From positions 1-64,000 of the forward strand of contig NZ_CVRR01000003.1 in the NCBI RefSeq assembly GCF_001406815.1: a stretch of DNA of 64,000 nucleotides, given 5' to 3'. Positions 1-64,000 of this stretch are shown one piece after another. Made by a program: the position numbers and the translations under genes. Position 1 is the stretch's first letter, and the number at the start of each line of letters is the position of its first letter. Source of the DNA: Roseburia faecis. Lineage in GTDB: Bacteria; Bacillota; Clostridia; Lachnospirales; Lachnospiraceae. The notes under the pieces were generated by a model. It saw nothing but the letters and a program-made list of their open reading frames with translations, searched no databases and was not told where the DNA came from.

Positions 1-10
1 GAAAGCCGGG

Positions 11-70
11 TACAAAATTTGAAGGTCGCTTTCAAAATGTGAAACTCGTTTACAAAACGGGAATCTCGGA
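11..70. repeat. Three degenerate 20-bp tandem repeats
   Basis: Units at 11-30, 31-50 and 51-70 share the pattern T(A/T)CAAAA followed by GAA and TCG at fixed positions. Spaced repeats of this kind are found near the ends of some transposons (for example the IS21 family), so this could be the right end of an element lying mostly outside the window. No transposase is visible inside the window, so that is inference. Confidence 0.4.
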
Positions 71-218
71 TGACTATTGAGCCTGTGAAAAGTGATGAAA
101 CATAAAAAATCATCGTTCACGTTAAAAAAACTGTAATTCATGTCGAAAAAGACAAAAACCGGTTTTCATTTGGTATAATGATAGAGCTCATTTTAGTAAA
201 AATGAGTTCATACCGTGA

Positions 219-1394
219 ATGATGGAGGGGATAACAATCATCGTTTTAGAAGAAATATTAATGGCAAACGGCTTGACCGTGTTAATGATGTGGTTCCTTT
301 TGTTTTGTAGACGAAAGAACAGAGAGAGCCTTCATGTGGGAGATAAAATATATGATGGAATAGCAATCGTAAATTTAGTGGGTGCATTGTCTGAAACCAT
401 TGCTTTTCTCGTAGATGGAAAACAGTTTACTGGCAGCCGGCAGATTAATTATATCTCTAACAGCATATGCTTTATTGGGACAGTCAGTATGGGTATGCTT
501 TGGTGTATGTACGTGGAATTGCGTATCTATCGAAATTATAAAAGAATGGTTCAAAAAGCAGGAGTGGAGATATTTCCCTGGCTGGTAGAAGTAATTATGG
601 TTTTATGTAATCTGTTTGGAACAGGGATTATGTTTAAAATATCCGGGGAGAATGTATACCAGAGAACTGCCGGTGTGCTGGTGGGATATATTTCGCTTGT
701 CATATATTTTGCTTACAGTATCTATCTGGTGTATCATTCCAAAAAACAAGGGGTTAACCTGAATTTTTTCCCGGTGATCTATTTCGTTGGTCCTTGTTTT
801 GCAGGTGTAGTTCTCCAGTTCCTTTTTTATGGAATTACATCATCATGGGTGCTGGTTGCGGTCGCATTGATATTTGTGCAGATGCAGTCATACGCAGAGA
901 GTTTGTATATGGATGAGCTTTCCGGATTATATAATCGGAGATATTTTAATGCGGTGCTTGCGGAAAAGAAAATTGCAAGCCATAAATCCTTATATGGAAT
1001 CATGATGGATGTAAACGATTTCAAGTGTATTAATGACAATTTAGGTCATAGTACGGGCGATAAGGCTATTTGTACGTTGGGAAATATACTCATCAGATCC
1101 ATACCGGATGATGGTATGGCAATCCGGTATGCGGGAGATGAGTTTATTGTGCTGCTGTCAGGTGTTGATACGGAGCGTGTCTTAGCGACAATGGAGGAGA
1201 TTAACCATAATCTATCCCGGTTTAATGAATCCGGAATAGAACCGTTTCATTTAAGTGTTTCTATGGGATACACGGAATTTGGGACAGAAGATGATGCAGA
1301 AACTTTTTTAATGCATATGGATGAGAAAATGTATGAGGAAAAACGGAAATATCATATGCGAAAGAAATCAGCCGGTTTGGAAAATAAAGTATAG
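219..1394 (+). CDS. Membrane-anchored GGDEF domain protein (putative diguanylate cyclase)
   Basis: The N-terminal 225 residues contain about six or seven hydrophobic segments. The C-terminal part is a GGDEF domain with the start motif DELSGLYNRRYF, the metal-binding stretch MMDVNDFK and the active loop written AGDEF (near residue 308). Family members make cyclic di-GMP from two GTP at the membrane. A -10 box TATAAT lies at 174-179. The start is uncertain: the ATGs at 219/222 sit on top of a GGAGGGG sequence, so ATG 261 (product beginning MANGL) is also plausible. A hairpin terminator follows at 1467. Confidence 0.85.
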   Translation: MMEGITIIVLEEILMANGLTVLMMWFLLFCRRKNRESLHVGDKIYDGIAIVNLVGALSETIAFLVDGKQFTGSRQINYISNSICFIGTVSMGMLWCMYVELRIYRNYKRMVQKAGVEIFPWLVEVIMVLCNLFGTGIMFKISGENVYQRTAGVLVGYISLVIYFAYSIYLVYHSKKQGVNLNFFPVIYFVGPCFAGVVLQFLFYGITSSWVLVAVALIFVQMQSYAESLYMDELSGLYNRRYFNAVLAEKKIASHKSLYGIMMDVNDFKCINDNLGHSTGDKAICTLGNILIRSIPDDGMAIRYAGDEFIVLLSGVDTERVLATMEEINHNLSRFNESGIEPFHLSVSMGYTEFGTEDDAETFLMHMDEKMYEEKRKYHMRKKSAGLENKV

Positions 1395-1466
1395 CATTAC
1401 GTTCCTGCCATTTGTCCGATAACTGGTTGCAATGGCACAAGAAAAGAAAATATTATAATCATCAAA

Positions 1467-1511
1467 CGAGTAGCAGACTGGTGTAAATCCGGTTTTGCTG
1501 CTCGTTTTTAT
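1467..1511 (+). terminator. Rho-independent terminator after the GGDEF gene
   Basis: CGAGTAGCA pairs with TGCTGCTCG (one G-U pair) and is followed by a T-rich tail. Confidence 0.6.
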
Positions 1512-1600
1512 ATTTATGGTTATAGGCAGGGATGCTCCAGATTTCAAGACAATAAATAACCGTGTTATGGTTGATGGAGAGGCATTTTTTGTTTTATGAG

Positions 1601-1634
1601 AAAACCAGTTACCCATATAGATAACTGGTTTTTA
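1601..1634. terminator. Bidirectional terminator between convergent genes
   Basis: AAAACCAGTTA and TAACTGGTTTT form an 11-bp stem with A/T tracts on both sides, between the GGDEF gene and the leftward hicB. The 1395-1640 interval otherwise holds nothing recognisable. Confidence 0.75.
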
Positions 1635-1644
1635 AGGGATAATG

Positions 1645-2061
1645 TTAATGAGTATGTGCGATAGTGGAGTTATCAAGAAGTGTTCGTAAGGCATCCTGAA
1701 GGACTTGTGAGCAGTTGATTCCGCGCTTGTCAGCAAGACGGACCATCCAACTTGGAAGAGAAACATTTTTTCGAACGGCGCGAGTATCTGTCTGGGCACG
1801 ATATTCAATGGTATCTGCGGAAATCAGGGAACAGATTGTGCCGGCATCAACACTTAATTTTTCCTGTGGTGATGGAGGAGCAATCGGTTCGCCTTCATCC
1901 TCTGCAACAACAAGCCATGCGCTCATTGCATCGGTAATTTGGTCAATTGCATCAGAAAGACTATTGCCAGTAGTGATGCATCCAGGAAGATCAGGGACTT
2001 TTGCGTAGTATCCAGATCCGTCCTCGATAGGTGTAAACAAAGCTGTATAAATATATTTCAT
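1645..2061 (-). CDS. hicB: HicB-family antitoxin, apparently without its toxin
   Basis: The 138-residue product starts MKYIYTALFTPIEDGSGYY and contains AKVPDLPGCITTGNSL, the typical HicB partial RNase-H fold. A C-terminal segment (SWMVRLADKRGINCSQVLQDA) looks like a ribbon-helix-helix DNA-binding domain. ATG 2061 is chosen because AGGAGGG lies at the right distance. HicB normally neutralises the HicA mRNA interferase and represses the shared promoter. HicA should be next to it, but only a 15-codon open frame precedes it (2072-2119), so the antitoxin looks solitary. Confidence 0.85.
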   Translation of the reverse strand: MKYIYTALFTPIEDGSGYYAKVPDLPGCITTGNSLSDAIDQITDAMSAWLVVAEDEGEPIAPPSPQEKLSVDAGTICSLISADTIEYRAQTDTRAVRKNVSLPSWMVRLADKRGINCSQVLQDALRTLLDNSTIAHTH

Positions 2062-2071
2062 AGTAACCCTC

Positions 2072-2119
2072 CTATTTGGAAGCACTGAGTTGTTTAATCG
2101 TTTGTTGCCTTGGATTCAT
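2072..2119 (-). pseudogene. 15-codon remnant or leader upstream of hicB (possible hicA stub)
   Basis: The frame MNPRQQTIKQLSASK ends in TAG just before the hicB ribosome binding site. It has its own strong AAAGGAGG site 5 bases upstream of the ATG, the kind of signal a full gene would have. Its sequence resembles the start of a HicA-type protein, so deletion of the rest of hicA is the simplest reading. A translated leader peptide is the alternative. Confidence 0.45.
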
Positions 2120-2139
2120 TATGTACCTCCTTTAATTAT

Positions 2140-2190
2140 ATCATACACAATATTACACAAAAGTCAACTAAAATACACAAAAATACACAA
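2140..2190 (-). promoter_or_regulatory. hicB promoter with phased TTGTGTA operator repeats
   Basis: On the minus strand TTGACT (2162-2167) and TATGAT (2140-2145) are separated by 16 bp. The heptamer TACACAA (plus strand) occurs four times, at 2144, 2154, 2174 and 2184, that is at 10, 20 and 10 bp steps, with the -35 box filling the missing slot. This phasing suggests a protein bound to one face of the helix, most simply HicB acting as autorepressor. Confidence 0.6.
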
Positions 2191-2329
2191 GAAATAAAGT
2201 GAATGTGCACTACGGAATTTTCCAAATCAGCCGGAATTGTTTTTACCGGAGGCGGCGGATTGTGCAGAGAGTCATGAAGCAGAGGTTGGGGCGGATTGTG
2301 GAGGAGCAGGTCGGACAGTTGAGGATGGT
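2191..2329. other. Intergenic stretch with a possible decayed reading frame
   Basis: No intact gene is seen. A short plus-strand open stretch ending at TAA 2337-2339 reads RRRIVQRVMKQRLGRIVEEQ and onwards, which looks like the basic helical tail of a protein, but it has no start and no recognisable family. Confidence 0.2.
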
Positions 2330-2370
2330 TTGGCAATAATTTTTATTTGATATAATCGAACACATGTTTT
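2330..2370 (+). promoter_or_regulatory. Promoter with LexA (SOS) box
   Basis: TTGGCA (2330-2335) and TATAAT (2351-2356) with a short 15-bp spacer are followed directly by CGAACACATGTTTT (2357-2370). This matches 13 of 14 positions of the Gram-positive SOS box CGAACRNRYGTTYG. It drives the broken lexA-like gene and possibly the small toxin gene behind it. Confidence 0.65.
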
Positions 2371-2398
2371 ATTGTATAGGCATATAGGGAGGTAGCAA

Positions 2399-2541
2399 AT
2401 GGGAGAAAAGCTAAGCAATGAACTTACGGATAAAGAAAGAGAAATGTGTATGAGTATATTGTAAAATATATGGAAGAAAATTTAATTTCTCCATCTTTTC
2501 AAGAAATCTGTAAAGGAGTAAACACAAAATCAAAGTCATGT
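2399..2541 (+). pseudogene. Frameshifted, truncated lexA-like DNA-binding domain
   Basis: The gene begins ATG at 2399 after AGGGAGG and reads MGEKLSNELTDKEREM. It then hits TAA at 2462 because of two extra bases near 2447. In the corrected frame it continues YEYIVKYMEENLISPSFQEI and CKGVNTKSKS, the winged-helix start of LexA. The rest, including the Ser-Lys self-cleavage domain, is missing. The promoter keeps an SOS box, as expected for an autoregulated lexA paralog. The end of the remnant runs into the small toxin frame. Confidence 0.7.
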
Positions 2542-2627
2542 GTGGGGAACAATATTTTCAGTTTTGCATACTGATTGTTGCTATTATCAATCTGATCGTA
2601 ATGATCTTTTCTAACCATAAAAAATAA
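2538..2627 (+). CDS. Small hydrophobic peptide, holin-like type I toxin candidate
   Basis: A 29-residue frame starts MCGEQYFQF, has one membrane segment (CILIVAIINLIVMIF) and ends SNHKK. This matches the form of the TxpA/BsrG/Fst-like putative holin-like toxins of Firmicutes: a short N-terminal tail, one helix and a charged end. The frame ends inside a strong terminator, and a minus-strand promoter behind it makes a convergent RNA, the usual layout for type I toxin-antitoxin loci. The ribosome binding site is weak; AAAGGAG lies 19 bases upstream. It sits downstream of an SOS-box promoter. Confidence 0.6.
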   Translation: MCGEQYFQFCILIVAIINLIVMIFSNHKK

Positions 2628-2700
2628 CCGCCCCTACCAAAGACCGGTTATTTTTTAAAACTAACTTTGGCAAACCGCCTACACGGTATTGCGTTTTGTA
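2618..2700 (-). ncRNA. Predicted antisense antitoxin RNA
   Basis: A near-consensus minus-strand promoter lies at 2706-2733: TTGACA, 16-bp spacer, TATTAT. Transcription would start near 2699 and run about 80 nt into the shared terminator at 2621-2656. The RNA would be complementary to the 3' end of the toxin transcript. No open reading frame is present, so it is read as the RNA antitoxin of a type I pair. The exact ends are inferred. Confidence 0.6.
2621..2656. terminator. Bidirectional terminator shared by toxin mRNA and antisense RNA
   Basis: AAATAACCG pairs with CGGTTATTT and has T tracts on both strands. It overlaps the toxin stop codon, as in txpA/ratA-type loci. Confidence 0.75.
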
Positions 2701-2705
2701 TTTTC

Positions 2706-2733
2706 ATAATACCATTGCGTAATTTTTTGTCAA
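2706..2733 (-). promoter_or_regulatory. Promoter of the antisense RNA
   Basis: The -35 box TTGACA (2728-2733) is perfect and the -10 box TATTAT (2706-2711) follows after 16 bp, facing the toxin gene. Confidence 0.7.
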
Positions 2734-2810
2734 TGATTTAAAGATCTTTGCTGGATACCGGCATAAAATAAGGTTCAGACCATTGTAAAACTCAAATGAA
2801 TAATGAAGTT

Positions 2811-2853
2811 TATAATTAGTGTCTGCTTACTCAGCAGGCACTAATTATATTTT
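2811..2853 (+). terminator. Strong stem-loop, probable terminator
   Basis: ATAATTAGTGTCTGC pairs with GCAGGCACTAATTAT around a 7-base loop and is followed by TTTT. It could end read-through transcripts from the toxin region. The rest of 2657-2958 holds only the antisense promoter. Confidence 0.55.
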
Positions 2854-2958
2854 ATTAAATTGTTTTATTATCTGCGAACAATTTCTAATCGTTCGCGCTG
2901 GATAAGTTTTTCATACTGCCTCAATTGAAATACTGTCTACCTGTGCACTTAAATGATT

Positions 2959-3036
2959 TTAGACACCAGATCCATATCTATTATAGAGTAAGATCAGTAT
3001 AAGCAAAACGAGTATCACTATATATCTTTTTTTCAT
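2959..3036 (-). CDS. Tiny hydrophobic peptide (25 residues), uncertain
   Basis: The frame MKKRYIVILVLLILILLYNR starts two bases after the stop of the broken secreted-protein gene and is almost wholly one membrane helix. No clear ribosome binding site precedes it. It may be a small membrane gene at the end of the same operon, or the start of a decayed signal peptide. Confidence 0.25.
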   Translation of the reverse strand: MKKRYIVILVLLILILLYNRYGSGV

Positions 3037-3038
3037 TA

Positions 3039-3302
3039 TTATAAATAACTTGAAGCATAGAAATTGGTTTTACTCGAATAAGTTTGAGATGTAATCTTTA
3101 CAATTCCTACATTTCCAACTCCAACATAAGTATCAAGATTTCCAGAACATTTTAAGGTAATACAGGAGGAAGTACATGTGGTTTTGTTACTTTGTCCAGA
3201 AAGTTTATATGTATATATAACAAAGTCAGAATCTACGCTTGCATTAGAAGCACTTGCATTTGTCCAGTGCTTTCCACTATAATATCCAACGGCATCACAA
3301 CT
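3039..3302 (-). pseudogene. 5'-truncated secreted-protein gene
   Basis: An open stretch of 87 codons reads SCDAVGYYSGKHWTNASA, continues with Ser/Thr-rich beta-like sequence (TCTSSCITLKCSGNLDTYVG) and ends KTNFYASSYL. It has no start codon or signal peptide and is in frame with the stop of the membrane-protein gene just upstream. Its composition and place (after a regulator and a small membrane protein) resemble the broken secreted genes at 31.4, 34.5 and 42.3 kb. Confidence 0.5.
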
Positions 3303-3326
3303 ATATATAATATATAGAGATGAACA

Positions 3327-3722
3327 TTATAATTCCCGCAATTTCATTTCATTTATTTTCTTTTTGCGCGTAATCGTTCTATTTCTTTTTATCCGATTAT
3401 AAATTGATATAACAGCAGGAATATTTGTAAGTATAAAGATAATGATACAATTATGTATCTTATCCTTTATAGACATCTGATTTTCGGAAACGAAACTATA
3501 TGAGAGTGTCAATAACCCCTGCTTCTCAACGCGTTCAAAACTTTCTGGTTCAAAATTAAGATACACTATAATTAATACGATTGAAAGAACAAGAAAAATA
3601 ATTGGTGTTAATGATACGGTAGTTGTTCTTCTTTTTTTATTTAAATATGATTCTAAAAAACGTACACAAATAATGGTTAATGCCATTATTATTACGATGA
3701 ATAAAATTGTAGAAAATTTCAT
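3327..3722 (-). CDS. Small integral membrane protein in an operon with a DUF2089 regulator
   Basis: The 131-residue protein has three hydrophobic segments: near the N-terminus, around residues 41-60 and around residues 92-112. It has basic stretches (KKRR, KRNRTITRKKK) on what would be the cytoplasmic side. AAAGGAG precedes its ATG, which follows the stop of the upstream regulator immediately. No family was recognised. Its position suggests it works with that regulator, perhaps as a sensor or anti-factor. Confidence 0.65.
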   Translation of the reverse strand: MKFSTILFIVIIMALTIICVRFLESYLNKKRRTTTVSLTPIIFLVLSIVLIIVYLNFEPESFERVEKQGLLTLSYSFVSENQMSIKDKIHNCIIIFILTNIPAVISIYNRIKRNRTITRKKKINEMKLREL

Positions 3723-4016
3723 TTATTCTCCTTTTTGCTCTCTGTATTTTTTTATCAATATTTTTGCTGTGTCAAAATCAAGTTGATCATCTATTACCAT
3801 TTTTTTAATTAATGAAATATAAGCGTCATTTTCTATTTGATCATTCATTTGCATTTTTTGTATAAGTCGATCAAGTCTCAATCGCACGGTAGGATATGTT
3901 ATATGATACAATTTTGCAACCTCTTTTAAAGAGCCAGATGACATAACAAAATTTTTTATAAATGTGATATCTTCATCACTTAAATTGTATATCCATTCTT
4001 GCGCTTTTCGTCTCAT
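3723..4016 (-). CDS. DUF2089-like helix-turn-helix regulator
   Basis: The 97-residue protein starts MRRKAQEWIYNLSDEDITFI and has a helix-turn-helix around GSLKEVAKLYHITYPTVRLR, typical of DUF2089 proteins. ATG 4016 is chosen because AAGGGG lies five bases before it; a TTG two codons earlier is less likely. It leads an operon with a small membrane protein and a broken secreted-protein gene. By analogy with PadR and DUF2089 cassettes it probably controls its own operon. Confidence 0.7.
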   Translation of the reverse strand: MRRKAQEWIYNLSDEDITFIKNFVMSSGSLKEVAKLYHITYPTVRLRLDRLIQKMQMNDQIENDAYISLIKKMVIDDQLDFDTAKILIKKYREQKGE

Positions 4017-4043
4017 TACCAACCCCTTTCTTTAATATTATTG

Positions 4044-4072
4044 ATATTATCATTTAATAATGTTAAAGTCAA
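4044..4072 (-). promoter_or_regulatory. Promoter of the DUF2089 operon
   Basis: TTGACT (4067-4072), a 17-bp spacer and TAATAT (4044-4049) face the regulator. The region is rich in TTATTAA/TTAATAA-type inverted sequence that could be an operator. Confidence 0.65.
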
Positions 4073-4390
4073 CTGCTAATATTATGTTATTTACATCTTT
4101 TTATCTTAATAATCATTCGAAACCTCAAACTTGTAAAGATAAGGTTTTCAGATTCGAGGTTACTCTCAACCCCCTTGCTTTTGTTTATATTTCTTCAATC
4201 ATCAGTTATAAAAAACAGAAGCATTTTAATCAGTTCACCATATCGGTTTCATTTATATTGGAAGCACAAGGTGTAGAGCAGAGATTGTCCGTGTCGGGTG
4301 GGTGGAGCAACTAAGAAATTGTTTGGTATTACAGCGGAAGAACTTTTGAAAAAAGCACGGTAAAATGCTGACTTATCAATTGAAAAATAA
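4073..4390. other. Gene-free stretch with a decayed C-terminal fragment
   Basis: The plus-strand frame ending at 4362 reads GATKKLFGITAEELLKKAR, which looks like the tail of a lost protein; the frame is broken by a stop upstream. The 17-bp sequence TTATTTACATCTTTTTA (4087-4103) recurs at 5440-5456, on the far side of the next two genes. Confidence 0.3.
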
Positions 4391-5029
4391 TTATTTTGTA
4401 TGGAATATCTGCATGGCTCCATAAGTATGCGGCAAATGCGGAGCCGTGACCTTTCTCGACGGGCAGGAAAAATTCCGGCAGGTTGCGCACGTATTACACA
4501 ATTGCTTGAGATTGGCGTGTGTTGTTGTATCCAGATGCAGGATCAGCGTTGCTGTCTTAAGCGGCCGGAGCATCTGCCCCTCGGTAAGCTGGATGCCATC
4601 CGGGGCAAGCCGCCCATAAATCTGTGGGAGCAGGTCAAGGGAATAGGTATCTCCCAGAAAAGATAATTCTGCAAGATACAGGCGGCTCTGACGTTCTACC
4701 ACATGTGCAAACTCTTCATAAGCCTTTGACAAAAGCATCAGGCTGATGCAGTCCACAATGTAAGCCTCCTGGATCTGTTCATGGTTCAGATATAATTCCG
4801 ACAGTTCATCCACTCCGTTTCCAAGCGTCACAAACCCATAGGCATAGTGAGGCAGGGAAACCCCGTCTAAATCCTGATCCAGAGAGTAATATGCATAGGA
4901 TTCAACCAGGGGAAGAAGTGCCGTATAAATTGCCTGAATATGGGGCAGGTCATCCGGAGGGAAATGGAAACGGCTGCAAAATTCGTTCCAGTCACCGGAG
5001 GATAATCCGGGAGTAAGTTTACATTTCAT
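4391..5029 (-). CDS. MetH activation domain-like protein (corrinoid protein reactivation)
   Basis: The 212-residue product has the pattern of the vitamin B12-dependent methionine synthase activation domain family found as separate genes in Clostridia: YGFVTLGNGVDELSELYL, then EAYIVDCISLMLLSKAYEEF, and a C-terminal Cys cluster LCNTCATCRNFSCP. Such proteins are thought to help reduce and re-methylate corrinoid cofactors. ATG 5029 is chosen because AAGGAGG stands nine bases upstream; the longer frame overlaps the upstream gene. It overlaps that Cys-rich gene by 11 bases, so the two are coupled. Confidence 0.6.
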   Translation of the reverse strand: MKCKLTPGLSSGDWNEFCSRFHFPPDDLPHIQAIYTALLPLVESYAYYSLDQDLDGVSLPHYAYGFVTLGNGVDELSELYLNHEQIQEAYIVDCISLMLLSKAYEEFAHVVERQSRLYLAELSFLGDTYSLDLLPQIYGRLAPDGIQLTEGQMLRPLKTATLILHLDTTTHANLKQLCNTCATCRNFSCPSRKVTAPHLPHTYGAMQIFHTK

Positions 5030-5321
5030 GGGATACATCCTCCTTATCGGAAGCTGCCATAACGGCTGCAATTTCCTGAAAGCGGTTCGTGACCTTATCA
5101 TAGTTCTTTCGGTGATGGGGAAAGCCACAGTTTATGCAGGATTTGATACCATTTTTTAAATATTCACAGTTTCCACCACAGGATTTCCCGAGTGTATAGA
5201 GGGGACAATAACAAAACAGACAGTTAAAGTCCGCCTCCGGAATTCCTTTATGGCATGGAAAATATTCACATTTTTTATTTTGAAAAAACTTATAATATTC
5301 GCTCAAAATGGTTTCCTCCAA
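5019..5321 (-). CDS. Cysteine-rich small domain protein
   Basis: The 100-residue protein has about ten cysteines, in CEYFPCHKG, FNCLFCYCPLY, SCGGNCEYLKNGIKSCINCGF. This fits the cysteine-rich small domain (PF04071), often found beside or fused to cobalamin genes such as cobD. It probably binds metal. It is translationally coupled to the MetH-activation-like gene, which supports a shared corrinoid role. The C-terminal 30 residues overlap the next start. Confidence 0.7.
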   Translation of the reverse strand: MEETILSEYYKFFQNKKCEYFPCHKGIPEADFNCLFCYCPLYTLGKSCGGNCEYLKNGIKSCINCGFPHHRKNYDKVTNRFQEIAAVMAASDKEDVSHEM

Positions 5322-5526
5322 TCAAAGCACAATCATAGCATAATTATATCGGAACAACAAGCGGATCGCAAGAAATGCGAATGACATAAAAATTGCATTT
5401 CAGTGGGAAATGATACCTTTTGCCCCTTTTATCATTACATTATTTACATCTTTTTAAGAACGCAGGTATAGTGGCTCAGGCAATTGAGGGTTTGAAGCAA
5501 AAAGTTGAAAATTAAATAAAAAATAC

Positions 5527-5557
5527 TTGACTTAAAGTTAACTTTAAGTGGTATATT
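5527..5557 (+). promoter_or_regulatory. MerR-type promoter with perfect 20-bp palindrome
   Basis: TTGACT (5527-5532) and TATATT (5552-5557) are 19 bp apart, the over-long spacing used by MerR-family activators. The spacer region holds the perfect palindrome ACTTAAAGTTAACTTTAAGT (5530-5549). No merR-family gene is in the window, so the regulator must act from elsewhere. The 236-bp gap upstream also carries a short decayed tail frame (AGIVAQAIEGLKQKVEN) ending near 5514. Confidence 0.75.
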
Positions 5558-5590
5558 ATGATAGATAAAATCGGAAGGAGAATTTATTAT

Positions 5591-7330
5591 ATGTATATCG
5601 AAAAGATTAACGGACCAGAAGATGTGAAGAAATTAAATATAGAAGAGATGACAGCTCTCGCAGAAGAAATGCGTCATGCATTATTAAAGAGGGCAAGTAT
5701 TCACGGCGGGCATTTTGGCCCGAATTTTGGCATGGTAGAGGCAATCATTGCACTGCATTATGTTTTTGAGTCCCCAAAGGACAAAATGGTATTTGATGTT
5801 TCCCATCAGACCTATCCGCACAAGATGCTGACCGGTCGAAAAGATGCCTATTTATATGAAGAACATTACGACGACGTGACGGGATACAGCTGTCCGCAGG
5901 AAAGTGAACATGACCATTTTACGGTCGGACATACCTCTACATCCGTCAGTCTGGCATGCGGTCTGGCAAAGGCAAGGGATCTTCGTGGGGAAAGTGCAAA
6001 TGTGATCGCAATTATCGGAGACGGTTCTTTAAGCGGAGGAGAAGCCTTAGAAGGAATGGATTTTGCGGCAGAATTAGACAGCAACATGATCATTGTAGTA
6101 AATGACAATGATATGTCAATTGCAGAAAACCATGGAGGACTTTATTCAAATCTGAAATTACTCCGCGAGACAAACGGACAGGCAGAGTGCAATTTATTTA
6201 AAGCCATGGGACTTGATTATGTCTATGTGGATCATGGAAATGACTTAAGGGAACTGATCGGGGCTTTCAAACAGGTAAAAGACAGTAAGAAACCGGTTGT
6301 TGTCCACATTAATACATTAAAGGGAAAAGGTTATAAACCGGCAGAAGAGCATAAGGAAGAATGGCACTGGCATCTTCCATTTGATATTGAGACCGGAAAA
6401 TCCCATTTTCCGGAAGTGGAAGATTATTCTTCGGTGACCTGTGAATATCTGATTGAAAAGATGAAAAAGGATCCGACAGTTGTTACAATTACATCCGGAA
6501 CCCCGACGATTCTCGGATTTACGCAGGAGAAAAGGAAACAGGCCGGCCGGCAGTTTGTAGATGTGGGAATCGCGGAGGAGACAGCGGTAGCACTTGCTTC
6601 CGGAATTGCCAAAGGTGGCGGAAAGCCGGTATATGGTGTGTATTCCAGCTTTATCCAGAGGACGTATGACCAGATTTCACAGGATCTGTGTATTGACGGG
6701 AATCCGGCAACGATTGTTGTGTATACGGGATCGGTATTTGGCATGACGGATGTTACCCATCTGGGACTGCAGGATATTCCGATGCTTTCTAATATTCCGG
6801 GACTGGTTTATCTGGCACCGACAACAAAGGAAGAATATCTGTCAATGCTTGACTGGAGTGTGGAGCAGAAGGAAATGCCGGTTGCGATCAAACTTCCGGG
6901 CGGAGACATGATTTCGGATGGCAGAGAAGTCACAAAAGACTGGAGCCAGCTCAACACCTATGAGGTAACGGAAAAGGGAAGCAAAATTGCACTGATCGGA
7001 CTCGGAACATTTTATTCCCTGGCACTGCAGACCGCAGAAATGCTGGAGAAAAAAGGTATTCATGCAACGGTAATCAACCCGTATTATATTACCGGACTGG
7101 ATAAGGGACTGCTGGAGAAGCTGAAGGCAGACCATGACACGGTAGTTACACTGGAAGATGGCATCCTGAATGGTGGTTTCGGAGAAAAAATCGCAAGATT
7201 TTATGGAAGCAGTGATATGAAAGTCTATAATTACGGATTGAAAAAAGAATTCCTTGACCGGTATGATGTAAATGAGGTATTAAAAGAGAATCATCTGACA
7301 GCAGAGCAGATTGTAAATGACGTATTATAG
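5591..7330 (+). CDS. 1-deoxy-D-xylulose-5-phosphate synthase family protein
   Basis: The 579-residue protein shows the DXS/transketolase layout. An N-terminal thiamine diphosphate domain has GGHFGPNFGMVEAIIALHYV, DVSHQTYPHKMLTGRKD and the GDGSLSGGEALEG...ND motif; middle pyrimidine-binding and C-terminal transketolase domains follow. DXS joins pyruvate and glyceraldehyde-3-phosphate in isoprenoid and thiamine synthesis. It is shorter than housekeeping DXS (about 620) and diverged, so it may be a paralog with another acceptor. ATG 5591 follows GGAAGGAG; the longer frame would begin upstream of the transcription start. Expression is likely inducible through the MerR-type promoter. Confidence 0.75.
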   Translation: MYIEKINGPEDVKKLNIEEMTALAEEMRHALLKRASIHGGHFGPNFGMVEAIIALHYVFESPKDKMVFDVSHQTYPHKMLTGRKDAYLYEEHYDDVTGYSCPQESEHDHFTVGHTSTSVSLACGLAKARDLRGESANVIAIIGDGSLSGGEALEGMDFAAELDSNMIIVVNDNDMSIAENHGGLYSNLKLLRETNGQAECNLFKAMGLDYVYVDHGNDLRELIGAFKQVKDSKKPVVVHINTLKGKGYKPAEEHKEEWHWHLPFDIETGKSHFPEVEDYSSVTCEYLIEKMKKDPTVVTITSGTPTILGFTQEKRKQAGRQFVDVGIAEETAVALASGIAKGGGKPVYGVYSSFIQRTYDQISQDLCIDGNPATIVVYTGSVFGMTDVTHLGLQDIPMLSNIPGLVYLAPTTKEEYLSMLDWSVEQKEMPVAIKLPGGDMISDGREVTKDWSQLNTYEVTEKGSKIALIGLGTFYSLALQTAEMLEKKGIHATVINPYYITGLDKGLLEKLKADHDTVVTLEDGILNGGFGEKIARFYGSSDMKVYNYGLKKEFLDRYDVNEVLKENHLTAEQIVNDVL

Positions 7331-7448
7331 AAGGCAGAAATAAACAACAAACCTTGTGAGAATCGACACAATATGGTAAAATATAACATACTAGAGCTTA
7401 TTTTGCATAGTGGTTAGAATAGCGGGCTCATGGAAGGAGCGGTATCAT

Positions 7449-8837
7449 ATGAAGAATAAAGATTCGAAAGCAAGGATGCAGATGATTTTCGGGATACTTT
7501 TGTTTGCGTTTATTTTTATGGCAGAGTTGTATGCCATAGTCAATTTCCCGAAGATGTTTATTGTTCTGGTTGTTTTGGCAGCAGCAGATCTGATATGCCT
7601 GTATGTTGCAATCAGAGGCGTGATTTCAGTATATGAGACAAAATATGCCCGGAGAGAGGAACAGTATGAGAGTATTTTCAAGTCGGAAAAGGCATCATAT
7701 CTCATGCTGAAAAAATATTTTGAGGAAATATCGGTGAAGCTTGCATATATGGAAGAGGCATCTAAGATTCCGACAGAGGAAATTGTCAATGCACAGAAGG
7801 GAATAGCGAAAGTAATTATCAAGCGGTCCCATGAGAATACCGATGCATTGATGAATTCATACGAACAGCTGATCGACCGGTTTGATACGTTCCAGAAAGG
7901 AATGGATGGGTTCGGTACAGTTGCGGGTGCTTATAAGGACGAGATTCTTTCAGTCTGTAAGGATGAAATTTCTTCGGTGCAGAAGGATGGAAAAGAACAG
8001 GAACATTCACAGGATAAAGAGATAGCCGCAAAGCTGCAGGAAATCATTATTGCAATGAAAGATATGGAACTGCGCCTGAATCAGACCATTATGAACAGTC
8101 AGAAAGTGGTTGTTTCCCAGCCGCAGGTTTCTGTACCTGTGGCAACACCTGTAGAGCCACAGCCGGCACCGCAGAATCATGTGGAAGAAACACCGGTAGA
8201 GCCGGAGATCTCACCAGAGCCGGAAGAAAGTATGGAGCCGGAGCCTGAGATTTCGCCGGATCTGGAAGAAAGTATGGAGCCGGAGCCTGAGATCTCACCG
8301 GAGCCGGAAGAAAGTATGGAACCGGAGCCGGAGATTTCACCGGAGCCGGAAGAAAGTATGGAGCCGGACCCGGAGATTCTGCCGGATATACCGGAAGAAG
8401 AGAGTTTTGAGCCGGAGGAAGAGCCTCCGGTCATGGCAGCGGATGAGATTATCCCGCCGGACCCGGAAGAATCCATTGAGGAAGCAGAAGAACTGGTAGA
8501 ACCGGACCCGATTCCGGAGGATGCGATTGTTGAGGAAGCGAATGATGAGAACCTGCCGGAGGAAGAACTTTCGCCGATGCCGGATCTGTCCGATCCAAAC
8601 CGCGCCATGAGCCCGGATGAAATAGCTGCCCTGTTTGCAAATATGGGCAATGACGACAATGCGGATAAAGCCGGGGAACCTGTCGAAGAAACGGTGGAAC
8701 CGGAGGATATTCCCGAGCCGATTGAAGAGCCGGAAGCAGTAAAAGAAGCACCTCTTCAGCCGGAAGAACCGGCAGATCCCAATAAGGCATTAAGCCCGGA
8801 TGAGATAGCTGCCCTGTTTGCAAGTATGGGAACCTGA
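7449..8837 (+). CDS. Membrane protein with Pro/Glu-rich repeats and two FliM-like C-terminal motifs
   Basis: The 462-residue protein starts at ATG 7449 after GGAAGGAG. Two membrane helices (about residues 10-55) are followed by a helical cytoplasmic region, a long acidic Pro/Glu-rich segment with 14-residue repeats (EPEPEISPEPEESM), and two copies of SPDEIAALFA.MG, one near residue 390 and one at the very C-terminus, each preceded by DPN. The SPDEIAALFA motif resembles the LSQDEIDALL peptide at the N-terminus of FliM. No known family covers the whole protein. It could tether a partner through the motif to the membrane by a flexible acidic linker. Confidence 0.65.
   Translation: MKNKDSKARMQMIFGILLFAFIFMAELYAIVNFPKMFIVLVVLAAADLICLYVAIRGVISVYETKYARREEQYESIFKSEKASYLMLKKYFEEISVKLAYMEEASKIPTEEIVNAQKGIAKVIIKRSHENTDALMNSYEQLIDRFDTFQKGMDGFGTVAGAYKDEILSVCKDEISSVQKDGKEQEHSQDKEIAAKLQEIIIAMKDMELRLNQTIMNSQKVVVSQPQVSVPVATPVEPQPAPQNHVEETPVEPEISPEPEESMEPEPEISPDLEESMEPEPEISPEPEESMEPEPEISPEPEESMEPDPEILPDIPEEESFEPEEEPPVMAADEIIPPDPEESIEEAEELVEPDPIPEDAIVEEANDENLPEEELSPMPDLSDPNRAMSPDEIAALFANMGNDDNADKAGEPVEETVEPEDIPEPIEEPEAVKEAPLQPEEPADPNKALSPDEIAALFASMGT
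8199..8380 (+). repeat. In-frame 42-bp tandem repeats encoding EPEISPEPEESMEP
   Basis: Four to five copies of a 14-codon unit with small changes lie inside the acidic linker of the membrane protein. They are nearly identical at DNA level, so recent slippage or recombination is likely and copy number may vary between strains. Confidence 0.8.
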
Positions 8838-8861
8838 AAAGAATAAAATAACAGGCAACGG

Positions 8862-8905
8862 ACGCCATCTGTTCCACGTAAAAACGTGTGACAGATGGCG
8901 TTTTG
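8862..8905 (+). terminator. Rho-independent terminator
   Basis: ACGCCATCTGT and ACAGATGGCGT form a perfect 11-bp stem followed by TTTT. Confidence 0.8.
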
Positions 8906-8937
8906 CTATAAAAATGCCATACAATGAAAAAAAATAG

Positions 8938-8965
8938 TTGCATTTTTTTTCCATTGTGTTATACT
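8938..8965 (+). promoter_or_regulatory. Promoter of the riboswitch-folT transcript
   Basis: TTGCAT (8938-8943), a 16-bp spacer and TATACT (8960-8965) place the start just before the riboswitch. Confidence 0.6.
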
Positions 8966-8991
8966 TAGGTCGTTGCAATTTAATAGTTTAA

Positions 8992-9090
8992 AGCAGAGTA
9001 GACACATGTGCGTTAAGTGCCGGATGAACAGGGAGTTGTCACCCGGACGAAAAGAGAATCTTGCGGTACATGAGTCGCATCCCGCTGCAT
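8992..9090 (+). promoter_or_regulatory. Tetrahydrofolate (THF) riboswitch
   Basis: The leader holds the conserved blocks of the THF-I riboswitch in order: GAGTAGAC, GCGTTAAGTGCCGG, a GGG..GTTGTC segment, ACGAAAAG and a closing GCATCCCGCTGC. The outer GCAG and CTGC pair as P1. The class binds THF and controls folate transport and synthesis genes, and the gene 60 bases downstream is a folate-type ECF transporter. The fold was read by eye. Confidence 0.85.
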
Positions 9091-9151
9091 CCGAAGATAA
9101 TATTATCTCCAGTTGTAGTACGGTGAGGTCTGCAAAGGAGGTAATTTTTTT

Positions 9152-9739
9152 ATGAAAAAATTCGTTACTTTGTTCACCGATTCTTTCCGTGAATTAAAAG
9201 CGGTAAGAACCATCACTACCATGGCAATGCTTGCCGCAGTTGCTGTGATTCTAGGATTTTTCTCCATTGAATATGGACAGTTTATCCGTATCGGCTTTTC
9301 TGGTATTCCAAATGGTATCATTGATTATCTGTTTGGACCGGTAGTTGGAGGAATCTTTCATGGTGCGTTGGATATCATCAAGTATATGATGAAACCGACC
9401 GGACCATTTTGCCCGCAGTTGACACTGGTTGTCATTTTGGCAGGAATCCTGTATGGCTGCTTTTTTTACAAGAAAAAGCTTACCATATGGCGCGTATTGG
9501 CAGCGAAATTTGTAGTTATGCTGATCTGTAATGTGATTCTGACAACGCTTTGTCTGACCGTGTTATATGGACAGGCATTTATGGTGATTCTTCCGGCGCG
9601 TGCACTGAAGAATCTGATTATGTGGCCGATAGATTCGGTGATCTTTTTCGCTATTACGAAGGCGCTGGAACAGATTGGTCTGTTTCGGATGTTTCAGAAA
9701 CCTGCACTGGCAAAATCCGCAAATATGCAGGGAAACTAA
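9152..9739 (+). CDS. folT: Folate ECF transporter substrate-binding subunit
   Basis: The 195-residue protein has about six membrane helices and the S-component signatures TTMAMLAAVAVILGFF near the N-terminus and GFSGIPNGIIDYLFGPVVGG, as in folate-family ECF transporters. It would bind folate and work with a shared EcfAA'T module encoded elsewhere. AAAGGAGG precedes the ATG. The THF riboswitch upstream supports folate as substrate. A bidirectional terminator follows. Confidence 0.85.
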   Translation: MKKFVTLFTDSFRELKAVRTITTMAMLAAVAVILGFFSIEYGQFIRIGFSGIPNGIIDYLFGPVVGGIFHGALDIIKYMMKPTGPFCPQLTLVVILAGILYGCFFYKKKLTIWRVLAAKFVVMLICNVILTTLCLTVLYGQAFMVILPARALKNLIMWPIDSVIFFAITKALEQIGLFRMFQKPALAKSANMQGN

Positions 9740-9757
9740 AACTTCATAAATAATAAC

Positions 9758-9803
9758 AAAACCGTCCGAAATCTGAGATTCATCAGACTGCGGACGGTTT
9801 TTT
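9758..9803. terminator. Bidirectional terminator between folT and pepT
   Basis: AAACCGTCCG and CGGACGGTTT pair and are flanked by A and T tracts, between two convergent genes. Confidence 0.8.
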
Positions 9804-9813
9804 GCAGATTCAT

Positions 9814-11034
9814 TTATTTGCGAATGGGATGGGTGGCAATATGTTTTAAAATGCGGACAGCTGTCTGCATGCCTTCCACAGAGATGTGTTCGTATGGTCC
9901 GTGAAAACCATAGCCACCAGTGCCGAGATTCGGGCACGGCAATCCCATAAAGGACAGTCTTGCGCCATCTGTACCGCCACGGATCGGACGGGAGAGCGGT
10001 GTCAGACCTTCGGAGGCAATTGCCTGTTTTGCCAGATCCACGATTTCCATTTTATCTTCAATGACAGAGAGCATATTCTCATACGAATGTTCGATGTCGA
10101 GCGTGACGGTTTCCGGTCCATATTTCTGATTCATGGATTGTGCAAGGTCACGCAGATTCTGCAGACGTTTCTTAAATGTGGTTTTATCATGGTCACGAAT
10201 GATAAAGGAAAGGGTGGCGGAAGCCACATCTCCGGACATATCGGTCAGATGATAGAATCCTTCCCGGCCGCTGGTGTGTGCCGGCGTTTCCGCTTCCGGA
10301 AGCCGGGAAACAATTTCACATCCCACCAGTGCCGCATTGACCATAATGTCTTTTGCTTCGCCCGGATGAACATTTACACCTTTAATATGAAAGATGGCAC
10401 TTGCGGCATTAAAATTTTCGTAAGCCACTTCGCCTTCGTAATCGCCGTCCACCGTGTATGCATAATCTGCCTGAAAGATAGCAAGATCAAACAGATTTGC
10501 ACCTGCACCGACTTCTTCGTCCGGCGTAAATCCGATCCAGAGTTCCCCGTGTGGTGTACCTTCTGCAATCAGTTCTTCCACGGCTGTCATGATTTCGGCA
10601 ACACCTGCCTTGTCATCAGCGCCCAGAAGTGTGGTACCGTCTGTCGTGATCAGGGTTCTTCCTTTTAAAGAGGCCAGGGATGGAAAATCACTTACCTTTA
10701 AGACGTCCTGACTTCCTTTTAATAAGATATCCCCGCCATCATAGTCGGGAATGATCTGTGGTCTGACATCTTTTCCGGAAAAATCCGGGGCGGTATCCAT
10801 ATGAGCGATAAAGCCGATGGATTTACAGTTTTCCATGCCCGGTGTGGCAGGAAGCTTGGCATATACATAGCAGTGATCGGTGAGGAGTATATTGGTAAGA
10901 CCGAGAGTTTCCAGTTCCTGCTTTAAGGCTTTTGCAAGCGTGAACTCACGCTCACTGCTTGGAATGTCACTGCAGGATTCATCGGAGGTTGTCCAATAGC
11001 TGACATATTTTAGTAATCTTTCTTCTACTTTCAT
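9814..11034 (-). CDS. pepT: Peptidase T (tripeptide aminopeptidase)
   Basis: The 406-residue length and motifs fit the M20B zinc peptidase PepT: GFIAHMDTAPDFSG (first zinc His and Asp), TTLLGADDKAGVAEI (bridging Asp), FTPDEEVGAGA (catalytic Glu pair) and RGGTDGARLSFMGLPCPNLG near the end. It removes N-terminal residues from tripeptides in the cytoplasm. Transcribed alone, convergent with folT, starting after a GGAAC-type weak site. Confidence 0.95.
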   Translation of the reverse strand: MKVEERLLKYVSYWTTSDESCSDIPSSEREFTLAKALKQELETLGLTNILLTDHCYVYAKLPATPGMENCKSIGFIAHMDTAPDFSGKDVRPQIIPDYDGGDILLKGSQDVLKVSDFPSLASLKGRTLITTDGTTLLGADDKAGVAEIMTAVEELIAEGTPHGELWIGFTPDEEVGAGANLFDLAIFQADYAYTVDGDYEGEVAYENFNAASAIFHIKGVNVHPGEAKDIMVNAALVGCEIVSRLPEAETPAHTSGREGFYHLTDMSGDVASATLSFIIRDHDKTTFKKRLQNLRDLAQSMNQKYGPETVTLDIEHSYENMLSVIEDKMEIVDLAKQAIASEGLTPLSRPIRGGTDGARLSFMGLPCPNLGTGGYGFHGPYEHISVEGMQTAVRILKHIATHPIRK

Positions 11035-11093
11035 GTTAAATTGTTCCTTTCAAATATGCTTTTAAAAAAATTTAAAAAAAATAAAAAAAGTGC

Positions 11094-11122
11094 TTGCTTT
11101 TTTAATACTCCTATTATATAAT
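11094..11122 (+). promoter_or_regulatory. tRNA-Lys promoter
   Basis: TTGCTT (11094-11099), a 17-bp spacer and TATAAT (11117-11122) lie 45 bases before the tRNA. Confidence 0.7.
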
Positions 11123-11166
11123 AACTCTTGTCTTAAGGAAAGACAAAAAACAAACAACTTAAAAAT

Positions 11167-11239
11167 GCGCGATTAGCTCAGCTGGCAGAGCACCTGACTC
11201 TTAATCAGGGTGTCCAGGGTTCGAACCCCTGATCGCGCA
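11167..11239 (+). tRNA. tRNA-Lys (anticodon CTT)
   Basis: A full 73-nt cloverleaf is visible: acceptor GCGCGAT/ATCGCGC with discriminator A, D-arm GCTCAGCTGGCAGAGC, anticodon stem CCTGA/TCAGG with loop CTCTTAA, and T-arm CAGGGTTCGAACCCCTG. CCA is not encoded. It is a single-gene transcript with its own promoter and terminator. Confidence 0.97.
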
Positions 11240-11277
11240 CTCGCAAAGCTTATTTTGATTGAATCAAATGGCAAAAG

Positions 11278-11317
11278 AACTCTTGACGAACAATGTGATT
11301 CGTTGGGGGTTTTTTTA
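11278..11317 (+). terminator. Terminator after tRNA-Lys
   Basis: AACTCTTGACGAA pairs with TTCGTTGGGGGTT (several G-U pairs), followed by seven Ts. Confidence 0.7.
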
Positions 11318-11363
11318 TTATATAAAATGCAAATAATTATAGAAAGAAACCATAGGGGGAAAT

Positions 11364-12317
11364 ATGGAGAAAGTATATGAGTATGCAGCCGCGGTTCTGG
11401 CAGAGGTCAAACGCGCGATTGCGGGGAAGGATGCCTGTATTACCAAAGCTTTTGCTACAATTCTTGCAGGAGGGCATATTCTGATTGAGGATGTGCCGGG
11501 AGTGGGAAAGACAACACTTGCCATCGCCTTTTCGCGCGTCATGGGACTTTTGGATCACCGTGTACAGTTTACACCGGACGTGCTTCCGGCAGATATTGTA
11601 GGATTTAACATGTACCAGAAAGAGACGGGACAGTTTGTGTACCATCCGGGAACGATCATGTGTAATCTGTTTCTTGCGGATGAGATCAACCGGACTTCGC
11701 CAAAGACACAGTCCGCGCTTCTTGAGGTGATGGAGGAGGGCAAAGTAACGGTGGATGGTGTGAGTCGAAAAGTGCCGCAGCCGTTTGTTGTCATTGCAAC
11801 ACAGAATCCCAAAGGCAGTGCGGGAACGCAGCTTCTTCCGGAATCACAGCTGGATCGGTTCATGACCTGCATGAGCATGGGGTACCCGGATCTGCAGAGT
11901 GAGATGGAAATTGCCCAGGGAAAAACGATGACGAAAGCGGAGGATCTGCAGCCGGTTCTTCTTCCAGAGCAGCTGTGGGAGATGCAGCAGTATGTGGAAC
12001 AGATTTATGTGCATGATCATGTTGCAAAATATATCGTACAGCTGATGGAGGCTACCAGAAAAAATGCTTACATTGAGCTGGGGGTAAGTCCCCGTGGCAC
12101 GATCGCATGCGTGCGGCTGGCAAAAGCATGGGCATTTTTGCAGGGAAGAAATTATGTGATTCCGGATGATGTGACGGATATTTTTGCGGATGTGGCAAAA
12201 CACCGTATTGTGCTCAACACAAAGGCACGGATCGGACATGTGACAGTCGATGCCACCCTGCAGGAAATTCTGTCGGATGTGGACAAACCAACAACATACA
12301 AAAGACTTAGGGGATAA
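11364..12317 (+). CDS. MoxR-family AAA+ ATPase
   Basis: The 317-residue protein carries Walker A (EDVPGVGKTTLA), Walker B (LFLADEINRTSPKTQSALLE), the sensor region FVVIATQNP and the arginine finger area LPESQLDRF, typical of MoxR ATPases. These act as chaperones that assemble or activate partner complexes. It is the first gene of a three-gene operon with a DUF58 protein and a transglutaminase-type membrane protein, the common MoxR arrangement in bacteria. Two bases separate it from the next start. Confidence 0.92.
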   Translation: MEKVYEYAAAVLAEVKRAIAGKDACITKAFATILAGGHILIEDVPGVGKTTLAIAFSRVMGLLDHRVQFTPDVLPADIVGFNMYQKETGQFVYHPGTIMCNLFLADEINRTSPKTQSALLEVMEEGKVTVDGVSRKVPQPFVVIATQNPKGSAGTQLLPESQLDRFMTCMSMGYPDLQSEMEIAQGKTMTKAEDLQPVLLPEQLWEMQQYVEQIYVHDHVAKYIVQLMEATRKNAYIELGVSPRGTIACVRLAKAWAFLQGRNYVIPDDVTDIFADVAKHRIVLNTKARIGHVTVDATLQEILSDVDKPTTYKRLRG

Positions 12318-12319
12318 AC

Positions 12320-13432
12320 GTGGGCAGTTTTCTGATTGGAACAGGGGTGACGCTTGTCACATTTTATATTGCGCTGATCTATGGAAACATTGCGATTGGG
12401 CTGATTGGGTTTGCGGAACTGGTACTGATGCTGCTTGCATGTTTGTATCTGCTGATTTATTGCAGACATATCACGGCAGATATCAGGATTCCGCTTACCG
12501 TGGCGGAAAAAGGGAAAAAAGTTACGGTACAGCTTACCGTGGATCAGACCATGTTGTTTCCGGCAGCAAAAGTGCGTTACCGTGTGCGCTGTAGAAATAC
12601 ATTTGCCGGGTATGCCAGAAATTTCTGGTGGAACGGTGCCGGACTGATGCGCGGAATGCAGTGCATGGAAAAGCGTGTCGTGCTTTCTCATGTGGGAAGT
12701 TATGAGTATGAGCTTGTAAAAGTACGGATTTATGATCTGACCGGTCTGTTTTATGTGCATAAAAAAATAAAGAGGTTTGCAGATATACAGGTGCTGCCGG
12801 AACTGGATGCGGTGGCAGTACAGGTGTCGGAGCGGGTACGCAGATATTTCGGAGAAGCGGAAAGCTACGATGATTTTCAGCCGGGAACAGATGTCAGCCA
12901 GATCTTTGATGTGCGGGAATATCGTCCGGGGGATCGCCTGCAGCGCATACACTGGAAACTCTCCGCCAAATCGGACGGGCTTCTGGTGCGGGAGGACAGT
13001 CAGCCGCTTGCCTGTGCGGTGGTATTTTTGCTGGACATGCTGCCACAGATGTCAGGAAAAGGCCGGCATATGAGGCGCAGCAGGGAAGCCTATGCGGAAA
13101 CCTTTCTCACAATTGCGGCAGATCTGGTGTATTCGATGATGGATGCCGGCTGCCCGCATTATGTGGCATGGCAGGAGGAAACAGAAATCAAACGGTTGCG
13201 CGTCGAGGATGAGGAAAGCGTGTATCTGTTTTTGATGCAGTTTATGGAATGTCAGAAGGAAACGGCCGGTTCACTGCGACAGAGATATGAGCAGCAGTAT
13301 CGTTGCGAGCACCCGGTACACAGGCTGGAACTGACACCGGAGCTTTTTCTTGTGCTGGATGGACAGACACTTGCGGATTTTGGTGGAGATAACTGGAGAC
13401 AGAAGCTGGAAGAAATGGAGCTGGTATTGTGA
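12320..13432 (+). CDS. DUF58 domain protein
   Basis: A GTG start (12320) follows AGGGGATAAAC at the end of the ATPase gene. The 370-residue protein has two N-terminal membrane helices and then the DUF58 signature FDVREYRPGDRLQRIHWKLS around residue 200. DUF58 proteins have a von Willebrand A-like fold and pair with MoxR ATPases. Its stop overlaps the next start (GTGA), so the operon is translationally coupled. Confidence 0.9.
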   Translation: MGSFLIGTGVTLVTFYIALIYGNIAIGLIGFAELVLMLLACLYLLIYCRHITADIRIPLTVAEKGKKVTVQLTVDQTMLFPAAKVRYRVRCRNTFAGYARNFWWNGAGLMRGMQCMEKRVVLSHVGSYEYELVKVRIYDLTGLFYVHKKIKRFADIQVLPELDAVAVQVSERVRRYFGEAESYDDFQPGTDVSQIFDVREYRPGDRLQRIHWKLSAKSDGLLVREDSQPLACAVVFLLDMLPQMSGKGRHMRRSREAYAETFLTIAADLVYSMMDAGCPHYVAWQEETEIKRLRVEDEESVYLFLMQFMECQKETAGSLRQRYEQQYRCEHPVHRLELTPELFLVLDGQTLADFGGDNWRQKLEEMELVL

Positions 13433-15969
13433 ACAGGAAGGACAGGAGAGGGAATAAAACCACATATTTGTCTGGCAATACCGGTATCCGGCTGATCTGT
13501 GAGGCGGTTGCTGTGGAACTACTGCTTTATGCAATGCTTGCGATTTTCCGGAGTGCATTCGGATGGCAGCTGCCGATCCGTGCGCTTGGTAAACTGCAGG
13601 TGGCCATGCTGGTAAGTCTTGTGCTGTTTATCGTGGGAGTTCCTGCGACCGGAAAATATCAGAGGGTCTGCAAGGTTGTGCTTGAAATCGGATATCCGGC
13701 GGCACTCGTACTGTTTGGAATTTTTCATCGGAGAAAACTGACAGAGAGCGGAAAAATGCTGTTTCAGGCATATCTGTCATATTGGAATAAACAGTATGGA
13801 ACAAATTATATGACCGGGGCCGGGACGGAGATGCGGTATACTTATATGCTGGCGTTTTTATTGGCAGTTGTTGTGCTGTTAAGTCTGATGTTTCGATATG
13901 TGACCGGTGTGCGGCTGGTTTTGCTGCTTCCGGATATAACAGCGTTGTCGGTTGCTCTTCTGGTCAATGCCAGACTGGGCTGGAGTGGAATTGCACTCTT
14001 TTTCGTGGGAACCGTGCTGGTGTCTGCGGCACCATGGACGCACATGGATGTAAGGGTGGCTGACGGTCGTACCCATGTATGGATGCAGCTACTGTCCTAT
14101 GCTGCAGCCGGTGTGTTTGCCGTGATTCTTGTCTCGGTGAGCAGCTATGCGTTTTCTGGTGTGGCAAAGCAGATTCCGAAAAAGTCACCGAAGTTTTATG
14201 CGTTTCAGAGACAGGTGGAAGAACGTGTGAAAAACCTGACGTTTTCGGGGATAACTTTGCAGGGATCGCGGGAACATGTGGATAATACAACACCGGACTA
14301 TACCGGAAAAACCGTATTTTCGATAGAAGCATCGAAAGCCCCGGCGGGCAAACTGTATCTGAAATCATTTGCCAGTGGCACATATCAGAACGGTACATGG
14401 GTAAATGAAGGGAAAACGTTTGCGCACGAAGTGGATAAGGCGGGATACCATCGCAGTGATGTTGCAATGTTAATGCAGCAGAATGCCGGTGAACTTGTAA
14501 AATACATCCGTTCGAGTGAGCTGGCAGAGGATGAAACACAGACGGTTTCGTATCAGATTTCCTATCGGGCACTGGGGTTAAAAAACGCGTATATGCCGTA
14601 TTTTTCAGATTCGCAGACAGCCGGTGGGAAGGTCTGGCTCAGGGATGATACGGTGGTAGGTAAAAAGAGGGCAACGGGAAAGGTTTCTTTTGAGGGACTG
14701 AATGAAAATACGGATCTGCGCGATGTTTTTGACAGGTTTTGTATGGTCCACGGAGAAACAGATACGGATCTGCAGCAATGGTATGATGCCTATGCTGACA
14801 GTAGATACCGTAAGTTTGCCACGGATGTTCCGGCAGTGGGAGATTTTATTACACGAAGGCTGGCTCTGGAAAGTATCGGATATGGCGTGTATGAGGAAAA
14901 CGGCACCTATGTGGCGGATCAGATGGAAACAGGCGGGTTATACGATGAGGATTGGCTGGCGGATACGGATGGAAACAATTCCGGACGGGCAGAAAGACAG
15001 ATAACAACCAACAACATCCGGCAGAATCTTGCGACACAGGTTGCCAACTGGCTGGGGAACGAAAATACCTATAACTTATATCTGAATCACATCCCACAGG
15101 GGAAAGATACCATTGCTTATTTTCTGGAAACCGGACATGAGGGATATTGTATGCATTTTGCCAGCGCGGGTGCGCTGATTTTACAAAGTCTGGGAGTTCC
15201 AGCGCGTTATGCATCGGGATATGTGGTGGAACCGTCGGCATTTCATAAAGAAAAGAAAGGCTATCAGGCAGATGTGCCGGACTACAATGCGCATGCATGG
15301 GTGGAAATTTATCTGGAAAATATCGGATGGGTGCCGGTGGAAATGACCCCGGGCTATACGAATGACAGTGCAAAGCTGCCGACGACTCCGGAATTGCGCG
15401 ATACGTGGAAACAGCGGCATGAAGAGCACAAAGATGCGGCGGAGCAGAATCCGCAGACGCAAATGCAGACGAAAAACGAATCGCCGTCAGAAACACAGAT
15501 GGAAACACAGCAGAAGACAGAAAGTCAGATGACGGAGAAGGAGACAAAGCGGCCGGTAAAAAATAATGAGAAAAAGAACAACAGGCGAAATCTGCAAGTA
15601 TTTTCTGCGGTGAGTCTGACGCTGCTTGCTGTTGTTCTGATGCTGGTTCTGGTGACAAAATGGTTGCGCATTTACCGGGAACAATTGCTTATGGAACTGC
15701 GCAACCGGCAGAATCGTCATGCGGTATGCCGGATTAACCAGCGGATTTACCGGGGATTACATCCGCGAAGTTTTGGCATGAAGACGGATGGGGACTATCT
15801 GGAAAAGCTGATGACAACCTATCCGTCCGTTCCGGCGGAGGATTGGAAGAAGTATCTGTGCATTGTGCAGAAAGCGGTCTTTTCCGAAGAAGAGATCTCA
15901 CAGGAAGAAGCACGGTTTTGTTACCGGCTGTACCGGAAGTACAGAAACCGGCGGATTTTGGGAAAGTAG
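13429..15969 (+). CDS. Membrane transglutaminase-like protein
   Basis: The 846-residue protein has five or six N-terminal membrane helices, a large extracytoplasmic region with a transglutaminase-like core, a Gln/Lys-rich linker, one more helix near residue 730 and a cytoplasmic tail. The core has the catalytic Cys in GHEGYCMHFASAGALILQSL and the His in YNAHAWVEIYLE; the usual third residue would lie in VPVEMTPGY. The family is linked to cell-surface or proteolysis-like functions with MoxR and DUF58, but the substrate is unknown. GTG start inside the previous stop. Confidence 0.88.
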   Translation: MNRKDRRGNKTTYLSGNTGIRLICEAVAVELLLYAMLAIFRSAFGWQLPIRALGKLQVAMLVSLVLFIVGVPATGKYQRVCKVVLEIGYPAALVLFGIFHRRKLTESGKMLFQAYLSYWNKQYGTNYMTGAGTEMRYTYMLAFLLAVVVLLSLMFRYVTGVRLVLLLPDITALSVALLVNARLGWSGIALFFVGTVLVSAAPWTHMDVRVADGRTHVWMQLLSYAAAGVFAVILVSVSSYAFSGVAKQIPKKSPKFYAFQRQVEERVKNLTFSGITLQGSREHVDNTTPDYTGKTVFSIEASKAPAGKLYLKSFASGTYQNGTWVNEGKTFAHEVDKAGYHRSDVAMLMQQNAGELVKYIRSSELAEDETQTVSYQISYRALGLKNAYMPYFSDSQTAGGKVWLRDDTVVGKKRATGKVSFEGLNENTDLRDVFDRFCMVHGETDTDLQQWYDAYADSRYRKFATDVPAVGDFITRRLALESIGYGVYEENGTYVADQMETGGLYDEDWLADTDGNNSGRAERQITTNNIRQNLATQVANWLGNENTYNLYLNHIPQGKDTIAYFLETGHEGYCMHFASAGALILQSLGVPARYASGYVVEPSAFHKEKKGYQADVPDYNAHAWVEIYLENIGWVPVEMTPGYTNDSAKLPTTPELRDTWKQRHEEHKDAAEQNPQTQMQTKNESPSETQMETQQKTESQMTEKETKRPVKNNEKKNNRRNLQVFSAVSLTLLAVVLMLVLVTKWLRIYREQLLMELRNRQNRHAVCRINQRIYRGLHPRSFGMKTDGDYLEKLMTTYPSVPAEDWKKYLCIVQKAVFSEEEISQEEARFCYRLYRKYRNRRILGK

Positions 15970-15977
15970 GATAACGG

Positions 15978-16003
15978 AAAAACCGCCTCCTTAGCGGGAG
16001 GCG
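15978..16003 (-). terminator. Terminator of trmB
   Basis: On the minus strand GCCTCC CGCTAA GGAGGC is followed by GGTTTTT. The stem includes the last codons and stop of trmB. Confidence 0.65.
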
Positions 16004-16632
16004 ATCAGTTTACATATCGGGTTACCCTTAGAAGAAAATTTTTCTTCGTATTCGGTCATGATATTTCCTTCATTCATGGATGGATCATGGTGCAGATCAC
16101 GGGTGGAGGCATTAAGATGCCAGCGGTCGGAAGTTTCGATTTCCTCGAGAGAAAACGTAAACAGGTCCGGATTGTCTGTTTTAAATTCCAGCCGTCCGTC
16201 GGCTGTAAGAAACTGGTCATAGCGGTCTAAAAATTCATGGGAAGTCAGTCGTCGTCTGGCATGGCGGTCCTTTGGCCACGGGTCGGAAAAATTCAGATAG
16301 ATCCGGTCAACTTCTTCCGGTGCAAAAATTTCCGGAAGTTTTGCGGCGTCTTCACACAGAAAATGAACATTTGGAAGCTGCAGGGTATCCATTTTCTGGA
16401 CTGCGCGCAGCAGTACACTGGTGTAACGTTCGATGCCGATATAATTGATTTCGGGATGTAACGCAGCAAGATCCATCAGAAATCTGCCTTTTCCCATGCC
16501 GATTTCGATATGGATCGGATGGTCATTTTCAAAAAAGGCATGCCATTGTCCGCGGTGTTCTGCTGCATTCTGTATACAATATGGGCTGGCTGCCACAGCT
16601 TCATTGGCGCCCGGTATATTTCTTAGTCTCAT
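15991..16632 (-). CDS. trmB: tRNA (guanine-N7-)-methyltransferase
   Basis: The 213-residue protein has the SAM-binding motif HIEIGMGKGRFLMDLA, the motif NFSDPWPKDRHARRRLT typical of TrmB, and a C-terminal TEYEEKFSSKGNPICKL block. It makes m7G46 in tRNA. Single gene, convergent with the transglutaminase operon. AAGGAG stands before the ATG. Confidence 0.95.
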   Translation of the reverse strand: MRLRNIPGANEAVAASPYCIQNAAEHRGQWHAFFENDHPIHIEIGMGKGRFLMDLAALHPEINYIGIERYTSVLLRAVQKMDTLQLPNVHFLCEDAAKLPEIFAPEEVDRIYLNFSDPWPKDRHARRRLTSHEFLDRYDQFLTADGRLEFKTDNPDLFTFSLEEIETSDRWHLNASTRDLHHDPSMNEGNIMTEYEEKFSSKGNPICKLIASR

Positions 16633-16724
16633 AGTAATTTCTCCTTGGAAAAGATAAATTCAGTTTTGCTAACTGTAAGAATACTATTACTATATACAAA
16701 TTTCGTCCGTTCGGCAAATAAAAA

Positions 16725-16753
16725 TTGAACGATTATGGAAATAATGGTATTAT
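16725..16753 (+). promoter_or_regulatory. Promoter of the DD-carboxypeptidase gene
   Basis: TTGAAC (16725-16730), a 17-bp spacer and TATTAT (16748-16753), about 33 bases before the start codon. Confidence 0.65.
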
Positions 16754-16785
16754 AAATATAAGAAAATGAAGAATTGGGGAGCCTT

Positions 16786-18183
16786 ATGAAAATAAAAAAA
16801 TACACCCGTGTAACAGCATTTTTTCTTGCCGTATGCACGGTTTTACTCATGTTACCGTTGTCTGTGCGTGCAGATGAGTACTGGCCGGACGGGGTAAAAA
16901 CGCAGTCCAAAAGTGCCATTGTGATGGAAGTCAATACCGGCACCGTTTTATATGAAAAGAAGAGTCACGAGAAACATTATCCGGCGAGTATCACAAAGAT
17001 CATGACGGTTCTTCTGGCAATCGAAAACTGTGATATGGATGAGGTCGTTACGTTTTCTGCGGATGCGGTATTTAAAAATGAGGGAGATACTTCCCATATT
17101 GCCCGGAATCTTGGAGAAAAACTGACGATGGAGCAGTGTCTGTATGCGGTTATGCTGGAGTCTGCCAATGAATGTGCTTATGCGGTTGCGGAGCATGTGG
17201 GGCAGAAACTGGGTGGTGATTACCGGACGTTTATCGATCTGATGAATAAGCGCGCAAAGGAACTGGGATGTACGGATACGCATTTCAATAACTGTAATGG
17301 TCTGCCGGATGAAGATCACTGGGTCAGCGCGTATGATATGGCACTGATTTCCGCAGAGGCATACAAAAACGAGACGTTCCGGATGATCGCAGGCAGTCCA
17401 AGCTATACACTTCCGAAGACCAATAAATGCAAGGCAGAATATCCGTGTCACAATCACCATAAAATGATCTACCCGTTTCGCGGGGACAGCTCTCATTTGT
17501 ACAAATACTGTACTGGCGGAAAAACCGGCTACACGACAGTGGCGAATAATACCCTGGTGTCTTTTGCGGAGAAAGACGGAATTACTCTGGTGTGTGTGGT
17601 GATGGATGCGGCAACACCGGATCATTATACGGATACCAGAAAATTATTTGATTACTGCTTTGAAAATTTCCAGGCGCTGAATATTTCGGAAAACGATGCG
17701 GGTCTGGCAAAGGACAACGGAAAAAATTACGGGGTTTTGAACAACAGTGAACCTTATGTAAAGCTGGACGAGGATGCTTATATCATTATGCCAAAAGGAG
17801 CACAGTTTTCCGATGTATCCTATAAAAAGACAGAATCTGCAAAAGGAAAAAAGAAAGTTGCAAGGCTTGCATACACATATGCCGGTCATGAGGTCGGCAG
17901 TGTGGATATAGTAAAAACCGGAGCAAAGGTAAAAGATAATTATTACGTCAATACCGATAGCGGGCAGAAGAAAAATGAACGTGTCATACGGATCGATCCT
18001 GCATGGCTCATTGTTGCGGGAGTGGTTATTGTCGCAGCAGTGGTTCTGTTGTTTCTGGCAAAACGGGCATATGATAATTTTTATGTGATCCGTCATCAGA
18101 GAAAAACGAAAAAAAATGATAAAATGCGTTTTCGTGAGAAGAAACGAAAGAAATACAATCGCAGGAAGGACAGGTTTTTTTAA
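16786..18183 (+). CDS. D-alanyl-D-alanine carboxypeptidase (S11 family)
   Basis: The 465-residue protein starts at ATG 16786 (TTGGGGAGC just before it), with a signal peptide ending near SVRADEYWP. The penicillin-binding motifs are in order: SITK (catalytic Ser-Lys), SANE for SxN, and GGKTGYT for KTG. A C-terminal membrane helix (about residues 400-422) and a very basic tail follow, so it is anchored at both ends or after signal cleavage only at the C-terminus. It trims peptidoglycan stem peptides. It lies directly upstream of minCDE. Confidence 0.9.
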   Translation: MKIKKYTRVTAFFLAVCTVLLMLPLSVRADEYWPDGVKTQSKSAIVMEVNTGTVLYEKKSHEKHYPASITKIMTVLLAIENCDMDEVVTFSADAVFKNEGDTSHIARNLGEKLTMEQCLYAVMLESANECAYAVAEHVGQKLGGDYRTFIDLMNKRAKELGCTDTHFNNCNGLPDEDHWVSAYDMALISAEAYKNETFRMIAGSPSYTLPKTNKCKAEYPCHNHHKMIYPFRGDSSHLYKYCTGGKTGYTTVANNTLVSFAEKDGITLVCVVMDAATPDHYTDTRKLFDYCFENFQALNISENDAGLAKDNGKNYGVLNNSEPYVKLDEDAYIIMPKGAQFSDVSYKKTESAKGKKKVARLAYTYAGHEVGSVDIVKTGAKVKDNYYVNTDSGQKKNERVIRIDPAWLIVAGVVIVAAVVLLFLAKRAYDNFYVIRHQRKTKKNDKMRFREKKRKKYNRRKDRFF

Positions 18184-18207
18184 ATCGTTCAAATAAAGCG
18201 AAAATGC

Positions 18208-18235
18208 TTGCGTATTTGCCGCAAACAGGTATAAT
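18208..18235 (+). promoter_or_regulatory. minCDE promoter, with hairpin next to the ribosome binding site
   Basis: TTGCGT (18208-18213), 16-bp spacer, TATAAT (18230-18235). The leader then contains AATTTCATT/AATGAAATT (18247-18269), a perfect 9-bp hairpin directly abutting the GGAGG of minC, which could tune translation. Confidence 0.6.
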
Positions 18236-18279
18236 TACAATTGATGAATTTCATTTTAATAATGAAATTGGAGGTTACC

Positions 18280-18993
18280 ATGTCACAATCTGTTACGATA
18301 AAAAGTAATAAATACGGAATTAATCTTGTCTTAGACCCGGAGATTGGGTTTGATGAGTTATTGAAGGATGTTGTCGAAAAGTTCAAAGCATCCAGTACAT
18401 TTTTTAAAAATGCAAAACTGGCATTGTCCTTTGAAGGAAGAAAACTTTCGGAAGAGGAAGAACAGCAGATCATCTCAGCAATTGAAAGCAACACATCGAT
18501 TGAAATCCTGTGTATCGTTGAAAATGGAACAAGACAGGAAGCTGTCATGAAAGAACAGGTCGAGGCGTTTTACGATGCCGTACAGCAGCAGTATGAGAAT
18601 GCCGCAGCAGGAAACGGGCCGGAGCAGTTTTATCGTGGCACTTTAAGGTCGGGACAGGTGATTTCGAGTGAATCGAGTGTCACGATCATTGGCGATGTCA
18701 ATCCGGGAGCCAAAATTATTTCCCAGGGAAACATTGTGATTCTTGGGGCATTAAAAGGTAACGCACAGGCAGGATGTATGGGGGATCGTAACTGTTTTAT
18801 TTTTGCGCTGGATATGCAGCCGATTCAGATTCAGATTGGGGATCTGATCGCAAAGAGTCCGGACAAGCCGGAACCGAAACGTCGTACACTCCGTCGGTCA
18901 AAGACACCGGAAGTGGAAGCACAGATCGCCATTGCAAGAGATGGAAATATCTATATTGAGCCAATCACCAAAAATATATTAAATAACATTTAG
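18280..18993 (+). CDS. minC: Septum site-determining protein MinC
   Basis: The 237-residue protein has the N-terminal MinC domain and the C-terminal right-handed beta-helix domain with LRSGQVISSESSVTIIGDVNPGAKI and GNIVILGALKGNAQAGCMGD. It blocks FtsZ ring formation away from midcell, in complex with MinD. ATG 18280 follows GGAGG; upstream ATGs lack a site. First gene of a minCDE operon. Confidence 0.95.
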   Translation: MSQSVTIKSNKYGINLVLDPEIGFDELLKDVVEKFKASSTFFKNAKLALSFEGRKLSEEEEQQIISAIESNTSIEILCIVENGTRQEAVMKEQVEAFYDAVQQQYENAAAGNGPEQFYRGTLRSGQVISSESSVTIIGDVNPGAKIISQGNIVILGALKGNAQAGCMGDRNCFIFALDMQPIQIQIGDLIAKSPDKPEPKRRTLRRSKTPEVEAQIAIARDGNIYIEPITKNILNNI

Positions 18994-19015
18994 GGACGTA
19001 GGAGGAATAAGTTTC

Positions 19016-19807
19016 ATGAGCGAAGTAATCGTTATCACATCAGGAAAGGGTGGTGTAGGTAAGACCACAACCACAGCAAACATTGGTACAGGTCTTGCAC
19101 AGTTAAACAAGAAAGTTGTAATGATTGATACCGATATCGGACTGCGTAACCTGGATGTGGTTATGGGTCTGGAAAATCGTATTGTATATAATCTGGTAGA
19201 TGTTATAGAAGGAAAGTGCCGTATCCGTCAGGCTTTGATCAAGGATAAGAGATATCCGGAATTATGCCTGCTTCCTTCCGCACAGACCAGAGATAAGGAT
19301 GCTGTCACACCGGAGCAGATGGTTGCGCTGATCAATGAGCTTCGCGAAGAGTTTGATTATATTTTATTGGACTGCCCGGCCGGTATCGAGCAGGGATTTA
19401 AGAATGCGGTAGCAGGTGCGGACCGTGCACTGGTTGTTACGACACCGGAAGTATCTGCGATCCGTGATGCGGATCGTATCGTAGGACTCCTTGAGGCAAA
19501 CGAGATGAAACGGATCGATCTGATTGTAAACCGTCTGCGTGTGGATATGGTAAAACGCGGTGAGATGATGACGGTAGATGATGTAACCGATATTCTGGCA
19601 GTAAACCTGATCGGTGCCGTACCGGATGATGAGCAGATTGTTATTTCCACAAACCGTGGTGAGCCACTGGTTGGAACCAACTGTCTGGCAGGAAAGGCAT
19701 ATTCCAATATTTGCCACCGTATTATGGGAGAAGAAGTTCCATTCCTGAATCTGAATGAGAAGCAGGGAGTACTTGAGAAGCTGAAGGACATTTTTAAGAA
19801 GAATTAG
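19016..19807 (+). CDS. minD: Septum site-determining protein MinD
   Basis: The 263-residue ATPase has the deviant Walker A SGKGGVGKTTTTANIG, the DTDIGLRNLDVVMGLENR block, and ends in the amphipathic membrane-targeting helix region GVLEKLKDIFKKN. It recruits MinC to the membrane and oscillates or is ordered by MinE. 22 bases after minC, with AGGAGG. Confidence 0.97.
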   Translation: MSEVIVITSGKGGVGKTTTTANIGTGLAQLNKKVVMIDTDIGLRNLDVVMGLENRIVYNLVDVIEGKCRIRQALIKDKRYPELCLLPSAQTRDKDAVTPEQMVALINELREEFDYILLDCPAGIEQGFKNAVAGADRALVVTTPEVSAIRDADRIVGLLEANEMKRIDLIVNRLRVDMVKRGEMMTVDDVTDILAVNLIGAVPDDEQIVISTNRGEPLVGTNCLAGKAYSNICHRIMGEEVPFLNLNEKQGVLEKLKDIFKKN

Positions 19808-19821
19808 AGGGGGTACTTATT

Positions 19822-20103
19822 GTGGGAATAATGGATTTATTTAAGAAGAAGACTTCCGGCAACGTTGCAAAGGACCGCCTGAAGCTGGTGCTGGTTTCTG
19901 ACCGTGCCAACTGTTCTTCCGAGATGATGGAGATGATGAAGAATGACATTATTGAAGTGATCTCACGTTACATGGATATTGATGCGGAGGCGCTTGATGT
20001 AAAAATCACCGAGACAGAGTCCGATTCCAATAACGGAACGGTACCGGCACTTGTTGCTAATATTCCGATCCGTGATATGAAGCATCGTCCGGACCCAAGA
20101 TAG
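19822..20103 (+). CDS. minE: Cell division topological specificity factor MinE
   Basis: The 93-residue protein (GTG start after GAGGGGG) has the N-terminal MDLF membrane motif and the anti-MinCD helix region, followed by the dimer domain (DIIEVISRYMDIDAEALDV). It stimulates MinD ATPase. Presence of minE rather than only divIVA-type control is common in Clostridia. A strong terminator follows. Confidence 0.94.
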   Translation: MGIMDLFKKKTSGNVAKDRLKLVLVSDRANCSSEMMEMMKNDIIEVISRYMDIDAEALDVKITETESDSNNGTVPALVANIPIRDMKHRPDPR

Positions 20104-20122
20104 AAATTATAGAGTACATAAG

Positions 20123-20160
20123 AAAATGCCCGGCAGGTTCCTACTGCCGGGCATTTTTAA
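20123..20160 (+). terminator. Terminator of the min operon
   Basis: AATGCCCGGCAG pairs with CTGCCGGGCATT, then TTTT. Confidence 0.85.
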
Positions 20161-20181
20161 AAAGCAGGTAACCAGGAGAAT

Positions 20182-22131
20182 TTGAAATTGCATGACAAAT
20201 CGTTAAAAGAGTTATGTGAGCAGTTATCCATATCAATTGCTACCGGTCGTAACTGGGTAAAACTTGGAAAGATAACTCCCCAATATATAAAAAACGGGGT
20301 GCCCTATTTTGATGAAAAGCATATTGCAATCATAGAAAATGAAATCCGGTCAGGAAAAAATGTGGCATTAAAAAGCCGCAGAAATAAAAAATATGTTTCC
20401 GGAAATGCGTTATATCGTTCTTATGTTTCCCAAAACTGCAAGAACCTTACCGTTTTGCAGAAACTGCTCTCCGAGATAACATGGGAACAAATTCTGCTGA
20501 CCACGGATGTGATATCCTATTTTGTGGCAGACTGTGCGTTGCAGTTATTCGGGCAGAAACCATTGTTTTTCCAATATCTGCAGGGAAAAATTTCTATAGG
20601 GAAATATGACATCTTACTGGATGCATTGATTGGTGACAGACAAAGGGCAATGGATTTCTGTCAGAAATATCCGGCATTTTTTGCACATGAATACATCTGG
20701 GAGCCGGGAGAAGACATTCTGGGACTTATATATCTTTCCTGTAAAAATATGGGAAGCCGGAAAGCGCATGGTTCATACTATACACCCACAAAAGTTGTAA
20801 AAAAACTGATTTCCCATCTGGATATCGAACATATGGGAAAAGTGTTAGATCCGTGTTGCGGCACCGGAAATTTCCTGCTTCAGCTGCCGGAAAGTGTGGA
20901 TCTGGCAGATATTTATGGCACGGATACCGATGCGGTGAGTATCCGTATCGCACGACTCAATATGGCTCTGAAATATCCGGACGCGGATGTTGAGGAGATC
21001 TGCGAACATATTACAGAGAAGAATTTTCTCACAGAATATGACAGAACAGGATTTGATACCATCATTGGAAATCCGCCGTGGGGCTATGCTTTTTCCAATG
21101 AAGACAAAGCAGTGTTAAAGGCCAGATATGCCACGGCTTCCGGAAGAAATACCGAGTCCTATGATGTTTTTATCGAACGGGCTCTGGAGATTCTTGTTCC
21201 GGATGGAACGCTGGCGTTTGTGCTGCCGGAAGCGGTCTTAAATGTAAAGGCACATATGCGTATCCGCACAATTCTGCTTCAGAGAAGTTCTGTAAAATCC
21301 CTTACGTTTCTGGGAGATATGTTTGACGGGGTACAGTGTCCCTGCATCCTGTTGCAGCTTATTGCGACCGGAAAGCCTTTGTCAACGGCAGGCATGATGA
21401 TAGAAGACCGGACACGTACATATACCATTGCTATGGAGCGGACGGTAGTGCCGGAAAATTTCAGTTTTCGGATGACAGATGAAGAGTATCGTGTGCTGGA
21501 GAAAATAAAAAATTCCATTCCCGTCTGTTATCTGGCCGATCATGCAGATTTTGCACTTGGCATTGTTACCGGAAACAACAAAAAGTTTCTCTCCGCAGAG
21601 AAAACGCAACATTCGGAGATGGTACTGAAAGGTACAGATATTTGCAAATACCACATAAATCCGGCAAAACAGTATCTGCGGTTTGAACCGGAACAGTTTC
21701 AGCAGGTTGCACCTCTGGAGATATACCGGGCACCGGAAAAACTGTTGTACCGTTTTATTAGCAATCAGCTGGTGGTGGCTTATGATGACCGGCAGATGCT
21801 TTCTTTGAATAGCTGCAACATTGTGATCCCAAAGATCGAGGGAATGCAGATCAAATATATTCTGGCAATTTTAAATTCCAGTGTTTCTCAGTTTGTTTAT
21901 CAGAAGGAATTCCATTCCATAAAAGTATTGCGGGCGCATATGGAGCATATTCCGATTCCGCGTGTTGGGAAAGCGATACAGAATGAAATTATAGCGATGA
22001 CCGAGCCGCTGATTTGTGGAATGGGAAAAGAGGCAGCAGAGACTTGCCAGAAACGGCTGGATTGCAGAATCATGGATTTGTTCCGGTTATCCGCGGAGGA
22101 ACAGTGGATCATCCGGCATGCTTTACATTAA
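20182..22131 (+). CDS. Orphan N6-adenine DNA methyltransferase with N-terminal helix-turn-helix
   Basis: The 649-residue protein starts at TTG 20182 behind AGGAG. Residues 1-60 look like an excisionase/MerR-type helix-turn-helix (LKELCEQLSISIATGRNWVK). The central part has the SAM motif VLDPCCGTGNFLLQL and the catalytic NPPW (IIGNPPWGYAF) of gamma-class N6-adenine methylases of the Eco57I/TaqI type. The C-terminal third resembles a TaqI-like target recognition domain (SLNSCNIVIP...KYILAILNSS). No restriction nuclease is adjacent, so it is an orphan methylase or a single-chain remnant of a type IIG system. Confidence 0.8.
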   Translation: MKLHDKSLKELCEQLSISIATGRNWVKLGKITPQYIKNGVPYFDEKHIAIIENEIRSGKNVALKSRRNKKYVSGNALYRSYVSQNCKNLTVLQKLLSEITWEQILLTTDVISYFVADCALQLFGQKPLFFQYLQGKISIGKYDILLDALIGDRQRAMDFCQKYPAFFAHEYIWEPGEDILGLIYLSCKNMGSRKAHGSYYTPTKVVKKLISHLDIEHMGKVLDPCCGTGNFLLQLPESVDLADIYGTDTDAVSIRIARLNMALKYPDADVEEICEHITEKNFLTEYDRTGFDTIIGNPPWGYAFSNEDKAVLKARYATASGRNTESYDVFIERALEILVPDGTLAFVLPEAVLNVKAHMRIRTILLQRSSVKSLTFLGDMFDGVQCPCILLQLIATGKPLSTAGMMIEDRTRTYTIAMERTVVPENFSFRMTDEEYRVLEKIKNSIPVCYLADHADFALGIVTGNNKKFLSAEKTQHSEMVLKGTDICKYHINPAKQYLRFEPEQFQQVAPLEIYRAPEKLLYRFISNQLVVAYDDRQMLSLNSCNIVIPKIEGMQIKYILAILNSSVSQFVYQKEFHSIKVLRAHMEHIPIPRVGKAIQNEIIAMTEPLICGMGKEAAETCQKRLDCRIMDLFRLSAEEQWIIRHALH

Positions 22132-22242
22132 CCCATAAAGGACAGAAATGTACAAAAAGACAAAAATAAATACACTAAACCGAAATAAAGACAAATTAAA
22201 GGCATTAAACTATAAAATTGACACATAAACGACATTACAAAA

Positions 22243-22755
22243 TTATTGCTGATTTATCAGACGATTTAATAATGAAAGCAGCTGTTTTTTGTCTTCGGTG
22301 TAAATTAACAGACCATTACTGGTGCGAACGATGGTAAGAATCTGTCCGGCAAAGAGATCACTCTGTTCGAATGTATGCAGCAGAAGTTCCTGCATATGGG
22401 AGGGTACGGACAGGAAAACGGTCTCTACCTGTTCCATTGGATGGAGGGAGACATTTGCATCTGCAAATAATTTCCCAAGGCATTGTTCCTGTTCCACTTG
22501 TGCAGCTGTCTTGTCCACAATAAAAAATCCATCGGCATCCTTCGGCATATGCAAAGACTGGACGGCGCGCTGCACCTGTTTGGTCAGGGCATCCGATGCC
22601 GGATACAGAGATTCAAAATAACTCATAAAATCGGTAGCTTTTCGAAAGTGCCGGTTTTTTCCGTTTTGGGTAAGTTCGGTCATGAGAATCCGGCGAATGA
22701 TGCTTTCGCATGTCTCGCGAGAAGGATTTTTGCGCAGCTGGTTTTTCTGATTCAA
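22243..22755 (-). CDS. Conserved hypothetical protein, 170 residues
   Basis: A TTG start (22755) follows AAAGGAG with an 8-base gap. The product is soluble, with a helical N-terminal half (IIRRILMTELTQ, FMSYFESLYPASDALTKQVQ) and a C-terminal alpha/beta part (ILTIVRTSNGLLIYTEDKKQLL). No family was recognised. It is transcribed alone, divergent from the AbiEi-type pair. The 110-bp gap to its left is A-rich and holds nothing clear. Confidence 0.6.
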   Translation of the reverse strand: MNQKNQLRKNPSRETCESIIRRILMTELTQNGKNRHFRKATDFMSYFESLYPASDALTKQVQRAVQSLHMPKDADGFFIVDKTAAQVEQEQCLGKLFADANVSLHPMEQVETVFLSVPSHMQELLLHTFEQSDLFAGQILTIVRTSNGLLIYTEDKKQLLSLLNRLINQQ

Positions 22756-22876
22756 AATGGGATCTCCTTTGTTACAGTTTCAGATTATCTTTACTATATA
22801 CTATTTTCTTGACGAATTCCACAGGAAAAGGTAGAATACGAAGTGAAATACCACGTTAATTTTTATGGAGCGGAAA

Positions 22877-23506
22877 ATGTCGACAAATACAAAAAAGAGT
22901 AAATCATCAGAAGAAACATTGGAAAAACTGCGCGCTTTCATTAATGAAAAAGGCGGCATCGTAAAAAAGGAAGAATTTGCGGCACTTGATGTGGATTACC
23001 GCAAGATTCTGGAATTTGTGGAAGCCGGGACACTGGTGCGGATAAAAAACGGTTATTATACCGACCGGATCGACCGCTTTTCCGAGGAAGAACTGATCGC
23101 ACGGCTGTTTCCGGATGCGCGTCTGTGCATGGAAAGTGCACTCTATGCGTATGGATATATCCGGGAAAAGCCTTACGGATGGCACTTAGCGGTGGATAAA
23201 AATACATCCAAGTCGCGGTTTAAGATGGATTATCCGAAAGTAATCCCATACTATACAGAGCCGGACGCTTTGGAACTTGGTTCCACAACGATTGAGCAGA
23301 ATGGACTGACGTTTCAGATTTATGATAAGGAACGGATGATCTGTGACTGCCTGAAATATGAGGCAAAGCTTGACCGGGCGATTTTCCGGGAGGCGATCCA
23401 GTCCTATATCCGGGACAATGATAAAGACATTTCCATGCTGATGGAATATGCCAGAGCGCGAAAAGTAACAGGAAAGGTACAGAGTCTGATCGGAGTGTGG
23501 CTGTAA
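22877..23506 (+). CDS. AbiEi-like antitoxin / transcriptional regulator
   Basis: The 209-residue protein starts at ATG 22877 (GGAG before it). It has an N-terminal winged helix-turn-helix (LRAFINEKGGIVKKEEFAAL..GTLVRIKNGYYT) followed by a domain of the AbiEi/type IV TA antitoxin family (ARLCMESALYAYGYI, YDKERMICDCLKYE). In AbiE systems this protein represses the operon and offsets the AbiEii nucleotidyltransferase. The next gene overlaps it by one base (TAATG). Confidence 0.75.
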   Translation: MSTNTKKSKSSEETLEKLRAFINEKGGIVKKEEFAALDVDYRKILEFVEAGTLVRIKNGYYTDRIDRFSEEELIARLFPDARLCMESALYAYGYIREKPYGWHLAVDKNTSKSRFKMDYPKVIPYYTEPDALELGSTTIEQNGLTFQIYDKERMICDCLKYEAKLDRAIFREAIQSYIRDNDKDISMLMEYARARKVTGKVQSLIGVWL

Positions 23507-24420
23507 TGAAAGTCGGTGTATGTGAGGCAACAGAACTGAAAAAGAGAAGCGAAATGCTCTCCATTCCATTTGCGGATCTCCTGTGGGGATATGCGGTGGA
23601 AGATCTGATGCTGCGTGTCAGTACGTCTGCATACCGTGAATTTTTATGGCTGATGAGCCTGCCGCTTCTGGGAGAAGAAGCATACCGGCAGCGCGCCAAG
23701 AAGCGCATCCGCTTTTTTTATAAAGGAAGTGAGGAAGAACTCACGCCGGACAAACTGCAGCCCGGTCAGCGATTATCCATCGCAATGGGCGAACACATCA
23801 AAACAACACTTTTTGCAAAAGAAAATGCACAGAAAATCCATTGGGAAGGTACGGTAACGGCATTGAGCGGCGGAATCCGGCTTAGCATGATCGCCGGGTA
23901 TTTTGATATGAAAGTTCCGCTAAATATTGAGATCTACAGTTTTGGTGCGGTCAGCCAGATTCCGGGAACAAGAGAAGAAGAACTGATTGCAGTGGGCGGA
24001 GGCAGAACAATTTCCTATCTGGTGTATTCGCCGGAGAGTGAACTGAGCTATGATCTGTTTGCGATCATGGACAAGCTGGAACTGATCGGCAGCATGGGAA
24101 GTTATTATGATGCATACCGGCTGCTCCGGACACAGCCGCTCAGCGGGCGTTATGTGCTGGAGGAACTGACGGTGCTTACCGCTGCATCCCCGAAGATGCG
24201 AAAAGAGCAGAGATTAAAGCAGCTGGACGGATACCGGGCTTACACATATATGCGCAAGCGCTGGGAAAAGTATCTGCGTAACCATGGGCTGGCAGAGGTT
24301 CCCTGGGAAGACGCAATCGATCTGATTCTGGTGTTTGTGTCCCCGATCTGGGAGAGTCTTTGCCGCAATGAGATCTTTTTTGATGACTGGATGCCGGAAC
24401 TTGGCCGGTTCTTAGGATAG
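23506..24420 (+). CDS. Divergent AbiEii-like partner protein
   Basis: The 304-residue protein is coupled to the AbiEi-like gene through TAATG. Its middle and C-terminal parts follow the AbiEii pattern: a beta segment with MKVPLNIEIYSFGAV and then a helical stretch DKLELIGSMGSYYDAYRLL, like the EKL...KDYYDLY part of AbiEii toxins. The expected nucleotidyltransferase start (GGTAL...S.DLD) is not seen; the equivalent region reads LLWGYAVEDLMLRVSTSAYR. It may be an inactive or re-purposed toxin. Assignment rests on position and partial pattern. Confidence 0.5.
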   Translation: MKVGVCEATELKKRSEMLSIPFADLLWGYAVEDLMLRVSTSAYREFLWLMSLPLLGEEAYRQRAKKRIRFFYKGSEEELTPDKLQPGQRLSIAMGEHIKTTLFAKENAQKIHWEGTVTALSGGIRLSMIAGYFDMKVPLNIEIYSFGAVSQIPGTREEELIAVGGGRTISYLVYSPESELSYDLFAIMDKLELIGSMGSYYDAYRLLRTQPLSGRYVLEELTVLTAASPKMRKEQRLKQLDGYRAYTYMRKRWEKYLRNHGLAEVPWEDAIDLILVFVSPIWESLCRNEIFFDDWMPELGRFLG

Positions 24421-24430
24421 TGGAGGAAAT

Positions 24431-25831
24431 ATGCTGGAACAAAAACTGAATGAACTGGAACAATCGGACATCTATCCGTTTCATATGCCAGGGCATAAAC
24501 GTGCATTCCTGCCTTTTGCCAATCCCTATGCCATTGATATTACGGAAATTGAAGGATTTGATAATCTTCACCATGCAACTGGAATCCTGCAGGAGGCGCA
24601 GCAGAAAGCGGCAGATCTGTATGGTGCACAAAAAACGTATTATCTGGTAAACGGAAGCACCTGCGGGCTTCTTGCGGCGATCAGCGCAGCAGTTCCGAGG
24701 GGTGGAAAAATCCTTGTGGCGAGAAACTGTCACAAAGCGGTATATCACGCGATGTATCTGCGGCAGCTGGTTCCTGTTTATCTGTATCCGGAAGATACCG
24801 CCTACGGCATCCAGGGGCAGGTAACACCACAGATGGTGCAAAAGCAGCTAAAACAGACACCGGATATCCGGGCCGTTGTCATTACTTCCCCGACATATGA
24901 CGGGGTCGTATCGGATATCAAAAACATTGCGGATATCGTGCATGCATATGGGATTCCGCTGATCGTGGATGAAGCGCATGGAGCACATTTCGGGTTTTCC
25001 CCGGAGTTTCCGGAAAATGCCACAAGGCTTGGCGCGGATGCCGTGATTATGAGTGTACACAAAACACTTCCCGCATTTACACAGACCGCATTGCTGCATC
25101 TGTGTTCCGACCGGATCGCGGAGAAAAAGGTCGCACAATTTCTGGGGATTTATGAGACAAGTTCTCCGTCATACCTTCTGATGGCGGGGATTGAAAAAAG
25201 TCTGCAGATCATAGAAAAAGACCGGGAAATGCTGTTTGCTGCATACAGCAGAAGGCTTGCAGAGTTTCGGGATAAGGCCAAAAATCTGAAAACACTGCAG
25301 GTATTACAGCCCTCCGATTTTTCAAAACAGGAGGCGTTCTCATTTGATCCGGGAAAACTTCTGATTCTGACCGGAAACAGCATGAGCGGACAGGCCCTTC
25401 AGGAAATATTGTTACGGGAATATGGTCTGCAGATGGAGATGGCAAGCGGAAACTATGTAGTTGCCATGACTTCCATTATGGATACGGACGAAGGGTTTGC
25501 GCGGCTTTCGGATGCACTGGAATGTATTGACGGAACGGTCCGTAAGAAGGAAGAGACCGGAGTGATTTCACCGCGGGAGATCTATCGGGAACAAAAAACC
25601 GTCATGACGATTGATCAGGCACTGGACGCAGAACAAAAAACGGTCCGGCTGGAGGAAGCCACAGGAGCGGTGAGCGGGGATTATGTGTATCTGTATCCAC
25701 CCGGAATTCCGATTCTTGTGCCTGGCGAAGCGATTGACGTGCAGACCGCAGAAACGATCCGGCATTGTATCCGGCTGGGCCTTGAGGTAGAGGGACTGCC
25801 GGATTTGACGTGTATAAACGTTGTGAAATGA
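24431..25831 (+). CDS. Orn/Lys/Arg decarboxylase family protein (PLP-dependent)
   Basis: The 466-residue protein begins with PFHMPGHKRAF, has VDEAHGAHFGF (cofactor Asp) and SVHKTLPAFTQTALLH with the PLP-binding Lys, plus a C-terminal decarboxylase domain with PPGIPILVPGE. It is the yaaO-type short decarboxylase at the head of the conserved tmk-yaaR-holB-yaaT cluster of Firmicutes. The substrate is probably a basic amino acid. GGAGG precedes the ATG. Confidence 0.88.
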   Translation: MLEQKLNELEQSDIYPFHMPGHKRAFLPFANPYAIDITEIEGFDNLHHATGILQEAQQKAADLYGAQKTYYLVNGSTCGLLAAISAAVPRGGKILVARNCHKAVYHAMYLRQLVPVYLYPEDTAYGIQGQVTPQMVQKQLKQTPDIRAVVITSPTYDGVVSDIKNIADIVHAYGIPLIVDEAHGAHFGFSPEFPENATRLGADAVIMSVHKTLPAFTQTALLHLCSDRIAEKKVAQFLGIYETSSPSYLLMAGIEKSLQIIEKDREMLFAAYSRRLAEFRDKAKNLKTLQVLQPSDFSKQEAFSFDPGKLLILTGNSMSGQALQEILLREYGLQMEMASGNYVVAMTSIMDTDEGFARLSDALECIDGTVRKKEETGVISPREIYREQKTVMTIDQALDAEQKTVRLEEATGAVSGDYVYLYPPGIPILVPGEAIDVQTAETIRHCIRLGLEVEGLPDLTCINVVK

Positions 25832-25864
25832 CGGCAAATATATTATACTAGAGGAAAGAGATCA

Positions 25865-26494
25865 ATGGGCAAAATTTATTGTGTCATGGGAAAGAGTTCT
25901 TCCGGAAAAGACAGTATCTACAGCCGGATTATGCAGCAGGGGAATCCTGCACTTTTACGCATTGTACCGTATACCACCCGCCCCCGCAGGGAGGGAGAGA
26001 CGGATGGACGGGAATATGTGTTTACGGATGAGGCACATGTACAGCAGCTGGAAAGCGCAGGCAAGGTGATCGAGCTGCGGGCATATCACACGGTCTATGG
26101 GATCTGGAAATATTTTACGGTAGATGATGGAAGAATTGACCTGTCGGCGCACAGTTATCTGTATATTGTGACACTGGAAGGGTATCAGAAAATACAAAGA
26201 TACTTTGGAAGCTCACAGGTAGTGCCGATTTATATAGAAGTGGAGGATGGCGAGCGGCTGCTTCGGGCGATTGCCAGGGAGCGGCAGCAGAAAACTCCGC
26301 AGTATGAGGAAATGTGCCGGAGATTTCTTGCGGATGCAGCCGATTTTTCCGAGGAAAAACTGACAGAGGCAGGCATCACACGACGGTTTATAAATAAGGA
26401 TATGGAAGGAACCATCCGGGAGATCACGGAATATATCCGGCGGGATATGTCCGGGATGGAGAAACAGGATAAGAGGATTTCTATATGGCGATAA
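25865..26494 (+). CDS. Guanylate kinase-like protein
   Basis: The 209-residue protein has a P-loop [11 protein letters not shown] and the guanylate-kinase pattern [21 protein letters not shown]. It stands where thymidylate kinase (tmk) usually stands in this gene cluster. It likely phosphorylates GMP or a related nucleotide but is diverged from canonical Gmk (residue GKDS instead of GKST). It overlaps the start of the yaaR gene by 10 bases. Confidence 0.75.
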
Positions 26495-26925
26495 AAGTAA
26501 ACGATATATCCGCGGTCAATCAGGTACCGGAGGCCACAAAAACAGTAGAAGGCGACGGCTCGTTCAAGTTTACACTTGCAAGTGCGATCACAGATGCGGA
26601 TCTGCAGGCAAAAGTGGATGAACTGCTCAGTGATATTACGGCGCAGGGAAACCGTCTTGCGGAGCACATGGACATCCGGGATATGAAAAAGTACCGTGGA
26701 CTGATAAAAGACTTTCTGAATGAAGTAGTTTACCGTTCCCACCGGTTTTCAAGGGAAAATTTTCTTGACCGCAGGGGACGCCACCGGGTATATGGCATTA
26801 TCCGCCTGATCGATAAGAATCTGGATGAACTGGCAGGCGAACTGGTGGCAGACGAAAAGGATCATATTTCGATTCTGGACCGTATTGGGGAAATTAAAGG
26901 ACTTTTGCTTGATATTTTGACCTAG
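26485..26925 (+). CDS. YaaR family protein (DUF327)
   Basis: The 146-residue helical protein matches DUF327/Yaa[21 protein letters not shown] and [20 protein letters not shown]. Its function is not established; it is conserved between tmk and holB in Firmicutes. Overlap with the preceding gene implies coupling. Confidence 0.85.
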
Positions 26926-26948
26926 ACAGATACAAGGAGGGGATGGCT

Positions 26949-27938
26949 ATGGCAGGATTTTCAGACATCATTGGACATGAACAGATCATCGGGCATTTGA
27001 AGAATGCAATTGCCCTCGACAAAGTCAGCCATGCATATATTTTTAACGGACCAAAGCTTTCCGGAAAAATGATGCTTGCAGAGGCTTTTGCCATGGCACT
27101 GCAATGTGAGGGAGAAGGGACAAGACCATGCCTTTTATGCCGCTCCTGCAAACAGGCGGTGGATCATAATCAGCCCGATATCATCTATGTATCCCACGAA
27201 AAGCCGAATACCATCGGGGTGGACGATATCCGTACCCAGATCAATAACGATATTGTGATAAAACCATACAGCAGCCGCTACAAAGTGTATATTGTGGATG
27301 AGGCGGAAAAAATGAACCAGCAGGCACAGAATGCATTGCTGAAAACAATCGAGGAACCGCCGGCATATGCGGTCATCCTGCTTCTGACCACAAATGCGGA
27401 CAGTTTTCTGCCAACGATTTTATCGCGCTGCATTACACTGAATCTCAAAGTGGTAAAAGAAGATGTGATCAAATCTTACCTGATGAAAACGTATCACATT
27501 CCGGATTACCAGGCAGATGTCTGTGCCGCATTTTCCCAGGGAAATGTAGGGAAAGCCATTCAGCTGGCATCTTCCGAAGAATTTGGGGAACTGAAAGCAT
27601 CGGTGCTGCAGCTGATGAAGCGTCTGGAAGATATTGATCTGTATGAAATGACAGCAGCAGTAAAGCAGATTGCAGAGTATAAGCTGACGGTCAATGATTA
27701 TTTTGACCTCATGATGATCTGGTTCCGCGATGTACTTTACATGAAAGCAACCAATGATGTAAACGGACTCATTTTTAAGGATGAGGTTTATGACATAAAA
27801 AAACAGGCAGCAAAGCGGTCGTATCAGGGAATTGAGACGATCATCCGTGCACTCGAGACAGCGAAAGTCCGGATTTCGGCAAATGTAAATTTCGATCTTG
27901 TGATTGAGCTGCTGTTACTGACAATTAAGGAGAATTAA
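26949..27938 (+). CDS. holB: DNA polymerase III subunit delta'
   Basis: The 329-residue AAA+ clamp-loader subunit has FSDIIGHEQIIGHLKNAI, a zinc-binding Cys set (CLLCRSCKQ), IVDEAEKMNQQAQNALLKTI and the EEPPAYAVILLLTTN sensor region. As usual for delta' the P-loop is degenerate (GPKLSGKMM). ATG 26949 is chosen because AGGAGGGG is immediately before ATG 26943. Confidence 0.92.
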   Translation: MAGFSDIIGHEQIIGHLKNAIALDKVSHAYIFNGPKLSGKMMLAEAFAMALQCEGEGTRPCLLCRSCKQAVDHNQPDIIYVSHEKPNTIGVDDIRTQINNDIVIKPYSSRYKVYIVDEAEKMNQQAQNALLKTIEEPPAYAVILLLTTNADSFLPTILSRCITLNLKVVKEDVIKSYLMKTYHIPDYQADVCAAFSQGNVGKAIQLASSEEFGELKASVLQLMKRLEDIDLYEMTAAVKQIAEYKLTVNDYFDLMMIWFRDVLYMKATNDVNGLIFKDEVYDIKKQAAKRSYQGIETIIRALETAKVRISANVNFDLVIELLLLTIKEN

Positions 27939-27939
27939 T

Positions 27940-29262
27940 ATGATAAAAGTGGTAGGAATCCGTTTTCAGCGTGCGGGAAAGATTTATTATTTTGACCCGC
28001 TGGACTATGATCTGGAGACGGCGATGCACGTCATCGTGGAAACGGCACGTGGCATAGAGATGGGAACAGTGTTGATCCCACCCAAAGAGGTGGATGACGA
28101 TAAGGTTGTCCAGCCTTTGAAACCGGTGATCCGTATTGCGACAGACGATGACGAAAAAGTTATAGAAAAAAATAAAGAAAAAGAAGCGGAAGCCTACGTG
28201 ATCTGCAAGGAAAAAATTGCAAAGCACGGGCTGGATATGAAACTGGTTGCAGCGGAATATACATTTGACAACAATAAGCTTTTGTTCTACTTTACGGCAG
28301 ACGGACGAATTGATTTCCGTGAGCTGGTCAAGGATCTGGCTTCGGTGTTCCGCACCCGTATCGAATTGCGGCAGATTGGTGTGCGCGATGAGACAAAGAT
28401 GCTTGGCGGTATCGGAATCTGTGGGAGGGAACTGTGCTGCAGATCTTATCTGACCGATTTTGTACCGGTATCCATCAAGATGGCAAAGGAACAGAATCTG
28501 TCCTTAAATCCGACAAAAATTTCGGGTGTATGCGGCAGACTCATGTGTTGTCTGAAGAACGAGCAGGAAACATACGAATACTTAAACAGCCGTCTGCCGT
28601 CGGTGGGAGATTCGGTAATCACACCGACCGGAATGCATGGAGAAGTGTCCGGTGTTAATGTACTGCGTCAGCTGGTTAAGGTTGTTGTGGATAACGGAGA
28701 AGAAAAAGAACTGCAGGAATATGCAGTAGATGATCTGAAGTTTACACCGCGGCGCCGCAGGGATGTCCGTGTAACGGATGAGGAAATGAAAGAGCTGGAA
28801 GGGCTTGAGGATAACGGAAGCACGGAGGAAGAAAACGAACGTCCGCAGCGGGAGAACCGCAGGGAAAACAACCGTGGCAAATACCGCAGAGAGCAAAACG
28901 ATGCGTCACCGGAGACGGATGTCGGAAGCGAAAGCCGTGAGAATCGTGAGAAAAACGATAGCGGCGAGAAACGCGAGTATCGTGACCGCAGTAACTATCG
29001 CGGCAAAAAGCGCGAATACCGAGACCGGAATGACAACGGTGAGAAACGCGAGTACCGGGAACGCAGCAATTACCGTGGCAGAAACTATAATCGTGACCGC
29101 AGAGAGAATGCCGACCGTGAAAATAGTGGCGAGGGCGGAGAAAAACGCGAATACCGCGGAGAGCGGAATTTCCGGCGGCATCGAAACTACGACAGAAAGA
29201 ATTATCAGGGTGGAAACAACGAACGTGGAGAACAAAAACGAGGTGACAATCCACAGTCATGA
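27940..29262 (+). CDS. ricT: RicT/YaaT (PSP1 domain) protein with long Arg-rich C-terminal extension
   Basis: Residues 1-275 are a typical PSP1 domain: GGIGICGRELCCRSYLTDF, KISGVCGRLMCCLKNEQETY. The paired cysteines bind the FeS clusters of the RicA-RicF-RicT complex that aids RNase Y maturation of mRNA in Bacillus. After residue 290 comes a 150-residue low-complexity tail of REYRDR, NYRG and REN units, absent from Bacillus YaaT (about 275 residues). Such Arg/Gly-rich tails commonly bind RNA. The gene starts one base after holB ends and overlaps the next gene. Confidence 0.9.
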   Translation: MIKVVGIRFQRAGKIYYFDPLDYDLETAMHVIVETARGIEMGTVLIPPKEVDDDKVVQPLKPVIRIATDDDEKVIEKNKEKEAEAYVICKEKIAKHGLDMKLVAAEYTFDNNKLLFYFTADGRIDFRELVKDLASVFRTRIELRQIGVRDETKMLGGIGICGRELCCRSYLTDFVPVSIKMAKEQNLSLNPTKISGVCGRLMCCLKNEQETYEYLNSRLPSVGDSVITPTGMHGEVSGVNVLRQLVKVVVDNGEEKELQEYAVDDLKFTPRRRRDVRVTDEEMKELEGLEDNGSTEEENERPQRENRRENNRGKYRREQNDASPETDVGSESRENREKNDSGEKREYRDRSNYRGKKREYRDRNDNGEKREYRERSNYRGRNYNRDRRENADRENSGEGGEKREYRGERNFRRHRNYDRKNYQGGNNERGEQKRGDNPQS

Positions 29263-29974
29263 ACGACTGGATGAACTTCATAGAAACGGATACTGGATCA
29301 TTCAGGATCCGGGACGGTTCTGTTTTGGCATGGATGCAGTGCTGCTGTCCGGCTTTGCAAAAGTAAAGCCCGGGGAACGGGCACTGGATCTGGGTACCGG
29401 AACCGGGATCATACCAATTCTGCTGGAGGCAAAGACCAAAGGGGAACATTTTACCGGGCTGGAAATTCAGCCGGAGAGTGCAGATATGGCGGCGCGAAGC
29501 GTCGCCTACAATCATCTGGAAGAGAAAATTACGATTGTGACCGGAGATATCAAGGAGGCTTCTGCGCGTTTCGGAGCCGGATCGTTTGAAGTAATCACAA
29601 CGAATCCGCCGTATATGATCGGGCAGCATGGAATCCAGAATGATGCCAATGCCAAGACGATTGCAAGGCATGAGGTTCTCTGCGATCTGGATGATATCCT
29701 GCGTGAAAGCGCAAAGATGTTAAAGCAGGGCGGACGATTTTACATGGTACACAGACCCTTCCGCCTTGCGGAAATTTTCAGTAAGATGGTGGCATATCAT
29801 ATCGAGCCGAAGCGCATGCGGCTGGTCTATCCGTTTGTGGATAAGGAGCCGAATATGGTGCTGATAGAGGGGCTGCGGGGCGGCAAATCCCGTCTGACGG
29901 TGGAAAAACCACTCATTGTATACAAAGAGCCGGGGGTATATATGCCGGAGATTTATGATATTTACGGATATTAG
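29243..29974 (+). CDS. tRNA1(Val) (adenine-N6)-methyltransferase-like protein (YabB type)
   Basis: The 243-residue protein has ERLDELHRNGYWIIQDP, FCFGMDAVLLSGFAK, the SAM motif ALDLGTGTGIIPILLEA and the catalytic ITTNPPYM. This matches TrmN6/YabB, which follows yaaT in Firmicutes. The start is taken as GTG 29243 (GTG 29225 is also possible); both overlap the end of ricT. Its last codons (MPEIYDIYGY) are the left copy of a sequence that recurs at 42.2 kb and, degraded, at 34.5 kb. Confidence 0.85.
   Translation: MTIHSHERLDELHRNGYWIIQDPGRFCFGMDAVLLSGFAKVKPGERALDLGTGTGIIPILLEAKTKGEHFTGLEIQPESADMAARSVAYNHLEEKITIVTGDIKEASARFGAGSFEVITTNPPYMIGQHGIQNDANAKTIARHEVLCDLDDILRESAKMLKQGGRFYMVHRPFRLAEIFSKMVAYHIEPKRMRLVYPFVDKEPNMVLIEGLRGGKSRLTVEKPLIVYKEPGVYMPEIYDIYGY
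29939..29967 (+). repeat. Left copy of a 29-bp direct repeat in the 3' end of the YabB-type gene
   Basis: The 29 bases covering the codons for MPEIYDIY recur without change at 42187-42215. A degraded copy is at about 34480-34515. It marks the left edge of the duplicated island. Confidence 0.85.
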
Positions 29975-29989
29975 GAAGGAGTGCGTGGT

Positions 29990-31392
29990 ATGGGAATTTA
30001 TCTGAATCCATCTGCGGATGGATTTGCATCCATTATGAAAACCGGAGATTATGTGGATAAAACCGGATTGATTACCTATATGAATGCGGTATTAAACTCT
30101 TCCAGAAATATGCTGTGTTCAAGCAGACCACGAAGATTTGGAAAATCTTATGCTGCACAGATGCTTTCCGCATTTTATTCTAAGGGAGCAGATGCGGGGG
30201 AACTGTTTGCACATTTGCGCGTAGCCAATCCGCCGGAGGAGACAAAGGAGAAAGAGAAAGAGTGGTACAATAAATATCGTAATAATTGTGACGTCCTGTT
30301 TTGGGATATGGCGTGGTTTATTTCCAATGCACAGAATATAGAGGATACAATTTTGAATCTGCAGCGTGACATTGGAAAGGAATTACGGGAAGCCTTTCCG
30401 GATTGTGTGACAGAGGAAGTCGTTTCTTTGCCGGAAATATTACTTACAATCAGTGTAAAAACCGGGCATAAATTTTTGATTATTATTGACGAGTGGGATG
30501 CGTTGTTCCGTGAAGCGCCGGAAAATACAGAACTGCAAAAGACATATATTCAGTTGTTGCGCGCATTGTTCAAGGGAATTCAGGTTTCCCGTTTTTTGTG
30601 TGGAGCTTATATGACGGGAATTTTACCGATCAAAAAATATGGAACGCAGTCGGCCCTTACCGATTTTACCGAATTTACGATGCTTGAGCCGGGACCGCTG
30701 GCACCCTATGTTGGTTTTACAGAGGATGAGGTAAAAAAGCTGTGTACCGGTCATCACATGGATTATGAGGAAATGCGCAGATGGTACGATGGGTATTATT
30801 TTGATGAGATCGGGCATGTGTATAATCCAAATTCGGTGATAAAGGCAGTTTTTTGCGGAAAATACAGTAATTACTGGACACAGACAGAAACTTATGAATC
30901 ACTGCGAATTTATATAGATTTAAATTTTGATGGTCTGAAGGAATGTCTGGTCGATATGCTTGGAGGAAAGCGTTGCCGGGTCGATATCGGGTCGTTTCAG
31001 AATGACATGACTTCCATGAAAAGCCGGGATGATGTACTTACTTTACTGGTGCATCTGGGATATCTGGGATATGATGCAGACAATAAAGAGGTGTATATTC
31101 CAAACGAAGAAATCAGGGAAGAGTTTATTCGTGCAATCAAAAACGGCAGACGTCAGGAACTGGTGAAAGCAATTCAGCTGTCAGATCATTTGTTGAAGGC
31201 AACAATAAACCTGCATTACTGATCGAGTTGAAATGGGACAAATCTGCAGAAAAAGCGATTACACAGATCAAAGAAAAGAATTATACGCAGTTGGTGAAAA
31301 AATTGGGATATGATGGGGAGGTTCTTCTGGTTGGAATCAATTATAGCACCAAGACAAAGAAACATTCCTGTGTGATTAAAAATTTTAGATAA
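29990..31392 (+). pseudogene. AAA-ATPase-like/PD-(D/E)XK nuclease-like gene (DUF1703 type) with internal deletion
   Basis: ATG 29990 follows GGAAGGAG. The first 400 codons show the AAA-ATPase-like domain: ADGFASIMKTGDYVDKTGLI, Walker A-like SRPRRFGKSYAAQML and Walker B-like FLIIIDEWDALFRE. Near 31190 the frame shifts: the original frame ends at 31222, while another frame reads GNNKPALLIELKWDKSAEKA and onwards to TAA 31392, which is the C-terminal nuclease core (ExK in IELK). About 100 residues between the two parts are missing. The gene is therefore broken. Similar wrecks lie at 42.5 kb and, as a stub, at 37.97 kb. Confidence 0.75.
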
Positions 31393-31402
31393 TTATGTAG
31401 AG

Positions 31403-31441
31403 AAACCGTGGTACATATCAGGATGCATCACGGTTTTCTTT
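31403..31441. terminator. Island hairpin, copy A
   Basis: AAACCGTGGT and ATCACGGTTTT form a long stem around CATATCAGGATG. The same hairpin stands at 34516-34555 and 42221-42262, each time between the YabB 3' end (or DUF1703 gene) and a leftward secreted-protein gene. It probably ends transcription from both sides. Confidence 0.7.
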
Positions 31442-31927
31442 TTACTGTAAAGTTCCGTTTTTGGTACAGGAAATGGAAACAGTACGCGTAGTTGAAGTGA
31501 TTTCGGAATTGGAAAGGATATGGGAGCCTGTTGCAGAAGCATATCCGGTATTCCCGGATTTCCAACTCGATTTATTGGTAACTTTCCATGCCGAAGAATT
31601 ACTTTCTGCGGTAACATCAGCGCTTGTGCAGGAAGAAGTGCTTCCGTTATAGGTAAAAAAAGCATGTACCGTCACATACCATAAAGTAGTGCCGGAAGAA
31701 TTTACATAACGTTGTGTTTTACTTCCACTTTTGGTCTGGGTAGCTGAAAAAGGCTGAATTCCAGAACCTGACGTTTCAACAATTTCTGTCACACAGTAGA
31801 GATCATCGGAAATGGCTTCTTTTGTAACTGTGACGGTTTGAGCCTAAAGAGACTGACTGGGTATTGTGGCACATATAAGTGCAGAAGAAAGTAATAAAGC
31901 AGAAATAAATTTACCTGATTTTATCAT
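31442..31927 (-). pseudogene. Secreted small protein gene interrupted by an amber stop after the signal peptide
   Basis: The gene starts at ATG 31927 after AAAGGAGG and encodes a signal peptide (MIKSGKFISALLLSSALICA) ending SQSL. Codon 28 is TAG (31844-31846). The same frame then continues open for about 134 codons: AQTVTVTKEAISDDLYCVTE, a Ser/Thr-rich beta-type domain with SSGTTLWYVTVHAFFTYNGS and final ISCTKNGTLQ. A single base change would restore it. It is the third gene of a PadR/membrane-protein operon and overlaps that operon's second gene by four bases (ATGA). Confidence 0.75.
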
Positions 31928-32316
31928 TGAGGGTCCTCCTTTAATATAGTTACTTCTTTTTGTATAAAAGTATCTAATTCCTTTTTGTGTTGTACATTTA
32001 TGTTGTAGATATATATGGATGAGAATATCAAAACGAAAACGGTAATGATGATACAGATCGTTTTTATATTCCATGTAAAACACACATTTTTCTTTTGCTT
32101 ATCAATAGATTGCTCCGAAAAATAATCGTTTACCAGTTCCTGTGGATCTCCAAACTGTGAGACAAGCTGTTCATAATCGAGAGAATCCTGTTGCGCTGCA
32201 TAAGAAATGACAGCGTCTTTCAAATCAGAAATAAATCTTGCGTCTGTGGTATGGTAGTGTTTAAACTGCTTCTGCACAGCCTTTATATATTTATCCGTAA
32301 TTTTATCCTTGGTCAT
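31924..32316 (-). CDS. HAAS/DUF1700-like small membrane protein, copy A
   Basis: The 130-residue protein has a cytoplasmic helical domain (ITDKYIKAVQKQFKHYH... LDYEQLVSQFGDPQELVNDYF) like the HAAS/DUF1700 domains that accompany PadR regulators, then one membrane helix (ICIIITVFVLIFSSIYIY) and a short outside tail. Overlapping starts and stops couple it to padR upstream and to the secreted gene downstream. It probably senses or transmits a membrane signal to the regulator. It is highly similar to 34601-34996 except in the membrane part. Confidence 0.75.
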   Translation of the reverse strand: MTKDKITDKYIKAVQKQFKHYHTTDARFISDLKDAVISYAAQQDSLDYEQLVSQFGDPQELVNDYFSEQSIDKQKKNVCFTWNIKTICIIITVFVLIFSSIYIYNINVQHKKELDTFIQKEVTILKEDPQ

Positions 32317-32671
32317 TGTCTCCCCCTTCTTCCTCCTGTGTAACCGTATATTTCAATACCTGTTGGATCGCATTGGCAGTCGCGTAATAATCCTCCAAAA
32401 GTTGTTGAAGATGCGTGCGGCCACTGTCTTCCAGGTGATAATAAACATTCACCTGACGGCGTCCAACCTGTTTTTTGTAGTCTGAAATATATCCGGCATC
32501 TATTAATTTGTAGAGGGCGGGATACAAAGAACCAACTGGAATATTCAGGTATCCATCGGTCTGTTCCCGGATCAGGGTGGATATTTCATAACCATAATAG
32601 TCCTGCTGGCTAAGCAGATGCAAAATTAACAATTCGACGGAACCGCGCCGGAAGTTACTTTTGTTGTTCAT
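32303..32671 (-). CDS. PadR-family transcriptional regulator, copy A
   Basis: The 122-residue protein has the PadR winged helix: RRGSVELLILHLLSQQDYYG, YEISTLIREQTDGYLNIPVG, SLYPALYKLIDAGYIS and a C-terminal dimer helix (SGRTHLQQLLEDYYATANAI). PadR proteins usually repress their own operon and a neighbouring transporter. It leads the operon with the membrane protein and the broken secreted gene; its promoter faces away from a rightward promoter. Confidence 0.92.
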   Translation of the reverse strand: MNNKSNFRRGSVELLILHLLSQQDYYGYEISTLIREQTDGYLNIPVGSLYPALYKLIDAGYISDYKKQVGRRQVNVYYHLEDSGRTHLQQLLEDYYATANAIQQVLKYTVTQEEEGGDNDQG

Positions 32672-32681
32672 AGGTTTCTCC

Positions 32682-32730
32682 TTATCTAATTAGATAAACG
32701 TATTATAAAACAAACAAGATAATAAAACAA
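32682..32730 (-). promoter_or_regulatory. padR (copy A) promoter with palindromic operator
   Basis: TTGTTT (32725-32730), 17-bp spacer, TATAAT (32702-32707). At the expected start point sits the perfect palindrome TTATCTAATTAGATAA (32682-32697), a good candidate for PadR binding. The matching palindrome is lost in copy B. Confidence 0.6.
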
Positions 32731-32753
32731 TGTATAGAAAAACTAAAATATAG

Positions 32754-32782
32754 TTGACATAGATAATTGAATATGCTAACGT
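32754..32782 (+). promoter_or_regulatory. Rightward divergent promoter, copy A
   Basis: TTGACA, 17-bp spacer, TAACGT. The same promoter with the same flanks is kept at 35427-35455 in front of the ABC transporter, though the genes behind the two copies differ. Confidence 0.55.
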
Positions 32783-32820
32783 GAAAACATAACAAGCAAT
32801 GATGATATCTTGGAGGATGA

Positions 32821-33087
32821 ATGGAAGAATATAGTGTATTAGATATTTTTTCTTATGTACCAAAGCAGAAAATTGACTTGGAACAGTTGGAAACTATATT
32901 TGTTAATGAAATTAACAATGTAAATGCAGCAACGAATGGTTATTACGTCGAAAAATATAAACAAATCCATGAGTTAGAGAAAAATATAAAAATAGCGGTT
33001 GAAGATTTACAGAATGAAGGAAAGAAGATTGCATTTATTAAGAAAGGGCGAAAGATAATAGCTGTGGTAGGATATAAGGTAGCATAA
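32821..33087 (+). CDS. Small hypothetical protein, 88 residues
   Basis: The protein is helical and charged (KYKQIHELEKNIKIAVEDLQ), soluble, with no family recognised. TTGGAGG stands four bases before the ATG. It is the first gene behind the copy A rightward promoter, upstream of a lipoprotein gene. Base composition is AT-rich compared with the core genes, which fits acquired DNA. Confidence 0.5.
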   Translation: MEEYSVLDIFSYVPKQKIDLEQLETIFVNEINNVNAATNGYYVEKYKQIHELEKNIKIAVEDLQNEGKKIAFIKKGRKIIAVVGYKVA

Positions 33088-33133
33088 GGATCAAAAGGAT
33101 GCAATATAAGATATTGAACGTTGGAGAACGATG

Positions 33134-33691
33134 ATGAAAAATAAACATAAATTATTTATACTTGGACTATTATTAAGTTTATGTCTTTGTGGTTGTGGTA
33201 AAACAAGTGATCAAAAATCTGATTTTGAATATCAATTGTTAGACGGTTGGGTTGAAAATAAGGTGGATAATACTTTGTTTTTTACACCAAATGCATATAA
33301 GGTTGGCTCAGAGGCGACTTGTGCTAAATATATGATTTCAGCAGGATATATTCAAAAGTTCAACACATCAGATGATTGGGGAAAGATAAAAGATGGGAAG
33401 ATACAACAGGTATATTTCAATAATCATTCAAATGTAGAAGATTATGGGCAAGTTGATGGACTGTGTGCTCCGGGATATTTAATTAAAGTAGATTATGATT
33501 TATATTCAGCTGCCGCGTTGGAAAAGGAAAAAAATAACGGAACAAATATTTTAGAAATTGATCAGACTGGGCAGTATTGGGTACTTTATTTAGTAAAGGA
33601 AAATAAAAAAACAGGATATATATTAGCGTTGAATACTCGGAACTATACAAAGGAAGATATGATTGAGTGGGCCAAAAGCTTCAAATTCTAA
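33134..33691 (+). CDS. Putative lipoprotein
   Basis: The 185-residue protein starts MKNKHKLFILGLLLSLCLCG with a lipobox ending in Cys (LCLCGC), so it is likely lipid-anchored outside the membrane. The rest is soluble (DYDLYSAAALEKEKNNG, YWVLYLVKENKKTGYILALN), of unknown family. Probably co-transcribed with the small gene upstream. ATG 33131 is an alternative start one codon earlier. Confidence 0.65.
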   Translation: MKNKHKLFILGLLLSLCLCGCGKTSDQKSDFEYQLLDGWVENKVDNTLFFTPNAYKVGSEATCAKYMISAGYIQKFNTSDDWGKIKDGKIQQVYFNNHSNVEDYGQVDGLCAPGYLIKVDYDLYSAAALEKEKNNGTNILEIDQTGQYWVLYLVKENKKTGYILALNTRNYTKEDMIEWAKSFKF

Positions 33692-33822
33692 AATATTTAA
33701 GTACATATGATAATAAAGTGTCAGATGCATTTTTAGGTAATGTAGAGAAGCCAAAACAAAAAGAATATGCACAAAGACGAGCATATTCAAAAAAAATATA
33801 TGATGCTCTAAAAAATTTTTAA
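33691..33822 (+). pseudogene. Short decayed reading frame
   Basis: A 43-codon open stretch without start (KYLSTYDNKVSDAFLGNVEK, ending YDALKNF) lies in another frame directly after the lipoprotein stop. It looks like the tail of a lost gene. Confidence 0.3.
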
Positions 33823-33843
33823 TTGGATTTGAAGGGATAAATA

Positions 33844-34464
33844 ATGTCAAAGAAAGCATTACCGGTAATTATTATAACGGTCTGTTTATTATTTGCGGGT
33901 TGCAAAGCTCCTGCAGATCAAGAACAGAAAAATAATACAGAAACAGCTGTCTTATCTACGGAAACACAGGAAGAGGATTGGAAACAGGTTCATTCTACAC
34001 AAAAGGATCTGGAAAAACTTCCGCAGAAGATACAGAAAATTTTTTCAGATAATCAAACATTCTTTGATGTGGAAAAAGGAAAAGAATATGATAAGAATTC
34101 TTTTATAAAAACATTGACAAAAGAAGGGTATCGGCCCCAGTGGGCAGAATTTCTGGTGGCAGACTGGGATAATGATGGAGAATATGAATTAGCTGTTTAT
34201 ATAAAAAACAGTACGGATTATAATGACTGCAGAATTTTTGATGCGTCAAATAAGAAAGTGTATGCGCATGCTTTTACGGCCCGTGCAATTGAGGGAATCA
34301 GTGATATGGGAATTATCAGAGGTTCAAGCGGTGCAGCTGATACAGACTATGACAGATTGTTTCTGGATGGAAAAGAACAAAAATTTTATGAATATAAAGG
34401 GGAAAAGGTATATCTATCGGTAGAATATGCATGGAGCCATGATTCCATTGTCTCAGGGATATGA
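33844..34464 (+). CDS. Putative lipoprotein with FG-GAP-like motif, C-terminus probably altered
   Basis: The 206-residue protein has a lipoprotein signal (PVIIITVCLLFAGC) and a calcium-loop-like stretch FLVADWDNDGEYELAVYI, as in VCBS/FG-GAP surface repeats. Its last codons run into the degraded YabB 3'-end copy at about 34440-34515, so the natural C-terminus was probably replaced when the island was duplicated. Confidence 0.6.
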   Translation: MSKKALPVIIITVCLLFAGCKAPADQEQKNNTETAVLSTETQEEDWKQVHSTQKDLEKLPQKIQKIFSDNQTFFDVEKGKEYDKNSFIKTLTKEGYRPQWAEFLVADWDNDGEYELAVYIKNSTDYNDCRIFDASNKKVYAHAFTARAIEGISDMGIIRGSSGAADTDYDRLFLDGKEQKFYEYKGEKVYLSVEYAWSHDSIVSGI

Positions 34465-34555
34465 AATCAGAGCCGGGGGGGGATATATGCCAGATATTTA
34501 TAATTTGCAGGTATGAAAAACCGTGGTGCATATCAGGATGCATCACGGTTTTTTG
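34465..34555. repeat. Degraded YabB 3'-end copy plus island hairpin, copy B
   Basis: About 34465-34515 resembles the YabB 3' end with several changes (GAGCCGGGGG, TATATGCC, AGATATTTAT). The hairpin AAAAACCGTGGTGCATATCA to TCACGGTTTTTT (34516-34555) follows directly, as at 42.2 kb. This marks the left end of the second island unit. Confidence 0.7.
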
Positions 34556-34604
34556 TTGGCAGGAGAACGTAATAAAGAGATGAAGAATTTAACTGGTTTT
34601 TCAT
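34533..34604 (-). pseudogene. Truncated secreted-protein gene, copy B (23 codons)
   Basis: The start (ATG 34604, AAAGGAGG, ATGA overlap with the membrane-protein gene) has exactly the layout of copy A, but the frame reads MKNQLNSSSLYYVLLPTKNR and stops inside the hairpin. The body of the gene has been deleted. Confidence 0.6.
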
Positions 34605-34996
34605 TGGGTATCATCCTCCTTTAAAATAATGATTTCTCGGTGAATAAAAGCATTTCTCTCTTCTTGGGCTAAATGATTGAGAGTATAAAAGAAAATGCCA
34701 GTACACCCCAAGACAATCAAAATTACAATGGTACAGGTTATTTTGACATTTCGTGAAAAGCGCAGGCTTCTTTTTTGCTTATCAATTGATTGCTCCGAAA
34801 AATAATCGTTTACCAGTTCCTGTGGATCTCCAAACTGTGAGACAAGCTGTTCATAATCGAGAGAATCCTGTTGCGCTGCATAAGAAATGACAGCGTCTTT
34901 CAAATCAGAAATAAATCTTGTGTCTGCGGCATGGTAGTGCTTAAACTGTTTCTGCACAGCCTTTATATATTCATCCGTAATTTTATCCTTGGTCAT
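34601..34996 (-). CDS. HAAS/DUF1700-like small membrane protein, copy B
   Basis: The 131-residue protein is almost identical to copy A over the first 75 residues (HAAS-like domain) but has a different membrane helix (ITCTIVILIVLGCTGIFFYT) and outer tail. The switch from identity to divergence at the membrane suggests that the domain facing the outside or the partner has changed. Second gene of the copy B operon. Confidence 0.75.
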   Translation of the reverse strand: MTKDKITDEYIKAVQKQFKHYHAADTRFISDLKDAVISYAAQQDSLDYEQLVSQFGDPQELVNDYFSEQSIDKQKRSLRFSRNVKITCTIVILIVLGCTGIFFYTLNHLAQEERNAFIHREIIILKEDDTQ

Positions 34997-35012
34997 TGTA
35001 TCCCCCTTTTTT

Positions 35013-35351
35013 CTACTGTGTAACCGTATATTTCAATACCTGTTGGATTGCATTGGCAGTCGCGTAATAATCCTCCAAAAGTTGTTGCAGATGCGTGCGG
35101 CCACTGTCTTCCAGATGATAATAAACATTCACCTGACGGCGTCCCACCTGTTTTTTGTAGTCTGAAATATATCCGGCATCTATTAATTTGTAGAGGGCGG
35201 GATACAAAGAACCAACTGGAATATTCAGGTATCCATCGGTCTGTTCCCGGATCAGGGTGGATATTTCATAACCATAATAGTCCTGCTGGCTGAGCAGATG
35301 CAAAATTAACAATTCGACGGAACCGCGCCGGAAGTTACTTTTGTTGTTCAT
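35013..35351 (-). CDS. PadR-family transcriptional regulator, copy B
   Basis: The 112 residues are identical in sequence to the first 112 of copy A, but a stop after VLKYTVTQ removes ten acidic C-terminal residues and also the overlap with the next gene. It faces the ABC transporter divergently, the usual place of a PadR repressor of an exporter. Confidence 0.9.
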   Translation of the reverse strand: MNNKSNFRRGSVELLILHLLSQQDYYGYEISTLIREQTDGYLNIPVGSLYPALYKLIDAGYISDYKKQVGRRQVNVYYHLEDSGRTHLQQLLEDYYATANAIQQVLKYTVTQ

Positions 35352-35426
35352 AGGCTTTTCCTTATTTTGAGTGTATTGTAAATTAAATAAGATAATAAGT
35401 CAATATATAGAAAAACTAAAATATAG

Positions 35427-35455
35427 TTGACATACACAATCGAATATGCTAACGT
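35427..35455 (+). promoter_or_regulatory. Promoter of the ABC transporter operon (copy B rightward promoter)
   Basis: TTGACA, 17-bp spacer, TAACGT, with the same upstream flank (AAAACTAAAATATAG) as at 32754. Conservation in both copies supports function. Confidence 0.55.
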
Positions 35456-35500
35456 GAAAATGTAACAAGTAATTAAATATTCAAACACAGGAGAATAATA

Positions 35501-36421
35501 ATGAAAAAAGAAGGTTCCACTGCTTCTATGCTGTGGCTGGATATCCGTAGGGGATTTTGCAGTAAGCGGTTTTGGGGCATTGTTGGGGTAGTTACAATTG
35601 TTTTTGTAGTGTTTCTTACACTTGACATCATATATCCATTACAAAAATATTATAATGGATATGGAACGTTTGACTGGAAATTGGACTCAATTTCGATGGC
35701 TCCATTTGCTGTTCGTATCGGTATTTTATCAATGGATCTGTTTATTACTTTTTTCCCATTTATTGGAGTAATAGCATATGCTGGAACGATAATAGATGAG
35801 CGAAAAGACGGATATTGTTATCAGATTATACAAAAAAGAGGGTTTCATTCCTATTACTGGAGTCATTTTGTCGCAAGTGGACTGCTTGGGGGACTTCTTG
35901 CGGTAGCTATTCTGATAAGCTTATATCTGTTGACAGACATTGGGATAGGACAAAATCCATTATGGAAAGATGCAATGCAAGTGTATCTTACACCCGAATT
36001 TGGATCGGAAAGCGAGACGGTTTATTTTGGCATCCATATTCTTACAAAATCAGCAGGACACGTTGAACTTGTATTGTTGGGAATGGTCAGCTTCTTTTTG
36101 ACGGGATGTTTGTTTGGGTTGTTAGGAGCGATAATTGCATTTGTATCAGATGCACGGGTTCTTGTATATGCAATGCCAATGATCATTATGGAGACCGGGT
36201 GTGGGGGACTTTATGCAATTTCCCTGTTGTTTGGAAGAGATTCTGTTGCCGCAAATGTGCTGGCATATTTTTATAACATAACAGGAGCATATATTTCATT
36301 TGGAAACTTATTAAGCCGGTGCATTGTGATCTTTTTGATTATTTTAATGCTATGTATTGGAAAAGGGATGGAATCTAAAGTAGTTCGGTATTATCTCGGA
36401 GAGGAGATCAGACAGGTATGA
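35501..36421 (+). CDS. ABC-2 type transporter permease
   Basis: The 306-residue protein has about six membrane helices, starting with FWGIVGVVTIVFVVFLTLDI. Between helices it carries YAGTIIDERKDGYCYQII, the DERKDG-type element of ABC-2 permeases. First gene of a permease-permease-ATPase operon behind the divergent padR copy B. Such transporters often export peptides or drugs. Confidence 0.75.
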   Translation: MKKEGSTASMLWLDIRRGFCSKRFWGIVGVVTIVFVVFLTLDIIYPLQKYYNGYGTFDWKLDSISMAPFAVRIGILSMDLFITFFPFIGVIAYAGTIIDERKDGYCYQIIQKRGFHSYYWSHFVASGLLGGLLAVAILISLYLLTDIGIGQNPLWKDAMQVYLTPEFGSESETVYFGIHILTKSAGHVELVLLGMVSFFLTGCLFGLLGAIIAFVSDARVLVYAMPMIIMETGCGGLYAISLLFGRDSVAANVLAYFYNITGAYISFGNLLSRCIVIFLIILMLCIGKGMESKVVRYYLGEEIRQV

Positions 36422-37323
36422 GAGAAACTATAGGGGCGGTTGTTCGCAAACCGGTGTTTCGAATAAAATTAATTGCTATTTCGCTACTTTTCGTTGTTTC
36501 GTTGATTGAACAGGTATCCAATAACTATATTCAGTCATCCGGGCAACAAGTGGGAAGAATGACGGTTATTTTATTGTTAATGCATACATTCAGTTATTTT
36601 TCATTTTATCTTTCAGTCTTTTTTGTTGGATATATATTATTGATTCCAGATATCGTTAAGGATGCATTTATAGAAAGGCAGACCATGATGCGGTGTCAGT
36701 CCCGTATGCGGGCGGCAAAGTATGCCATAGGAAAAATTATAGCCTTTTCGATTCTTTATGTTATTTGGTTTGTAATGCTTACCATCCTTGTTGGGGGGAT
36801 CTGGTTTCATGACTTTTCATTGGCATGGCCTAAATTTATGGATATCCAGCAAAGACAGCTTGCAGCCAATGGATTATCTACAATTACATGGATTAATATA
36901 CCGGTTGGAGCAGGCAAATATCCAACACTGCTTGTAGCAGGATTAATCTGTTTGCGAAGTACGATTGGGTTTATTTTTCTGGGATTGCTGGCTTTACTGG
37001 TAACATTAATTACTGGTAAAACGCGCAATGGAATGGGGATTGTTATTCTTTTGGCAGCGATTGCAGGCTATGTAAAACTATATATGAATGATGTATTTAC
37101 TTATTGGAATTCAGCACATCCGATTGGAAATAAACGCAGTTATATTCGTATATCAAAGGCTACCATAACACCATTGTTTACAACCTGTCTAAAATCGGAT
37201 GAATTTATGCCATGGATGCGCTATGGTATTATTGCGGGCATTCTTTTATGTGTCATCACCGGAGCAGGAATTATGCTTTATTACAGGAAAGGGGATTTGG
37301 GCGATGAGGATCGAGATGAATAA
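36418..37323 (+). CDS. ABC-2 type transporter permease (second subunit)
   Basis: The 301-residue protein has six membrane helices and a cytoplasmic stretch VKDAFIERQTMMRCQSRMRA typical for coupling to the ATPase. It overlaps the preceding gene (ATGA) and the ATPase start by 20 bases. Likely forms a heterodimer with the first permease. Confidence 0.72.
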   Translation: MRETIGAVVRKPVFRIKLIAISLLFVVSLIEQVSNNYIQSSGQQVGRMTVILLLMHTFSYFSFYLSVFFVGYILLIPDIVKDAFIERQTMMRCQSRMRAAKYAIGKIIAFSILYVIWFVMLTILVGGIWFHDFSLAWPKFMDIQQRQLAANGLSTITWINIPVGAGKYPTLLVAGLICLRSTIGFIFLGLLALLVTLITGKTRNGMGIVILLAAIAGYVKLYMNDVFTYWNSAHPIGNKRSYIRISKATITPLFTTCLKSDEFMPWMRYGIIAGILLCVITGAGIMLYYRKGDLGDEDRDE

Positions 37324-37939
37324 TATTAACAAAACAATAAAGGGTGTATCGCTTCTGACAGACATTAACCTGGCACTGGAATCCGGTCATATCTATGGAT
37401 TTGTCGGAGATAATGGCAGTGGAAAAACGGTATTGTTCAAGGTATTATTGGGACTGATGCACAAGACTTCCGGGACCATTCTGGTAGATGGCAGGGAACA
37501 GAAGGATCTGATGCAGGATGTTGGTTTCATCATTGAGCGTCCGGAGTACATACCATATTATTCAGCAAAAAAGAATCTGGAAATCATTGCGGCCTATCGG
37601 AAAGTCGCAGATGATCAGCGCATTCGCACGGTATTGGAGATGTTTGGCTTAGACCCGTCGGATAAGAAGGCGGTGGGGAAGTATTCGCTCGGTATGAAGC
37701 AAAAGCTTGCACTTTCCATGGCTTTTCTGGAAGATCCGAAAGTATTGATACTGGATGAACCGCTCAGCGCGCTGGATGCAGATTCGGTGCAGGAGGCCCG
37801 CAAGCGCATTTTGGAGGAAAAGAAGCGTGGAAAGCTGGTTCTTATTGCATCCCATTATCCGGAGGATATCCAATCACTGTGTGATGAGGTATATTGGATG
37901 AAGAATGGACATGTTTTACCGTCGAAGGAAAATAAATGA
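37304..37939 (+). CDS. ABC transporter ATP-binding protein
   Basis: The 211-residue ATPase has Walker A GDNGSGKTVLFK, signature YSLGMKQKLALSMAFLEDPK and Walker B VLILDEPLSALD, then the His loop IASHYPEDI. ATG 37304 with AAAGGGG upstream is preferred; the longer frame lies inside the permease gene. A 40-bp fragment of its 3' end (around DEVYWMK) recurs at 42346-42385. Confidence 0.88.
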   Translation: MRIEMNNINKTIKGVSLLTDINLALESGHIYGFVGDNGSGKTVLFKVLLGLMHKTSGTILVDGREQKDLMQDVGFIIERPEYIPYYSAKKNLEIIAAYRKVADDQRIRTVLEMFGLDPSDKKAVGKYSLGMKQKLALSMAFLEDPKVLILDEPLSALDADSVQEARKRILEEKKRGKLVLIASHYPEDIQSLCDEVYWMKNGHVLPSKENK

Positions 37940-37974
37940 TGTCAAAGTTATCAGAAAAAGAATAAGAAATGGCA

Positions 37975-38162
37975 TATTTTTGTAGTATGAAAAAGGTATT
38001 GGAGTGTACTTGTGTTTCCAATCGTTTTCTGCTACAGTAGGCTTATACAGAACAGATGATTAGCAAAGGAGCTTTCTCGGGATAAGAGAAAGCTCTTTTT
38101 GCTGTATAAATCATAAAGGATCAGGGAGGCGAATCTATGGTGCAGAAATGATCACATTGTTG
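37975..38162. repeat. Left copy of an approximately 190-bp direct repeat
   Basis: This stretch begins in a stub of the DUF1703-type gene end (TTTTTGTAGTATGAAAAAGG), continues through a terminator and ends in the ribosome site and first codons of the gene at 43057 (GGAGGCGAATCTATGG). It matches 42894-43081 with scattered changes. The 340-bp gap between the ABC ATPase and the next gene holds only this repeat plus an unassigned remnant. Confidence 0.8.
38069..38100 (+). terminator. Terminator inside the 190-bp repeat
   Basis: GAGCTTTCTC and GAGAAAGCTC pair and are followed by TTTTT; the right copy is at 42988-43020. Confidence 0.75.
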
Positions 38163-38277
38163 TCAGAGGCAATGCCATTAAGCCAGTTGTTCGAAGTTTT
38201 GTTCGATAGCTGCATATTCCGCAAAAACAGAGCACTCGCTCCGCATGAGCGGAGCGCTGTTCCGCTAGGAAATGATA

Positions 38278-39471
38278 TTATTCCCGTAACCATCTGCAAA
38301 TATCAACAACTTGCACACCTTGATAATCATAGGTTTCATGATGCGTCCTTGCAATTATCATCTTAGGATATGCATCCCTTATTGCAAGCAGTGGTGAATG
38401 TTCTCTTTCAAATGTTTTTTCATCCGAAATATTATCGCTTACCTGAATATATATTTGTGCCTCACGTTTCTTAGCTACAAAGTCCACTTCTCTTTTATAG
38501 AGTTTGCCAACATATACCTCATATCCTCTTCTGCGTAACTCTAGATAAACAATATTCTCATAAACTCTTCCAAAATCCATGTTTCGTGTACCATTGACTG
38601 CATAACGGAATGATGAATCGCAAAGATAATACTTGCTATTGTTCGCTAGGTATTTTTTCCCCTTTAAATCATACCGTTTTGCCTCATAGAACAGAAAAGC
38701 ATTTTCCAAATAACCAATATATTTCGATACCGTCTTTCGGGTTATCTCACTTCGGTCATTGTTTAAGGTTTTGCTGATATTATTTGGAGAAAGTAAGTTA
38801 CCAATATTATCCATCATAAATTCTGATATATTGGTAAACTCTGATTTATTTCTTATCTTATACTTTTCTACCAAGTCTCTGACAAGAATGGTTGAATACA
38901 CATCTCTAACATAGTCATACTGTCTATCCTCAGTCTTATATACATAAGCCCCCGGCATGCCACCAGTTCGGACATACTGATCAAATGCATCGTCATATCC
39001 ATCTGTAATTTCATAATAAGTTAGATATTCCATGAAAGAAAATGGATATACCTTTATTTCCATCGTTCTTCCGGTAAAAAGTGTTGCCAAATCTGAACTC
39101 AGCAAAAATGCATTTGAACCGGTAATGTAAATATCATAGATTCCTTTGGCGTAAATACTATTGATTGCAAGCTCAAACTGAGGGCACAACTGAACCTCAT
39201 CTATCAATAAAACATTCGTCATTCCCTCTTTGTATTGATCGAGAATGTACTTATGCAGTGCGTGATATTCTAACAAATAATCAAACTCTAATTCCTGAAG
39301 GTTTATCATTACAATATTTATCGGTTCCTCTAATGACTGCAAGTATGTAACAAACTCTTGCAGCAATACGGATTTGCCGCTTCGTCTGATCCCCGTGATA
39401 ACTTTTATATCTGGTGTCCCATACAATTCAATCAGTTCATCTAAATACTTTTTTCTTACTATAAGCTGCAT
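38278..39471 (-). CDS. AAA_14/DUF4143-type ATPase
   Basis: The 397-residue protein has Walker A TGIRRSGKSVLLQEF, Walker B NVLLIDEVQLCPQFE, an arginine-finger-like TGSNAFLLSSDLATLFTGR and the C-terminal DUF4143 nuclease-like domain (FGRVYENIVYLELRRRGYEV, KREVDFVA). These are common accessory ATPases of unknown job, often in mobile or defence-rich regions. ATG 39471 follows AGGGGATGG. Divergent from the related ATPase at 39798. Confidence 0.85.
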   Translation of the reverse strand: MQLIVRKKYLDELIELYGTPDIKVITGIRRSGKSVLLQEFVTYLQSLEEPINIVMINLQELEFDYLLEYHALHKYILDQYKEGMTNVLLIDEVQLCPQFELAINSIYAKGIYDIYITGSNAFLLSSDLATLFTGRTMEIKVYPFSFMEYLTYYEITDGYDDAFDQYVRTGGMPGAYVYKTEDRQYDYVRDVYSTILVRDLVEKYKIRNKSEFTNISEFMMDNIGNLLSPNNISKTLNNDRSEITRKTVSKYIGYLENAFLFYEAKRYDLKGKKYLANNSKYYLCDSSFRYAVNGTRNMDFGRVYENIVYLELRRRGYEVYVGKLYKREVDFVAKKREAQIYIQVSDNISDEKTFEREHSPLLAIRDAYPKMIIARTHHETYDYQGVQVVDICRWLRE

Positions 39472-39632
39472 GGTGCCATCCCCTATTCCCACTTTTCGAA
39501 TTTTTTCTATTTTTCGGTAATATAATTTTCAAACAAATATTAACACAATCTGTATCTTCTGTCATTATTCTATTCCCACTTTTTAAAAAATATTCATTTT
39601 CAGGTAATAAGCACCTGAAATCAGAAATCAGA

Positions 39633-39650
39633 GGTGCCTGACACAATAAA
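39633..39650. repeat. 18-bp direct repeat GGTGCCTGACACAATAAA, left copy
   Basis: The same 18 bases stand at 42167-42184. Together they flank the ATPase-aldolase pair. The 300-bp gap between the two divergent ATPases also contains two copies of a CTATTCCCACTTTT-based AT-rich block (near 39484 and 39569). Confidence 0.75.
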
Positions 39651-39797
39651 TATTTAATCTGTCTACTTTAGAGGTATCATATCAGACAAGGGTGCTTTTT
39701 TTGATGAAAATCTTGAAGAAACGGACAAAAACGCAAAATATAATCTTGAAGAAATGCCCGGTTCATGTTATAACAAGGATATATTTGGGAGGTAATG

Positions 39798-41156
39798 ATG
39801 TATTTTAAACGGAAAGCATATGACAGATTGTTAGAATGGAAAGCAAAATACTCAGACAAATATGCGGCTTTGCTAGAGGGGGCCAAACGAGTCGGTAAAT
39901 CAACGATCGCGGAGTCTTTTGGGCAAAATGAATACAAGTCTTATCTTTTGATTGATTTCTCAAAGACAACGGACAATATACGCAGTTGTTTTGAGGATGT
40001 GGGAAATTTAAATATGTTCTTTTTGCGTCTTCAGGCCGAAACAGGAGTGACTTTATACGAACATGAATCATTGATCATATTTGATGAAGTACAGCTTTTT
40101 CCACAGGCAAGGCAGGCTATCAAGCATCTGGTGGCAGATGGCAGATATAGTTATCTGGAAACGGGATCTCTAATCTCGATTAAGAAAAATGTAAAAGACA
40201 TTTTGATTCCGTCGGAGGAGATGAAGATACAGGTATATCCGATGGACTATGAAGAATTTTGTGATGCCACAGGAGGTAATTATGAACTCTTGCGCCAGAT
40301 TTATGGTACAGGATCTGCAATCGGACAGGCAACGAATCGAAAATTAATGCGAGATCTGCGTATTTATATGGCTGTTGGGGGAATGCCGCAGGCGGTAGAA
40401 GCATACACGGAAGGTAAGAATTTCTCGGAAATTGATATGGTCAAGAGACAGATCATATCATTGTATGAAGATGATTTTAAGAAAATTGATGCGTCTGGAA
40501 GAATTTCTGCATTGTATCATTCGATTCCGGCGCAGCTCGCCAAAGATTCAAAAAAATATCGGATTTCAACAGCAATCGGGAAGAAGAGTAAAGCAAAAAC
40601 AGAGGAATTATTATATGAGCTGATTGATTCAAAAACAATTTTGCCGTGTTATAATTCAACCGATCCACGTGTGAGTTTAGCAGACACAAAGGATTTTGAC
40701 AGTTACAAACTCTACCTCGCAGATACAGGATTGTTTGTTACATTGATGTTTATGGATCGACCGGTGACAGAAAATGATGTGTACGCAAAGCTGCTTTCTG
40801 ACAAATTACCGGCTAATCTCGGATTCTTATATGAAAATCTGGTTGCACAAATGATCGCGGCATCTGGCAGAGAGCTTTTCTATCACACATGGGAAAAGTC
40901 AGGCAGTACGCATTATTATGAAGTGGATTTCCTGATCTCGGAAGGAAGCAAAGTGAACGCTTTCGAAATTAAATCATCTGGATCTGGAAAACATGAGTCG
41001 ATAAAGGTATTCGATAAAAAGTTTTCGAAAAATGTGCATGATATATATTTATTGTCGCAGAAGGATGTTGGAAAGGAAGAAAACTTGTTACTGAAACCAT
41101 TTTATTTGATGCCTTTTCTAATTGAACAGGAGTATGTAAGAAATGATAAGATTTAA
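39798..41156 (+). CDS. DUF4143-type AAA ATPase, coupled to an aldolase gene
   Basis: The 452-residue protein has Walker A LLEGAKRVGKSTIAESFGQ, Walker B LIIFDEVQLFPQARQ, TGSLISI and the C-terminal domain (LGFLYENLVAQMIAASGREL, YYEVDFLISEGSKVNAFEIK) with the E..D..E.K nuclease-like pattern. It is a different subfamily from the divergent neighbour. Its last 14 bases overlap the threonine aldolase gene. ATG 39798 has the better distance to GGGAGG. Confidence 0.85.
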   Translation: MYFKRKAYDRLLEWKAKYSDKYAALLEGAKRVGKSTIAESFGQNEYKSYLLIDFSKTTDNIRSCFEDVGNLNMFFLRLQAETGVTLYEHESLIIFDEVQLFPQARQAIKHLVADGRYSYLETGSLISIKKNVKDILIPSEEMKIQVYPMDYEEFCDATGGNYELLRQIYGTGSAIGQATNRKLMRDLRIYMAVGGMPQAVEAYTEGKNFSEIDMVKRQIISLYEDDFKKIDASGRISALYHSIPAQLAKDSKKYRISTAIGKKSKAKTEELLYELIDSKTILPCYNSTDPRVSLADTKDFDSYKLYLADTGLFVTLMFMDRPVTENDVYAKLLSDKLPANLGFLYENLVAQMIAASGRELFYHTWEKSGSTHYYEVDFLISEGSKVNAFEIKSSGSGKHESIKVFDKKFSKNVHDIYLLSQKDVGKEENLLLKPFYLMPFLIEQEYVRNDKI

Positions 41157-42159
41157 TAACGATTACAACCATGGAGCATTTGCATCCATATTGAAGGAAC
41201 TTGGCGCAACGAACAGCACAAGCTACGCCGGATACGGGGAAGATGAGTGGTGCGATAAAGCGGAAACCATCATAAAGAAGCTGGTCGATAATGACGATGC
41301 ATTGATCAAATTCATTCCGGGAGCCACGCAGGCGAATTATGTCGTGATCGCTGCTGCATTATCTTCGGTGCAAAGCGTGATCGCTGCAGATACCGGACAT
41401 ATCAATTGTCACGAGGCGGCGTCCATCGAGAACACCGGACACAAGATTCTGGAACTTCCGAATACAGATGGCAAGATTACCGCGCAGCAGATCGCCGCTT
41501 GCGCCAAGGCGTATTACGATCAGGACGAGCCGGAGTATCTGACCGAACCGAAGATGGTATATCTGTCTTTCCCGACAGAAAAAGGTACACTTTATTCGAA
41601 GAAGGAAATTAAGGAGATCCATGATGTGTGCACAAAATATGGGATGTATCTTTTCGTGGATGGCGCGCGCATGGGATATGGACTTGGATCGGAGAAAAAT
41701 GATCTTACTTTGAAGGATTTTGCGGAATTGACGGATGTATTTTATATTGGCGGAACAAAGTGTGGCGCTTTGTTCGGCGAGGCGCTCATTATTACTGCGC
41801 AGGATCTGAAGTATCGCTTTAAGGCCTACATGAAGCAGAATGGTGCAGTACTTGCGAAAGGCTGGCTGATGGGACTGCAGTTTGCAACGATGCTGGAGAG
41901 CGGCGAGTATTTTGAGGCTGCGAAGCGCGCCGATGTGCTTGCGATGCAGATTAAGAAAGCGTTTGAGGACAAGGGTGTTCCGTTTGCGGTGGAGAGCTTT
42001 ACCAACCAGCAGTTTGTTATTCTGACGGAGCAGCAGAAGCAGGAGCTTGCGCAAAAGTATTATTTTGAAGACGAAGGTGATACGCAGCGTTTCTGTACGA
42101 GCTGGGCAACAACGGAGGACGAGGTTGATATGCTGGTTACGGACATCGAAAAGTTGTGA
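41143..42159 (+). CDS. Low-specificity L-threonine aldolase (beta-eliminating lyase family)
   Basis: The 338-residue PLP enzyme has TNSTSYAGYGEDEW, GATQANYVVIAAAL, LFVDGARMGYGL (cofactor Asp) and FYIGGTKCGALFGEAL with the PLP Lys. It splits threonine to glycine and acetaldehyde in the cytoplasm. It overlaps the ATPase gene by 14 bases, so the two are translated together, an unusual pairing. Its GC-richer codon use contrasts with the AT-rich ATPase, pointing to a different origin. Confidence 0.88.
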   Translation: MIRFNNDYNHGAFASILKELGATNSTSYAGYGEDEWCDKAETIIKKLVDNDDALIKFIPGATQANYVVIAAALSSVQSVIAADTGHINCHEAASIENTGHKILELPNTDGKITAQQIAACAKAYYDQDEPEYLTEPKMVYLSFPTEKGTLYSKKEIKEIHDVCTKYGMYLFVDGARMGYGLGSEKNDLTLKDFAELTDVFYIGGTKCGALFGEALIITAQDLKYRFKAYMKQNGAVLAKGWLMGLQFATMLESGEYFEAAKRADVLAMQIKKAFEDKGVPFAVESFTNQQFVILTEQQKQELAQKYYFEDEGDTQRFCTSWATTEDEVDMLVTDIEKL

Positions 42160-42166
42160 AACATGT

Positions 42167-42184
42167 GGTGCCTGACACAATAAA
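42167..42184. repeat. 18-bp direct repeat GGTGCCTGACACAATAAA, right copy
   Basis: Right partner of 39633-39650, directly before the YabB 3'-end copy. Confidence 0.75.
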
Positions 42185-42186
42185 AT

Positions 42187-42385
42187 TATATGCCGGAGAT
42201 TTATGATATTTACGGGTATGAAAAACCGTGGTGCATATCAGGATGCATCACGGCTTTCTTTTTACTGTAAAGTTCCGTTATAGGTAAAAGAAGCATGTAC
42301 AGTCACATACCATAAAGTAGTGACGGAAGAGACTGACTGGGTATTCACTGTGTGATGAGGTATATTGGATGAAGAGTGGACATAT
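42187..42385. other. Collapsed third copy of the island (scar)
   Basis: In 200 bases the order of the island is repeated in miniature. First the 29-bp YabB 3' end (42187-42215), then the hairpin (42221-42262). Next comes a doubly deleted secreted-protein gene on the minus strand (TTLWYVTVHASFTYNGTLQ, stop near 42264). Last is a 40-bp piece of the ABC ATPase 3' end (42346-42385, same order as 37876-37914). The remaining bases up to 42486 hold only a probable promoter (TATAAT at 42438) for the next gene. Confidence 0.75.
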
Positions 42386-42486
42386 TCAGTTGCAGTAAAT
42401 TTTGTAATTGGCTCGTAAAAATATCTGCCATCATGTATAATAAAATATACAGAAAAAGATAATTATGTTGAAAAGGAGCCAACACT

Positions 42487-42909
42487 ATGGGAACATATTT
42501 GAACAGCATAACTCCATATACTTTGTATAAAAGTGAGTGCTTAAGCGCGTATTTTGTGGATAAAACACTTATGCTCAGGGAACTGTTTCCGTATGTAAGT
42601 GCGGGAAATCGTCATATCTGTATCACCAGACCACGCAGATTCGGAAAGACAATTATGGCGAACATGATCAGCTCTTTTTTTCAAAAGATACCGGATTCAG
42701 GTGATGGAAAAAATACTTGAATTTGCCCATAACACAGAAGTGATAAAACTGCTGATTGTATGATTCTGGAATTAAAGGTAGATCATACACCGGATGAGGC
42801 TATTGCACAAATAAAAGATAAAAAGTATGCACTCAGGTTTGTACCAAAGATTGCCGGGAACAGAGAGTATACAGGAAGAATACTGGCAGTTGGTATTTTT
42901 GTAGTATGA
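42487..42909 (+). pseudogene. DUF1703-type ATPase/nuclease gene with large internal deletion
   Basis: The start (MGTYLNSITPYTLYKSECLS, then CITRPRRFGKTIMANMISSF) is the AAA-ATPase-like N-terminus, stopping at 42720. The C-terminal nuclease end (MILELKVDHTPDEAIAQIKD, final RILAVGIFVV) follows in another frame to 42909. Over 300 residues of the middle are missing. Same family as 29990-31392, but a different member. Confidence 0.75.
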
Positions 42910-43081
42910 AAAAGGTACGGGAGTGTACTTGCGTTTCCAATCGTTTTCTGCTACAGTAGGCGTAAACAGAACAGGTGATTAGCAAAGGAGCTTTCTCGGA
43001 TAAGAGGAAGCTCTTCTTTTATATAACGAAAAAAGAGTCAAAAAGGAGGCGAATCTATGGATGCAGAAATGATCATACTCT
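42894..43081. repeat. Right copy of the approximately 190-bp direct repeat
   Basis: Matches 37975-38162. Here it is in its natural setting: the DUF1703 gene end, terminator (42988-43020), and ribosome site plus first codons of the gene at 43057. Confidence 0.8.
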
Positions 43082-43386
43082 GCGACGGTGTGGTAATCCC
43101 ACAGAGCAAAAAAGAAATTGACGGGGGTGTCGCAATTGCAGGAGGACATATCCTGCGGATCGGGGCGCGTGCGGAATTGTCGGATTATCTGGGAGTGGAT
43201 ACGGAGGTGGTGGAATACCATAATTCCACGCTGTTTACATTTGACCGTACAAATACAGAGGGAGATGCCAATATTGCAGTTGTGGCAGGAAACATGAAGC
43301 ACCATGGACATGGAGATCTCAAAAAGACCGTGGGGCTTCGCTTCCTGATGTATCACGGAGATGTGGTAATTCAGAAGGAATTATGA
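43057..43386 (+). CDS. Hypothetical protein with amidohydrolase-like N-terminus
   Basis: The 109 residues begin MDAEMIILCDGVVIPQSKKE and continue GGVAIAGGHILRIGARAELS, like the beta-sandwich start of amidohydrolases, but the metal-dependent barrel is absent. The second half (NTEGDANIAVVAGNMKHHGH) is unassigned. It could be a small self-standing protein or the truncated start of a lost enzyme. AAGGAGG stands before the ATG. Its 5' end was copied to 38137. Confidence 0.5.
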   Translation: MDAEMIILCDGVVIPQSKKEIDGGVAIAGGHILRIGARAELSDYLGVDTEVVEYHNSTLFTFDRTNTEGDANIAVVAGNMKHHGHGDLKKTVGLRFLMYHGDVVIQKEL

Positions 43387-43486
43387 AAAGTATAAACAAT
43401 AAGTGAAATATCTGCCGGAAACCTTGACGCATGGCATTTCCAGCCTTACAGTTGTATATATCACGAAGTGTAGGGAGGAAGAGACC

Positions 43487-45244
43487 TTGGGTAAGGTAAT
43501 TGGGATTGATTTAGGAACCACAAACAGCTGTGTCGCTGTTTTGGAAAATGATCAGCCGGTTGTGATCACAAACGCGGAAGGCTCGCGGACCACACCATCG
43601 GTTGTGGCATTTACCAAAAACGGAGAGCGTCTGGTGGGAGATGCTGCCAGACGACAGGCAGCTGTCAATGTAGACCGGACATTTTTCTCCATTAAGCGTG
43701 AGATGGGAAGTGCGTTCCGGGCAAAAATAGATGGCAAACAGTATACGCCGCAGGAGATTTCCGCGATGATCCTGCGCAAACTCAAAAAAGATGCGGAGGA
43801 ATATCTGGGGGAAACAGTTTCGGATGCGGTGATTACCGTACCGGCATATTTCAGTGATTCCCAGCGACAGGCGACAAAGGATGCCGGAAAGATTGCCGGA
43901 TTAAATGTTCTTCGGATTATCAACGAGCCGACATCTGCGGCACTGGCATACGGACTGGATCACGGGGAGCCACAGAAAATTCTGGTGTATGATCTTGGTG
44001 GCGGCACATTTGACGTATCGGTTATTGAAATCGGGGACAACCTCATCGAAGTACTTGCCACCGCGGGAGACAATCACCTCGGTGGGGATGATTTCGATGC
44101 GCGCATCACGGAGTATCTGGTATCGGAATTCCAGCGCACGGAGCGTGTGGATCTGCGGAAAGATGCGACGGCCATGCAGCGTGTGCGTGAGGAGGCGGAA
44201 AAGGCAAAAAAGGTATTGTCCTCCTCTTCCACAACGGGCATCAACCTGCCGTTTATTGCGACCGTAAAGGGTGAGCCAAAGCACATGGAAATGACCCTGA
44301 CGCGTGCAAAATTTGAGGAACTGACGATGGATCTCATTGAGCGCACGGCAGGGCCGGTGCAGCAGGCGCTTTCGGATGCCGGAATCACGGCGGCAGACCT
44401 TGGCATGGTGCTTCTCGTAGGCGGGTCTACCCGTGTACCGGCGGTGTTCGAGGAAGTGCGCAGACTGACAGGAAAAGAACCTTCACGCAACTTAAACCCG
44501 GATGAATGTGTGGCACTGGGAGCGGCTGTGCAGGGTGGAAAACTTGGCGGTGCGCTGATGGCAGGATCACAGGCGGCAGAGATTATCCTGATGGATGTCA
44601 CACCACTTTCGCTTTCCATTGAGACGGTAGGAGGTGTTTCAACGAAGCTGATTGACCGGAATACCACGATTCCGACACGGTTCAGTAAAGTGTTTACAAC
44701 TGCCGGAAATTTCCAGACATCTGTGGATATCAAAGTACTGCAGGGCGAGCGTCAGTTTGCCAGAGACAACAAGCTGCTTGGGCGGTTCCAGCTGCGGGGC
44801 ATTAAACCGGCGCCGGCGGGTGTGCCGCAGATAGAGGTAACGTTTGATATTGATGCGAACGGTATTGTACAGGTTTCCGCAAAGGATCTGGGAACCGGAC
44901 GGCATCAGGAGATCACAATCACGGCAAGTTCTAATTTGTCAGACGCAGAGATTGACCGCGCGATAAGAGAAGCCGCGGAATATGAAGCAACAGACGGGCA
45001 GAGAAAAGCTTATATTGATGCGCGAAGCGAGGCCGACACGTTGATCCGTCAGGTGGAAGTAGCTTATAAAGAGAAGAAAAAGACCATCGACAGTGGTGCG
45101 CGTCACCAGATCAAGAGCAGCCTTTCTTATGTAAAGAAACTGGTCAGCCGTACAAAGCCGGGAAATGTGTCCGAAGAGCAGGCGGCTGAGCTGCAGCGGG
45201 CAGCCGAGGAACTGCGCAGTGCTGCAGGAGTGCTTGGAATATAA
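43487..45244 (+). CDS. Hsp70 (DnaK) family chaperone, short paralog
   Basis: The start is TTG 43487 ([20 protein letters not shown]) after AGGGAGG. The ATPase domain has [36 protein letters not shown] and [16 protein letters not shown]; the substrate domain has [14 protein letters not shown]. At 585 residues it is shorter than housekeeping DnaK, with a reduced lid and no acidic C-terminal tail. No grpE or dnaJ is adjacent and no CIRCE element is seen, so it is probably a second Hsp70 outside the main heat shock operon. Confidence 0.85.
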
Positions 45245-45278
45245 AAGGTTTCCATCATAAAGAAAGCTGTTTTGATAT

Positions 45279-45338
45279 AAAAAGGCACAGATACGTTTTC
45301 TGTCAAAAGGCAGAGAACCGTATCCGTGCCTTTTATTT
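45279..45338 (+). terminator. Terminator after the Hsp70 gene
   Basis: AAAAGGCAC.GATACG pairs with CGTATC.GTGCCTTTT (one mismatch), then a T-rich tail. Confidence 0.7.
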
Positions 45339-45373
45339 ATTTGCACTAACTTTTATTCTCTTTTGTTTTATAC

Positions 45374-45402
45374 TTGCGTTTGCTTTTGAACTGTGCTATA
45401 TT
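45374..45402 (+). promoter_or_regulatory. Promoter of the transaldolase gene
   Basis: TTGCGT (45374-45379), 17-bp spacer, TATATT (45397-45402). Confidence 0.6.
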
Positions 45403-45451
45403 AAGGCTGACAGATAAAAACAAACGTAAATAAAAATGGAGGTATTTTATT

Positions 45452-46105
45452 ATGAAGTTTTTCGTGGATACAGCAAATGTAGAGGATATTAAGAAAGCAA
45501 ATGATATGGGTGTTATCTGTGGAGTTACCACAAACCCATCCCTGATCGCAAAAGAGGGAAGAGATTTTACAGAAGTCATCAAAGAAATTACATCCATCGT
45601 TGACGGACCGATCAGCGGCGAGGTAAAGGCAACAACGGTAGATGCAGAGGGCATGATCAAAGAGGGACGTGAGATTGCAGCCATCCATCCAAACATGGTT
45701 GTAAAGATTCCTATGACCGTAGAGGGACTTAAAGCCGTAAAGGTACTTTCTTCCGAGGGCATCAAGACAAACGTTACCCTGATTTTCAGCGCAAATCAGG
45801 CAATCCTTGCAGCAAACGCAGGAGCTACTTATGTATCCCCATTCCTTGGCAGATTAGATGACATCAGCCAGCCAGGTATCGAACTGATCCGCCAGATCGC
45901 AGAGATCTTTGATATTTACGGATATGACACAGAGATCATTGCAGCATCCATCCGTAACCCGATCCATGTAACAGACTGCGCACTTGCAGGTGCCGATATT
46001 GCGACCATCCCTTACAAGGTAATCGAGCAGATGACAAAGCATCCGCTTACCGATCAGGGAATCGAAAAATTCCAGGCAGACTATAAGGCAGTTTTTGGGG
46101 AGTAA
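45452..46105 (+). CDS. fsa: Fructose-6-phosphate aldolase / small transaldolase
   Basis: The 217-residue protein is a TalC/FSA-type enzyme: [36 protein letters not shown], the Schiff-base Lys in [17 protein letters not shown], and [19 protein letters not shown]. It moves dihydroxyacetone units or cleaves fructose-6-phosphate. The two transketolase halves follow, so together they cover the non-oxidative pentose phosphate pathway. In Clostridia this short form often acts as the transaldolase. Confidence 0.88.
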
Positions 46106-46107
46106 TA

Positions 46108-46185
46108 TTTCAGATTTTCGAAGAAAATCTGAAATGTAGCGTCAGCCCATTGCCGCAGGCAATTTTCATGGGCTGATGTTCACGC
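46108..46185 (+). other. Two stem-loops between the transaldolase and transketolase genes
   Basis: TTTCAGATTTTC/GAAAATCTGAAA (46109-46135) is a near-perfect hairpin. CAGCCCAT/ATGGGCTG (about 46144-46176) is a second. Neither has a T tract, so they may be mRNA processing or stabilising structures that set different levels for the genes rather than terminators. Confidence 0.45.
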
Positions 46186-46201
46186 ATACGGAGGAACGAA
46201 C

Positions 46202-47041
46202 ATGAACAAACAGGAGCTTCAGCTGAAGGCAAATGAAGTACGCAAAGGCATTGTGACTGCCGTCCATGCAGCCAAAGCCGGACATCCGGGCGGATCGCTT
46301 TCCGCAGCTGATATTTTTACTTATTTATATTTTGAAGAATTAAATATCGATCCAAAAGATCCGAAGAAACCGGACAGAGACCGTTTTGTACTGTCCAAAG
46401 GCCATACTGCACCGGGACTGTATTCCGCACTGGCACTGCGCGGCTATTTCCCGGTCGAGGATTTAAAGACACTGCGTCACCTCGGTTCGTATCTGCAGGG
46501 ACATCCGGACATGAAGCACATTCCGGGTGTGGATATGTCGAGCGGTTCCTTAGGACAGGGAATTTCCGCAGCAGTCGGCATGGCATTGTCCGCCAAACTT
46601 TCCGGGGACGATTACCGTGTGTATACACTGCTCGGAGATGGAGAGATTCAGGAAGGACAGGTATGGGAAGCTGCCATGTTTGCCGGATTCCGCAAACTGG
46701 ATAACCTCGTTGTGATCGTGGATAACAACGGACTGCAGATCGACGGACCGGTGGATCAGGTATGCTCTCCGTACCCGATCAACGAGAAATTCAAAGCATT
46801 CAATTTTCATGTGGTTGACCTTGCAGACGGCAATGACATGGATCAGATCGCCGCTGCATTTGCAGAGGCAAGAAACACCAAGGGACAGCCGACCGCAATC
46901 ATTGCGCATACGGTCAAAGGAAAGGGTGTCTCTTTCATGGAAAATCAGGTAGGATGGCACGGAAAAGCGCCGAACGATGAAGAATATGCGATCGCAATGG
47001 AAGATCTGAAGAAAGAAGGTGAAGCATTATGTCAGAAGTAA
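46202..47041 (+). CDS. Transketolase, N-terminal subunit
   Basis: The 279-residue protein holds the thiamine-diphosphate-binding half: HAAKAGHPGGSLSAADIFTY, KGHTAPGLYSALAL and the GDGEIQEGQVWEAAMFAG..DNNG motif. It works with the next gene's product as a split transketolase moving two-carbon units between sugar phosphates. The next start lies 13 bases inside this gene. Confidence 0.95.
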   Translation: MNKQELQLKANEVRKGIVTAVHAAKAGHPGGSLSAADIFTYLYFEELNIDPKDPKKPDRDRFVLSKGHTAPGLYSALALRGYFPVEDLKTLRHLGSYLQGHPDMKHIPGVDMSSGSLGQGISAAVGMALSAKLSGDDYRVYTLLGDGEIQEGQVWEAAMFAGFRKLDNLVVIVDNNGLQIDGPVDQVCSPYPINEKFKAFNFHVVDLADGNDMDQIAAAFAEARNTKGQPTAIIAHTVKGKGVSFMENQVGWHGKAPNDEEYAIAMEDLKKEGEALCQK

Positions 47042-47967
47042 CAAAAATCGCAACCCGTGTCAGCTACGGAAACGCTCTCGTAGAGCTGGCAAAGGAGCAT
47101 GATGATGTATATGTTTTAGACGCAGATCTTGCAGCGGCAACACAGACTGCAATCTTCAAAAAGGAATTTCCGGAGCGCCACATTGACTGTGGTATCGCAG
47201 AATGTAACATGATCGGCATTGCAGCAGGCCTTGCCGCAACCGGTAAAGTTCCGTTTGCAAGTTCGTTTGCCATGTTTGCAGCAGGACGTGCATTCGAGCA
47301 GGTGCGAAACTCGGTCGGTTATCCGCACCTGAATGTAAAAATCGGTGCAACCCATGCCGGAATTTCCGTCGGTGAAGACGGTGCAACGCACCAGTGTAAT
47401 GAGGATATTGCGCTCATGCGCACCATCCCGGGCATGGTCATCTTAAATCCGAGTGATGATATCGAGGCAAAAGCAGCAGTAAAAGCCGCATATGAACACG
47501 AAGGCCCGGTTTACATGCGTTTTGGCCGTCTGGCAGTTCCGATCATCAATGACCGTCCGGATTACAAATTTGAGATCGGTAAAGGTGTCACCTTGCGGGA
47601 AGGCAAAGATGTGGCAATCATTGCGACCGGTTTATGTGTGTCCGAGTCGCTCGCAGCCGCAGAAAAACTTGCAGCAGACGGCATTGATGCAAAAGTGATC
47701 AACATCCATACGATCAAGCCGCTCGATGAGGATCTTGTCGTTGCCGCAGCAAAAGAATGCGGGAAAGTCGTGACTGTTGAGGAACACTCCGTCATCGGAG
47801 GACTCGGTTCCGCCGTATGCGAGACACTTTCGAGAAAGGCACCGACACCGGTAAAGAACATCGGTGTACAGGACTGCTTCGGCGAGTCCGGTCCGGCAGT
47901 GGCACTGCTTGAGAAGTATGGTCTGAATGCAGAAGGCATTTATGCTTCCGTAAAAGAGTTTGTTTAG
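47029..47967 (+). CDS. Transketolase, C-terminal subunit
   Basis: The 312-residue protein carries the pyrimidine-binding and C-terminal domains: VDLDADLAAATQTAIF-like segment (YVLDADLAAATQTAIF), IDCGIAECNMIGIAAGLAAT with the catalytic Glu, and EEHSVIGGLGSAVCETLS. Overlaps the N-terminal subunit gene by 13 bases. Its stop overlaps the stop of the convergent phosphodiesterase gene. Confidence 0.95.
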   Translation: MSEVTKIATRVSYGNALVELAKEHDDVYVLDADLAAATQTAIFKKEFPERHIDCGIAECNMIGIAAGLAATGKVPFASSFAMFAAGRAFEQVRNSVGYPHLNVKIGATHAGISVGEDGATHQCNEDIALMRTIPGMVILNPSDDIEAKAAVKAAYEHEGPVYMRFGRLAVPIINDRPDYKFEIGKGVTLREGKDVAIIATGLCVSESLAAAEKLAADGIDAKVINIHTIKPLDEDLVVAAAKECGKVVTVEEHSVIGGLGSAVCETLSRKAPTPVKNIGVQDCFGESGPAVALLEKYGLNAEGIYASVKEFV

Positions 47968-48521
47968 AGAATGCGTTTTCCGTCTGCAAACTCCATTTTA
48001 ACTTCGTTAGTCATTGTTTTCCACTGGAAACGGCCATTTTCCATAATCATGTAGCCATGCCAGTTTCCGGATTTTGGAATAGCAACAGATCCGGGATTCA
48101 TGCAGGTATATGTGTCGTGTGGGACGCATGCCGGGACGTGGGTATGTCCGTGCAGCAGAATGTCCCCGCGATGCAGTGGAGGCAGGTTCTGTTCATTATA
48201 CGTATGGCCGTGGGTGGCATAAATCAGCGTATCACTGTCTGCAATGGCGCAGTAATCTGCCATAATGGGAAATTGGAGTACCATCTGGTCGACTTCGGCA
48301 TCGCAGTTGCCCCGGACACAGAGAATATGTTGTTTTTTTGCGTTGAGCAGTTCAATCACCTGTTTTGGATCATATTCTTCCGGCAGATCATTGCGCGGAC
48401 CGTGGTATAAAAGATCACCAAGGAGCAGCAGACGGTCGGCCTGTTCCCGGTTGTATGCATTTAACAGCTGTCTGCAGTAGTATGCAGAGCCGTGGATATC
48501 AGATGCTATCATCCATTTCAT
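47964..48521 (-). CDS. YfcE-type metallophosphodiesterase
   Basis: The 185-residue protein has the calcineurin-like motifs ASDIHGS, LLLGDLLYHGPRND, CVRGNCDAEVD, ATHGHTYNE and LHGHTHVP. YfcE enzymes hydrolyse phosphodiesters with Mn2+; the natural substrate is unknown. Start ATG 48521 is chosen, but TTG 48530 (better spaced from GGGATGAAC) is possible. A perfect inverted repeat lies just upstream. Confidence 0.88.
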   Translation of the reverse strand: MKWMIASDIHGSAYYCRQLLNAYNREQADRLLLLGDLLYHGPRNDLPEEYDPKQVIELLNAKKQHILCVRGNCDAEVDQMVLQFPIMADYCAIADSDTLIYATHGHTYNEQNLPPLHRGDILLHGHTHVPACVPHDTYTCMNPGSVAIPKSGNWHGYMIMENGRFQWKTMTNEVKMEFADGKRIL

Positions 48522-48534
48522 GTTTATCAATGTT

Positions 48535-48563
48535 CATCCCATCCAGTCAGACTGGATGGGATG
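48535..48563. repeat. Perfect 29-bp inverted repeat upstream of the phosphodiesterase gene
   Basis: CATCCCATCCAGTC and GACTGGATGGGATG are exact complements with one central base. It lies 14 bases before the start codon. It could be an operator or an mRNA leader hairpin; the plus-strand T-rich flank would also allow terminator function. Confidence 0.7.
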
Positions 48564-48684
48564 TTTCCTTTCTCCCGGATACGGCCGGGGTATTCACCTT
48601 ATTGTTTTATAATGGATTATAATGAACATTTTCTTCTGGCTCAATACCTTTTTGAAAAAGGTTTCTTAATTTTTTATAAATCCC

Positions 48685-50331
48685 TTAGTTCTGGCCGATG
48701 CCGTTTTCTAAAATTTTTTTCAGTTCTGCCTGTGCGCTTTCTTTCAGGTTCGACGGGTAACTGATGTGAATGCCATATAAAATCGTGTCTTCGGTCCGGT
48801 AAGCGTCTATGGAATCATTGAAATCATCACCCTGAGAGGTGGTCGTAATCAGTTGCCAGGTATCGCCGGAAACCGTGGTGTACAGTTCGTTGGTGGATAC
48901 GGCATCCGGCGTTTCCTCATACGATGGGTAGTCCATATCGATATAGGAACCGGTGTTGGACGATTCTGTATAGAGATCGGCGGCGGCCGTCACATTGATC
49001 TGTCCGTCTGCACAACTGTATAGTTCGGAAAGCGAGATGTAGCAGATGTTTCCTTTTTTATCCGCGGTTGCGTTGACGGAAATGCTGTCTGCTTTCTGTG
49101 GGAGGGCAAATGACCGCAGATTTTTGTATCCGATATAAGCGAGTGCATCTTTTTCGGAAGAAAATGATTTGTTGATTGATCCCGGCGACCAGCTGTTGGT
49201 CGGCAGATAACTTTCATATTGCTTAATAATATTTTGTTTTTCGTTTTGAATCGTCCCGGTAATTTCCGCATCCGGAACATTGTTGAGCTGCTCCGTCAGG
49301 CGGTATCCCTGGTTTCCGGACAGTCTGGAAAAGACGGGATCGCTTAAGATGCCGGTTTTTGCAAGCAGTGTCTGAAACTCTGTGGCAGAACTGCGGAAGT
49401 AGTTACAGGTGCCAAGAAATTCATTTTCTCCCTGTTCTTTCGTATAAGTAAAATCTGTCGTTTTTCCATCCAATGTGTAGGAAAACGTTACACTTCCCAG
49501 ATTTTTGGTGCAGGCGAGAATGACCATGGCATAGTTTTTCATGGTTTTTTCAACTGTGGTCTGCTGTTTTTTTGTAAATGCGTCATCCAGATATATGGTC
49601 CAGCCGTAAGGGGTTTCCGTGGTCTGCAGTTTGAAGTTTGCAATCGAAAATACATTGGAGATGCCAAGTGCCGCAAGTGTTTTTTCATTGGCAGACATAT
49701 CACCGATGTATGGATGGATCGTGGCATAAATCTGTGCTGCTTTCGGCAGAATAGAGGTGCCGTCCTCCCATGCAATCTGATCGTTCACATATACTTTTTT
49801 TACGGCATGGGTTTCTGTCTTTTTATCGGAAAATGTATTGTGCCCGGCTGCCGATATGCGGTTGGTTCTGACATTGATTGTGACGGTTTCCGGGTGATCC
49901 GGATCACAGGAGTAGTCGATTCCGGCAACACCAAGTGTCTGATCGGTTAAAGATCCTTTGATCTGAATGGTTTTATTGTCTTTTACGGTAACCGCATAGT
50001 CGATCAGTGCGGTATTTTTCAGCGGTGCAGGGTAGAAATACGTCCGATATCCCCAGATGCTGCCGAGCAACAGTGTCACGATCAGGATGGCGGCAAGAAT
50101 CCGACGTTTGTTCCTTTTGTTGCTCTTTTTTAAAAAGTCGATAGTTGAAGCATCCGTTGCCGTTTCTGCGGGCACGGGTTCCGGAGTCTGCATATCGGAA
50201 AGTATCCGGCGACAGTCGGTACACTCCCGGATATGTGTTTCGATCGCCGTATTTGTGACGTCACTCGTCAGGTGATCGACATAGCTTGGCAGCAGATCCT
50301 GTACGACCTCACAGGTCAAATCATTTTTCAT
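48685..50331 (-). CDS. Anti-sigma factor with zinc finger and large extracytoplasmic domain
   Basis: The 548-residue protein begins with an anti-sigma zinc-binding motif (AIETHIRECTDCRRIL, H...C..C), has one membrane helix near residue 82 (ILAAILIVTLLLGSIWGY) and a 450-residue outer region rich in beta sequence of unknown family. It would hold the ECF sigma factor encoded just upstream until an outside signal releases it. The genes overlap by 11 bases. Confidence 0.8.
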   Translation of the reverse strand: MKNDLTCEVVQDLLPSYVDHLTSDVTNTAIETHIRECTDCRRILSDMQTPEPVPAETATDASTIDFLKKSNKRNKRRILAAILIVTLLLGSIWGYRTYFYPAPLKNTALIDYAVTVKDNKTIQIKGSLTDQTLGVAGIDYSCDPDHPETVTINVRTNRISAAGHNTFSDKKTETHAVKKVYVNDQIAWEDGTSILPKAAQIYATIHPYIGDMSANEKTLAALGISNVFSIANFKLQTTETPYGWTIYLDDAFTKKQQTTVEKTMKNYAMVILACTKNLGSVTFSYTLDGKTTDFTYTKEQGENEFLGTCNYFRSSATEFQTLLAKTGILSDPVFSRLSGNQGYRLTEQLNNVPDAEITGTIQNEKQNIIKQYESYLPTNSWSPGSINKSFSSEKDALAYIGYKNLRSFALPQKADSISVNATADKKGNICYISLSELYSCADGQINVTAAADLYTESSNTGSYIDMDYPSYEETPDAVSTNELYTTVSGDTWQLITTTSQGDDFNDSIDAYRTEDTILYGIHISYPSNLKESAQAELKKILENGIGQN

Positions 50332-50812
50332 GTTTGTTCAGCTCCTTTCGCAGGCGCTCCTTGCCGCGATAAAACATCACGCGCGCCCAGTTTTCACTCT
50401 GTCCCATAATTTGTCCGATTTCCCGGAACGAGAGATTTCCAAATACCCGCAGATAGATCACTTCCCGGTAAGGTTCCTGGAATTGGTGCAGGCATTGCAG
50501 CAATTCCATTTTTACGGCGGAGGAAAGCGCCTCCTGCTCTGCAGACGGTGTGTGCGGAAGTTCCGCTTCGGTGTCTGTCAGATCCTCGTGCAGTGGGTGT
50601 TTTCGCAGATAGGACAGATATTGATTTTTGGCAATGGCACAAAGCCATGTGGTGATCTTGCAGCTTCCGTCATAGCGGTGGATACTGCTGACAGCCTGGC
50701 AGAAAGTTTCCTGTGCCAGTTCTTCCGCAACATCCGGCTGGTGTGTCAGTGACATCAGGTACTGATACACCATGCGAAAATGCTGACGGTAGACTGCGTC
50801 CATATCCTGCAT
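50321..50812 (-). CDS. ECF-type RNA polymerase sigma factor
   Basis: The 163-residue protein has sigma region 2 (YLMSLTHQPDVAEELAQETF, KITTWLCAIAKNQYLSYLRK) and region 4 (EPYREVIYLRVFGNLSFREI, GQSENWARVMFYRGKERLRK). It directs RNA polymerase to stress promoters and is paired with the anti-sigma gene downstream. The 360-bp gap to its right holds repeated TGTAAC-type sequences that may include its own promoter, then the CIRCE element. Confidence 0.9.
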   Translation of the reverse strand: MQDMDAVYRQHFRMVYQYLMSLTHQPDVAEELAQETFCQAVSSIHRYDGSCKITTWLCAIAKNQYLSYLRKHPLHEDLTDTEAELPHTPSAEQEALSSAVKMELLQCLHQFQEPYREVIYLRVFGNLSFREIGQIMGQSENWARVMFYRGKERLRKELNKHEK

Positions 50813-51035
50813 GTGCGACCTCCTTTTTTCTGGAATTTATATGGGTTACATTTATTGATGTAAAAATACGGTGTTTCGTTACAGCATTTTTTATTTTTTT
50901 CATATATTTATATAATGTAACATAAATGTAGCATATTTTACATGAAAATGAGCTATGAAAACGATGGCTCTTTCTGCTAAAATAATATAATTTTCAGAAT
51001 AATTTAGAAAATTCACAAAATCTTCACAAAAATTG

Positions 51036-51077
51036 TTAGCAGTCCTACTTGACGAGTGCTAAAAACGGTGGTATAAC
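51036..51077 (+). promoter_or_regulatory. CIRCE element and promoter of hsp20
   Basis: TTAGCAGTC, nine bases, GAGTGCTAA (51036-51062) differ from the HrcA operator at one position. It overlaps the -35 box TTGACG (51049-51054), with TATAAC (51072-51077) after 17 bp. HrcA repression is expected. Confidence 0.88.
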
Positions 51078-51176
51078 ATATCATGAACAAAGGGAAAAGA
51101 GGTTGAGAGAAATGAATAATCTCTTGAAACTTTGATAATAAAATAGATGATTAAGATTTGGAAGGAGAGATGACTT

Positions 51177-51590
51177 ATGTTAATGCCTAGTATTTTTGGT
51201 AACGATTTTATGAATGATTTCTTTGGTGGTTTCCCATACAAATCAAACGGAACAATGCAGACGGATGTGTCTGAGACAGATAAAGGATACAAAGTAACAA
51301 TGAATCTTCCGGGATACCAGAAGGAAGATATCAAAGGTGAGGTAAAGGATGGTTATTTAACCGTAACCGCAACCACCAGTAAGAATAACGATGAGAAGGA
51401 TAAGGATGGCAAGTACATCCGCAAGGAACGTTACAGCGGAAGCTGCAGCCGAAGCTTTTATGTCGGCGATGCAGTAACGCAGGATGACGTGAAGGCAAAA
51501 TTTGAAAACGGTGTTCTGACATTGGAAGTTCCAAAGAAAGAGGAAGCACCGAAGGTAGAAGAAAAGAAGTATATTTCTATTGAAGGCTAA
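51177..51590 (+). CDS. Hsp20/alpha-crystallin family small heat shock protein
   Basis: The 137-residue protein has a short N-terminal arm (MPSIFGNDFMNDFFGG) and the alpha-crystallin core, with VTMNLPGYQKEDIKGEVKDG and the closing FENGVLTLEVPKKE (the A-x-x-x-n-G-v-L motif). It holds unfolding proteins in an ATP-independent way. AAGGAGAG precedes the ATG; the CIRCE element puts it under HrcA. Confidence 0.93.
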   Translation: MLMPSIFGNDFMNDFFGGFPYKSNGTMQTDVSETDKGYKVTMNLPGYQKEDIKGEVKDGYLTVTATTSKNNDEKDKDGKYIRKERYSGSCSRSFYVGDAVTQDDVKAKFENGVLTLEVPKKEEAPKVEEKKYISIEG

Positions 51591-51598
51591 TTATTCAG

Positions 51599-51634
51599 AA
51601 GGGGGGACAGTCGAGAGGCTGTCCCCCCTTTTTC
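51599..51634 (+). terminator. Terminator of hsp20
   Basis: AAGGGGGGACAG pairs with CTGTCCCCCCTT, followed by TTTT. Confidence 0.88.
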
Positions 51635-51718
51635 TTATAATATATCGCAGGCCATTGCAAAGAATGCGCATGTGCCGCACGTGTTTTGCAATGTCTGTGA
51701 AAAAGGGAGGATAAAAGT

Positions 51719-52501
51719 TTGAAAAACCGAAACATGGTCTTTGATTTTACACAATGTTATCCAAAGCGAAAAGAACCGGGACTGGAGTGGCATGACTGCA
51801 GTGCGATCGGAGGCAGCCGTCTGTATTGCAGCAGAGATGCGGGAAAAAAAATAAAAGCGCTGATTGCGCCGGCTGGAGTATCCGGAATTCATTTTATAGA
51901 TTCGGGGGATTATCATTATATTTCCAAAATTATGACGGATTTTATCAAGGAGCCGTTTACGCTGGTGTTAATTGACCATCACACGGATATGCAGGATGCA
52001 AGTCTGGGCGGAGATATCTTAAGTTGCGGAAACTGGGCGAAAAAGGTATTGCAGGAAAATCCGTATCTGCAAAGGCTGGTTTTGATCGGGCAGGAGAAGA
52101 AAATGCTTGATAAGTTACAGTCCGGAGCCAGACAGCAGGAGACAGATGGAAAGCTTGTTGAAATCAGTTACGAGGAATTAAAAAACGGAAAGGCACATGA
52201 AAAAATAAAAGAACTGCCGGATGAAGTTCCTGTTTATATTTCCATTGACAAGGATGTGCTGGACGAAAAATATGCAGTGACAAACTGGGACCAGGGAAAA
52301 ATGTCAATGGGAATGCTGGAACAGATATTAAAAACGCTGGTTACGGAATATGATGTGATCGGAGTGGATATTTGTGGGATGTATCCGGAGGAAAACAGTC
52401 TGCCGGAGTATCTGCGGGCAGAACGGGTAAATATACGGAGCGATGAGGAACTGTATCGGTTTTTGCAAAAAAATCTCTTTTGCTGGGCTTCACATAAATA
52501 G
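51719..52501 (+). CDS. Arginase/agmatinase family protein
   Basis: The 260-residue protein (TTG 51719 after AGGGAGGA) shows ureohydrolase metal motifs: LIDHHTDMQDAS, SIDKDVLDEKYAVTNWDQG and DVIGVDICGMYPEE. It is shorter than arginase (about 300) and the first histidine motif appears as SGDYHYISK. It probably hydrolyses a guanidino compound; substrate uncertain. Confidence 0.75.
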   Translation: MKNRNMVFDFTQCYPKRKEPGLEWHDCSAIGGSRLYCSRDAGKKIKALIAPAGVSGIHFIDSGDYHYISKIMTDFIKEPFTLVLIDHHTDMQDASLGGDILSCGNWAKKVLQENPYLQRLVLIGQEKKMLDKLQSGARQQETDGKLVEISYEELKNGKAHEKIKELPDEVPVYISIDKDVLDEKYAVTNWDQGKMSMGMLEQILKTLVTEYDVIGVDICGMYPEENSLPEYLRAERVNIRSDEELYRFLQKNLFCWASHK

Positions 52502-52683
52502 GTGGGTCATATTTTTTGTAAAGATTAAAAGTGTTTTTTCTATATGATTGGGACAACAGTATAAATATATAGATCAAAGTATGTAGGATGATTGATAATA
52601 TATAGAGAGTGTGTATAATAAGATGAGAAAGAGTGAATAAGTGTGGTTATCAAAGCCGGGTTTTCAAGAATATGAGGGGTGTG

Positions 52684-53040
52684 GGATATATATAGGAAAA
52701 GTGGCGCGAAAAGTCCCTCGAGGTAGCAAGAGCAGGACATATGCAGAAAAAGTGTTGCAAAAAGTCCCATGATACAGTGCGAGAGGGACATATGCAAGAA
52801 AAGTGGCGCGAAAAGTCCCATGAGGCAGTGTGGGTGGGACATAGTAGGCTAGAAAAAAGCTATATGTCCTATCGACCAGACTATGTGGGACATAGGAAGT
52901 CAGTAAAAAGCTATATGTCCCACCGATCAGACTATGCGGGGCATAGGGAACTAGCAAAAGGCTATATGTCCCACCAGCCAGTAAAAGCAGGACATAATCA
53001 ACCAGCAAAAAACATATTTGCCATTTGCCAGCACAAACAT
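52684..53040. repeat. Array of seven 51-bp tandem repeats with internal inverted repeats
   Basis: The anchor GGACAT (or one-base variants) recurs at 52684, 52735, 52786, 52837, 52888, 52939 and 52990, exactly every 51 bp. Units 4-6 contain GGGACATA and TATGTCCC about 19 bases apart, so each can fold back; units 1-3 keep GGGAC/GTCCC with a GTGGCGCGAAAA loop instead. Because 51 is divisible by three and stops are absent, several frames on both strands stay open (17-residue periods), but none has a convincing start. The flanking 52502-52683 and 53041-53184 hold no gene. Confidence 0.85.
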
Positions 53041-53184
53041 CGTGAATTTTATAATTACAGGAAACTTATAATAGCCCAAAAGATATAGCGATAGAAAAGG
53101 TGCTGTTTTCTGAAAAATATACAGCTACTAAAAAGGCACAATAACCGGAAGCACAACAGCAAAAAAGAAAGGAAATCAACAATC

Positions 53185-53565
53185 ATGGCATACGAGAATG
53201 ATATTATTATGCGGCAGGTACGTGACATGACCCGCATGCTTGCAAAAATTTTATTTGGGAAAAACACCGCGACCTATGAATATAAGGAAGAGGATCGTCA
53301 TACAGCAACGGACAGTTTATATGCCCGGCTGATTGCGCTGGTCGATGCAGGAAAAATCAATGAAGCGGAAAATCGCTTGTATGAAGAATTAGAAAGAGAT
53401 GAAGAGGGCACATTTGAAGTAGCACTCGGATTTTACGATTATCTGAATGAACTTCCGGAGGAATTTCTTGAAGAGCACGATTATTCGAAGGAGGAAGTCA
53501 AAGAAGGCGCACAGAGTCTTGCGGACCGCAAGGGGCTGGGACTTCTTGGGGAAGGACTTGATTAG
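53185..53565 (+). CDS. Conserved hypothetical protein (DUF6483-like), 126 residues
   Basis: A helical acidic protein beginning MAYENDIIMRQVRDMTRMLA, with a TPR-like middle (LYARLIALVDAGKINEAENR). It fits the small DUF6483-type proteins of Clostridia, of unknown function. AAAGGAAAT lies before the ATG. It stands alone between the repeat array and the toxin-antitoxin pair. Confidence 0.65.
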   Translation: MAYENDIIMRQVRDMTRMLAKILFGKNTATYEYKEEDRHTATDSLYARLIALVDAGKINEAENRLYEELERDEEGTFEVALGFYDYLNELPEEFLEEHDYSKEEVKEGAQSLADRKGLGLLGEGLD

Positions 53566-53640
53566 GAATAACTGTTCGAAGGAGAAATGATGAACCGTAG
53601 TAGATTAAGTGAAAAAGATATATAAGACAGAGAATAACTC

Positions 53641-53669
53641 TTGACAATACAACATATATGCTGTATTTT
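53641..53669 (+). promoter_or_regulatory. Toxin-antitoxin promoter with palindromic operator
   Basis: TTGACA (53641-53646), 17-bp spacer, TATTTT (53664-53669). The spacer holds TACAACAT/ATGCTGTA (53648-53665, one mismatch), a probable site for the antitoxin. Confidence 0.7.
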
Positions 53670-53699
53670 GTAATTACAAAACAAAAGTGGAGACAGCAT

Positions 53700-54038
53700 A
53701 TGATATTACACAATTATCTTTCGAATTCGGGAAGAGATTTAATATATGAATACATTAATAGTCTTCCGGAAGCTGAAAAAATTGATGGTTATACCGTACT
53801 GCAGCATATGGAAAAAGGAGAATTTGATAAAATTCTTTTTAAAAGATGGGAAAAGAAAGTGTATGAGGTATATTTTCAGAAAAATAACCGTGTATTCTAT
53901 ATTACAGTAGATAAGGAAAATATATATCTGCTCCATTCCTGTCGAAAACAGAAAAATAAAACAGAAAAAAAGGATGCAAATATAGTACGGAAGCGGGCAA
54001 AAGAATTAGGAAATATGTTAGGCAGGAAGTTTATTTAG
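53700..54038 (+). CDS. HigB/RelE-like toxin (phage-derived Gp49-like type)
   Basis: The 112-residue basic protein starts at ATG 53700 (GTGGAG before it) and follows the RelE/HigB pattern: LIYEYINSLPEAEKIDGYTV, FKRWEKKVYEVYF, NRVFYITVDKENIYLLHSCR, KKDANIVRKRAKEL. Such proteins cleave mRNA on the ribosome. The next gene is a helix-turn-helix antitoxin, in the HigBA order (toxin first). Confidence 0.8.
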   Translation: MILHNYLSNSGRDLIYEYINSLPEAEKIDGYTVLQHMEKGEFDKILFKRWEKKVYEVYFQKNNRVFYITVDKENIYLLHSCRKQKNKTEKKDANIVRKRAKELGNMLGRKFI

Positions 54039-54052
54039 AGGGAGTGGTCAAT

Positions 54053-54349
54053 ATGCCTTTTTTGCAAGTAAATGTAGAGCAGGAAATTCAAAAGCAAAGA
54101 GAGAACGATCCGGAGTTTAAAAAAATATGGGATGAGTCCCGTGCAGAGTATAGATTGATTGGTGAAATGATTTCTTTACGTAAAAAGAAAAAAATTACAC
54201 AAAAGGAATTAGCTTTGCTGACAGGGAATAAACAACAGGTTATATCAAGGATTGAAAGGAAAGAAAGTATCCCGACAATTCGGGCATTTAGTCGTATCTT
54301 AGATGCTCTCGGGTATGAATTACAGATTGTAAAAAAGAAGTCAGTGTAA
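54053..54349 (+). CDS. HigA-like antitoxin (XRE helix-turn-helix)
   Basis: The 98-residue protein has an N-terminal toxin-binding helix region (VNVEQEIQKQRENDPEFKKI) and an XRE domain (ISLRKKKKITQKELALLTGN, KQQVISRIERKESIPTIRAF). ATG 54053 is chosen because GAGGGAG lies eight bases before it. It should neutralise the toxin and repress the palindromic promoter at 53641. Confidence 0.87.
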   Translation: MPFLQVNVEQEIQKQRENDPEFKKIWDESRAEYRLIGEMISLRKKKKITQKELALLTGNKQQVISRIERKESIPTIRAFSRILDALGYELQIVKKKSV

Positions 54350-54371
54350 TATATAATTTAAATTGGTGTCC

Positions 54372-54409
54372 AAATAGCATTTAACAGAAATGTTAGATGC
54401 TATTTTTTT
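54372..54409 (+). terminator. Terminator of the toxin-antitoxin operon
   Basis: AAATAGCAT.TAACA-GAAA-TGTTA.ATGCTATTT followed by a T tract. Confidence 0.85.
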
Positions 54410-54532
54410 TACAAAAACACATCTGCCCGTCACATCCCGCCAGAAACCGGTAGTATACAGATAAGAGATGCTCCAGTCCCCGCCGCAGGTGGCTTTAAAA
54501 GGACTGGCATCCAACAGAAGGGAGGAATCATC

Positions 54533-55087
54533 ATGGAAGATACTGCAATCATCCGCTTATTTCAGGAGCGGTCACAGCAGGCAATTGCCGAATTGTCGCA
54601 GAAATACGGAAAACTCTGTCAGAGCCTGTCCCGCCGGATCTTAAATAACGAAGAGGATGCAAAAGAATGTGTTAATGATACGTGGCTTGGTGTGTGGAAC
54701 AGTATCCCACCGCAGACCCCGAATCCGCTGGTCTCCTATGTCTGCAGGATTACCCGCAATCTGTCCGTCAAAAGGCTGCGGCATAACATGGCGGCAAAGC
54801 GCAACAGCTATTACGATGTATCGCTTGCGGAACTGGAAGAATGTATTCCGGCAGCGCAGGAGCAGGAGCCGTGGGAAGAACAGGAGGTGACGAAAGTCCT
54901 GGAACGCTTTTTACGGGAACTGGATACCGGCAGCCGCGTGATGTTCGTCAAACGGTACTGGTATGCGGAGTCTGTCGCACAGATTGCGGAAACGTTTGGG
55001 ATGAAAGAAAACAGTGTGTCCGTAAAACTGATGCGTCTGCGCAAAAAGCTGAGAAAGAAACTGGAGAAGGAGGGTGTAGTGTTATGA
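54533..55087 (+). CDS. ECF-type RNA polymerase sigma factor
   Basis: The 184-residue protein has region 2 (DAKECVNDTWLGVWNSIPPQ, PLVSYVCRITRNLSVKRLRH) and region 4 (FVKRYWYAESVAQIAETFGM, KENSVSVKLMRLRKKLRKKL). It is followed with overlap (ATGA) by a membrane partner. The leader contains a hairpin (GATGC.CCAGTCC with GGACTGG.CATC, 54472-54511) just before the ribosome site, possibly a translational control element. Confidence 0.9.
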   Translation: MEDTAIIRLFQERSQQAIAELSQKYGKLCQSLSRRILNNEEDAKECVNDTWLGVWNSIPPQTPNPLVSYVCRITRNLSVKRLRHNMAAKRNSYYDVSLAELEECIPAAQEQEPWEEQEVTKVLERFLRELDTGSRVMFVKRYWYAESVAQIAETFGMKENSVSVKLMRLRKKLRKKLEKEGVVL

Positions 55088-56343
55088 GAAAATCCGAAAA
55101 ATTATCCGATGCAATCGGTGAAATCAGTGATGACATTATAGAGGAAGCGTATACATATAAGCCAAAACATGACATGCACCAAAGAAAGGCTTCTTTTAAA
55201 TGGAGAGCAGCTGTAGCAGTTCTTGCCATGCTTGTTTTGGCGGGAGTCGGTGTGTCCGTAGGGGGAGGAACTTCCTTTTTCCGGCTTGGAACAATTGTTT
55301 CCAGATTTACGGGGAAGGCTGCAAAGGTGGTTTACCGTATCCAGGGAATTCCGGTAACACAGCAGGAAATCCAGGCAGGAGTGGCATTGCGTGTGGAAAA
55401 CGGAGAAACGGTAAAAACCGCAAAAAAAGAGGTTATAAAAGATATTATTACAAAAAAGACGTTGTATGTACTTGCAAAAAAGAACGGATGTACTGTGTCG
55501 GATCAGGAATATGATGATTATGCAAAACTGCTGAAGACACAGATGAACAAAGCGGAGAACCGGAAAGAAATCCGCGATTTTTATGCGGGATTCGGTGGCG
55601 AGAGTGCTTACTGGAAGAATATGGAGCCGGTTATTCGTCAGAATCTTGCGGTGCGCAAGTATATAGACAGCCAGACAGGAACGCAGACGGAGGAAGAAAT
55701 CAAACAGGAGGCATATGAAAGCGGTGCAAAGCAGACGGATCTGGATGCATTTGAACAGGTGGTGGAAGATGTCTGTGAAGAGATTGGCGATTATCTGAAA
55801 ACACTGCAGAAGTCGGATGCTTCGGTATATTATTTTGCGTCTTCCGACAAAGAGCGTGTGACAAAGAGTATCGACAAAGAGGAAATCTGTGCCATTGGAA
55901 ATCATACGATTGTAACCCGGGAACAGGTACAGATGTATACGAAGTTTTATGAAATTACATATGATAAGACATTGTCGGAAAAGAAAGCAATTGCTTATGC
56001 CAAGGAACGCAACGCACTGTATGTTGCGGCAATGCAGAATGGATATCAGGTAACCGATGAACAGGTAAAAGCATATGTAGAGGAATTAAAACAGAATCTG
56101 GATGGTATCTGGACAAAGGAGCAAAAAGAAAAACTGCTCTCGGGTTTTGCTTCGGAGGACGATTACTGGGCGTTTGAACAAAAGGTTTACCGGATCGATC
56201 TGCCGATACAAAACTATGTCAGGGATAAAGAAAACGAATTTAACAGAAAAAATGAATCAGGGCAGACCTGGGATGAGGCATTTAAGACATTAAAACAGAA
56301 TCTGGTGGATGAGCAGCAGTATAAAGACAGCAGTTCCTATTAA
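55084..56343 (+). CDS. Membrane partner of the sigma factor with SurA-like outer domains
   Basis: The 419-residue protein starts at ATG 55084 (GGAGGG upstream; ATGA overlap). A 35-residue cytoplasmic part (LSDAIGEISDDIIEEAYTYK) is followed by one helix (VAVLAMLVLAGVGVSVGGGT) and a long outer part with two repeats of a SurA/trigger-factor-like helical pattern: VTQQEIQAGVALRVENGETV..KKTLYVLAKKNGCTVSDQEY and VTREQVQMYTKFYEI..RNALYVAAMQNGYQVTDEQV. No peptidyl-prolyl isomerase domain is seen between them. It probably acts as anti-sigma sensor of misfolded surface proteins. Confidence 0.7.
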   Translation: MRKSEKLSDAIGEISDDIIEEAYTYKPKHDMHQRKASFKWRAAVAVLAMLVLAGVGVSVGGGTSFFRLGTIVSRFTGKAAKVVYRIQGIPVTQQEIQAGVALRVENGETVKTAKKEVIKDIITKKTLYVLAKKNGCTVSDQEYDDYAKLLKTQMNKAENRKEIRDFYAGFGGESAYWKNMEPVIRQNLAVRKYIDSQTGTQTEEEIKQEAYESGAKQTDLDAFEQVVEDVCEEIGDYLKTLQKSDASVYYFASSDKERVTKSIDKEEICAIGNHTIVTREQVQMYTKFYEITYDKTLSEKKAIAYAKERNALYVAAMQNGYQVTDEQVKAYVEELKQNLDGIWTKEQKEKLLSGFASEDDYWAFEQKVYRIDLPIQNYVRDKENEFNRKNESGQTWDEAFKTLKQNLVDEQQYKDSSSY

Positions 56344-56430
56344 CAATATTTAGCCGGATATATGGAGAAATTCCAGAAAATGTCCGATATATAAGATGAT
56401 ATTATGTAAAAATAAAGGGGGAATTATCAT

Positions 56431-57417
56431 ATGTCATTGACGATTCAGGCACCACATGCTAACATGAATGCATACGAAATCGGAGACGATGAAACGCGCA
56501 AAAACAAAGTATCCGACAAAGGAACCATATATGCCGGAGATCTGCAGTTTGCCCAGACCACTGGCAATGCTGCAAGCGACAAGAAACAGAGCGCCCGGAA
56601 ACAGGCGATGAAGCTGATCCGGGATGCATGGGACAGTGATAACAAGGCGGTAAGCCAGCGAGATCAGATAGCACAGCAGAAAGAGGAAAAACTCAAAGAA
56701 GTCCGTGAGTGTAATGAGGAATTGAAACAGATTCGCGAGAGTAAAGAAATCGCGCGGCAGAGTTATGGGGTGGATTCGGATTCCCAGGAGCAGAAAGACT
56801 TAGAACTGCTGGAAAAATATCAGGATTATCAGAAAGGTGTGCAGACGGATGACTTTTCCAAGGAAGAGATAGACCGTTTGAAAGAACTGCAGAATACCCC
56901 TCTGACCGATTATCAGACCAGGGCATTACAGCTGAATGCACAAAGGGATGTCATTCTGAACAAGAAAGACCGGGCGCAGCGTAACGTGACTTCTCTGACT
57001 GAGGCAGCGGCAGATGCAAAGCTCGACCAGCTGAAATCACAGGATATGCAAAAAGCGCAGGATGCAGCGGATGAACTGCTGGATGCTTCCGATAAAGATG
57101 CTTTTGGCATGCTGATACAGGATGCGGTAGATCACATCGACGAGAAACAGGAAGAAGAGAAAGAGAAAGCAGAGGAAGCGCAGGAGAAGCGCGACGAGCA
57201 GCAGGAAAAGATTGACGAAAAGAAAGAGGAAAAACAGCAGCAGGAGAAGATGATTGAGGGTTCTGTCGAGGCAGACAGGCTGGAGGCAGATGTAACGGTG
57301 GATCAGACTGGTACGAGTAAGCTGGAGGAGGCGCAGCAGCACATCCAGACGATTCTTAAAAAGAACAATCTCGTAAACGAGGATCTGAAGGGGATTAAAA
57401 TTGACTTGAATTTCTAA
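56431..57417 (+). CDS. Coiled-coil protein of unknown function, 328 residues
   Basis: A cytoplasmic, highly charged protein: an N-terminal unstructured part (MSLTIQAPHANMNAYEIGDD), a long coiled coil (KEEKLKEVRECNEELKQIRE), and a Lys/Glu/Gln-rich segment (EEEKEKAEEAQEKRDEQQEK) before a short C-terminal motif. No family recognised. It starts after AAGGGGG, 90 bases after the sigma operon, and is followed 20 bases later by the GGDEF/HD-GYP gene, so it may belong to a signalling operon. Confidence 0.6.
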   Translation: MSLTIQAPHANMNAYEIGDDETRKNKVSDKGTIYAGDLQFAQTTGNAASDKKQSARKQAMKLIRDAWDSDNKAVSQRDQIAQQKEEKLKEVRECNEELKQIRESKEIARQSYGVDSDSQEQKDLELLEKYQDYQKGVQTDDFSKEEIDRLKELQNTPLTDYQTRALQLNAQRDVILNKKDRAQRNVTSLTEAAADAKLDQLKSQDMQKAQDAADELLDASDKDAFGMLIQDAVDHIDEKQEEEKEKAEEAQEKRDEQQEKIDEKKEEKQQQEKMIEGSVEADRLEADVTVDQTGTSKLEEAQQHIQTILKKNNLVNEDLKGIKIDLNF

Positions 57418-57437
57418 TGCCAGGAGGATGAGGTGTA

Positions 57438-59411
57438 ATGCAATCCGGTAACGGGATGACCATGCAGGAAGCAGAACAGGAAATCAAATATTATCAGAAG
57501 ATTTTTCAGGTAGTACGTCTGTTAAAAGGAGAGGATGTTGAGCGGACATTTTACCAGCAAGGGAAAGGAACGTGCGAAAATGTGCAGGATGGATGTCCGT
57601 GCTACAGTTTCTGGAAGAAAAATGGTAAGTGCGAAAACTGCAGTTCCTATAAAGCGCTGCGGGAAAAGAAGCAGATGATTAAGCTGGAATTCCTTGAATC
57701 AGAAGTCTATCAGGTAATCTCCCGGTATATGGAAATTGATGGACAGCCATACGTCATGGAATTGATCAATCATCTGGAGGACGACACCTTAATCGACATA
57801 TCCTGCAGAGAAAAGCTGATCAATAAACTGACCGGATATAATGAAAAATTATATAAGGATGTCCTGACCGGAGTTTATAATCGTCTGTATTTTGAGGAAG
57901 AGATAAAAATGTGGACGGGAAATGCCGGAATTGTTGTGATTGATGTGGATGATTTCAAGCTTTGCAATGATACATACGGACATCTGACCGGAGATATGGC
58001 ACTTGCGGCGGTTGCTGGTGTGATCTGGCGTTGTATCCGCAGAGAGGATACGCTTGTGCGCTATGGTGGAGATGAATTTGTTCTTGTGCTGCCGGAGATA
58101 AAGGAAGATGGTCTGGTAGAAAAACTGCAGGAGATTCAGGAAAAGATCCAGAATACAGTGATTCCGGGGTATTCCAATATTCAGATTTCTGTCAGTATGG
58201 GTGCCGTGATTTCGCAGAACGAATCTGTTGAGCATGCAATGCTTCGCGCAGATAAACTGATGTATCAGGCAAAAAATAAGAAAAACATGGCCATCACCGA
58301 GAATAACATGATTGATCATGAGGGAAAGATACACGCACAGAAGCAACCGGAAAAGATGATTCCGGAGATCCTTGTAGTGGATGATGAGGAGGTCAACCGG
58401 ACGCTTCTGGATATGATTTTTTCCAAGGATTATCATGTCCTGCAGGCGGAGAGCGGAGAAAAATGCATAGAAATACTGGAACAGCAGGTCAATAGTATTT
58501 CTTTGGTTCTGCTGGATGTGGTATTGCCGAAGATGGATGGATTTGATGTCCTGACATATATGAATAAAAATCACTGGATTGAGGATATTCCGGTTATTAT
58601 GATGTCCGGAGCCGATGCCCCGGAGGCTGTGAAGCGGGCATATGCACTTGGTGCAGTGGATTTTGTCAGCAAGCCATGCGATGCACAGATCGTTTATCAG
58701 CGTGTGACGAACACCATGAAATTATATGCGAAGCAGCGTCGGCTGACTTCCCTGATTACTGCGCAGATCAACGAAAAAGAGAAAAACAGCGAGATGCTGA
58801 TTCATATTCTCAGTCATATTGTGGAGTTTAGAAACGGAGAGAGCGGAAGCCATGTGCTTCACATTCACAAACTTACGGAGATGCTTCTGGAGAGACTGGC
58901 GCAGAAAACCGAAAAGTATCATCTGGATGGGGATACCAGAGCCATGATCGCACTTGCTTCTTCTTTGCATGATATCGGAAAAATCGGTGTGGATGAAAAA
59001 ATCCTGAATAAACCGGGAAAACTGACAAAAGAAGAATTTGAGATTATGAAAACGCATACCGTCATCGGTGCAGAAATGCTGGAACAGCTTGGCATTTATC
59101 AGAACGAGCCACTGGTAAAGATCGCACACCAGATCTGCCGCTGGCATCATGAGCGCTACGATGGAAAAGGCTATCCGGATGGACTTGTGGGAGATGAAAT
59201 CCCGATTTCCGCACAGGTAGTTTCTGTAGCGGATGTGTACGATGCGCTGGCGAGTGAGCGTGTTTATAAGAAAGCAGTACCGCATGAAAAGGTACTGGAA
59301 ATGATCCTGCATGGGGAATGCGGACAGTTTAATCCGATCCTCATAGAATGTCTGCAGGAGATCAGTTCGCGGATCAGAAGCGAATGTTATGATGAGGAAC
59401 AGGAGACCTGA
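57438..59411 (+). CDS. GGDEF-REC-HD-GYP signalling protein
   Basis: The 657-residue protein has, in order: a Cys-containing N-terminal sensor (about 35-70: GTCENVQDGCPCYSFWKKNG, CENCSSY), a GGDEF domain with intact GGDEF near residue 211, a response regulator receiver domain from residue 309 (VVDDEEVN, phospho-acceptor Asp in LLLDVVLPKMDG near 357), and an HD-GYP phosphodiesterase domain (LHDIGKIGVDEKIL near 509, HHERYDGKGYPDG near 570). It therefore contains both the synthetic and degrading halves for cyclic di-GMP, with a phosphorylation switch between them. The cysteines suggest metal or redox sensing. Confidence 0.9.
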   Translation: MQSGNGMTMQEAEQEIKYYQKIFQVVRLLKGEDVERTFYQQGKGTCENVQDGCPCYSFWKKNGKCENCSSYKALREKKQMIKLEFLESEVYQVISRYMEIDGQPYVMELINHLEDDTLIDISCREKLINKLTGYNEKLYKDVLTGVYNRLYFEEEIKMWTGNAGIVVIDVDDFKLCNDTYGHLTGDMALAAVAGVIWRCIRREDTLVRYGGDEFVLVLPEIKEDGLVEKLQEIQEKIQNTVIPGYSNIQISVSMGAVISQNESVEHAMLRADKLMYQAKNKKNMAITENNMIDHEGKIHAQKQPEKMIPEILVVDDEEVNRTLLDMIFSKDYHVLQAESGEKCIEILEQQVNSISLVLLDVVLPKMDGFDVLTYMNKNHWIEDIPVIMMSGADAPEAVKRAYALGAVDFVSKPCDAQIVYQRVTNTMKLYAKQRRLTSLITAQINEKEKNSEMLIHILSHIVEFRNGESGSHVLHIHKLTEMLLERLAQKTEKYHLDGDTRAMIALASSLHDIGKIGVDEKILNKPGKLTKEEFEIMKTHTVIGAEMLEQLGIYQNEPLVKIAHQICRWHHERYDGKGYPDGLVGDEIPISAQVVSVADVYDALASERVYKKAVPHEKVLEMILHGECGQFNPILIECLQEISSRIRSECYDEEQET

Positions 59412-59412
59412 T

Positions 59413-60228
59413 ATGTTAGACCAGAATACATTTACAGAAACCATACGTGCGGTACAGGATATTATCCGCACTTCGGCGGAGCCGATGACAAGAGAGGAGA
59501 TCCTTTCCTATTTTAAGGATATGGATTTGAATGCACAGCAGGAAGAGATGGTGTTAGAGTTTCTGTCAACACCACATGATGATCCGCAGCCGGAAGAGAA
59601 CGAACCGGAAACAAAGGAAGCGGAATATGAGGAGACCGCAGAGAAAGAAGAAACCAAAGAATCTTCTGCGAAAAAGGAATCCGCAAAAGATTCCGTCACA
59701 GACAACATTTCCACTTCTCCCATGTTTCAGATGTATCTGGAGGAACTGAAAGATATCCCGGAGTATACCAAGGAGCAGCAGATTGATATGTATAAGAAGC
59801 TGCTGGCAGGGGAAGAGAGCATGGTACACGCGATATCCAATGCATGGCTGCGCAACGTACTGGAAGTAGCAAAGAAACTGGCGGTTTCCACGGAAGGATT
59901 TGAGGATATTGTGCAGGAAGGAAATATGGCACTTTTCCTGCGCCTGAGCGAGCTGTGCGGCAGCCACGAAAAAGTGGATGTGGAAGAGGAACTTCTTACC
60001 GCGGTGGAAGAAGCGATGAAATCCTGCATCCGGGAACAGACCGGTGAGGATGAGAATGAAAATTCCGTGGTTGGAAAAGTAGCGCTGGTAAGTGAAGCGG
60101 TGAACTATCTGAAAAAACAGAACGGTGCACAGCCAACGCAGAAAGAACTTGCGGATTATGTCAAAATTCCGGAAGATGAGCTTGCAGATATTCTTTATAT
60201 GATTGATAAGGCGAAAAAAGATTCCTGA
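59413..60228 (+). CDS. Sigma-70-like protein lacking region 4
   Basis: The 271-residue protein starts at ATG 59413, one base after the previous stop. After an acidic Glu-rich linker (residues 60-100) it has sigma-like sequence: MYLEELKDIPEYTKEQQIDM resembles region 1.2, FEDIVQEGNMALFLRLSELC resembles region 2, and YLKKQNGAQPTQKELADYVK resembles region 3. The chain ends before a region 4, so -35 recognition is missing. It may be a decoy, core-binding or co-sigma factor tied to the cyclic di-GMP protein. A terminator follows. Confidence 0.65.
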   Translation: MLDQNTFTETIRAVQDIIRTSAEPMTREEILSYFKDMDLNAQQEEMVLEFLSTPHDDPQPEENEPETKEAEYEETAEKEETKESSAKKESAKDSVTDNISTSPMFQMYLEELKDIPEYTKEQQIDMYKKLLAGEESMVHAISNAWLRNVLEVAKKLAVSTEGFEDIVQEGNMALFLRLSELCGSHEKVDVEEELLTAVEEAMKSCIREQTGEDENENSVVGKVALVSEAVNYLKKQNGAQPTQKELADYVKIPEDELADILYMIDKAKKDS

Positions 60229-60242
60229 TCGAGGAACGAAAC

Positions 60243-60273
60243 AGCCCTCCTATTTGACGGGAGGGCTTTTTTT
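60243..60273 (+). terminator. Terminator of the GGDEF/HD-GYP operon
   Basis: AGCCCTCC and GGAGGGCT pair, followed by seven Ts. Confidence 0.85.
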
Positions 60274-60329
60274 ATTTTCTTGCAACAAAAATACACCTCC
60301 GATACACTGTATAGATAGGAGGGCCTTCC

Positions 60330-60851
60330 ATGGATGAACGTTTATTAGTAAAAAGGGCAAAGCGCGGGGATACCGCAGCGTTTGCCGAATTGTATGGGAC
60401 AATTTATAAGAGGCTGTATCAGTTTGCGCTGTATACGCTTGGAAATACACAGGATGCGGAGGATGTGGTCAGTGCCGCTGTGATGGAAGCATTTGAAAAT
60501 ATCGGGAAATTGCGGAAGGAAGATGCTTTTTCCGCCTGGATGTATCGTATCGTGGCAAATATGTGCAAACAGAAAATGCGGGAATACTATCAACGGGGAG
60601 AAGAACTGACGGAAGAAAACGGTGGCTGGGACGGCTATGTATGGGGTGATACCCGTGAGGAATATATAGAAGTCCGGCGTGCATTTCTTACGATGGATGA
60701 GGAGGACCGCATGATTGTGGGAATGCATGTCTTCGGTGGATATAAGACGCGGGAGATTGCACAGATTCTTGCAATGAATGAGAATACTGTGCGGTCGAGA
60801 GAACATCGGGCGTTGCAGCGGATGGAAAAACAGCTGAAGGGATTGAGGTGA
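60330..60851 (+). CDS. ECF-type RNA polymerase sigma factor
   Basis: The 173-residue protein has region 2 (YTLGNTQDAEDVVSAAVMEA, EDAFSAWMYRIVANMCKQKM) and region 4 (IVGMHVFGGYKTREIAQILA, NENTVRSREHRALQRMEKQL). GGAGGGCC stands before the ATG. The next gene, five bases on, encodes its membrane partner. Confidence 0.9.
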   Translation: MDERLLVKRAKRGDTAAFAELYGTIYKRLYQFALYTLGNTQDAEDVVSAAVMEAFENIGKLRKEDAFSAWMYRIVANMCKQKMREYYQRGEELTEENGGWDGYVWGDTREEYIEVRRAFLTMDEEDRMIVGMHVFGGYKTREIAQILAMNENTVRSREHRALQRMEKQLKGLR

Positions 60852-60855
60852 GAAT

Positions 60856-62871
60856 ATGCAGGAACAGAACCTGGAAGAATGGAAAGAGAAAATAGACAGA
60901 TCCGCAGAGCAGATTACCGTGCCGGATACTCTGACACCCGGGGCTGTGCAGCAGATGCTGGAGGAGCGGAAAAACCGGACATCCGCAGGCAGGAAAGAAC
61001 ACAGACATTACCGGAGATTTGCCGGAATTGCTGCGGCAGTTGCGGTGCTGGTGATTGCGGTCGGAACCTATGGATGGAATAAGTATGGAACCGATGATGC
61101 GCAACCGAAAAAGGCTGCTCTTTCCGTAACAGAAACTGTCGACAGTACGCAGGATACAGAAAAGAAAGAACAAATCGGTGCATTTACTCTGGCAAAAAGT
61201 TACCAGGATGTATATGCAGCGGTACAGAAAAAATCCAATTCACAAAAGGAGTTGGCAGAAGGCACAGTGGATGATTCGTTTTTCGTGGAAGATACCGGTT
61301 CTGCCGAGGCGAAAAAAGAGTCATCCGGTACCCATTCTGACACCAATTTGCAGGTAAACGGTGTGGACGAGGGGGACATCGTCAAAAATGACGGAAATTA
61401 TCTGTATGTGCTGAATGATGACCGGGTGACCATTGTGGATATTCGGGACAAAAATATGCGTAAGCTGTCGGAAATACGGCCGGAACTGACGGAAAATGAC
61501 ATCCTTTTGCAGCTATACGTGGATAATGACCGGCTGTATGTTATCAAGCAGGGATGGGAAACACAACAGGAGGAGATTCAGTCCGACAGCACGGAGGCTG
61601 ACAATGATTCCGGTTTTATCAGATGTTACAAAGATATCGCTTATGAACCGGACGGAAATGTGAGTACAGTTCTTTTGACGTATGACATTTCCGAACGCGC
61701 AAATCCGGTATTAAGTGCAACCATGAAAATGGATGGAGCATACCAGAGTTCCCGTAAGGTTGGAAATTTTATTTATCTGTTTACTGACCGTTGGGTGTCC
61801 AGAGACGGAAAGAACTGGAAGGCTCAGGTCATTCCGGAGATTGCCGGGAAAAAAGCAGATGCCGGATGTTTTTATGTGCAGAAGAATGGGACAACAGAAG
61901 TCATTATGGCATCTGTAAATCTTAAAGAGCCATCGAAGGCTGCAGACCATATGGTGCTTCTCGACAGCGGACGACAGGTTTATATGGGAACGGATGCAAT
62001 CTATCTGTATCAGATGGAATATGAGCGTGGAGAAAAGACAAAGATCGCCAAGTTTTCTTATAAGAATGGAATGTTTTCAGCAATTGCAGAAACAACCGTA
62101 AAGGGGGCGATCTGGGATACGTTTGCTATTTCAGAAAGTGGGGGAGAACTTCGTATTCTGACAACAGATTCCCAAAATTCTTTATCCGAAAACCGCCTGT
62201 ATCTGCTGGATGCGGACCTGAAAAAAGAGGGATTGCTGGAAAATATTGCAAAGGGAGAAGAGATTTATGCGGCACGGTATCTGGGAAATATAGCATATTT
62301 CATTACTTATCATAATACCGACCCGTTGTTTGCAGTAGATATTTCCGATCCGGCACATCCGAAGCCGCTGGGAAATGTGAAGATGACAGGATATTCCGAT
62401 TATCTGCACCCGTTTGGAGATGGACTGTTGCTTGGCATCGGCTATGAAACCGATGCTAAGACAAGCGAGAAGACAGGGGTAAAACTGACAATGTTTGATA
62501 TCTCCGATCCGATAAACCTCAGGATTTTGGATTCTGTGACGATAAACGAAGATTTCTGCAGTGCCGCAGAGAATTACAAGTGTGCATTTGTAGATACCGG
62601 ACGTGGACTGGTCGGATTTGCGACAGAGACCTGGACCAAAACCAATTATAACAGGTATATGCTGTTTCAGTGGGATGGAACGTCTTTTGTAAAGAAAATT
62701 TCCTTAAAGAAAACACAGCAGAAAATGGATACGTGGACTGGTGCAGAACAGATGAGGGGACTTTCTTCGGGTGACTGTTTTTATGTGCTTCATGTGGAAC
62801 GGGATGATTTTTCACTTATTTCGTATGATATGAAAAATGATTTCCAGGAGATTGAGACCAAAAAATATTAA
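60856..62871 (+). CDS. Membrane-anchored beta-propeller protein, probable sigma partner
   Basis: The 671-residue protein has a 50-residue cytoplasmic N-terminus (LEEWKEKIDRSAEQITVPDT), one membrane helix (FAGIAAAVAVLVIAVGTYGW) and a large outer beta-propeller domain (PF09826 type) beginning NLQVNGVDEGDIVKNDGNYL and continuing with repeated blades such as VTIVDIRDKNMRKLSEIRPE and LFAVDISDPAHPKPLGNVKM. Gene order (ECF sigma then membrane protein) and the short cytoplasmic part suggest an anti-sigma role. Confidence 0.82.
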   Translation: MQEQNLEEWKEKIDRSAEQITVPDTLTPGAVQQMLEERKNRTSAGRKEHRHYRRFAGIAAAVAVLVIAVGTYGWNKYGTDDAQPKKAALSVTETVDSTQDTEKKEQIGAFTLAKSYQDVYAAVQKKSNSQKELAEGTVDDSFFVEDTGSAEAKKESSGTHSDTNLQVNGVDEGDIVKNDGNYLYVLNDDRVTIVDIRDKNMRKLSEIRPELTENDILLQLYVDNDRLYVIKQGWETQQEEIQSDSTEADNDSGFIRCYKDIAYEPDGNVSTVLLTYDISERANPVLSATMKMDGAYQSSRKVGNFIYLFTDRWVSRDGKNWKAQVIPEIAGKKADAGCFYVQKNGTTEVIMASVNLKEPSKAADHMVLLDSGRQVYMGTDAIYLYQMEYERGEKTKIAKFSYKNGMFSAIAETTVKGAIWDTFAISESGGELRILTTDSQNSLSENRLYLLDADLKKEGLLENIAKGEEIYAARYLGNIAYFITYHNTDPLFAVDISDPAHPKPLGNVKMTGYSDYLHPFGDGLLLGIGYETDAKTSEKTGVKLTMFDISDPINLRILDSVTINEDFCSAAENYKCAFVDTGRGLVGFATETWTKTNYNRYMLFQWDGTSFVKKISLKKTQQKMDTWTGAEQMRGLSSGDCFYVLHVERDDFSLISYDMKNDFQEIETKKY

Positions 62872-62919
62872 AAATACATAAAAAATGAGATAAAAATGAA
62901 ACTTTTTTGCACATTTTTC

Positions 62920-62948
62920 TTGAAAAAGCCTCTGATTTTTGTTACTAT
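62920..62948 (+). promoter_or_regulatory. Promoter of the secreted NlpC/P60-like gene
   Basis: TTGAAA (62920-62925), 17-bp spacer, TACTAT (62943-62948). Confidence 0.6.
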
Positions 62949-62994
62949 ATGTTATAGTTAAGTAACAAAGTTGTAACAAATTGGAGGATAGGCA

Positions 62995-63753
62995 TTGAAG
63001 TTTAAGGTTACATGGGGTAAGAAGCTGATCGCAGGTATTTTGCTGGCGGCAGTTGTAGTAGGGGGTACTGCAGCACCGGCAGAAGCAGCAGGAAAGAAAA
63101 GTACCGCGGTTGTGGCACAGGATAATTACCGGAAAACATTGTGTAAGGGATTTCTGGGAAAGAGTTATGGCAGTGTGGTTGATGGAATCCGCTGTGACTG
63201 CAGTGGTTACACACGGGCAGCTCTGAATCGTCTGGAGAGTAAGGGACGGAAAGGGACTGCACTGAAAAATGTCAGTGTTGGAGCACATTGTACCAGAGAC
63301 TGGGTAAGCGGATCGAGTATTTCGTATACAACAGGGGTTGCAACAAAGGGTGCGATCCAGTGGAATTCCGGCACAAAGAAGTCTATTGGAAGAAAAAGCA
63401 GTGGGAAAAGCCTTTCCCAGTTGGAACTTGGAGATGTTGTTGTTTATGGCAAGGGCGGTTCTTCCTCCCATATAGCCATATATTTCGGAGAATTTTCTTC
63501 GATGGAAGCGGTAAAGGATTATCTGGAAGATATTGGTGTCTATGCGAAAGGAACGATTAAGAGATCTGCAGGAGATAAGTACAGTTACAGTGGCCGCACG
63601 ATTGTGCATAAGTATGGAAACAGTAGGTACTGGCGGATTCATTCTACATGCAGCGGAATCATGATTGATAATGATATTGCAGGAACCAGCAGATACACAT
63701 CTTCCTTTGGTCAGTGGAAATGGACCTTTGATACGGGAATTGAAGTAGAATAA
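62995..63753 (+). CDS. Secreted NlpC/P60-like protein
   Basis: TTG 62995 follows TTGGAGG. The 252-residue product has a signal peptide (KKLIAGILLAAVVVGGTAAP, cleaved near AEAAG) and an NlpC/P60-like core with the Cys in CDCSGYTRAAL and the His in GSSSHIAIYFG. A Ser-rich middle separates LELGDVVVYGKGG. It probably cuts or binds peptidoglycan peptides outside the cell. A strong terminator follows. Confidence 0.72.
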   Translation: MKFKVTWGKKLIAGILLAAVVVGGTAAPAEAAGKKSTAVVAQDNYRKTLCKGFLGKSYGSVVDGIRCDCSGYTRAALNRLESKGRKGTALKNVSVGAHCTRDWVSGSSISYTTGVATKGAIQWNSGTKKSIGRKSSGKSLSQLELGDVVVYGKGGSSSHIAIYFGEFSSMEAVKDYLEDIGVYAKGTIKRSAGDKYSYSGRTIVHKYGNSRYWRIHSTCSGIMIDNDIAGTSRYTSSFGQWKWTFDTGIEVE

Positions 63754-63763
63754 AAGAACAGAT

Positions 63764-63809
63764 AAAAAGCCCTGCGTTTTCGGAATTTCCGAAAGCGCAG
63801 GGCTTTTTT
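63764..63809. terminator. Bidirectional terminator between convergent genes
   Basis: AAAAGCCCTGCG and CGCAGGGCTTTT pair around GTTTTCGGAATTTCCGAAAG, with A and T tracts on both sides. Confidence 0.88.
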
Positions 63810-63822
63810 ATATGGCAGATAC

Positions 63823-64000
63823 TTAATCCACCAGTTTATCCAGTTCTTTGATGTATTCGGTTTCGCTTGAGAACTGATGGTTTGCTTTCTTGGCATACAG
63901 ACCGACCGCTGTTTGGGATTTCTTGATTGCCTGCATGGTTCCGGCTCCGGCGACGCATCCACCAGGACAGGCCATGCCTTCGAGCAGATAGCCCGGATAT
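63823..64000 (-). CDS. [FeFe] hydrogenase-like protein, C-terminal end (partial)
   Basis: Fifty-eight codons are visible, running off the right edge; the stop is at 63823-63825. The motif LLEGMACPGGCVAGAGTMQA matches the C-terminal active-site motif MACPGGC of iron-only hydrogenases, whose cysteines hold the H-cluster. The end KELDKLVD is short. It could be a full hydrogenase or one of its sensory paralogs. Confidence 0.75.
   Translation of the reverse strand, partial: YPGYLLEGMACPGGCVAGAGTMQAIKKSQTAVGLYAKKANHQFSSETEYIKELDKLVD

Follow-up and report, generated by a model that had tools for sequence, protein, structure and literature searches.

A PadR/HAAS-like cassette with a recurrently lost gene for a secreted protein in Roseburia faecis and its relatives

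Two cassettes with a damaged third gene in R. faecis

The window analyzed here is a stretch of 64,000 nucleotides from Roseburia faecis (contig NZ_CVRR01000003.1, positions 1 to 64,000). It carries two cassettes, each with genes for a PadR regulator, a DUF6120 (HAAS-like) membrane protein and a secreted protein (gene 3), and gene 3 is damaged in both (Table 1). PadR and the small membrane protein are intact in both cassettes, as the initial annotation had stated, all four reading frames being open. The PadR of cassette 1 scored 63.4 bits against the winged-helix (wHTH) model PF03551, whose curated cut-off is 27, which places it in the PadR family. Its HAAS-like neighbor scored 33.9 bits against PF19615 (cut-off 27) and thus belongs to DUF6120.

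Table 1. Cassette genes, gene 3 remnants and divergent neighbors in the window
Feature	Coordinates	Strand	Evidence
Gene 3, secreted beta-protein, cassette 1, amber-interrupted	31442..31927	-	Profile match with one TAG, E 3.2e-34; sequence
DUF6120/HAAS-like protein, cassette 1	31924..32316	-	PF19615 E 3.3e-8, above cut-off; ORF open
PadR winged-helix regulator, cassette 1	32303..32671	-	PF03551 E 2e-17; own-genome search; ORF open
Divergent intergenic region, cassette 1	32672..32820	.	Alignment: conserved in part between the two cassettes
Divergent operon, cassette 1 (88-aa ORF, two predicted lipoproteins)	32821..34464	+	ORFs; lipobox heuristic
Gene 3 remnant, cassette 2, 23-codon ORF, body deleted	34533..34604	-	blastn and alignment
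DUF6120/HAAS-like protein, cassette 2	34601..34996	-	ORF open; alignment with cassette 1
PadR, cassette 2	35013..35351	-	ORF open; own-genome search and alignment with cassette 1
Divergent intergenic region, cassette 2	35352..35500	.	Alignment; promoter-like TTGACT-17-TACAAT towards PadR
Divergent operon, cassette 2 (ABC-2-type permeases, ABC ATPase)	35501..37939	+	ABC_tran E 6.2e-29
Orphan gene 3 remnant, two internal deletions	42220..42345	-	Three blastn blocks (19, 58 and 73 bases; 90-100%)

The two PadR copies are the same protein over 112 codons, with five synonymous and no non-synonymous differences. The HAAS-like proteins are near-identical in residues 1-74 and anciently diverged in residues 75-130. 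An excess of non-synonymous changes in a raw codon-difference count between these copies suggested positive selection in the HAAS tail, an idea that we dropped because proper counting found synonymous sites to be saturated; the saturation points to an old divergence adjoining a recently homogenized 5' part. By eye and from the model, the cassette 1 protein has one C-terminal transmembrane helix and a short tail. Its modeled helices span residues 3-16, 23-42, 48-55 and 58-127, with the tail modeled as the low-confidence end of a helix. In both window copies the start of gene 3 overlaps the stop of the HAAS gene by four bases, which is not so in every relative.

The relation of the membrane protein to HAAS was examined with several searches. 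All 30 scanned HAAS proteins matched DUF6120 (E 0.01) and five of them also matched the Pfam HAAS model, the best at 6.6e-4; the window copy reached 14.6 bits against the latter, with a cut-off of 27. The GxP motif of the HAAS superfamily is present, G56 and P58 being invariant in 20 HAAS-like proteins. PadR adjoins HAAS in 42 tree rows, which were selected for that, and one HAAS-like protein (L149) had no PadR match within its 7 kb. Foldseek found no structural neighbor of the HAAS-like protein, solved DUF1048/HAAS structures included, below E 3.2.

The lesions of gene 3 were then compared with those described in the initial annotation, which were borne out. In cassette 1, the amber codon is an in-frame TAG at 31844-31846, and the frame is otherwise open to its end. 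Read-through of this codon was considered and set aside, since ARAGORN found no CUA anticodon among the tRNAs at the genome's 51 RF00005 matches; it may still occur, through a near-cognate tRNA or one that the model failed to pick up. In cassette 2, where gene 3 is cut to 23 codons, the blastn match to copy 1 is confined to the beginning of the gene (75%) and a 38-base region just past its end (95%). The orphan copy, with no PadR or HAAS gene adjoining, aligns with gene 3 of copy 1 in three blocks set apart from each other, as expected from the double internal deletion proposed for it. Searches for gene 3 matched no intact copy in this genome.

A module at 3039-4016 had been taken as an instance of the same loss, by 5' truncation, and this could not be upheld. 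The regulator there is indeed a DUF2089 protein (DUF2089-HTH plus SHOCT-like). The 3' fragment had no match with the gene 3 profile, and none at E 0.001 in a search of 298 further genomes of the family, and the three strongest DUF2089 relatives found (60 genomes) have no such third gene. Judged by these comparisons, the DUF2089 module appears unrelated to the PadR/HAAS/gene 3 cassettes, and there is no basis for calling the fragment a homologous secreted gene that has lost its 5' end.

The cassette across the family

PF19615 was present in 22 of 299 family genomes (16 above cut-off), and the gene 3 profile had matches in 31 of 397, weak matches inside large proteins included. We counted 40 non-fused cassettes with complete PadR and HAAS genes, made up of relatives and the window and chosen for having both genes. 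In these, gene 3 was intact in 25, broken in 5 and not recognizable in 10; one locus (L007) was found via a gene 3 query, and leaving it out gives 24 intact among 39. Left out of the 40 were loci with PadR only, a broken PadR, a contig end or another family (L046, L047, L056, L059, L060, L062, L064, L065, L164), longer HAAS proteins of another type (L155, L160-L163, L165), contigs ending too soon (L008, L131, L145, L151) or carrying an intact gene 3 with PadR off the contig (L012), loci with HAAS damaged or unrecognizable (L128, L158, L157, L156, L159), and loci with PadR or HAAS outside the view (L132, L135, L149). L017, L014 and L035 are duplicates of L045, L050 and L054; L129 and L130 duplicate L050 and L054 and replace them in the count of divergent neighbors below.

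On the tree of cassettes, the state of gene 3 changed at least 11 times, or at least 7 times when four long-branch absences are left out. In L126, L150, L152 and L154 the gene was perhaps never there or has diverged beyond recognition; downstream of HAAS, L154 has an ORF of 57 codons whose start resembles a signal peptide. The lesions seen in gene 3 comprise amber codons, frameshifts, internal deletions and whole-gene deletions. Among the six loci where a single cassette gene was damaged and had left remnants, this gene was gene 3 in five and HAAS in one. The latter locus (L157), in which PadR and gene 3 are open but the HAAS gene between them is broken, ruled out the notion that only gene 3 breaks, which had stood at five of five single-gene lesions. 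HAAS and gene 3 are both damaged in L128 and L158, and L156 and L159 have gene 3 without a recognizable HAAS. No PadR relative was confirmed in viral contigs. The changes on the tree show the repeated loss of gene 3 in the family to be real. The earlier statement that gene 3 is always broken holds for this genome, but not for its relatives. Its repeated independent loss beside a retained dyad agrees with the number of tree changes and the several kinds of lesion, but most cassettes keep the gene; it is intact in the majority, and yet its turnover is not low.

In 30 of 36 cassettes, the nearest upstream ORF of at least 100 aa was divergent. Exported proteins, predicted with a crude home-made heuristic, accounted for 34 of 64 upstream ORFs, against 7 of 59 on the downstream side (p 1e-6), and the divergent exported gene was still there in 8 of 13 loci without intact gene 3. 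In the operon of cassette 2, the first permease matched ABC2_membrane_2 at E 7.5e-4, below the cut-off, and the second was assigned by position only. Promoter-like sites were not in excess (20 total matches versus 18.5 in shuffles). In Eubacterium ramulus (L054/L130), the cassette adjoins a 79-aa ORF and a C39-peptidase ABC exporter. Some small divergent secreted proteins were considered as lactococcin-972-like and rejected: Pfam gave no lactococcin match, and DUF2712 was below cut-off in two of four (E 0.0033, 0.0095).

The gene 3 protein

Gene 3 had no convincing match in Pfam or NCBIfam and is an unnamed family. For 15 gene 3 proteins, no toxin, bacteriocin, phage or defense family was found in PHROGs or PADLOC, and Pfam/NCBIfam gave weak matches of single members only. 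An alignment of 15 diverse members has invariant Cys, Trp, Phe and Gly positions. The predicted fold has eight strands (pLDDT 91.4, pTM 0.84). Its best structural match was 4k15 (Zea/lmo2686), with VIA Z 7.5, rmsd 3.0 over 91 residues and, in Foldseek, E 8.3e-3 and TM about 0.48; chains of the ToxR/ToxS (8alo_B, Z 6.2) and VtrA/VtrC (5kew_D, Z 5.6) complexes were also matched, and Z values of 5-7.5, below 8, may reflect merely a common arrangement. The gene 3 sequence profile did not match 4k15. Net charge is mixed in sign (positive in 19 of 26), which does not point to RNA binding as a general property. By eye the signal peptides appear cleavable, so the product could simply leave the cell.

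In two of 397 genomes (G110, G270), the HAAS protein extends further, into a domain that resembles gene 3 and whose profile-profile similarity to gene 3 is modest (E 9.5e-5, probability 58.6). We also considered docking by strand mimicry, as the HAAS tail of L143 (GYFIKTI) resembled its own gene 3 N-terminal strand (GYYVKTI). HAAS tails were no closer to their own gene 3 N-termini than to others' (26 pairs; 21 less redundant; permuted partners; p 0.19-0.33), and showed a weak excess over shuffled tails (z 1.8-2.7). The mimicry was rejected as evidence and survives as no more than an idea.

A possible signaling unit, its alternatives and known systems

We consider it about evenly balanced that the cassette is a HAAS-PadR signaling unit for the divergent exported operon, with gene 3 as its extracytoplasmic partner. 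PadR would repress transcription, probably of its own operon and the divergent one, and the HAAS-like protein would couple a membrane signal to PadR via cytoplasmic helices, by analogy with the described HAAS-PadR dyad. The secreted beta-protein, to judge from the fusion proteins and the operon, would sense or convey the signal outside, and the output would be the exported proteins, lipoproteins or ABC transporters of the divergent operon. Gene 3 would be lost once its signal no longer matters, or where fixed control is favored, and PadR-HAAS would mostly be kept since the divergent operon needs its regulator. More tentatively, and with rather less confidence, we speculate that this is a split co-component sensor of a Gram-positive gut lineage, made up of a cytoplasmic PadR, a HAAS transmembrane adapter and a fast-evolving, secreted eight-stranded protein that docks onto the adapter from outside and thereby sets expression of the divergent exported operon; repeated loss of the secreted protein would rewire loci, and some lineages would have fused it to the adapter. 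Several results speak against the signaling unit: the negative permutation test of docking, the open gene 3 beside a broken HAAS gene in L157 and without recognizable HAAS in L156 and L159, the middling structural Z with a best match that is not a sensor, the small number of fusions and their modest similarity, and the apparently cleavable signal peptides.

Gene 3 could instead be a costly effector, a small secreted antibacterial or public good, with HAAS self-protecting or only regulating, and with cheaters that drop gene 3 and keep protection. The recurrent loss of gene 3 beside a retained HAAS, the five-to-one bias of single-gene damage and the exporter next to the Eubacterium ramulus cassette would fit such an effector, which we nevertheless hold to be unlikely: the divergent operon is itself already enriched for predicted exported proteins, a domain fused to HAAS is ill-suited to a toxin, the L157 locus is awkward if HAAS confers immunity, and the 15 members searched had no convincing toxin, phage or defense match. 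Self-protection, the reason first suggested for retention of the dyad, is likewise the weaker explanation, because PadR-HAAS is described as a signaling pair (PMC11237479), the dyad lies divergent to an exported-enriched operon that often persists in loci without gene 3, a domain resembling gene 3 forms part of the chain in two HAAS proteins, and in L157 it is the HAAS gene that is broken and gene 3 that is open.

Neutral decay of a dispensable accessory gene, its loss having no functional meaning, would account for losses that lie mostly at the tips of the tree and are of several kinds, and for the decay of HAAS itself in L128, L157 and L158. We regard it as quite unlikely, since intact copies in most cassettes and invariant residues in diverse members imply long-term selection, and since PadR and HAAS are open in the 15 rows of the tree that lack an intact gene 3 (all selected for having both). 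Still more doubtful is a secreted oligomer of the Zea kind, for example binding extracellular RNA or glycans and merely co-regulated by PadR-HAAS. It draws on 4k15 as the best structural match and on the properties of Zea given below, whereas the missing profile match, a Z that may reflect a common arrangement and the mixed net charge count against it, and fusion to HAAS favors a tethered role.

A signaling unit could explain why the secreted gene is repeatedly lost while the regulator stays. It has been proposed that HAAS-PadR pairs serve in place of two-component signaling, and many of those studied here have a small secreted partner, together with a divergent operon that is a plausible target. 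Since related species naturally carry intact, nonsense, deleted and fused alleles, the part played by the sensory component lends itself to direct testing. In the open-licence PMC literature we found no mention of DUF6120 or DUF6147, only unrelated work on PadR together with co-component, and, among the titles listed, nothing on such a HAAS/PadR/secreted-protein cassette in Lachnospiraceae. A lipocone paper (PMC12419801) mentions HAAS and PadR.

Zea (Lmo2686) is described as a secreted RNA-binding protein that forms a toroid hexamer (PMC6907008), and certain antibiotics acting on the cell wall induce its operon (PMC6686043). Gene 3 likewise encodes a small secreted beta-protein, but lies in a different operon and has no sequence match to Zea. 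VtrA/VtrC and ToxR/ToxS are co-component sensors encoded by neighboring genes (PMC9214523), in which, as here, a downstream and often overlapping gene encodes a fast-evolving extracytoplasmic partner. That partner is eight-stranded and lipocalin-like and joins the membrane protein in a ligand-binding heterodimer; gene 3 is predicted to have eight strands too, but the middling Z of 5.6-6.2 may reflect a common arrangement. Unlike in these systems, the DNA-binding domain lies on a separate PadR and not on the membrane protein, and the cassette has a HAAS adapter, an apparently cleavable signal peptide on the partner and a Gram-positive host. In the Listeria LltR operon (lmo0599-0601), a PadR repressor, a HAAS-type (DUF1700) membrane protein and an exoprotein are encoded together, as in our cassettes, and all are strongly up in the lltR mutant, in which lmo0600 and not the exoprotein caused the cold-sensitive phenotype (PMC6624303). 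There, in contrast to the window cassettes, the exoprotein is of DUF4097 and the membrane protein is multi-spanning. The HAAS-PadR dyad of Ravi et al. (2024, PMC11237479), proposed as a membrane-stress signaling alternative to two-component systems, consists of a small winged-helix PadR adjoining a membrane protein with HAAS-like helices and a GxP motif. The window cassettes share this PadR next to HAAS-like helices with GxP; unlike the dyad as described there, they have a DUF6120 protein with one transmembrane helix and a short tail, and add a secreted partner encoded by gene 3.

Cassettes and remnants in the window

The window carries two similar cassettes on the minus strand, with 2.7 kb between them, each made up of a PadR regulator, a DUF6120/HAAS-like membrane protein (HAAS) and gene 3, coding for a small, predicted secreted beta-protein. 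As listed in the table, an orphan gene 3 remnant lies elsewhere without partner genes. In cassette 1, the HAAS stop and the gene 3 start share ATGA, and in the assembled sequence an amber codon directly follows the signal peptide, with the downstream frame open up to the normal end. This amber, the truncation of the cassette 2 copy to 23 codons and the double internal deletion in the third copy had all been described in the initial annotation, and each was found. Neither a further DUF6120 protein besides those of the window cassettes nor a suppressor tRNA for the amber was found in the R. faecis genome. By eye, an ATPase-like ORF occupies 29981-31392; its frame seems to be broken near 31220. 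A shorter fragment, apparently of a similar gene, lies near the orphan remnant (42486-42910).

Cassette genes and gene 3 remnants in the window
Feature	Position	Strand	Remark
PadR, cassette 1	32303-32671	-	
DUF6120/HAAS-like one-TM protein, cassette 1	31924-32316	-	
Gene 3, cassette 1	31442-31927	-	in-frame amber at 31844-31846
PadR, cassette 2	35013-35351	-	
HAAS-like protein, cassette 2	34601-34996	-	
Gene 3 stub, cassette 2	34533-34604	-	23 codons, body deleted
Orphan gene 3 remnant	42220-42345		three gene 3 blocks, two deletions between

Over 112 codons, the two PadR copies show 5 synonymous differences and no non-synonymous one; in HAAS codons 1-74 there are 3 synonymous differences and 4 non-synonymous ones. 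From about HAAS codon 75, which corresponds to the membrane junction, the copies (31924-32671 vs 34601-35351) suddenly diverge, and synonymous sites have reached saturation across codons 75-130, which cover TM and tail. Judged from these substitutions, the cytoplasmic half has been recently homogenised, unlike the membrane and outside half. Such a pattern would be expected were the outside half the part differing in specificity; other causes are possible.

Loss of gene 3 among relatives

In a sample of one genome per species, a PadR-based scan of GTDB contigs, in which gene 3 was not used, gave 26 loci, 25 of them labelled Lachnospiraceae or other Clostridia. Of 299 family genomes (roughly one for each genus), 22 had a DUF6120 match, which exceeded the cut-off in 16; the gene 3 profile matched in 31 of 397 genomes, the weakest matches sitting within large proteins. 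After mapping of all three genes, a tree was made of 40 non-fused cassettes in which PadR and HAAS are both complete, the two window copies included. Gene 3 was intact in 25, broken in 5 and not recognisable in 10, including window copy 2 with its stub. Hence the claim that gene 3 is always broken holds for the R. faecis genome, where no intact copy was matched, but not for its relatives. The broken copies are window copy 1 and those of relatives' loci L041 (amber), L049 (frameshift), L051 (both ends lost) and L055 (internal deletion). The L041 gene (4245-4766; Petralouisia muris record) is, like window copy 1, open apart from its in-frame amber, the second such case.

Parsimony required at least 11 changes of gene 3 state, 7 without four long-branch absences and 4 if only the five broken copies are scored as lost; it gives no direction, and it is the remnants and mostly tip positions that point to loss. 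Repeated loss with PadR-HAAS kept, as originally claimed, is thus borne out. At one shared site, L048 and L049 (around 3501-4750) carry near-identical PadR-HAAS, with gene 3 deleted in one and frameshifted in the other; the adjoining genes in these two assemblies are presumably type I restriction genes, from their appearance. At six loci a single gene was damaged but had left remnants: gene 3 at five of them and HAAS at one (L157). This comparison is biased towards intact PadR and HAAS because both served as retrieval bait. The same loss had been claimed for a DUF2089 module at about 3-4 kb; its regulator is real, but the system is a different one and the fragment, which had no match at E 0.001 in 298 other family genomes, is not gene 3.

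The gene 3 protein and its fusions to HAAS

Gene 3 starts with a signal peptide, assigned by eye, followed by a variable strand region and a conserved domain. Phe, Trp, Gly and two Cys are invariant in 15 members, which end in C-x-x-x-G-x-[LIV]-[SY]; the last residues vary in a few further relatives and in the window copy. No family match was found in PHROGs or PADLOC, Pfam and NCBIfam gave only weak single-member matches, none convincing, and PDB sequences only antibodies (E 0.55). An AlphaFold2 model of the L052 gene 3 protein, made with 15 further rows, shows eight predicted strands (pLDDT 91.4, pTM 0.84). Foldseek returned nothing below E 0.001, the best match being 4k15 (E 8.3e-3), the structure of the secreted protein Zea (Lmo2686). 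VIA-align scores for the model were middling and can serve as a lead only: 4k15 (Z 7.5, rmsd 3.0, 91 aligned), 8alo_B from the ToxR/ToxS complex (Z 6.2, rmsd 4.0, 98 aligned), the insect pigment protein 9kue_D (Z 6.1), 5kew_D from the VtrA/VtrC complex (Z 5.6, rmsd 4.2, 89 aligned) and streptavidins (Z about 4.8).

In only 2 of 397 genomes, G110 (L018/L142) and G270 (L027/L153), HAAS proteins of 262 and 264 aa carry a terminal domain with gene 3 landmarks. These domains share 26% identity and match the gene 3 profile with E 9.5e-5 and probability 58.6; as the two are sisters on the tree, a single fusion event may account for both. Other arrangements were also seen. L159 (2670-3819) has two tandem gene 3-like proteins within a row of signal-peptide-like proteins, and no HAAS or PadR match in its 4.7 kb. 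L141 and L143 have, by eye, a second small HAAS-like protein after gene 3, with PadR coming last in L141.

Divergent neighbours and retention of the dyad

Neighbouring genes were compared in 36 relatives' cassettes with sufficient upstream DNA, including the two fused ones and leaving out the window copies. The closest upstream ORF (>=100 aa) was divergent in 30 of the 36, and 16 of 35 downstream ORFs were oriented the opposite way. By a home-made signal heuristic, 34/64 of the first two upstream ORFs were predicted to be secreted proteins or lipoproteins, compared with 7/59 downstream (Fisher p 1e-6), and predicted exported ORFs occurred upstream at 23/36 loci and downstream at 6/35 (p 9e-5). 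The window agrees, with two predicted lipoproteins facing cassette 1 and an ABC-2-type transporter facing cassette 2; in Eubacterium ramulus (L054/L130), the divergent side holds a C39-peptidase ABC exporter together with a 79-aa ORF. At the 13 loci of this set that lack an intact gene 3, a divergent exported gene was retained in 8 and absent by the heuristic in 5.

We propose that the gene 3 product would act, in a HAAS-PadR switch, as the partner on the outer side. This reading draws on the fusions, the divergent exported operon and two described systems: the HAAS-PadR dyad, put forward as an alternative to two-component systems (PMC11237479), and the Listeria LltR operon (PadR, HAAS-type protein, exoprotein), all three genes of which rise more than 100-fold in an lltR mutant (PMC6624303). 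One direct test of docking, which asked whether the HAAS tail resembles the gene 3 strand of its own cassette, gave a negative result. In the initial annotation, the secreted product was viewed as costly or conditionally useful, and the regulator and membrane protein as kept for another reason, perhaps self-protection. Should the divergent operon be under PadR-HAAS control, self-protection is not needed to explain why the dyad persists once gene 3 is gone. At L157 (3405-4540), PadR and gene 3 are open, and all that is left of the intervening HAAS gene is its first codons plus an out-of-frame fragment with TM and tail; this fits poorly with HAAS as an immunity protein, and also with gene 3 working only via HAAS. 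We consider the view of gene 3 as itself the effector unlikely.

The DNA-binding domain of the cassette, unlike that of VtrA/VtrC and ToxR/ToxS, sits on a separate protein; for this reason we do not class the cassette as a co-component member. By analogy, however, the gene 3 product as outside partner would act like the VtrA/VtrC and ToxR/ToxS co-components (PMC9214523).
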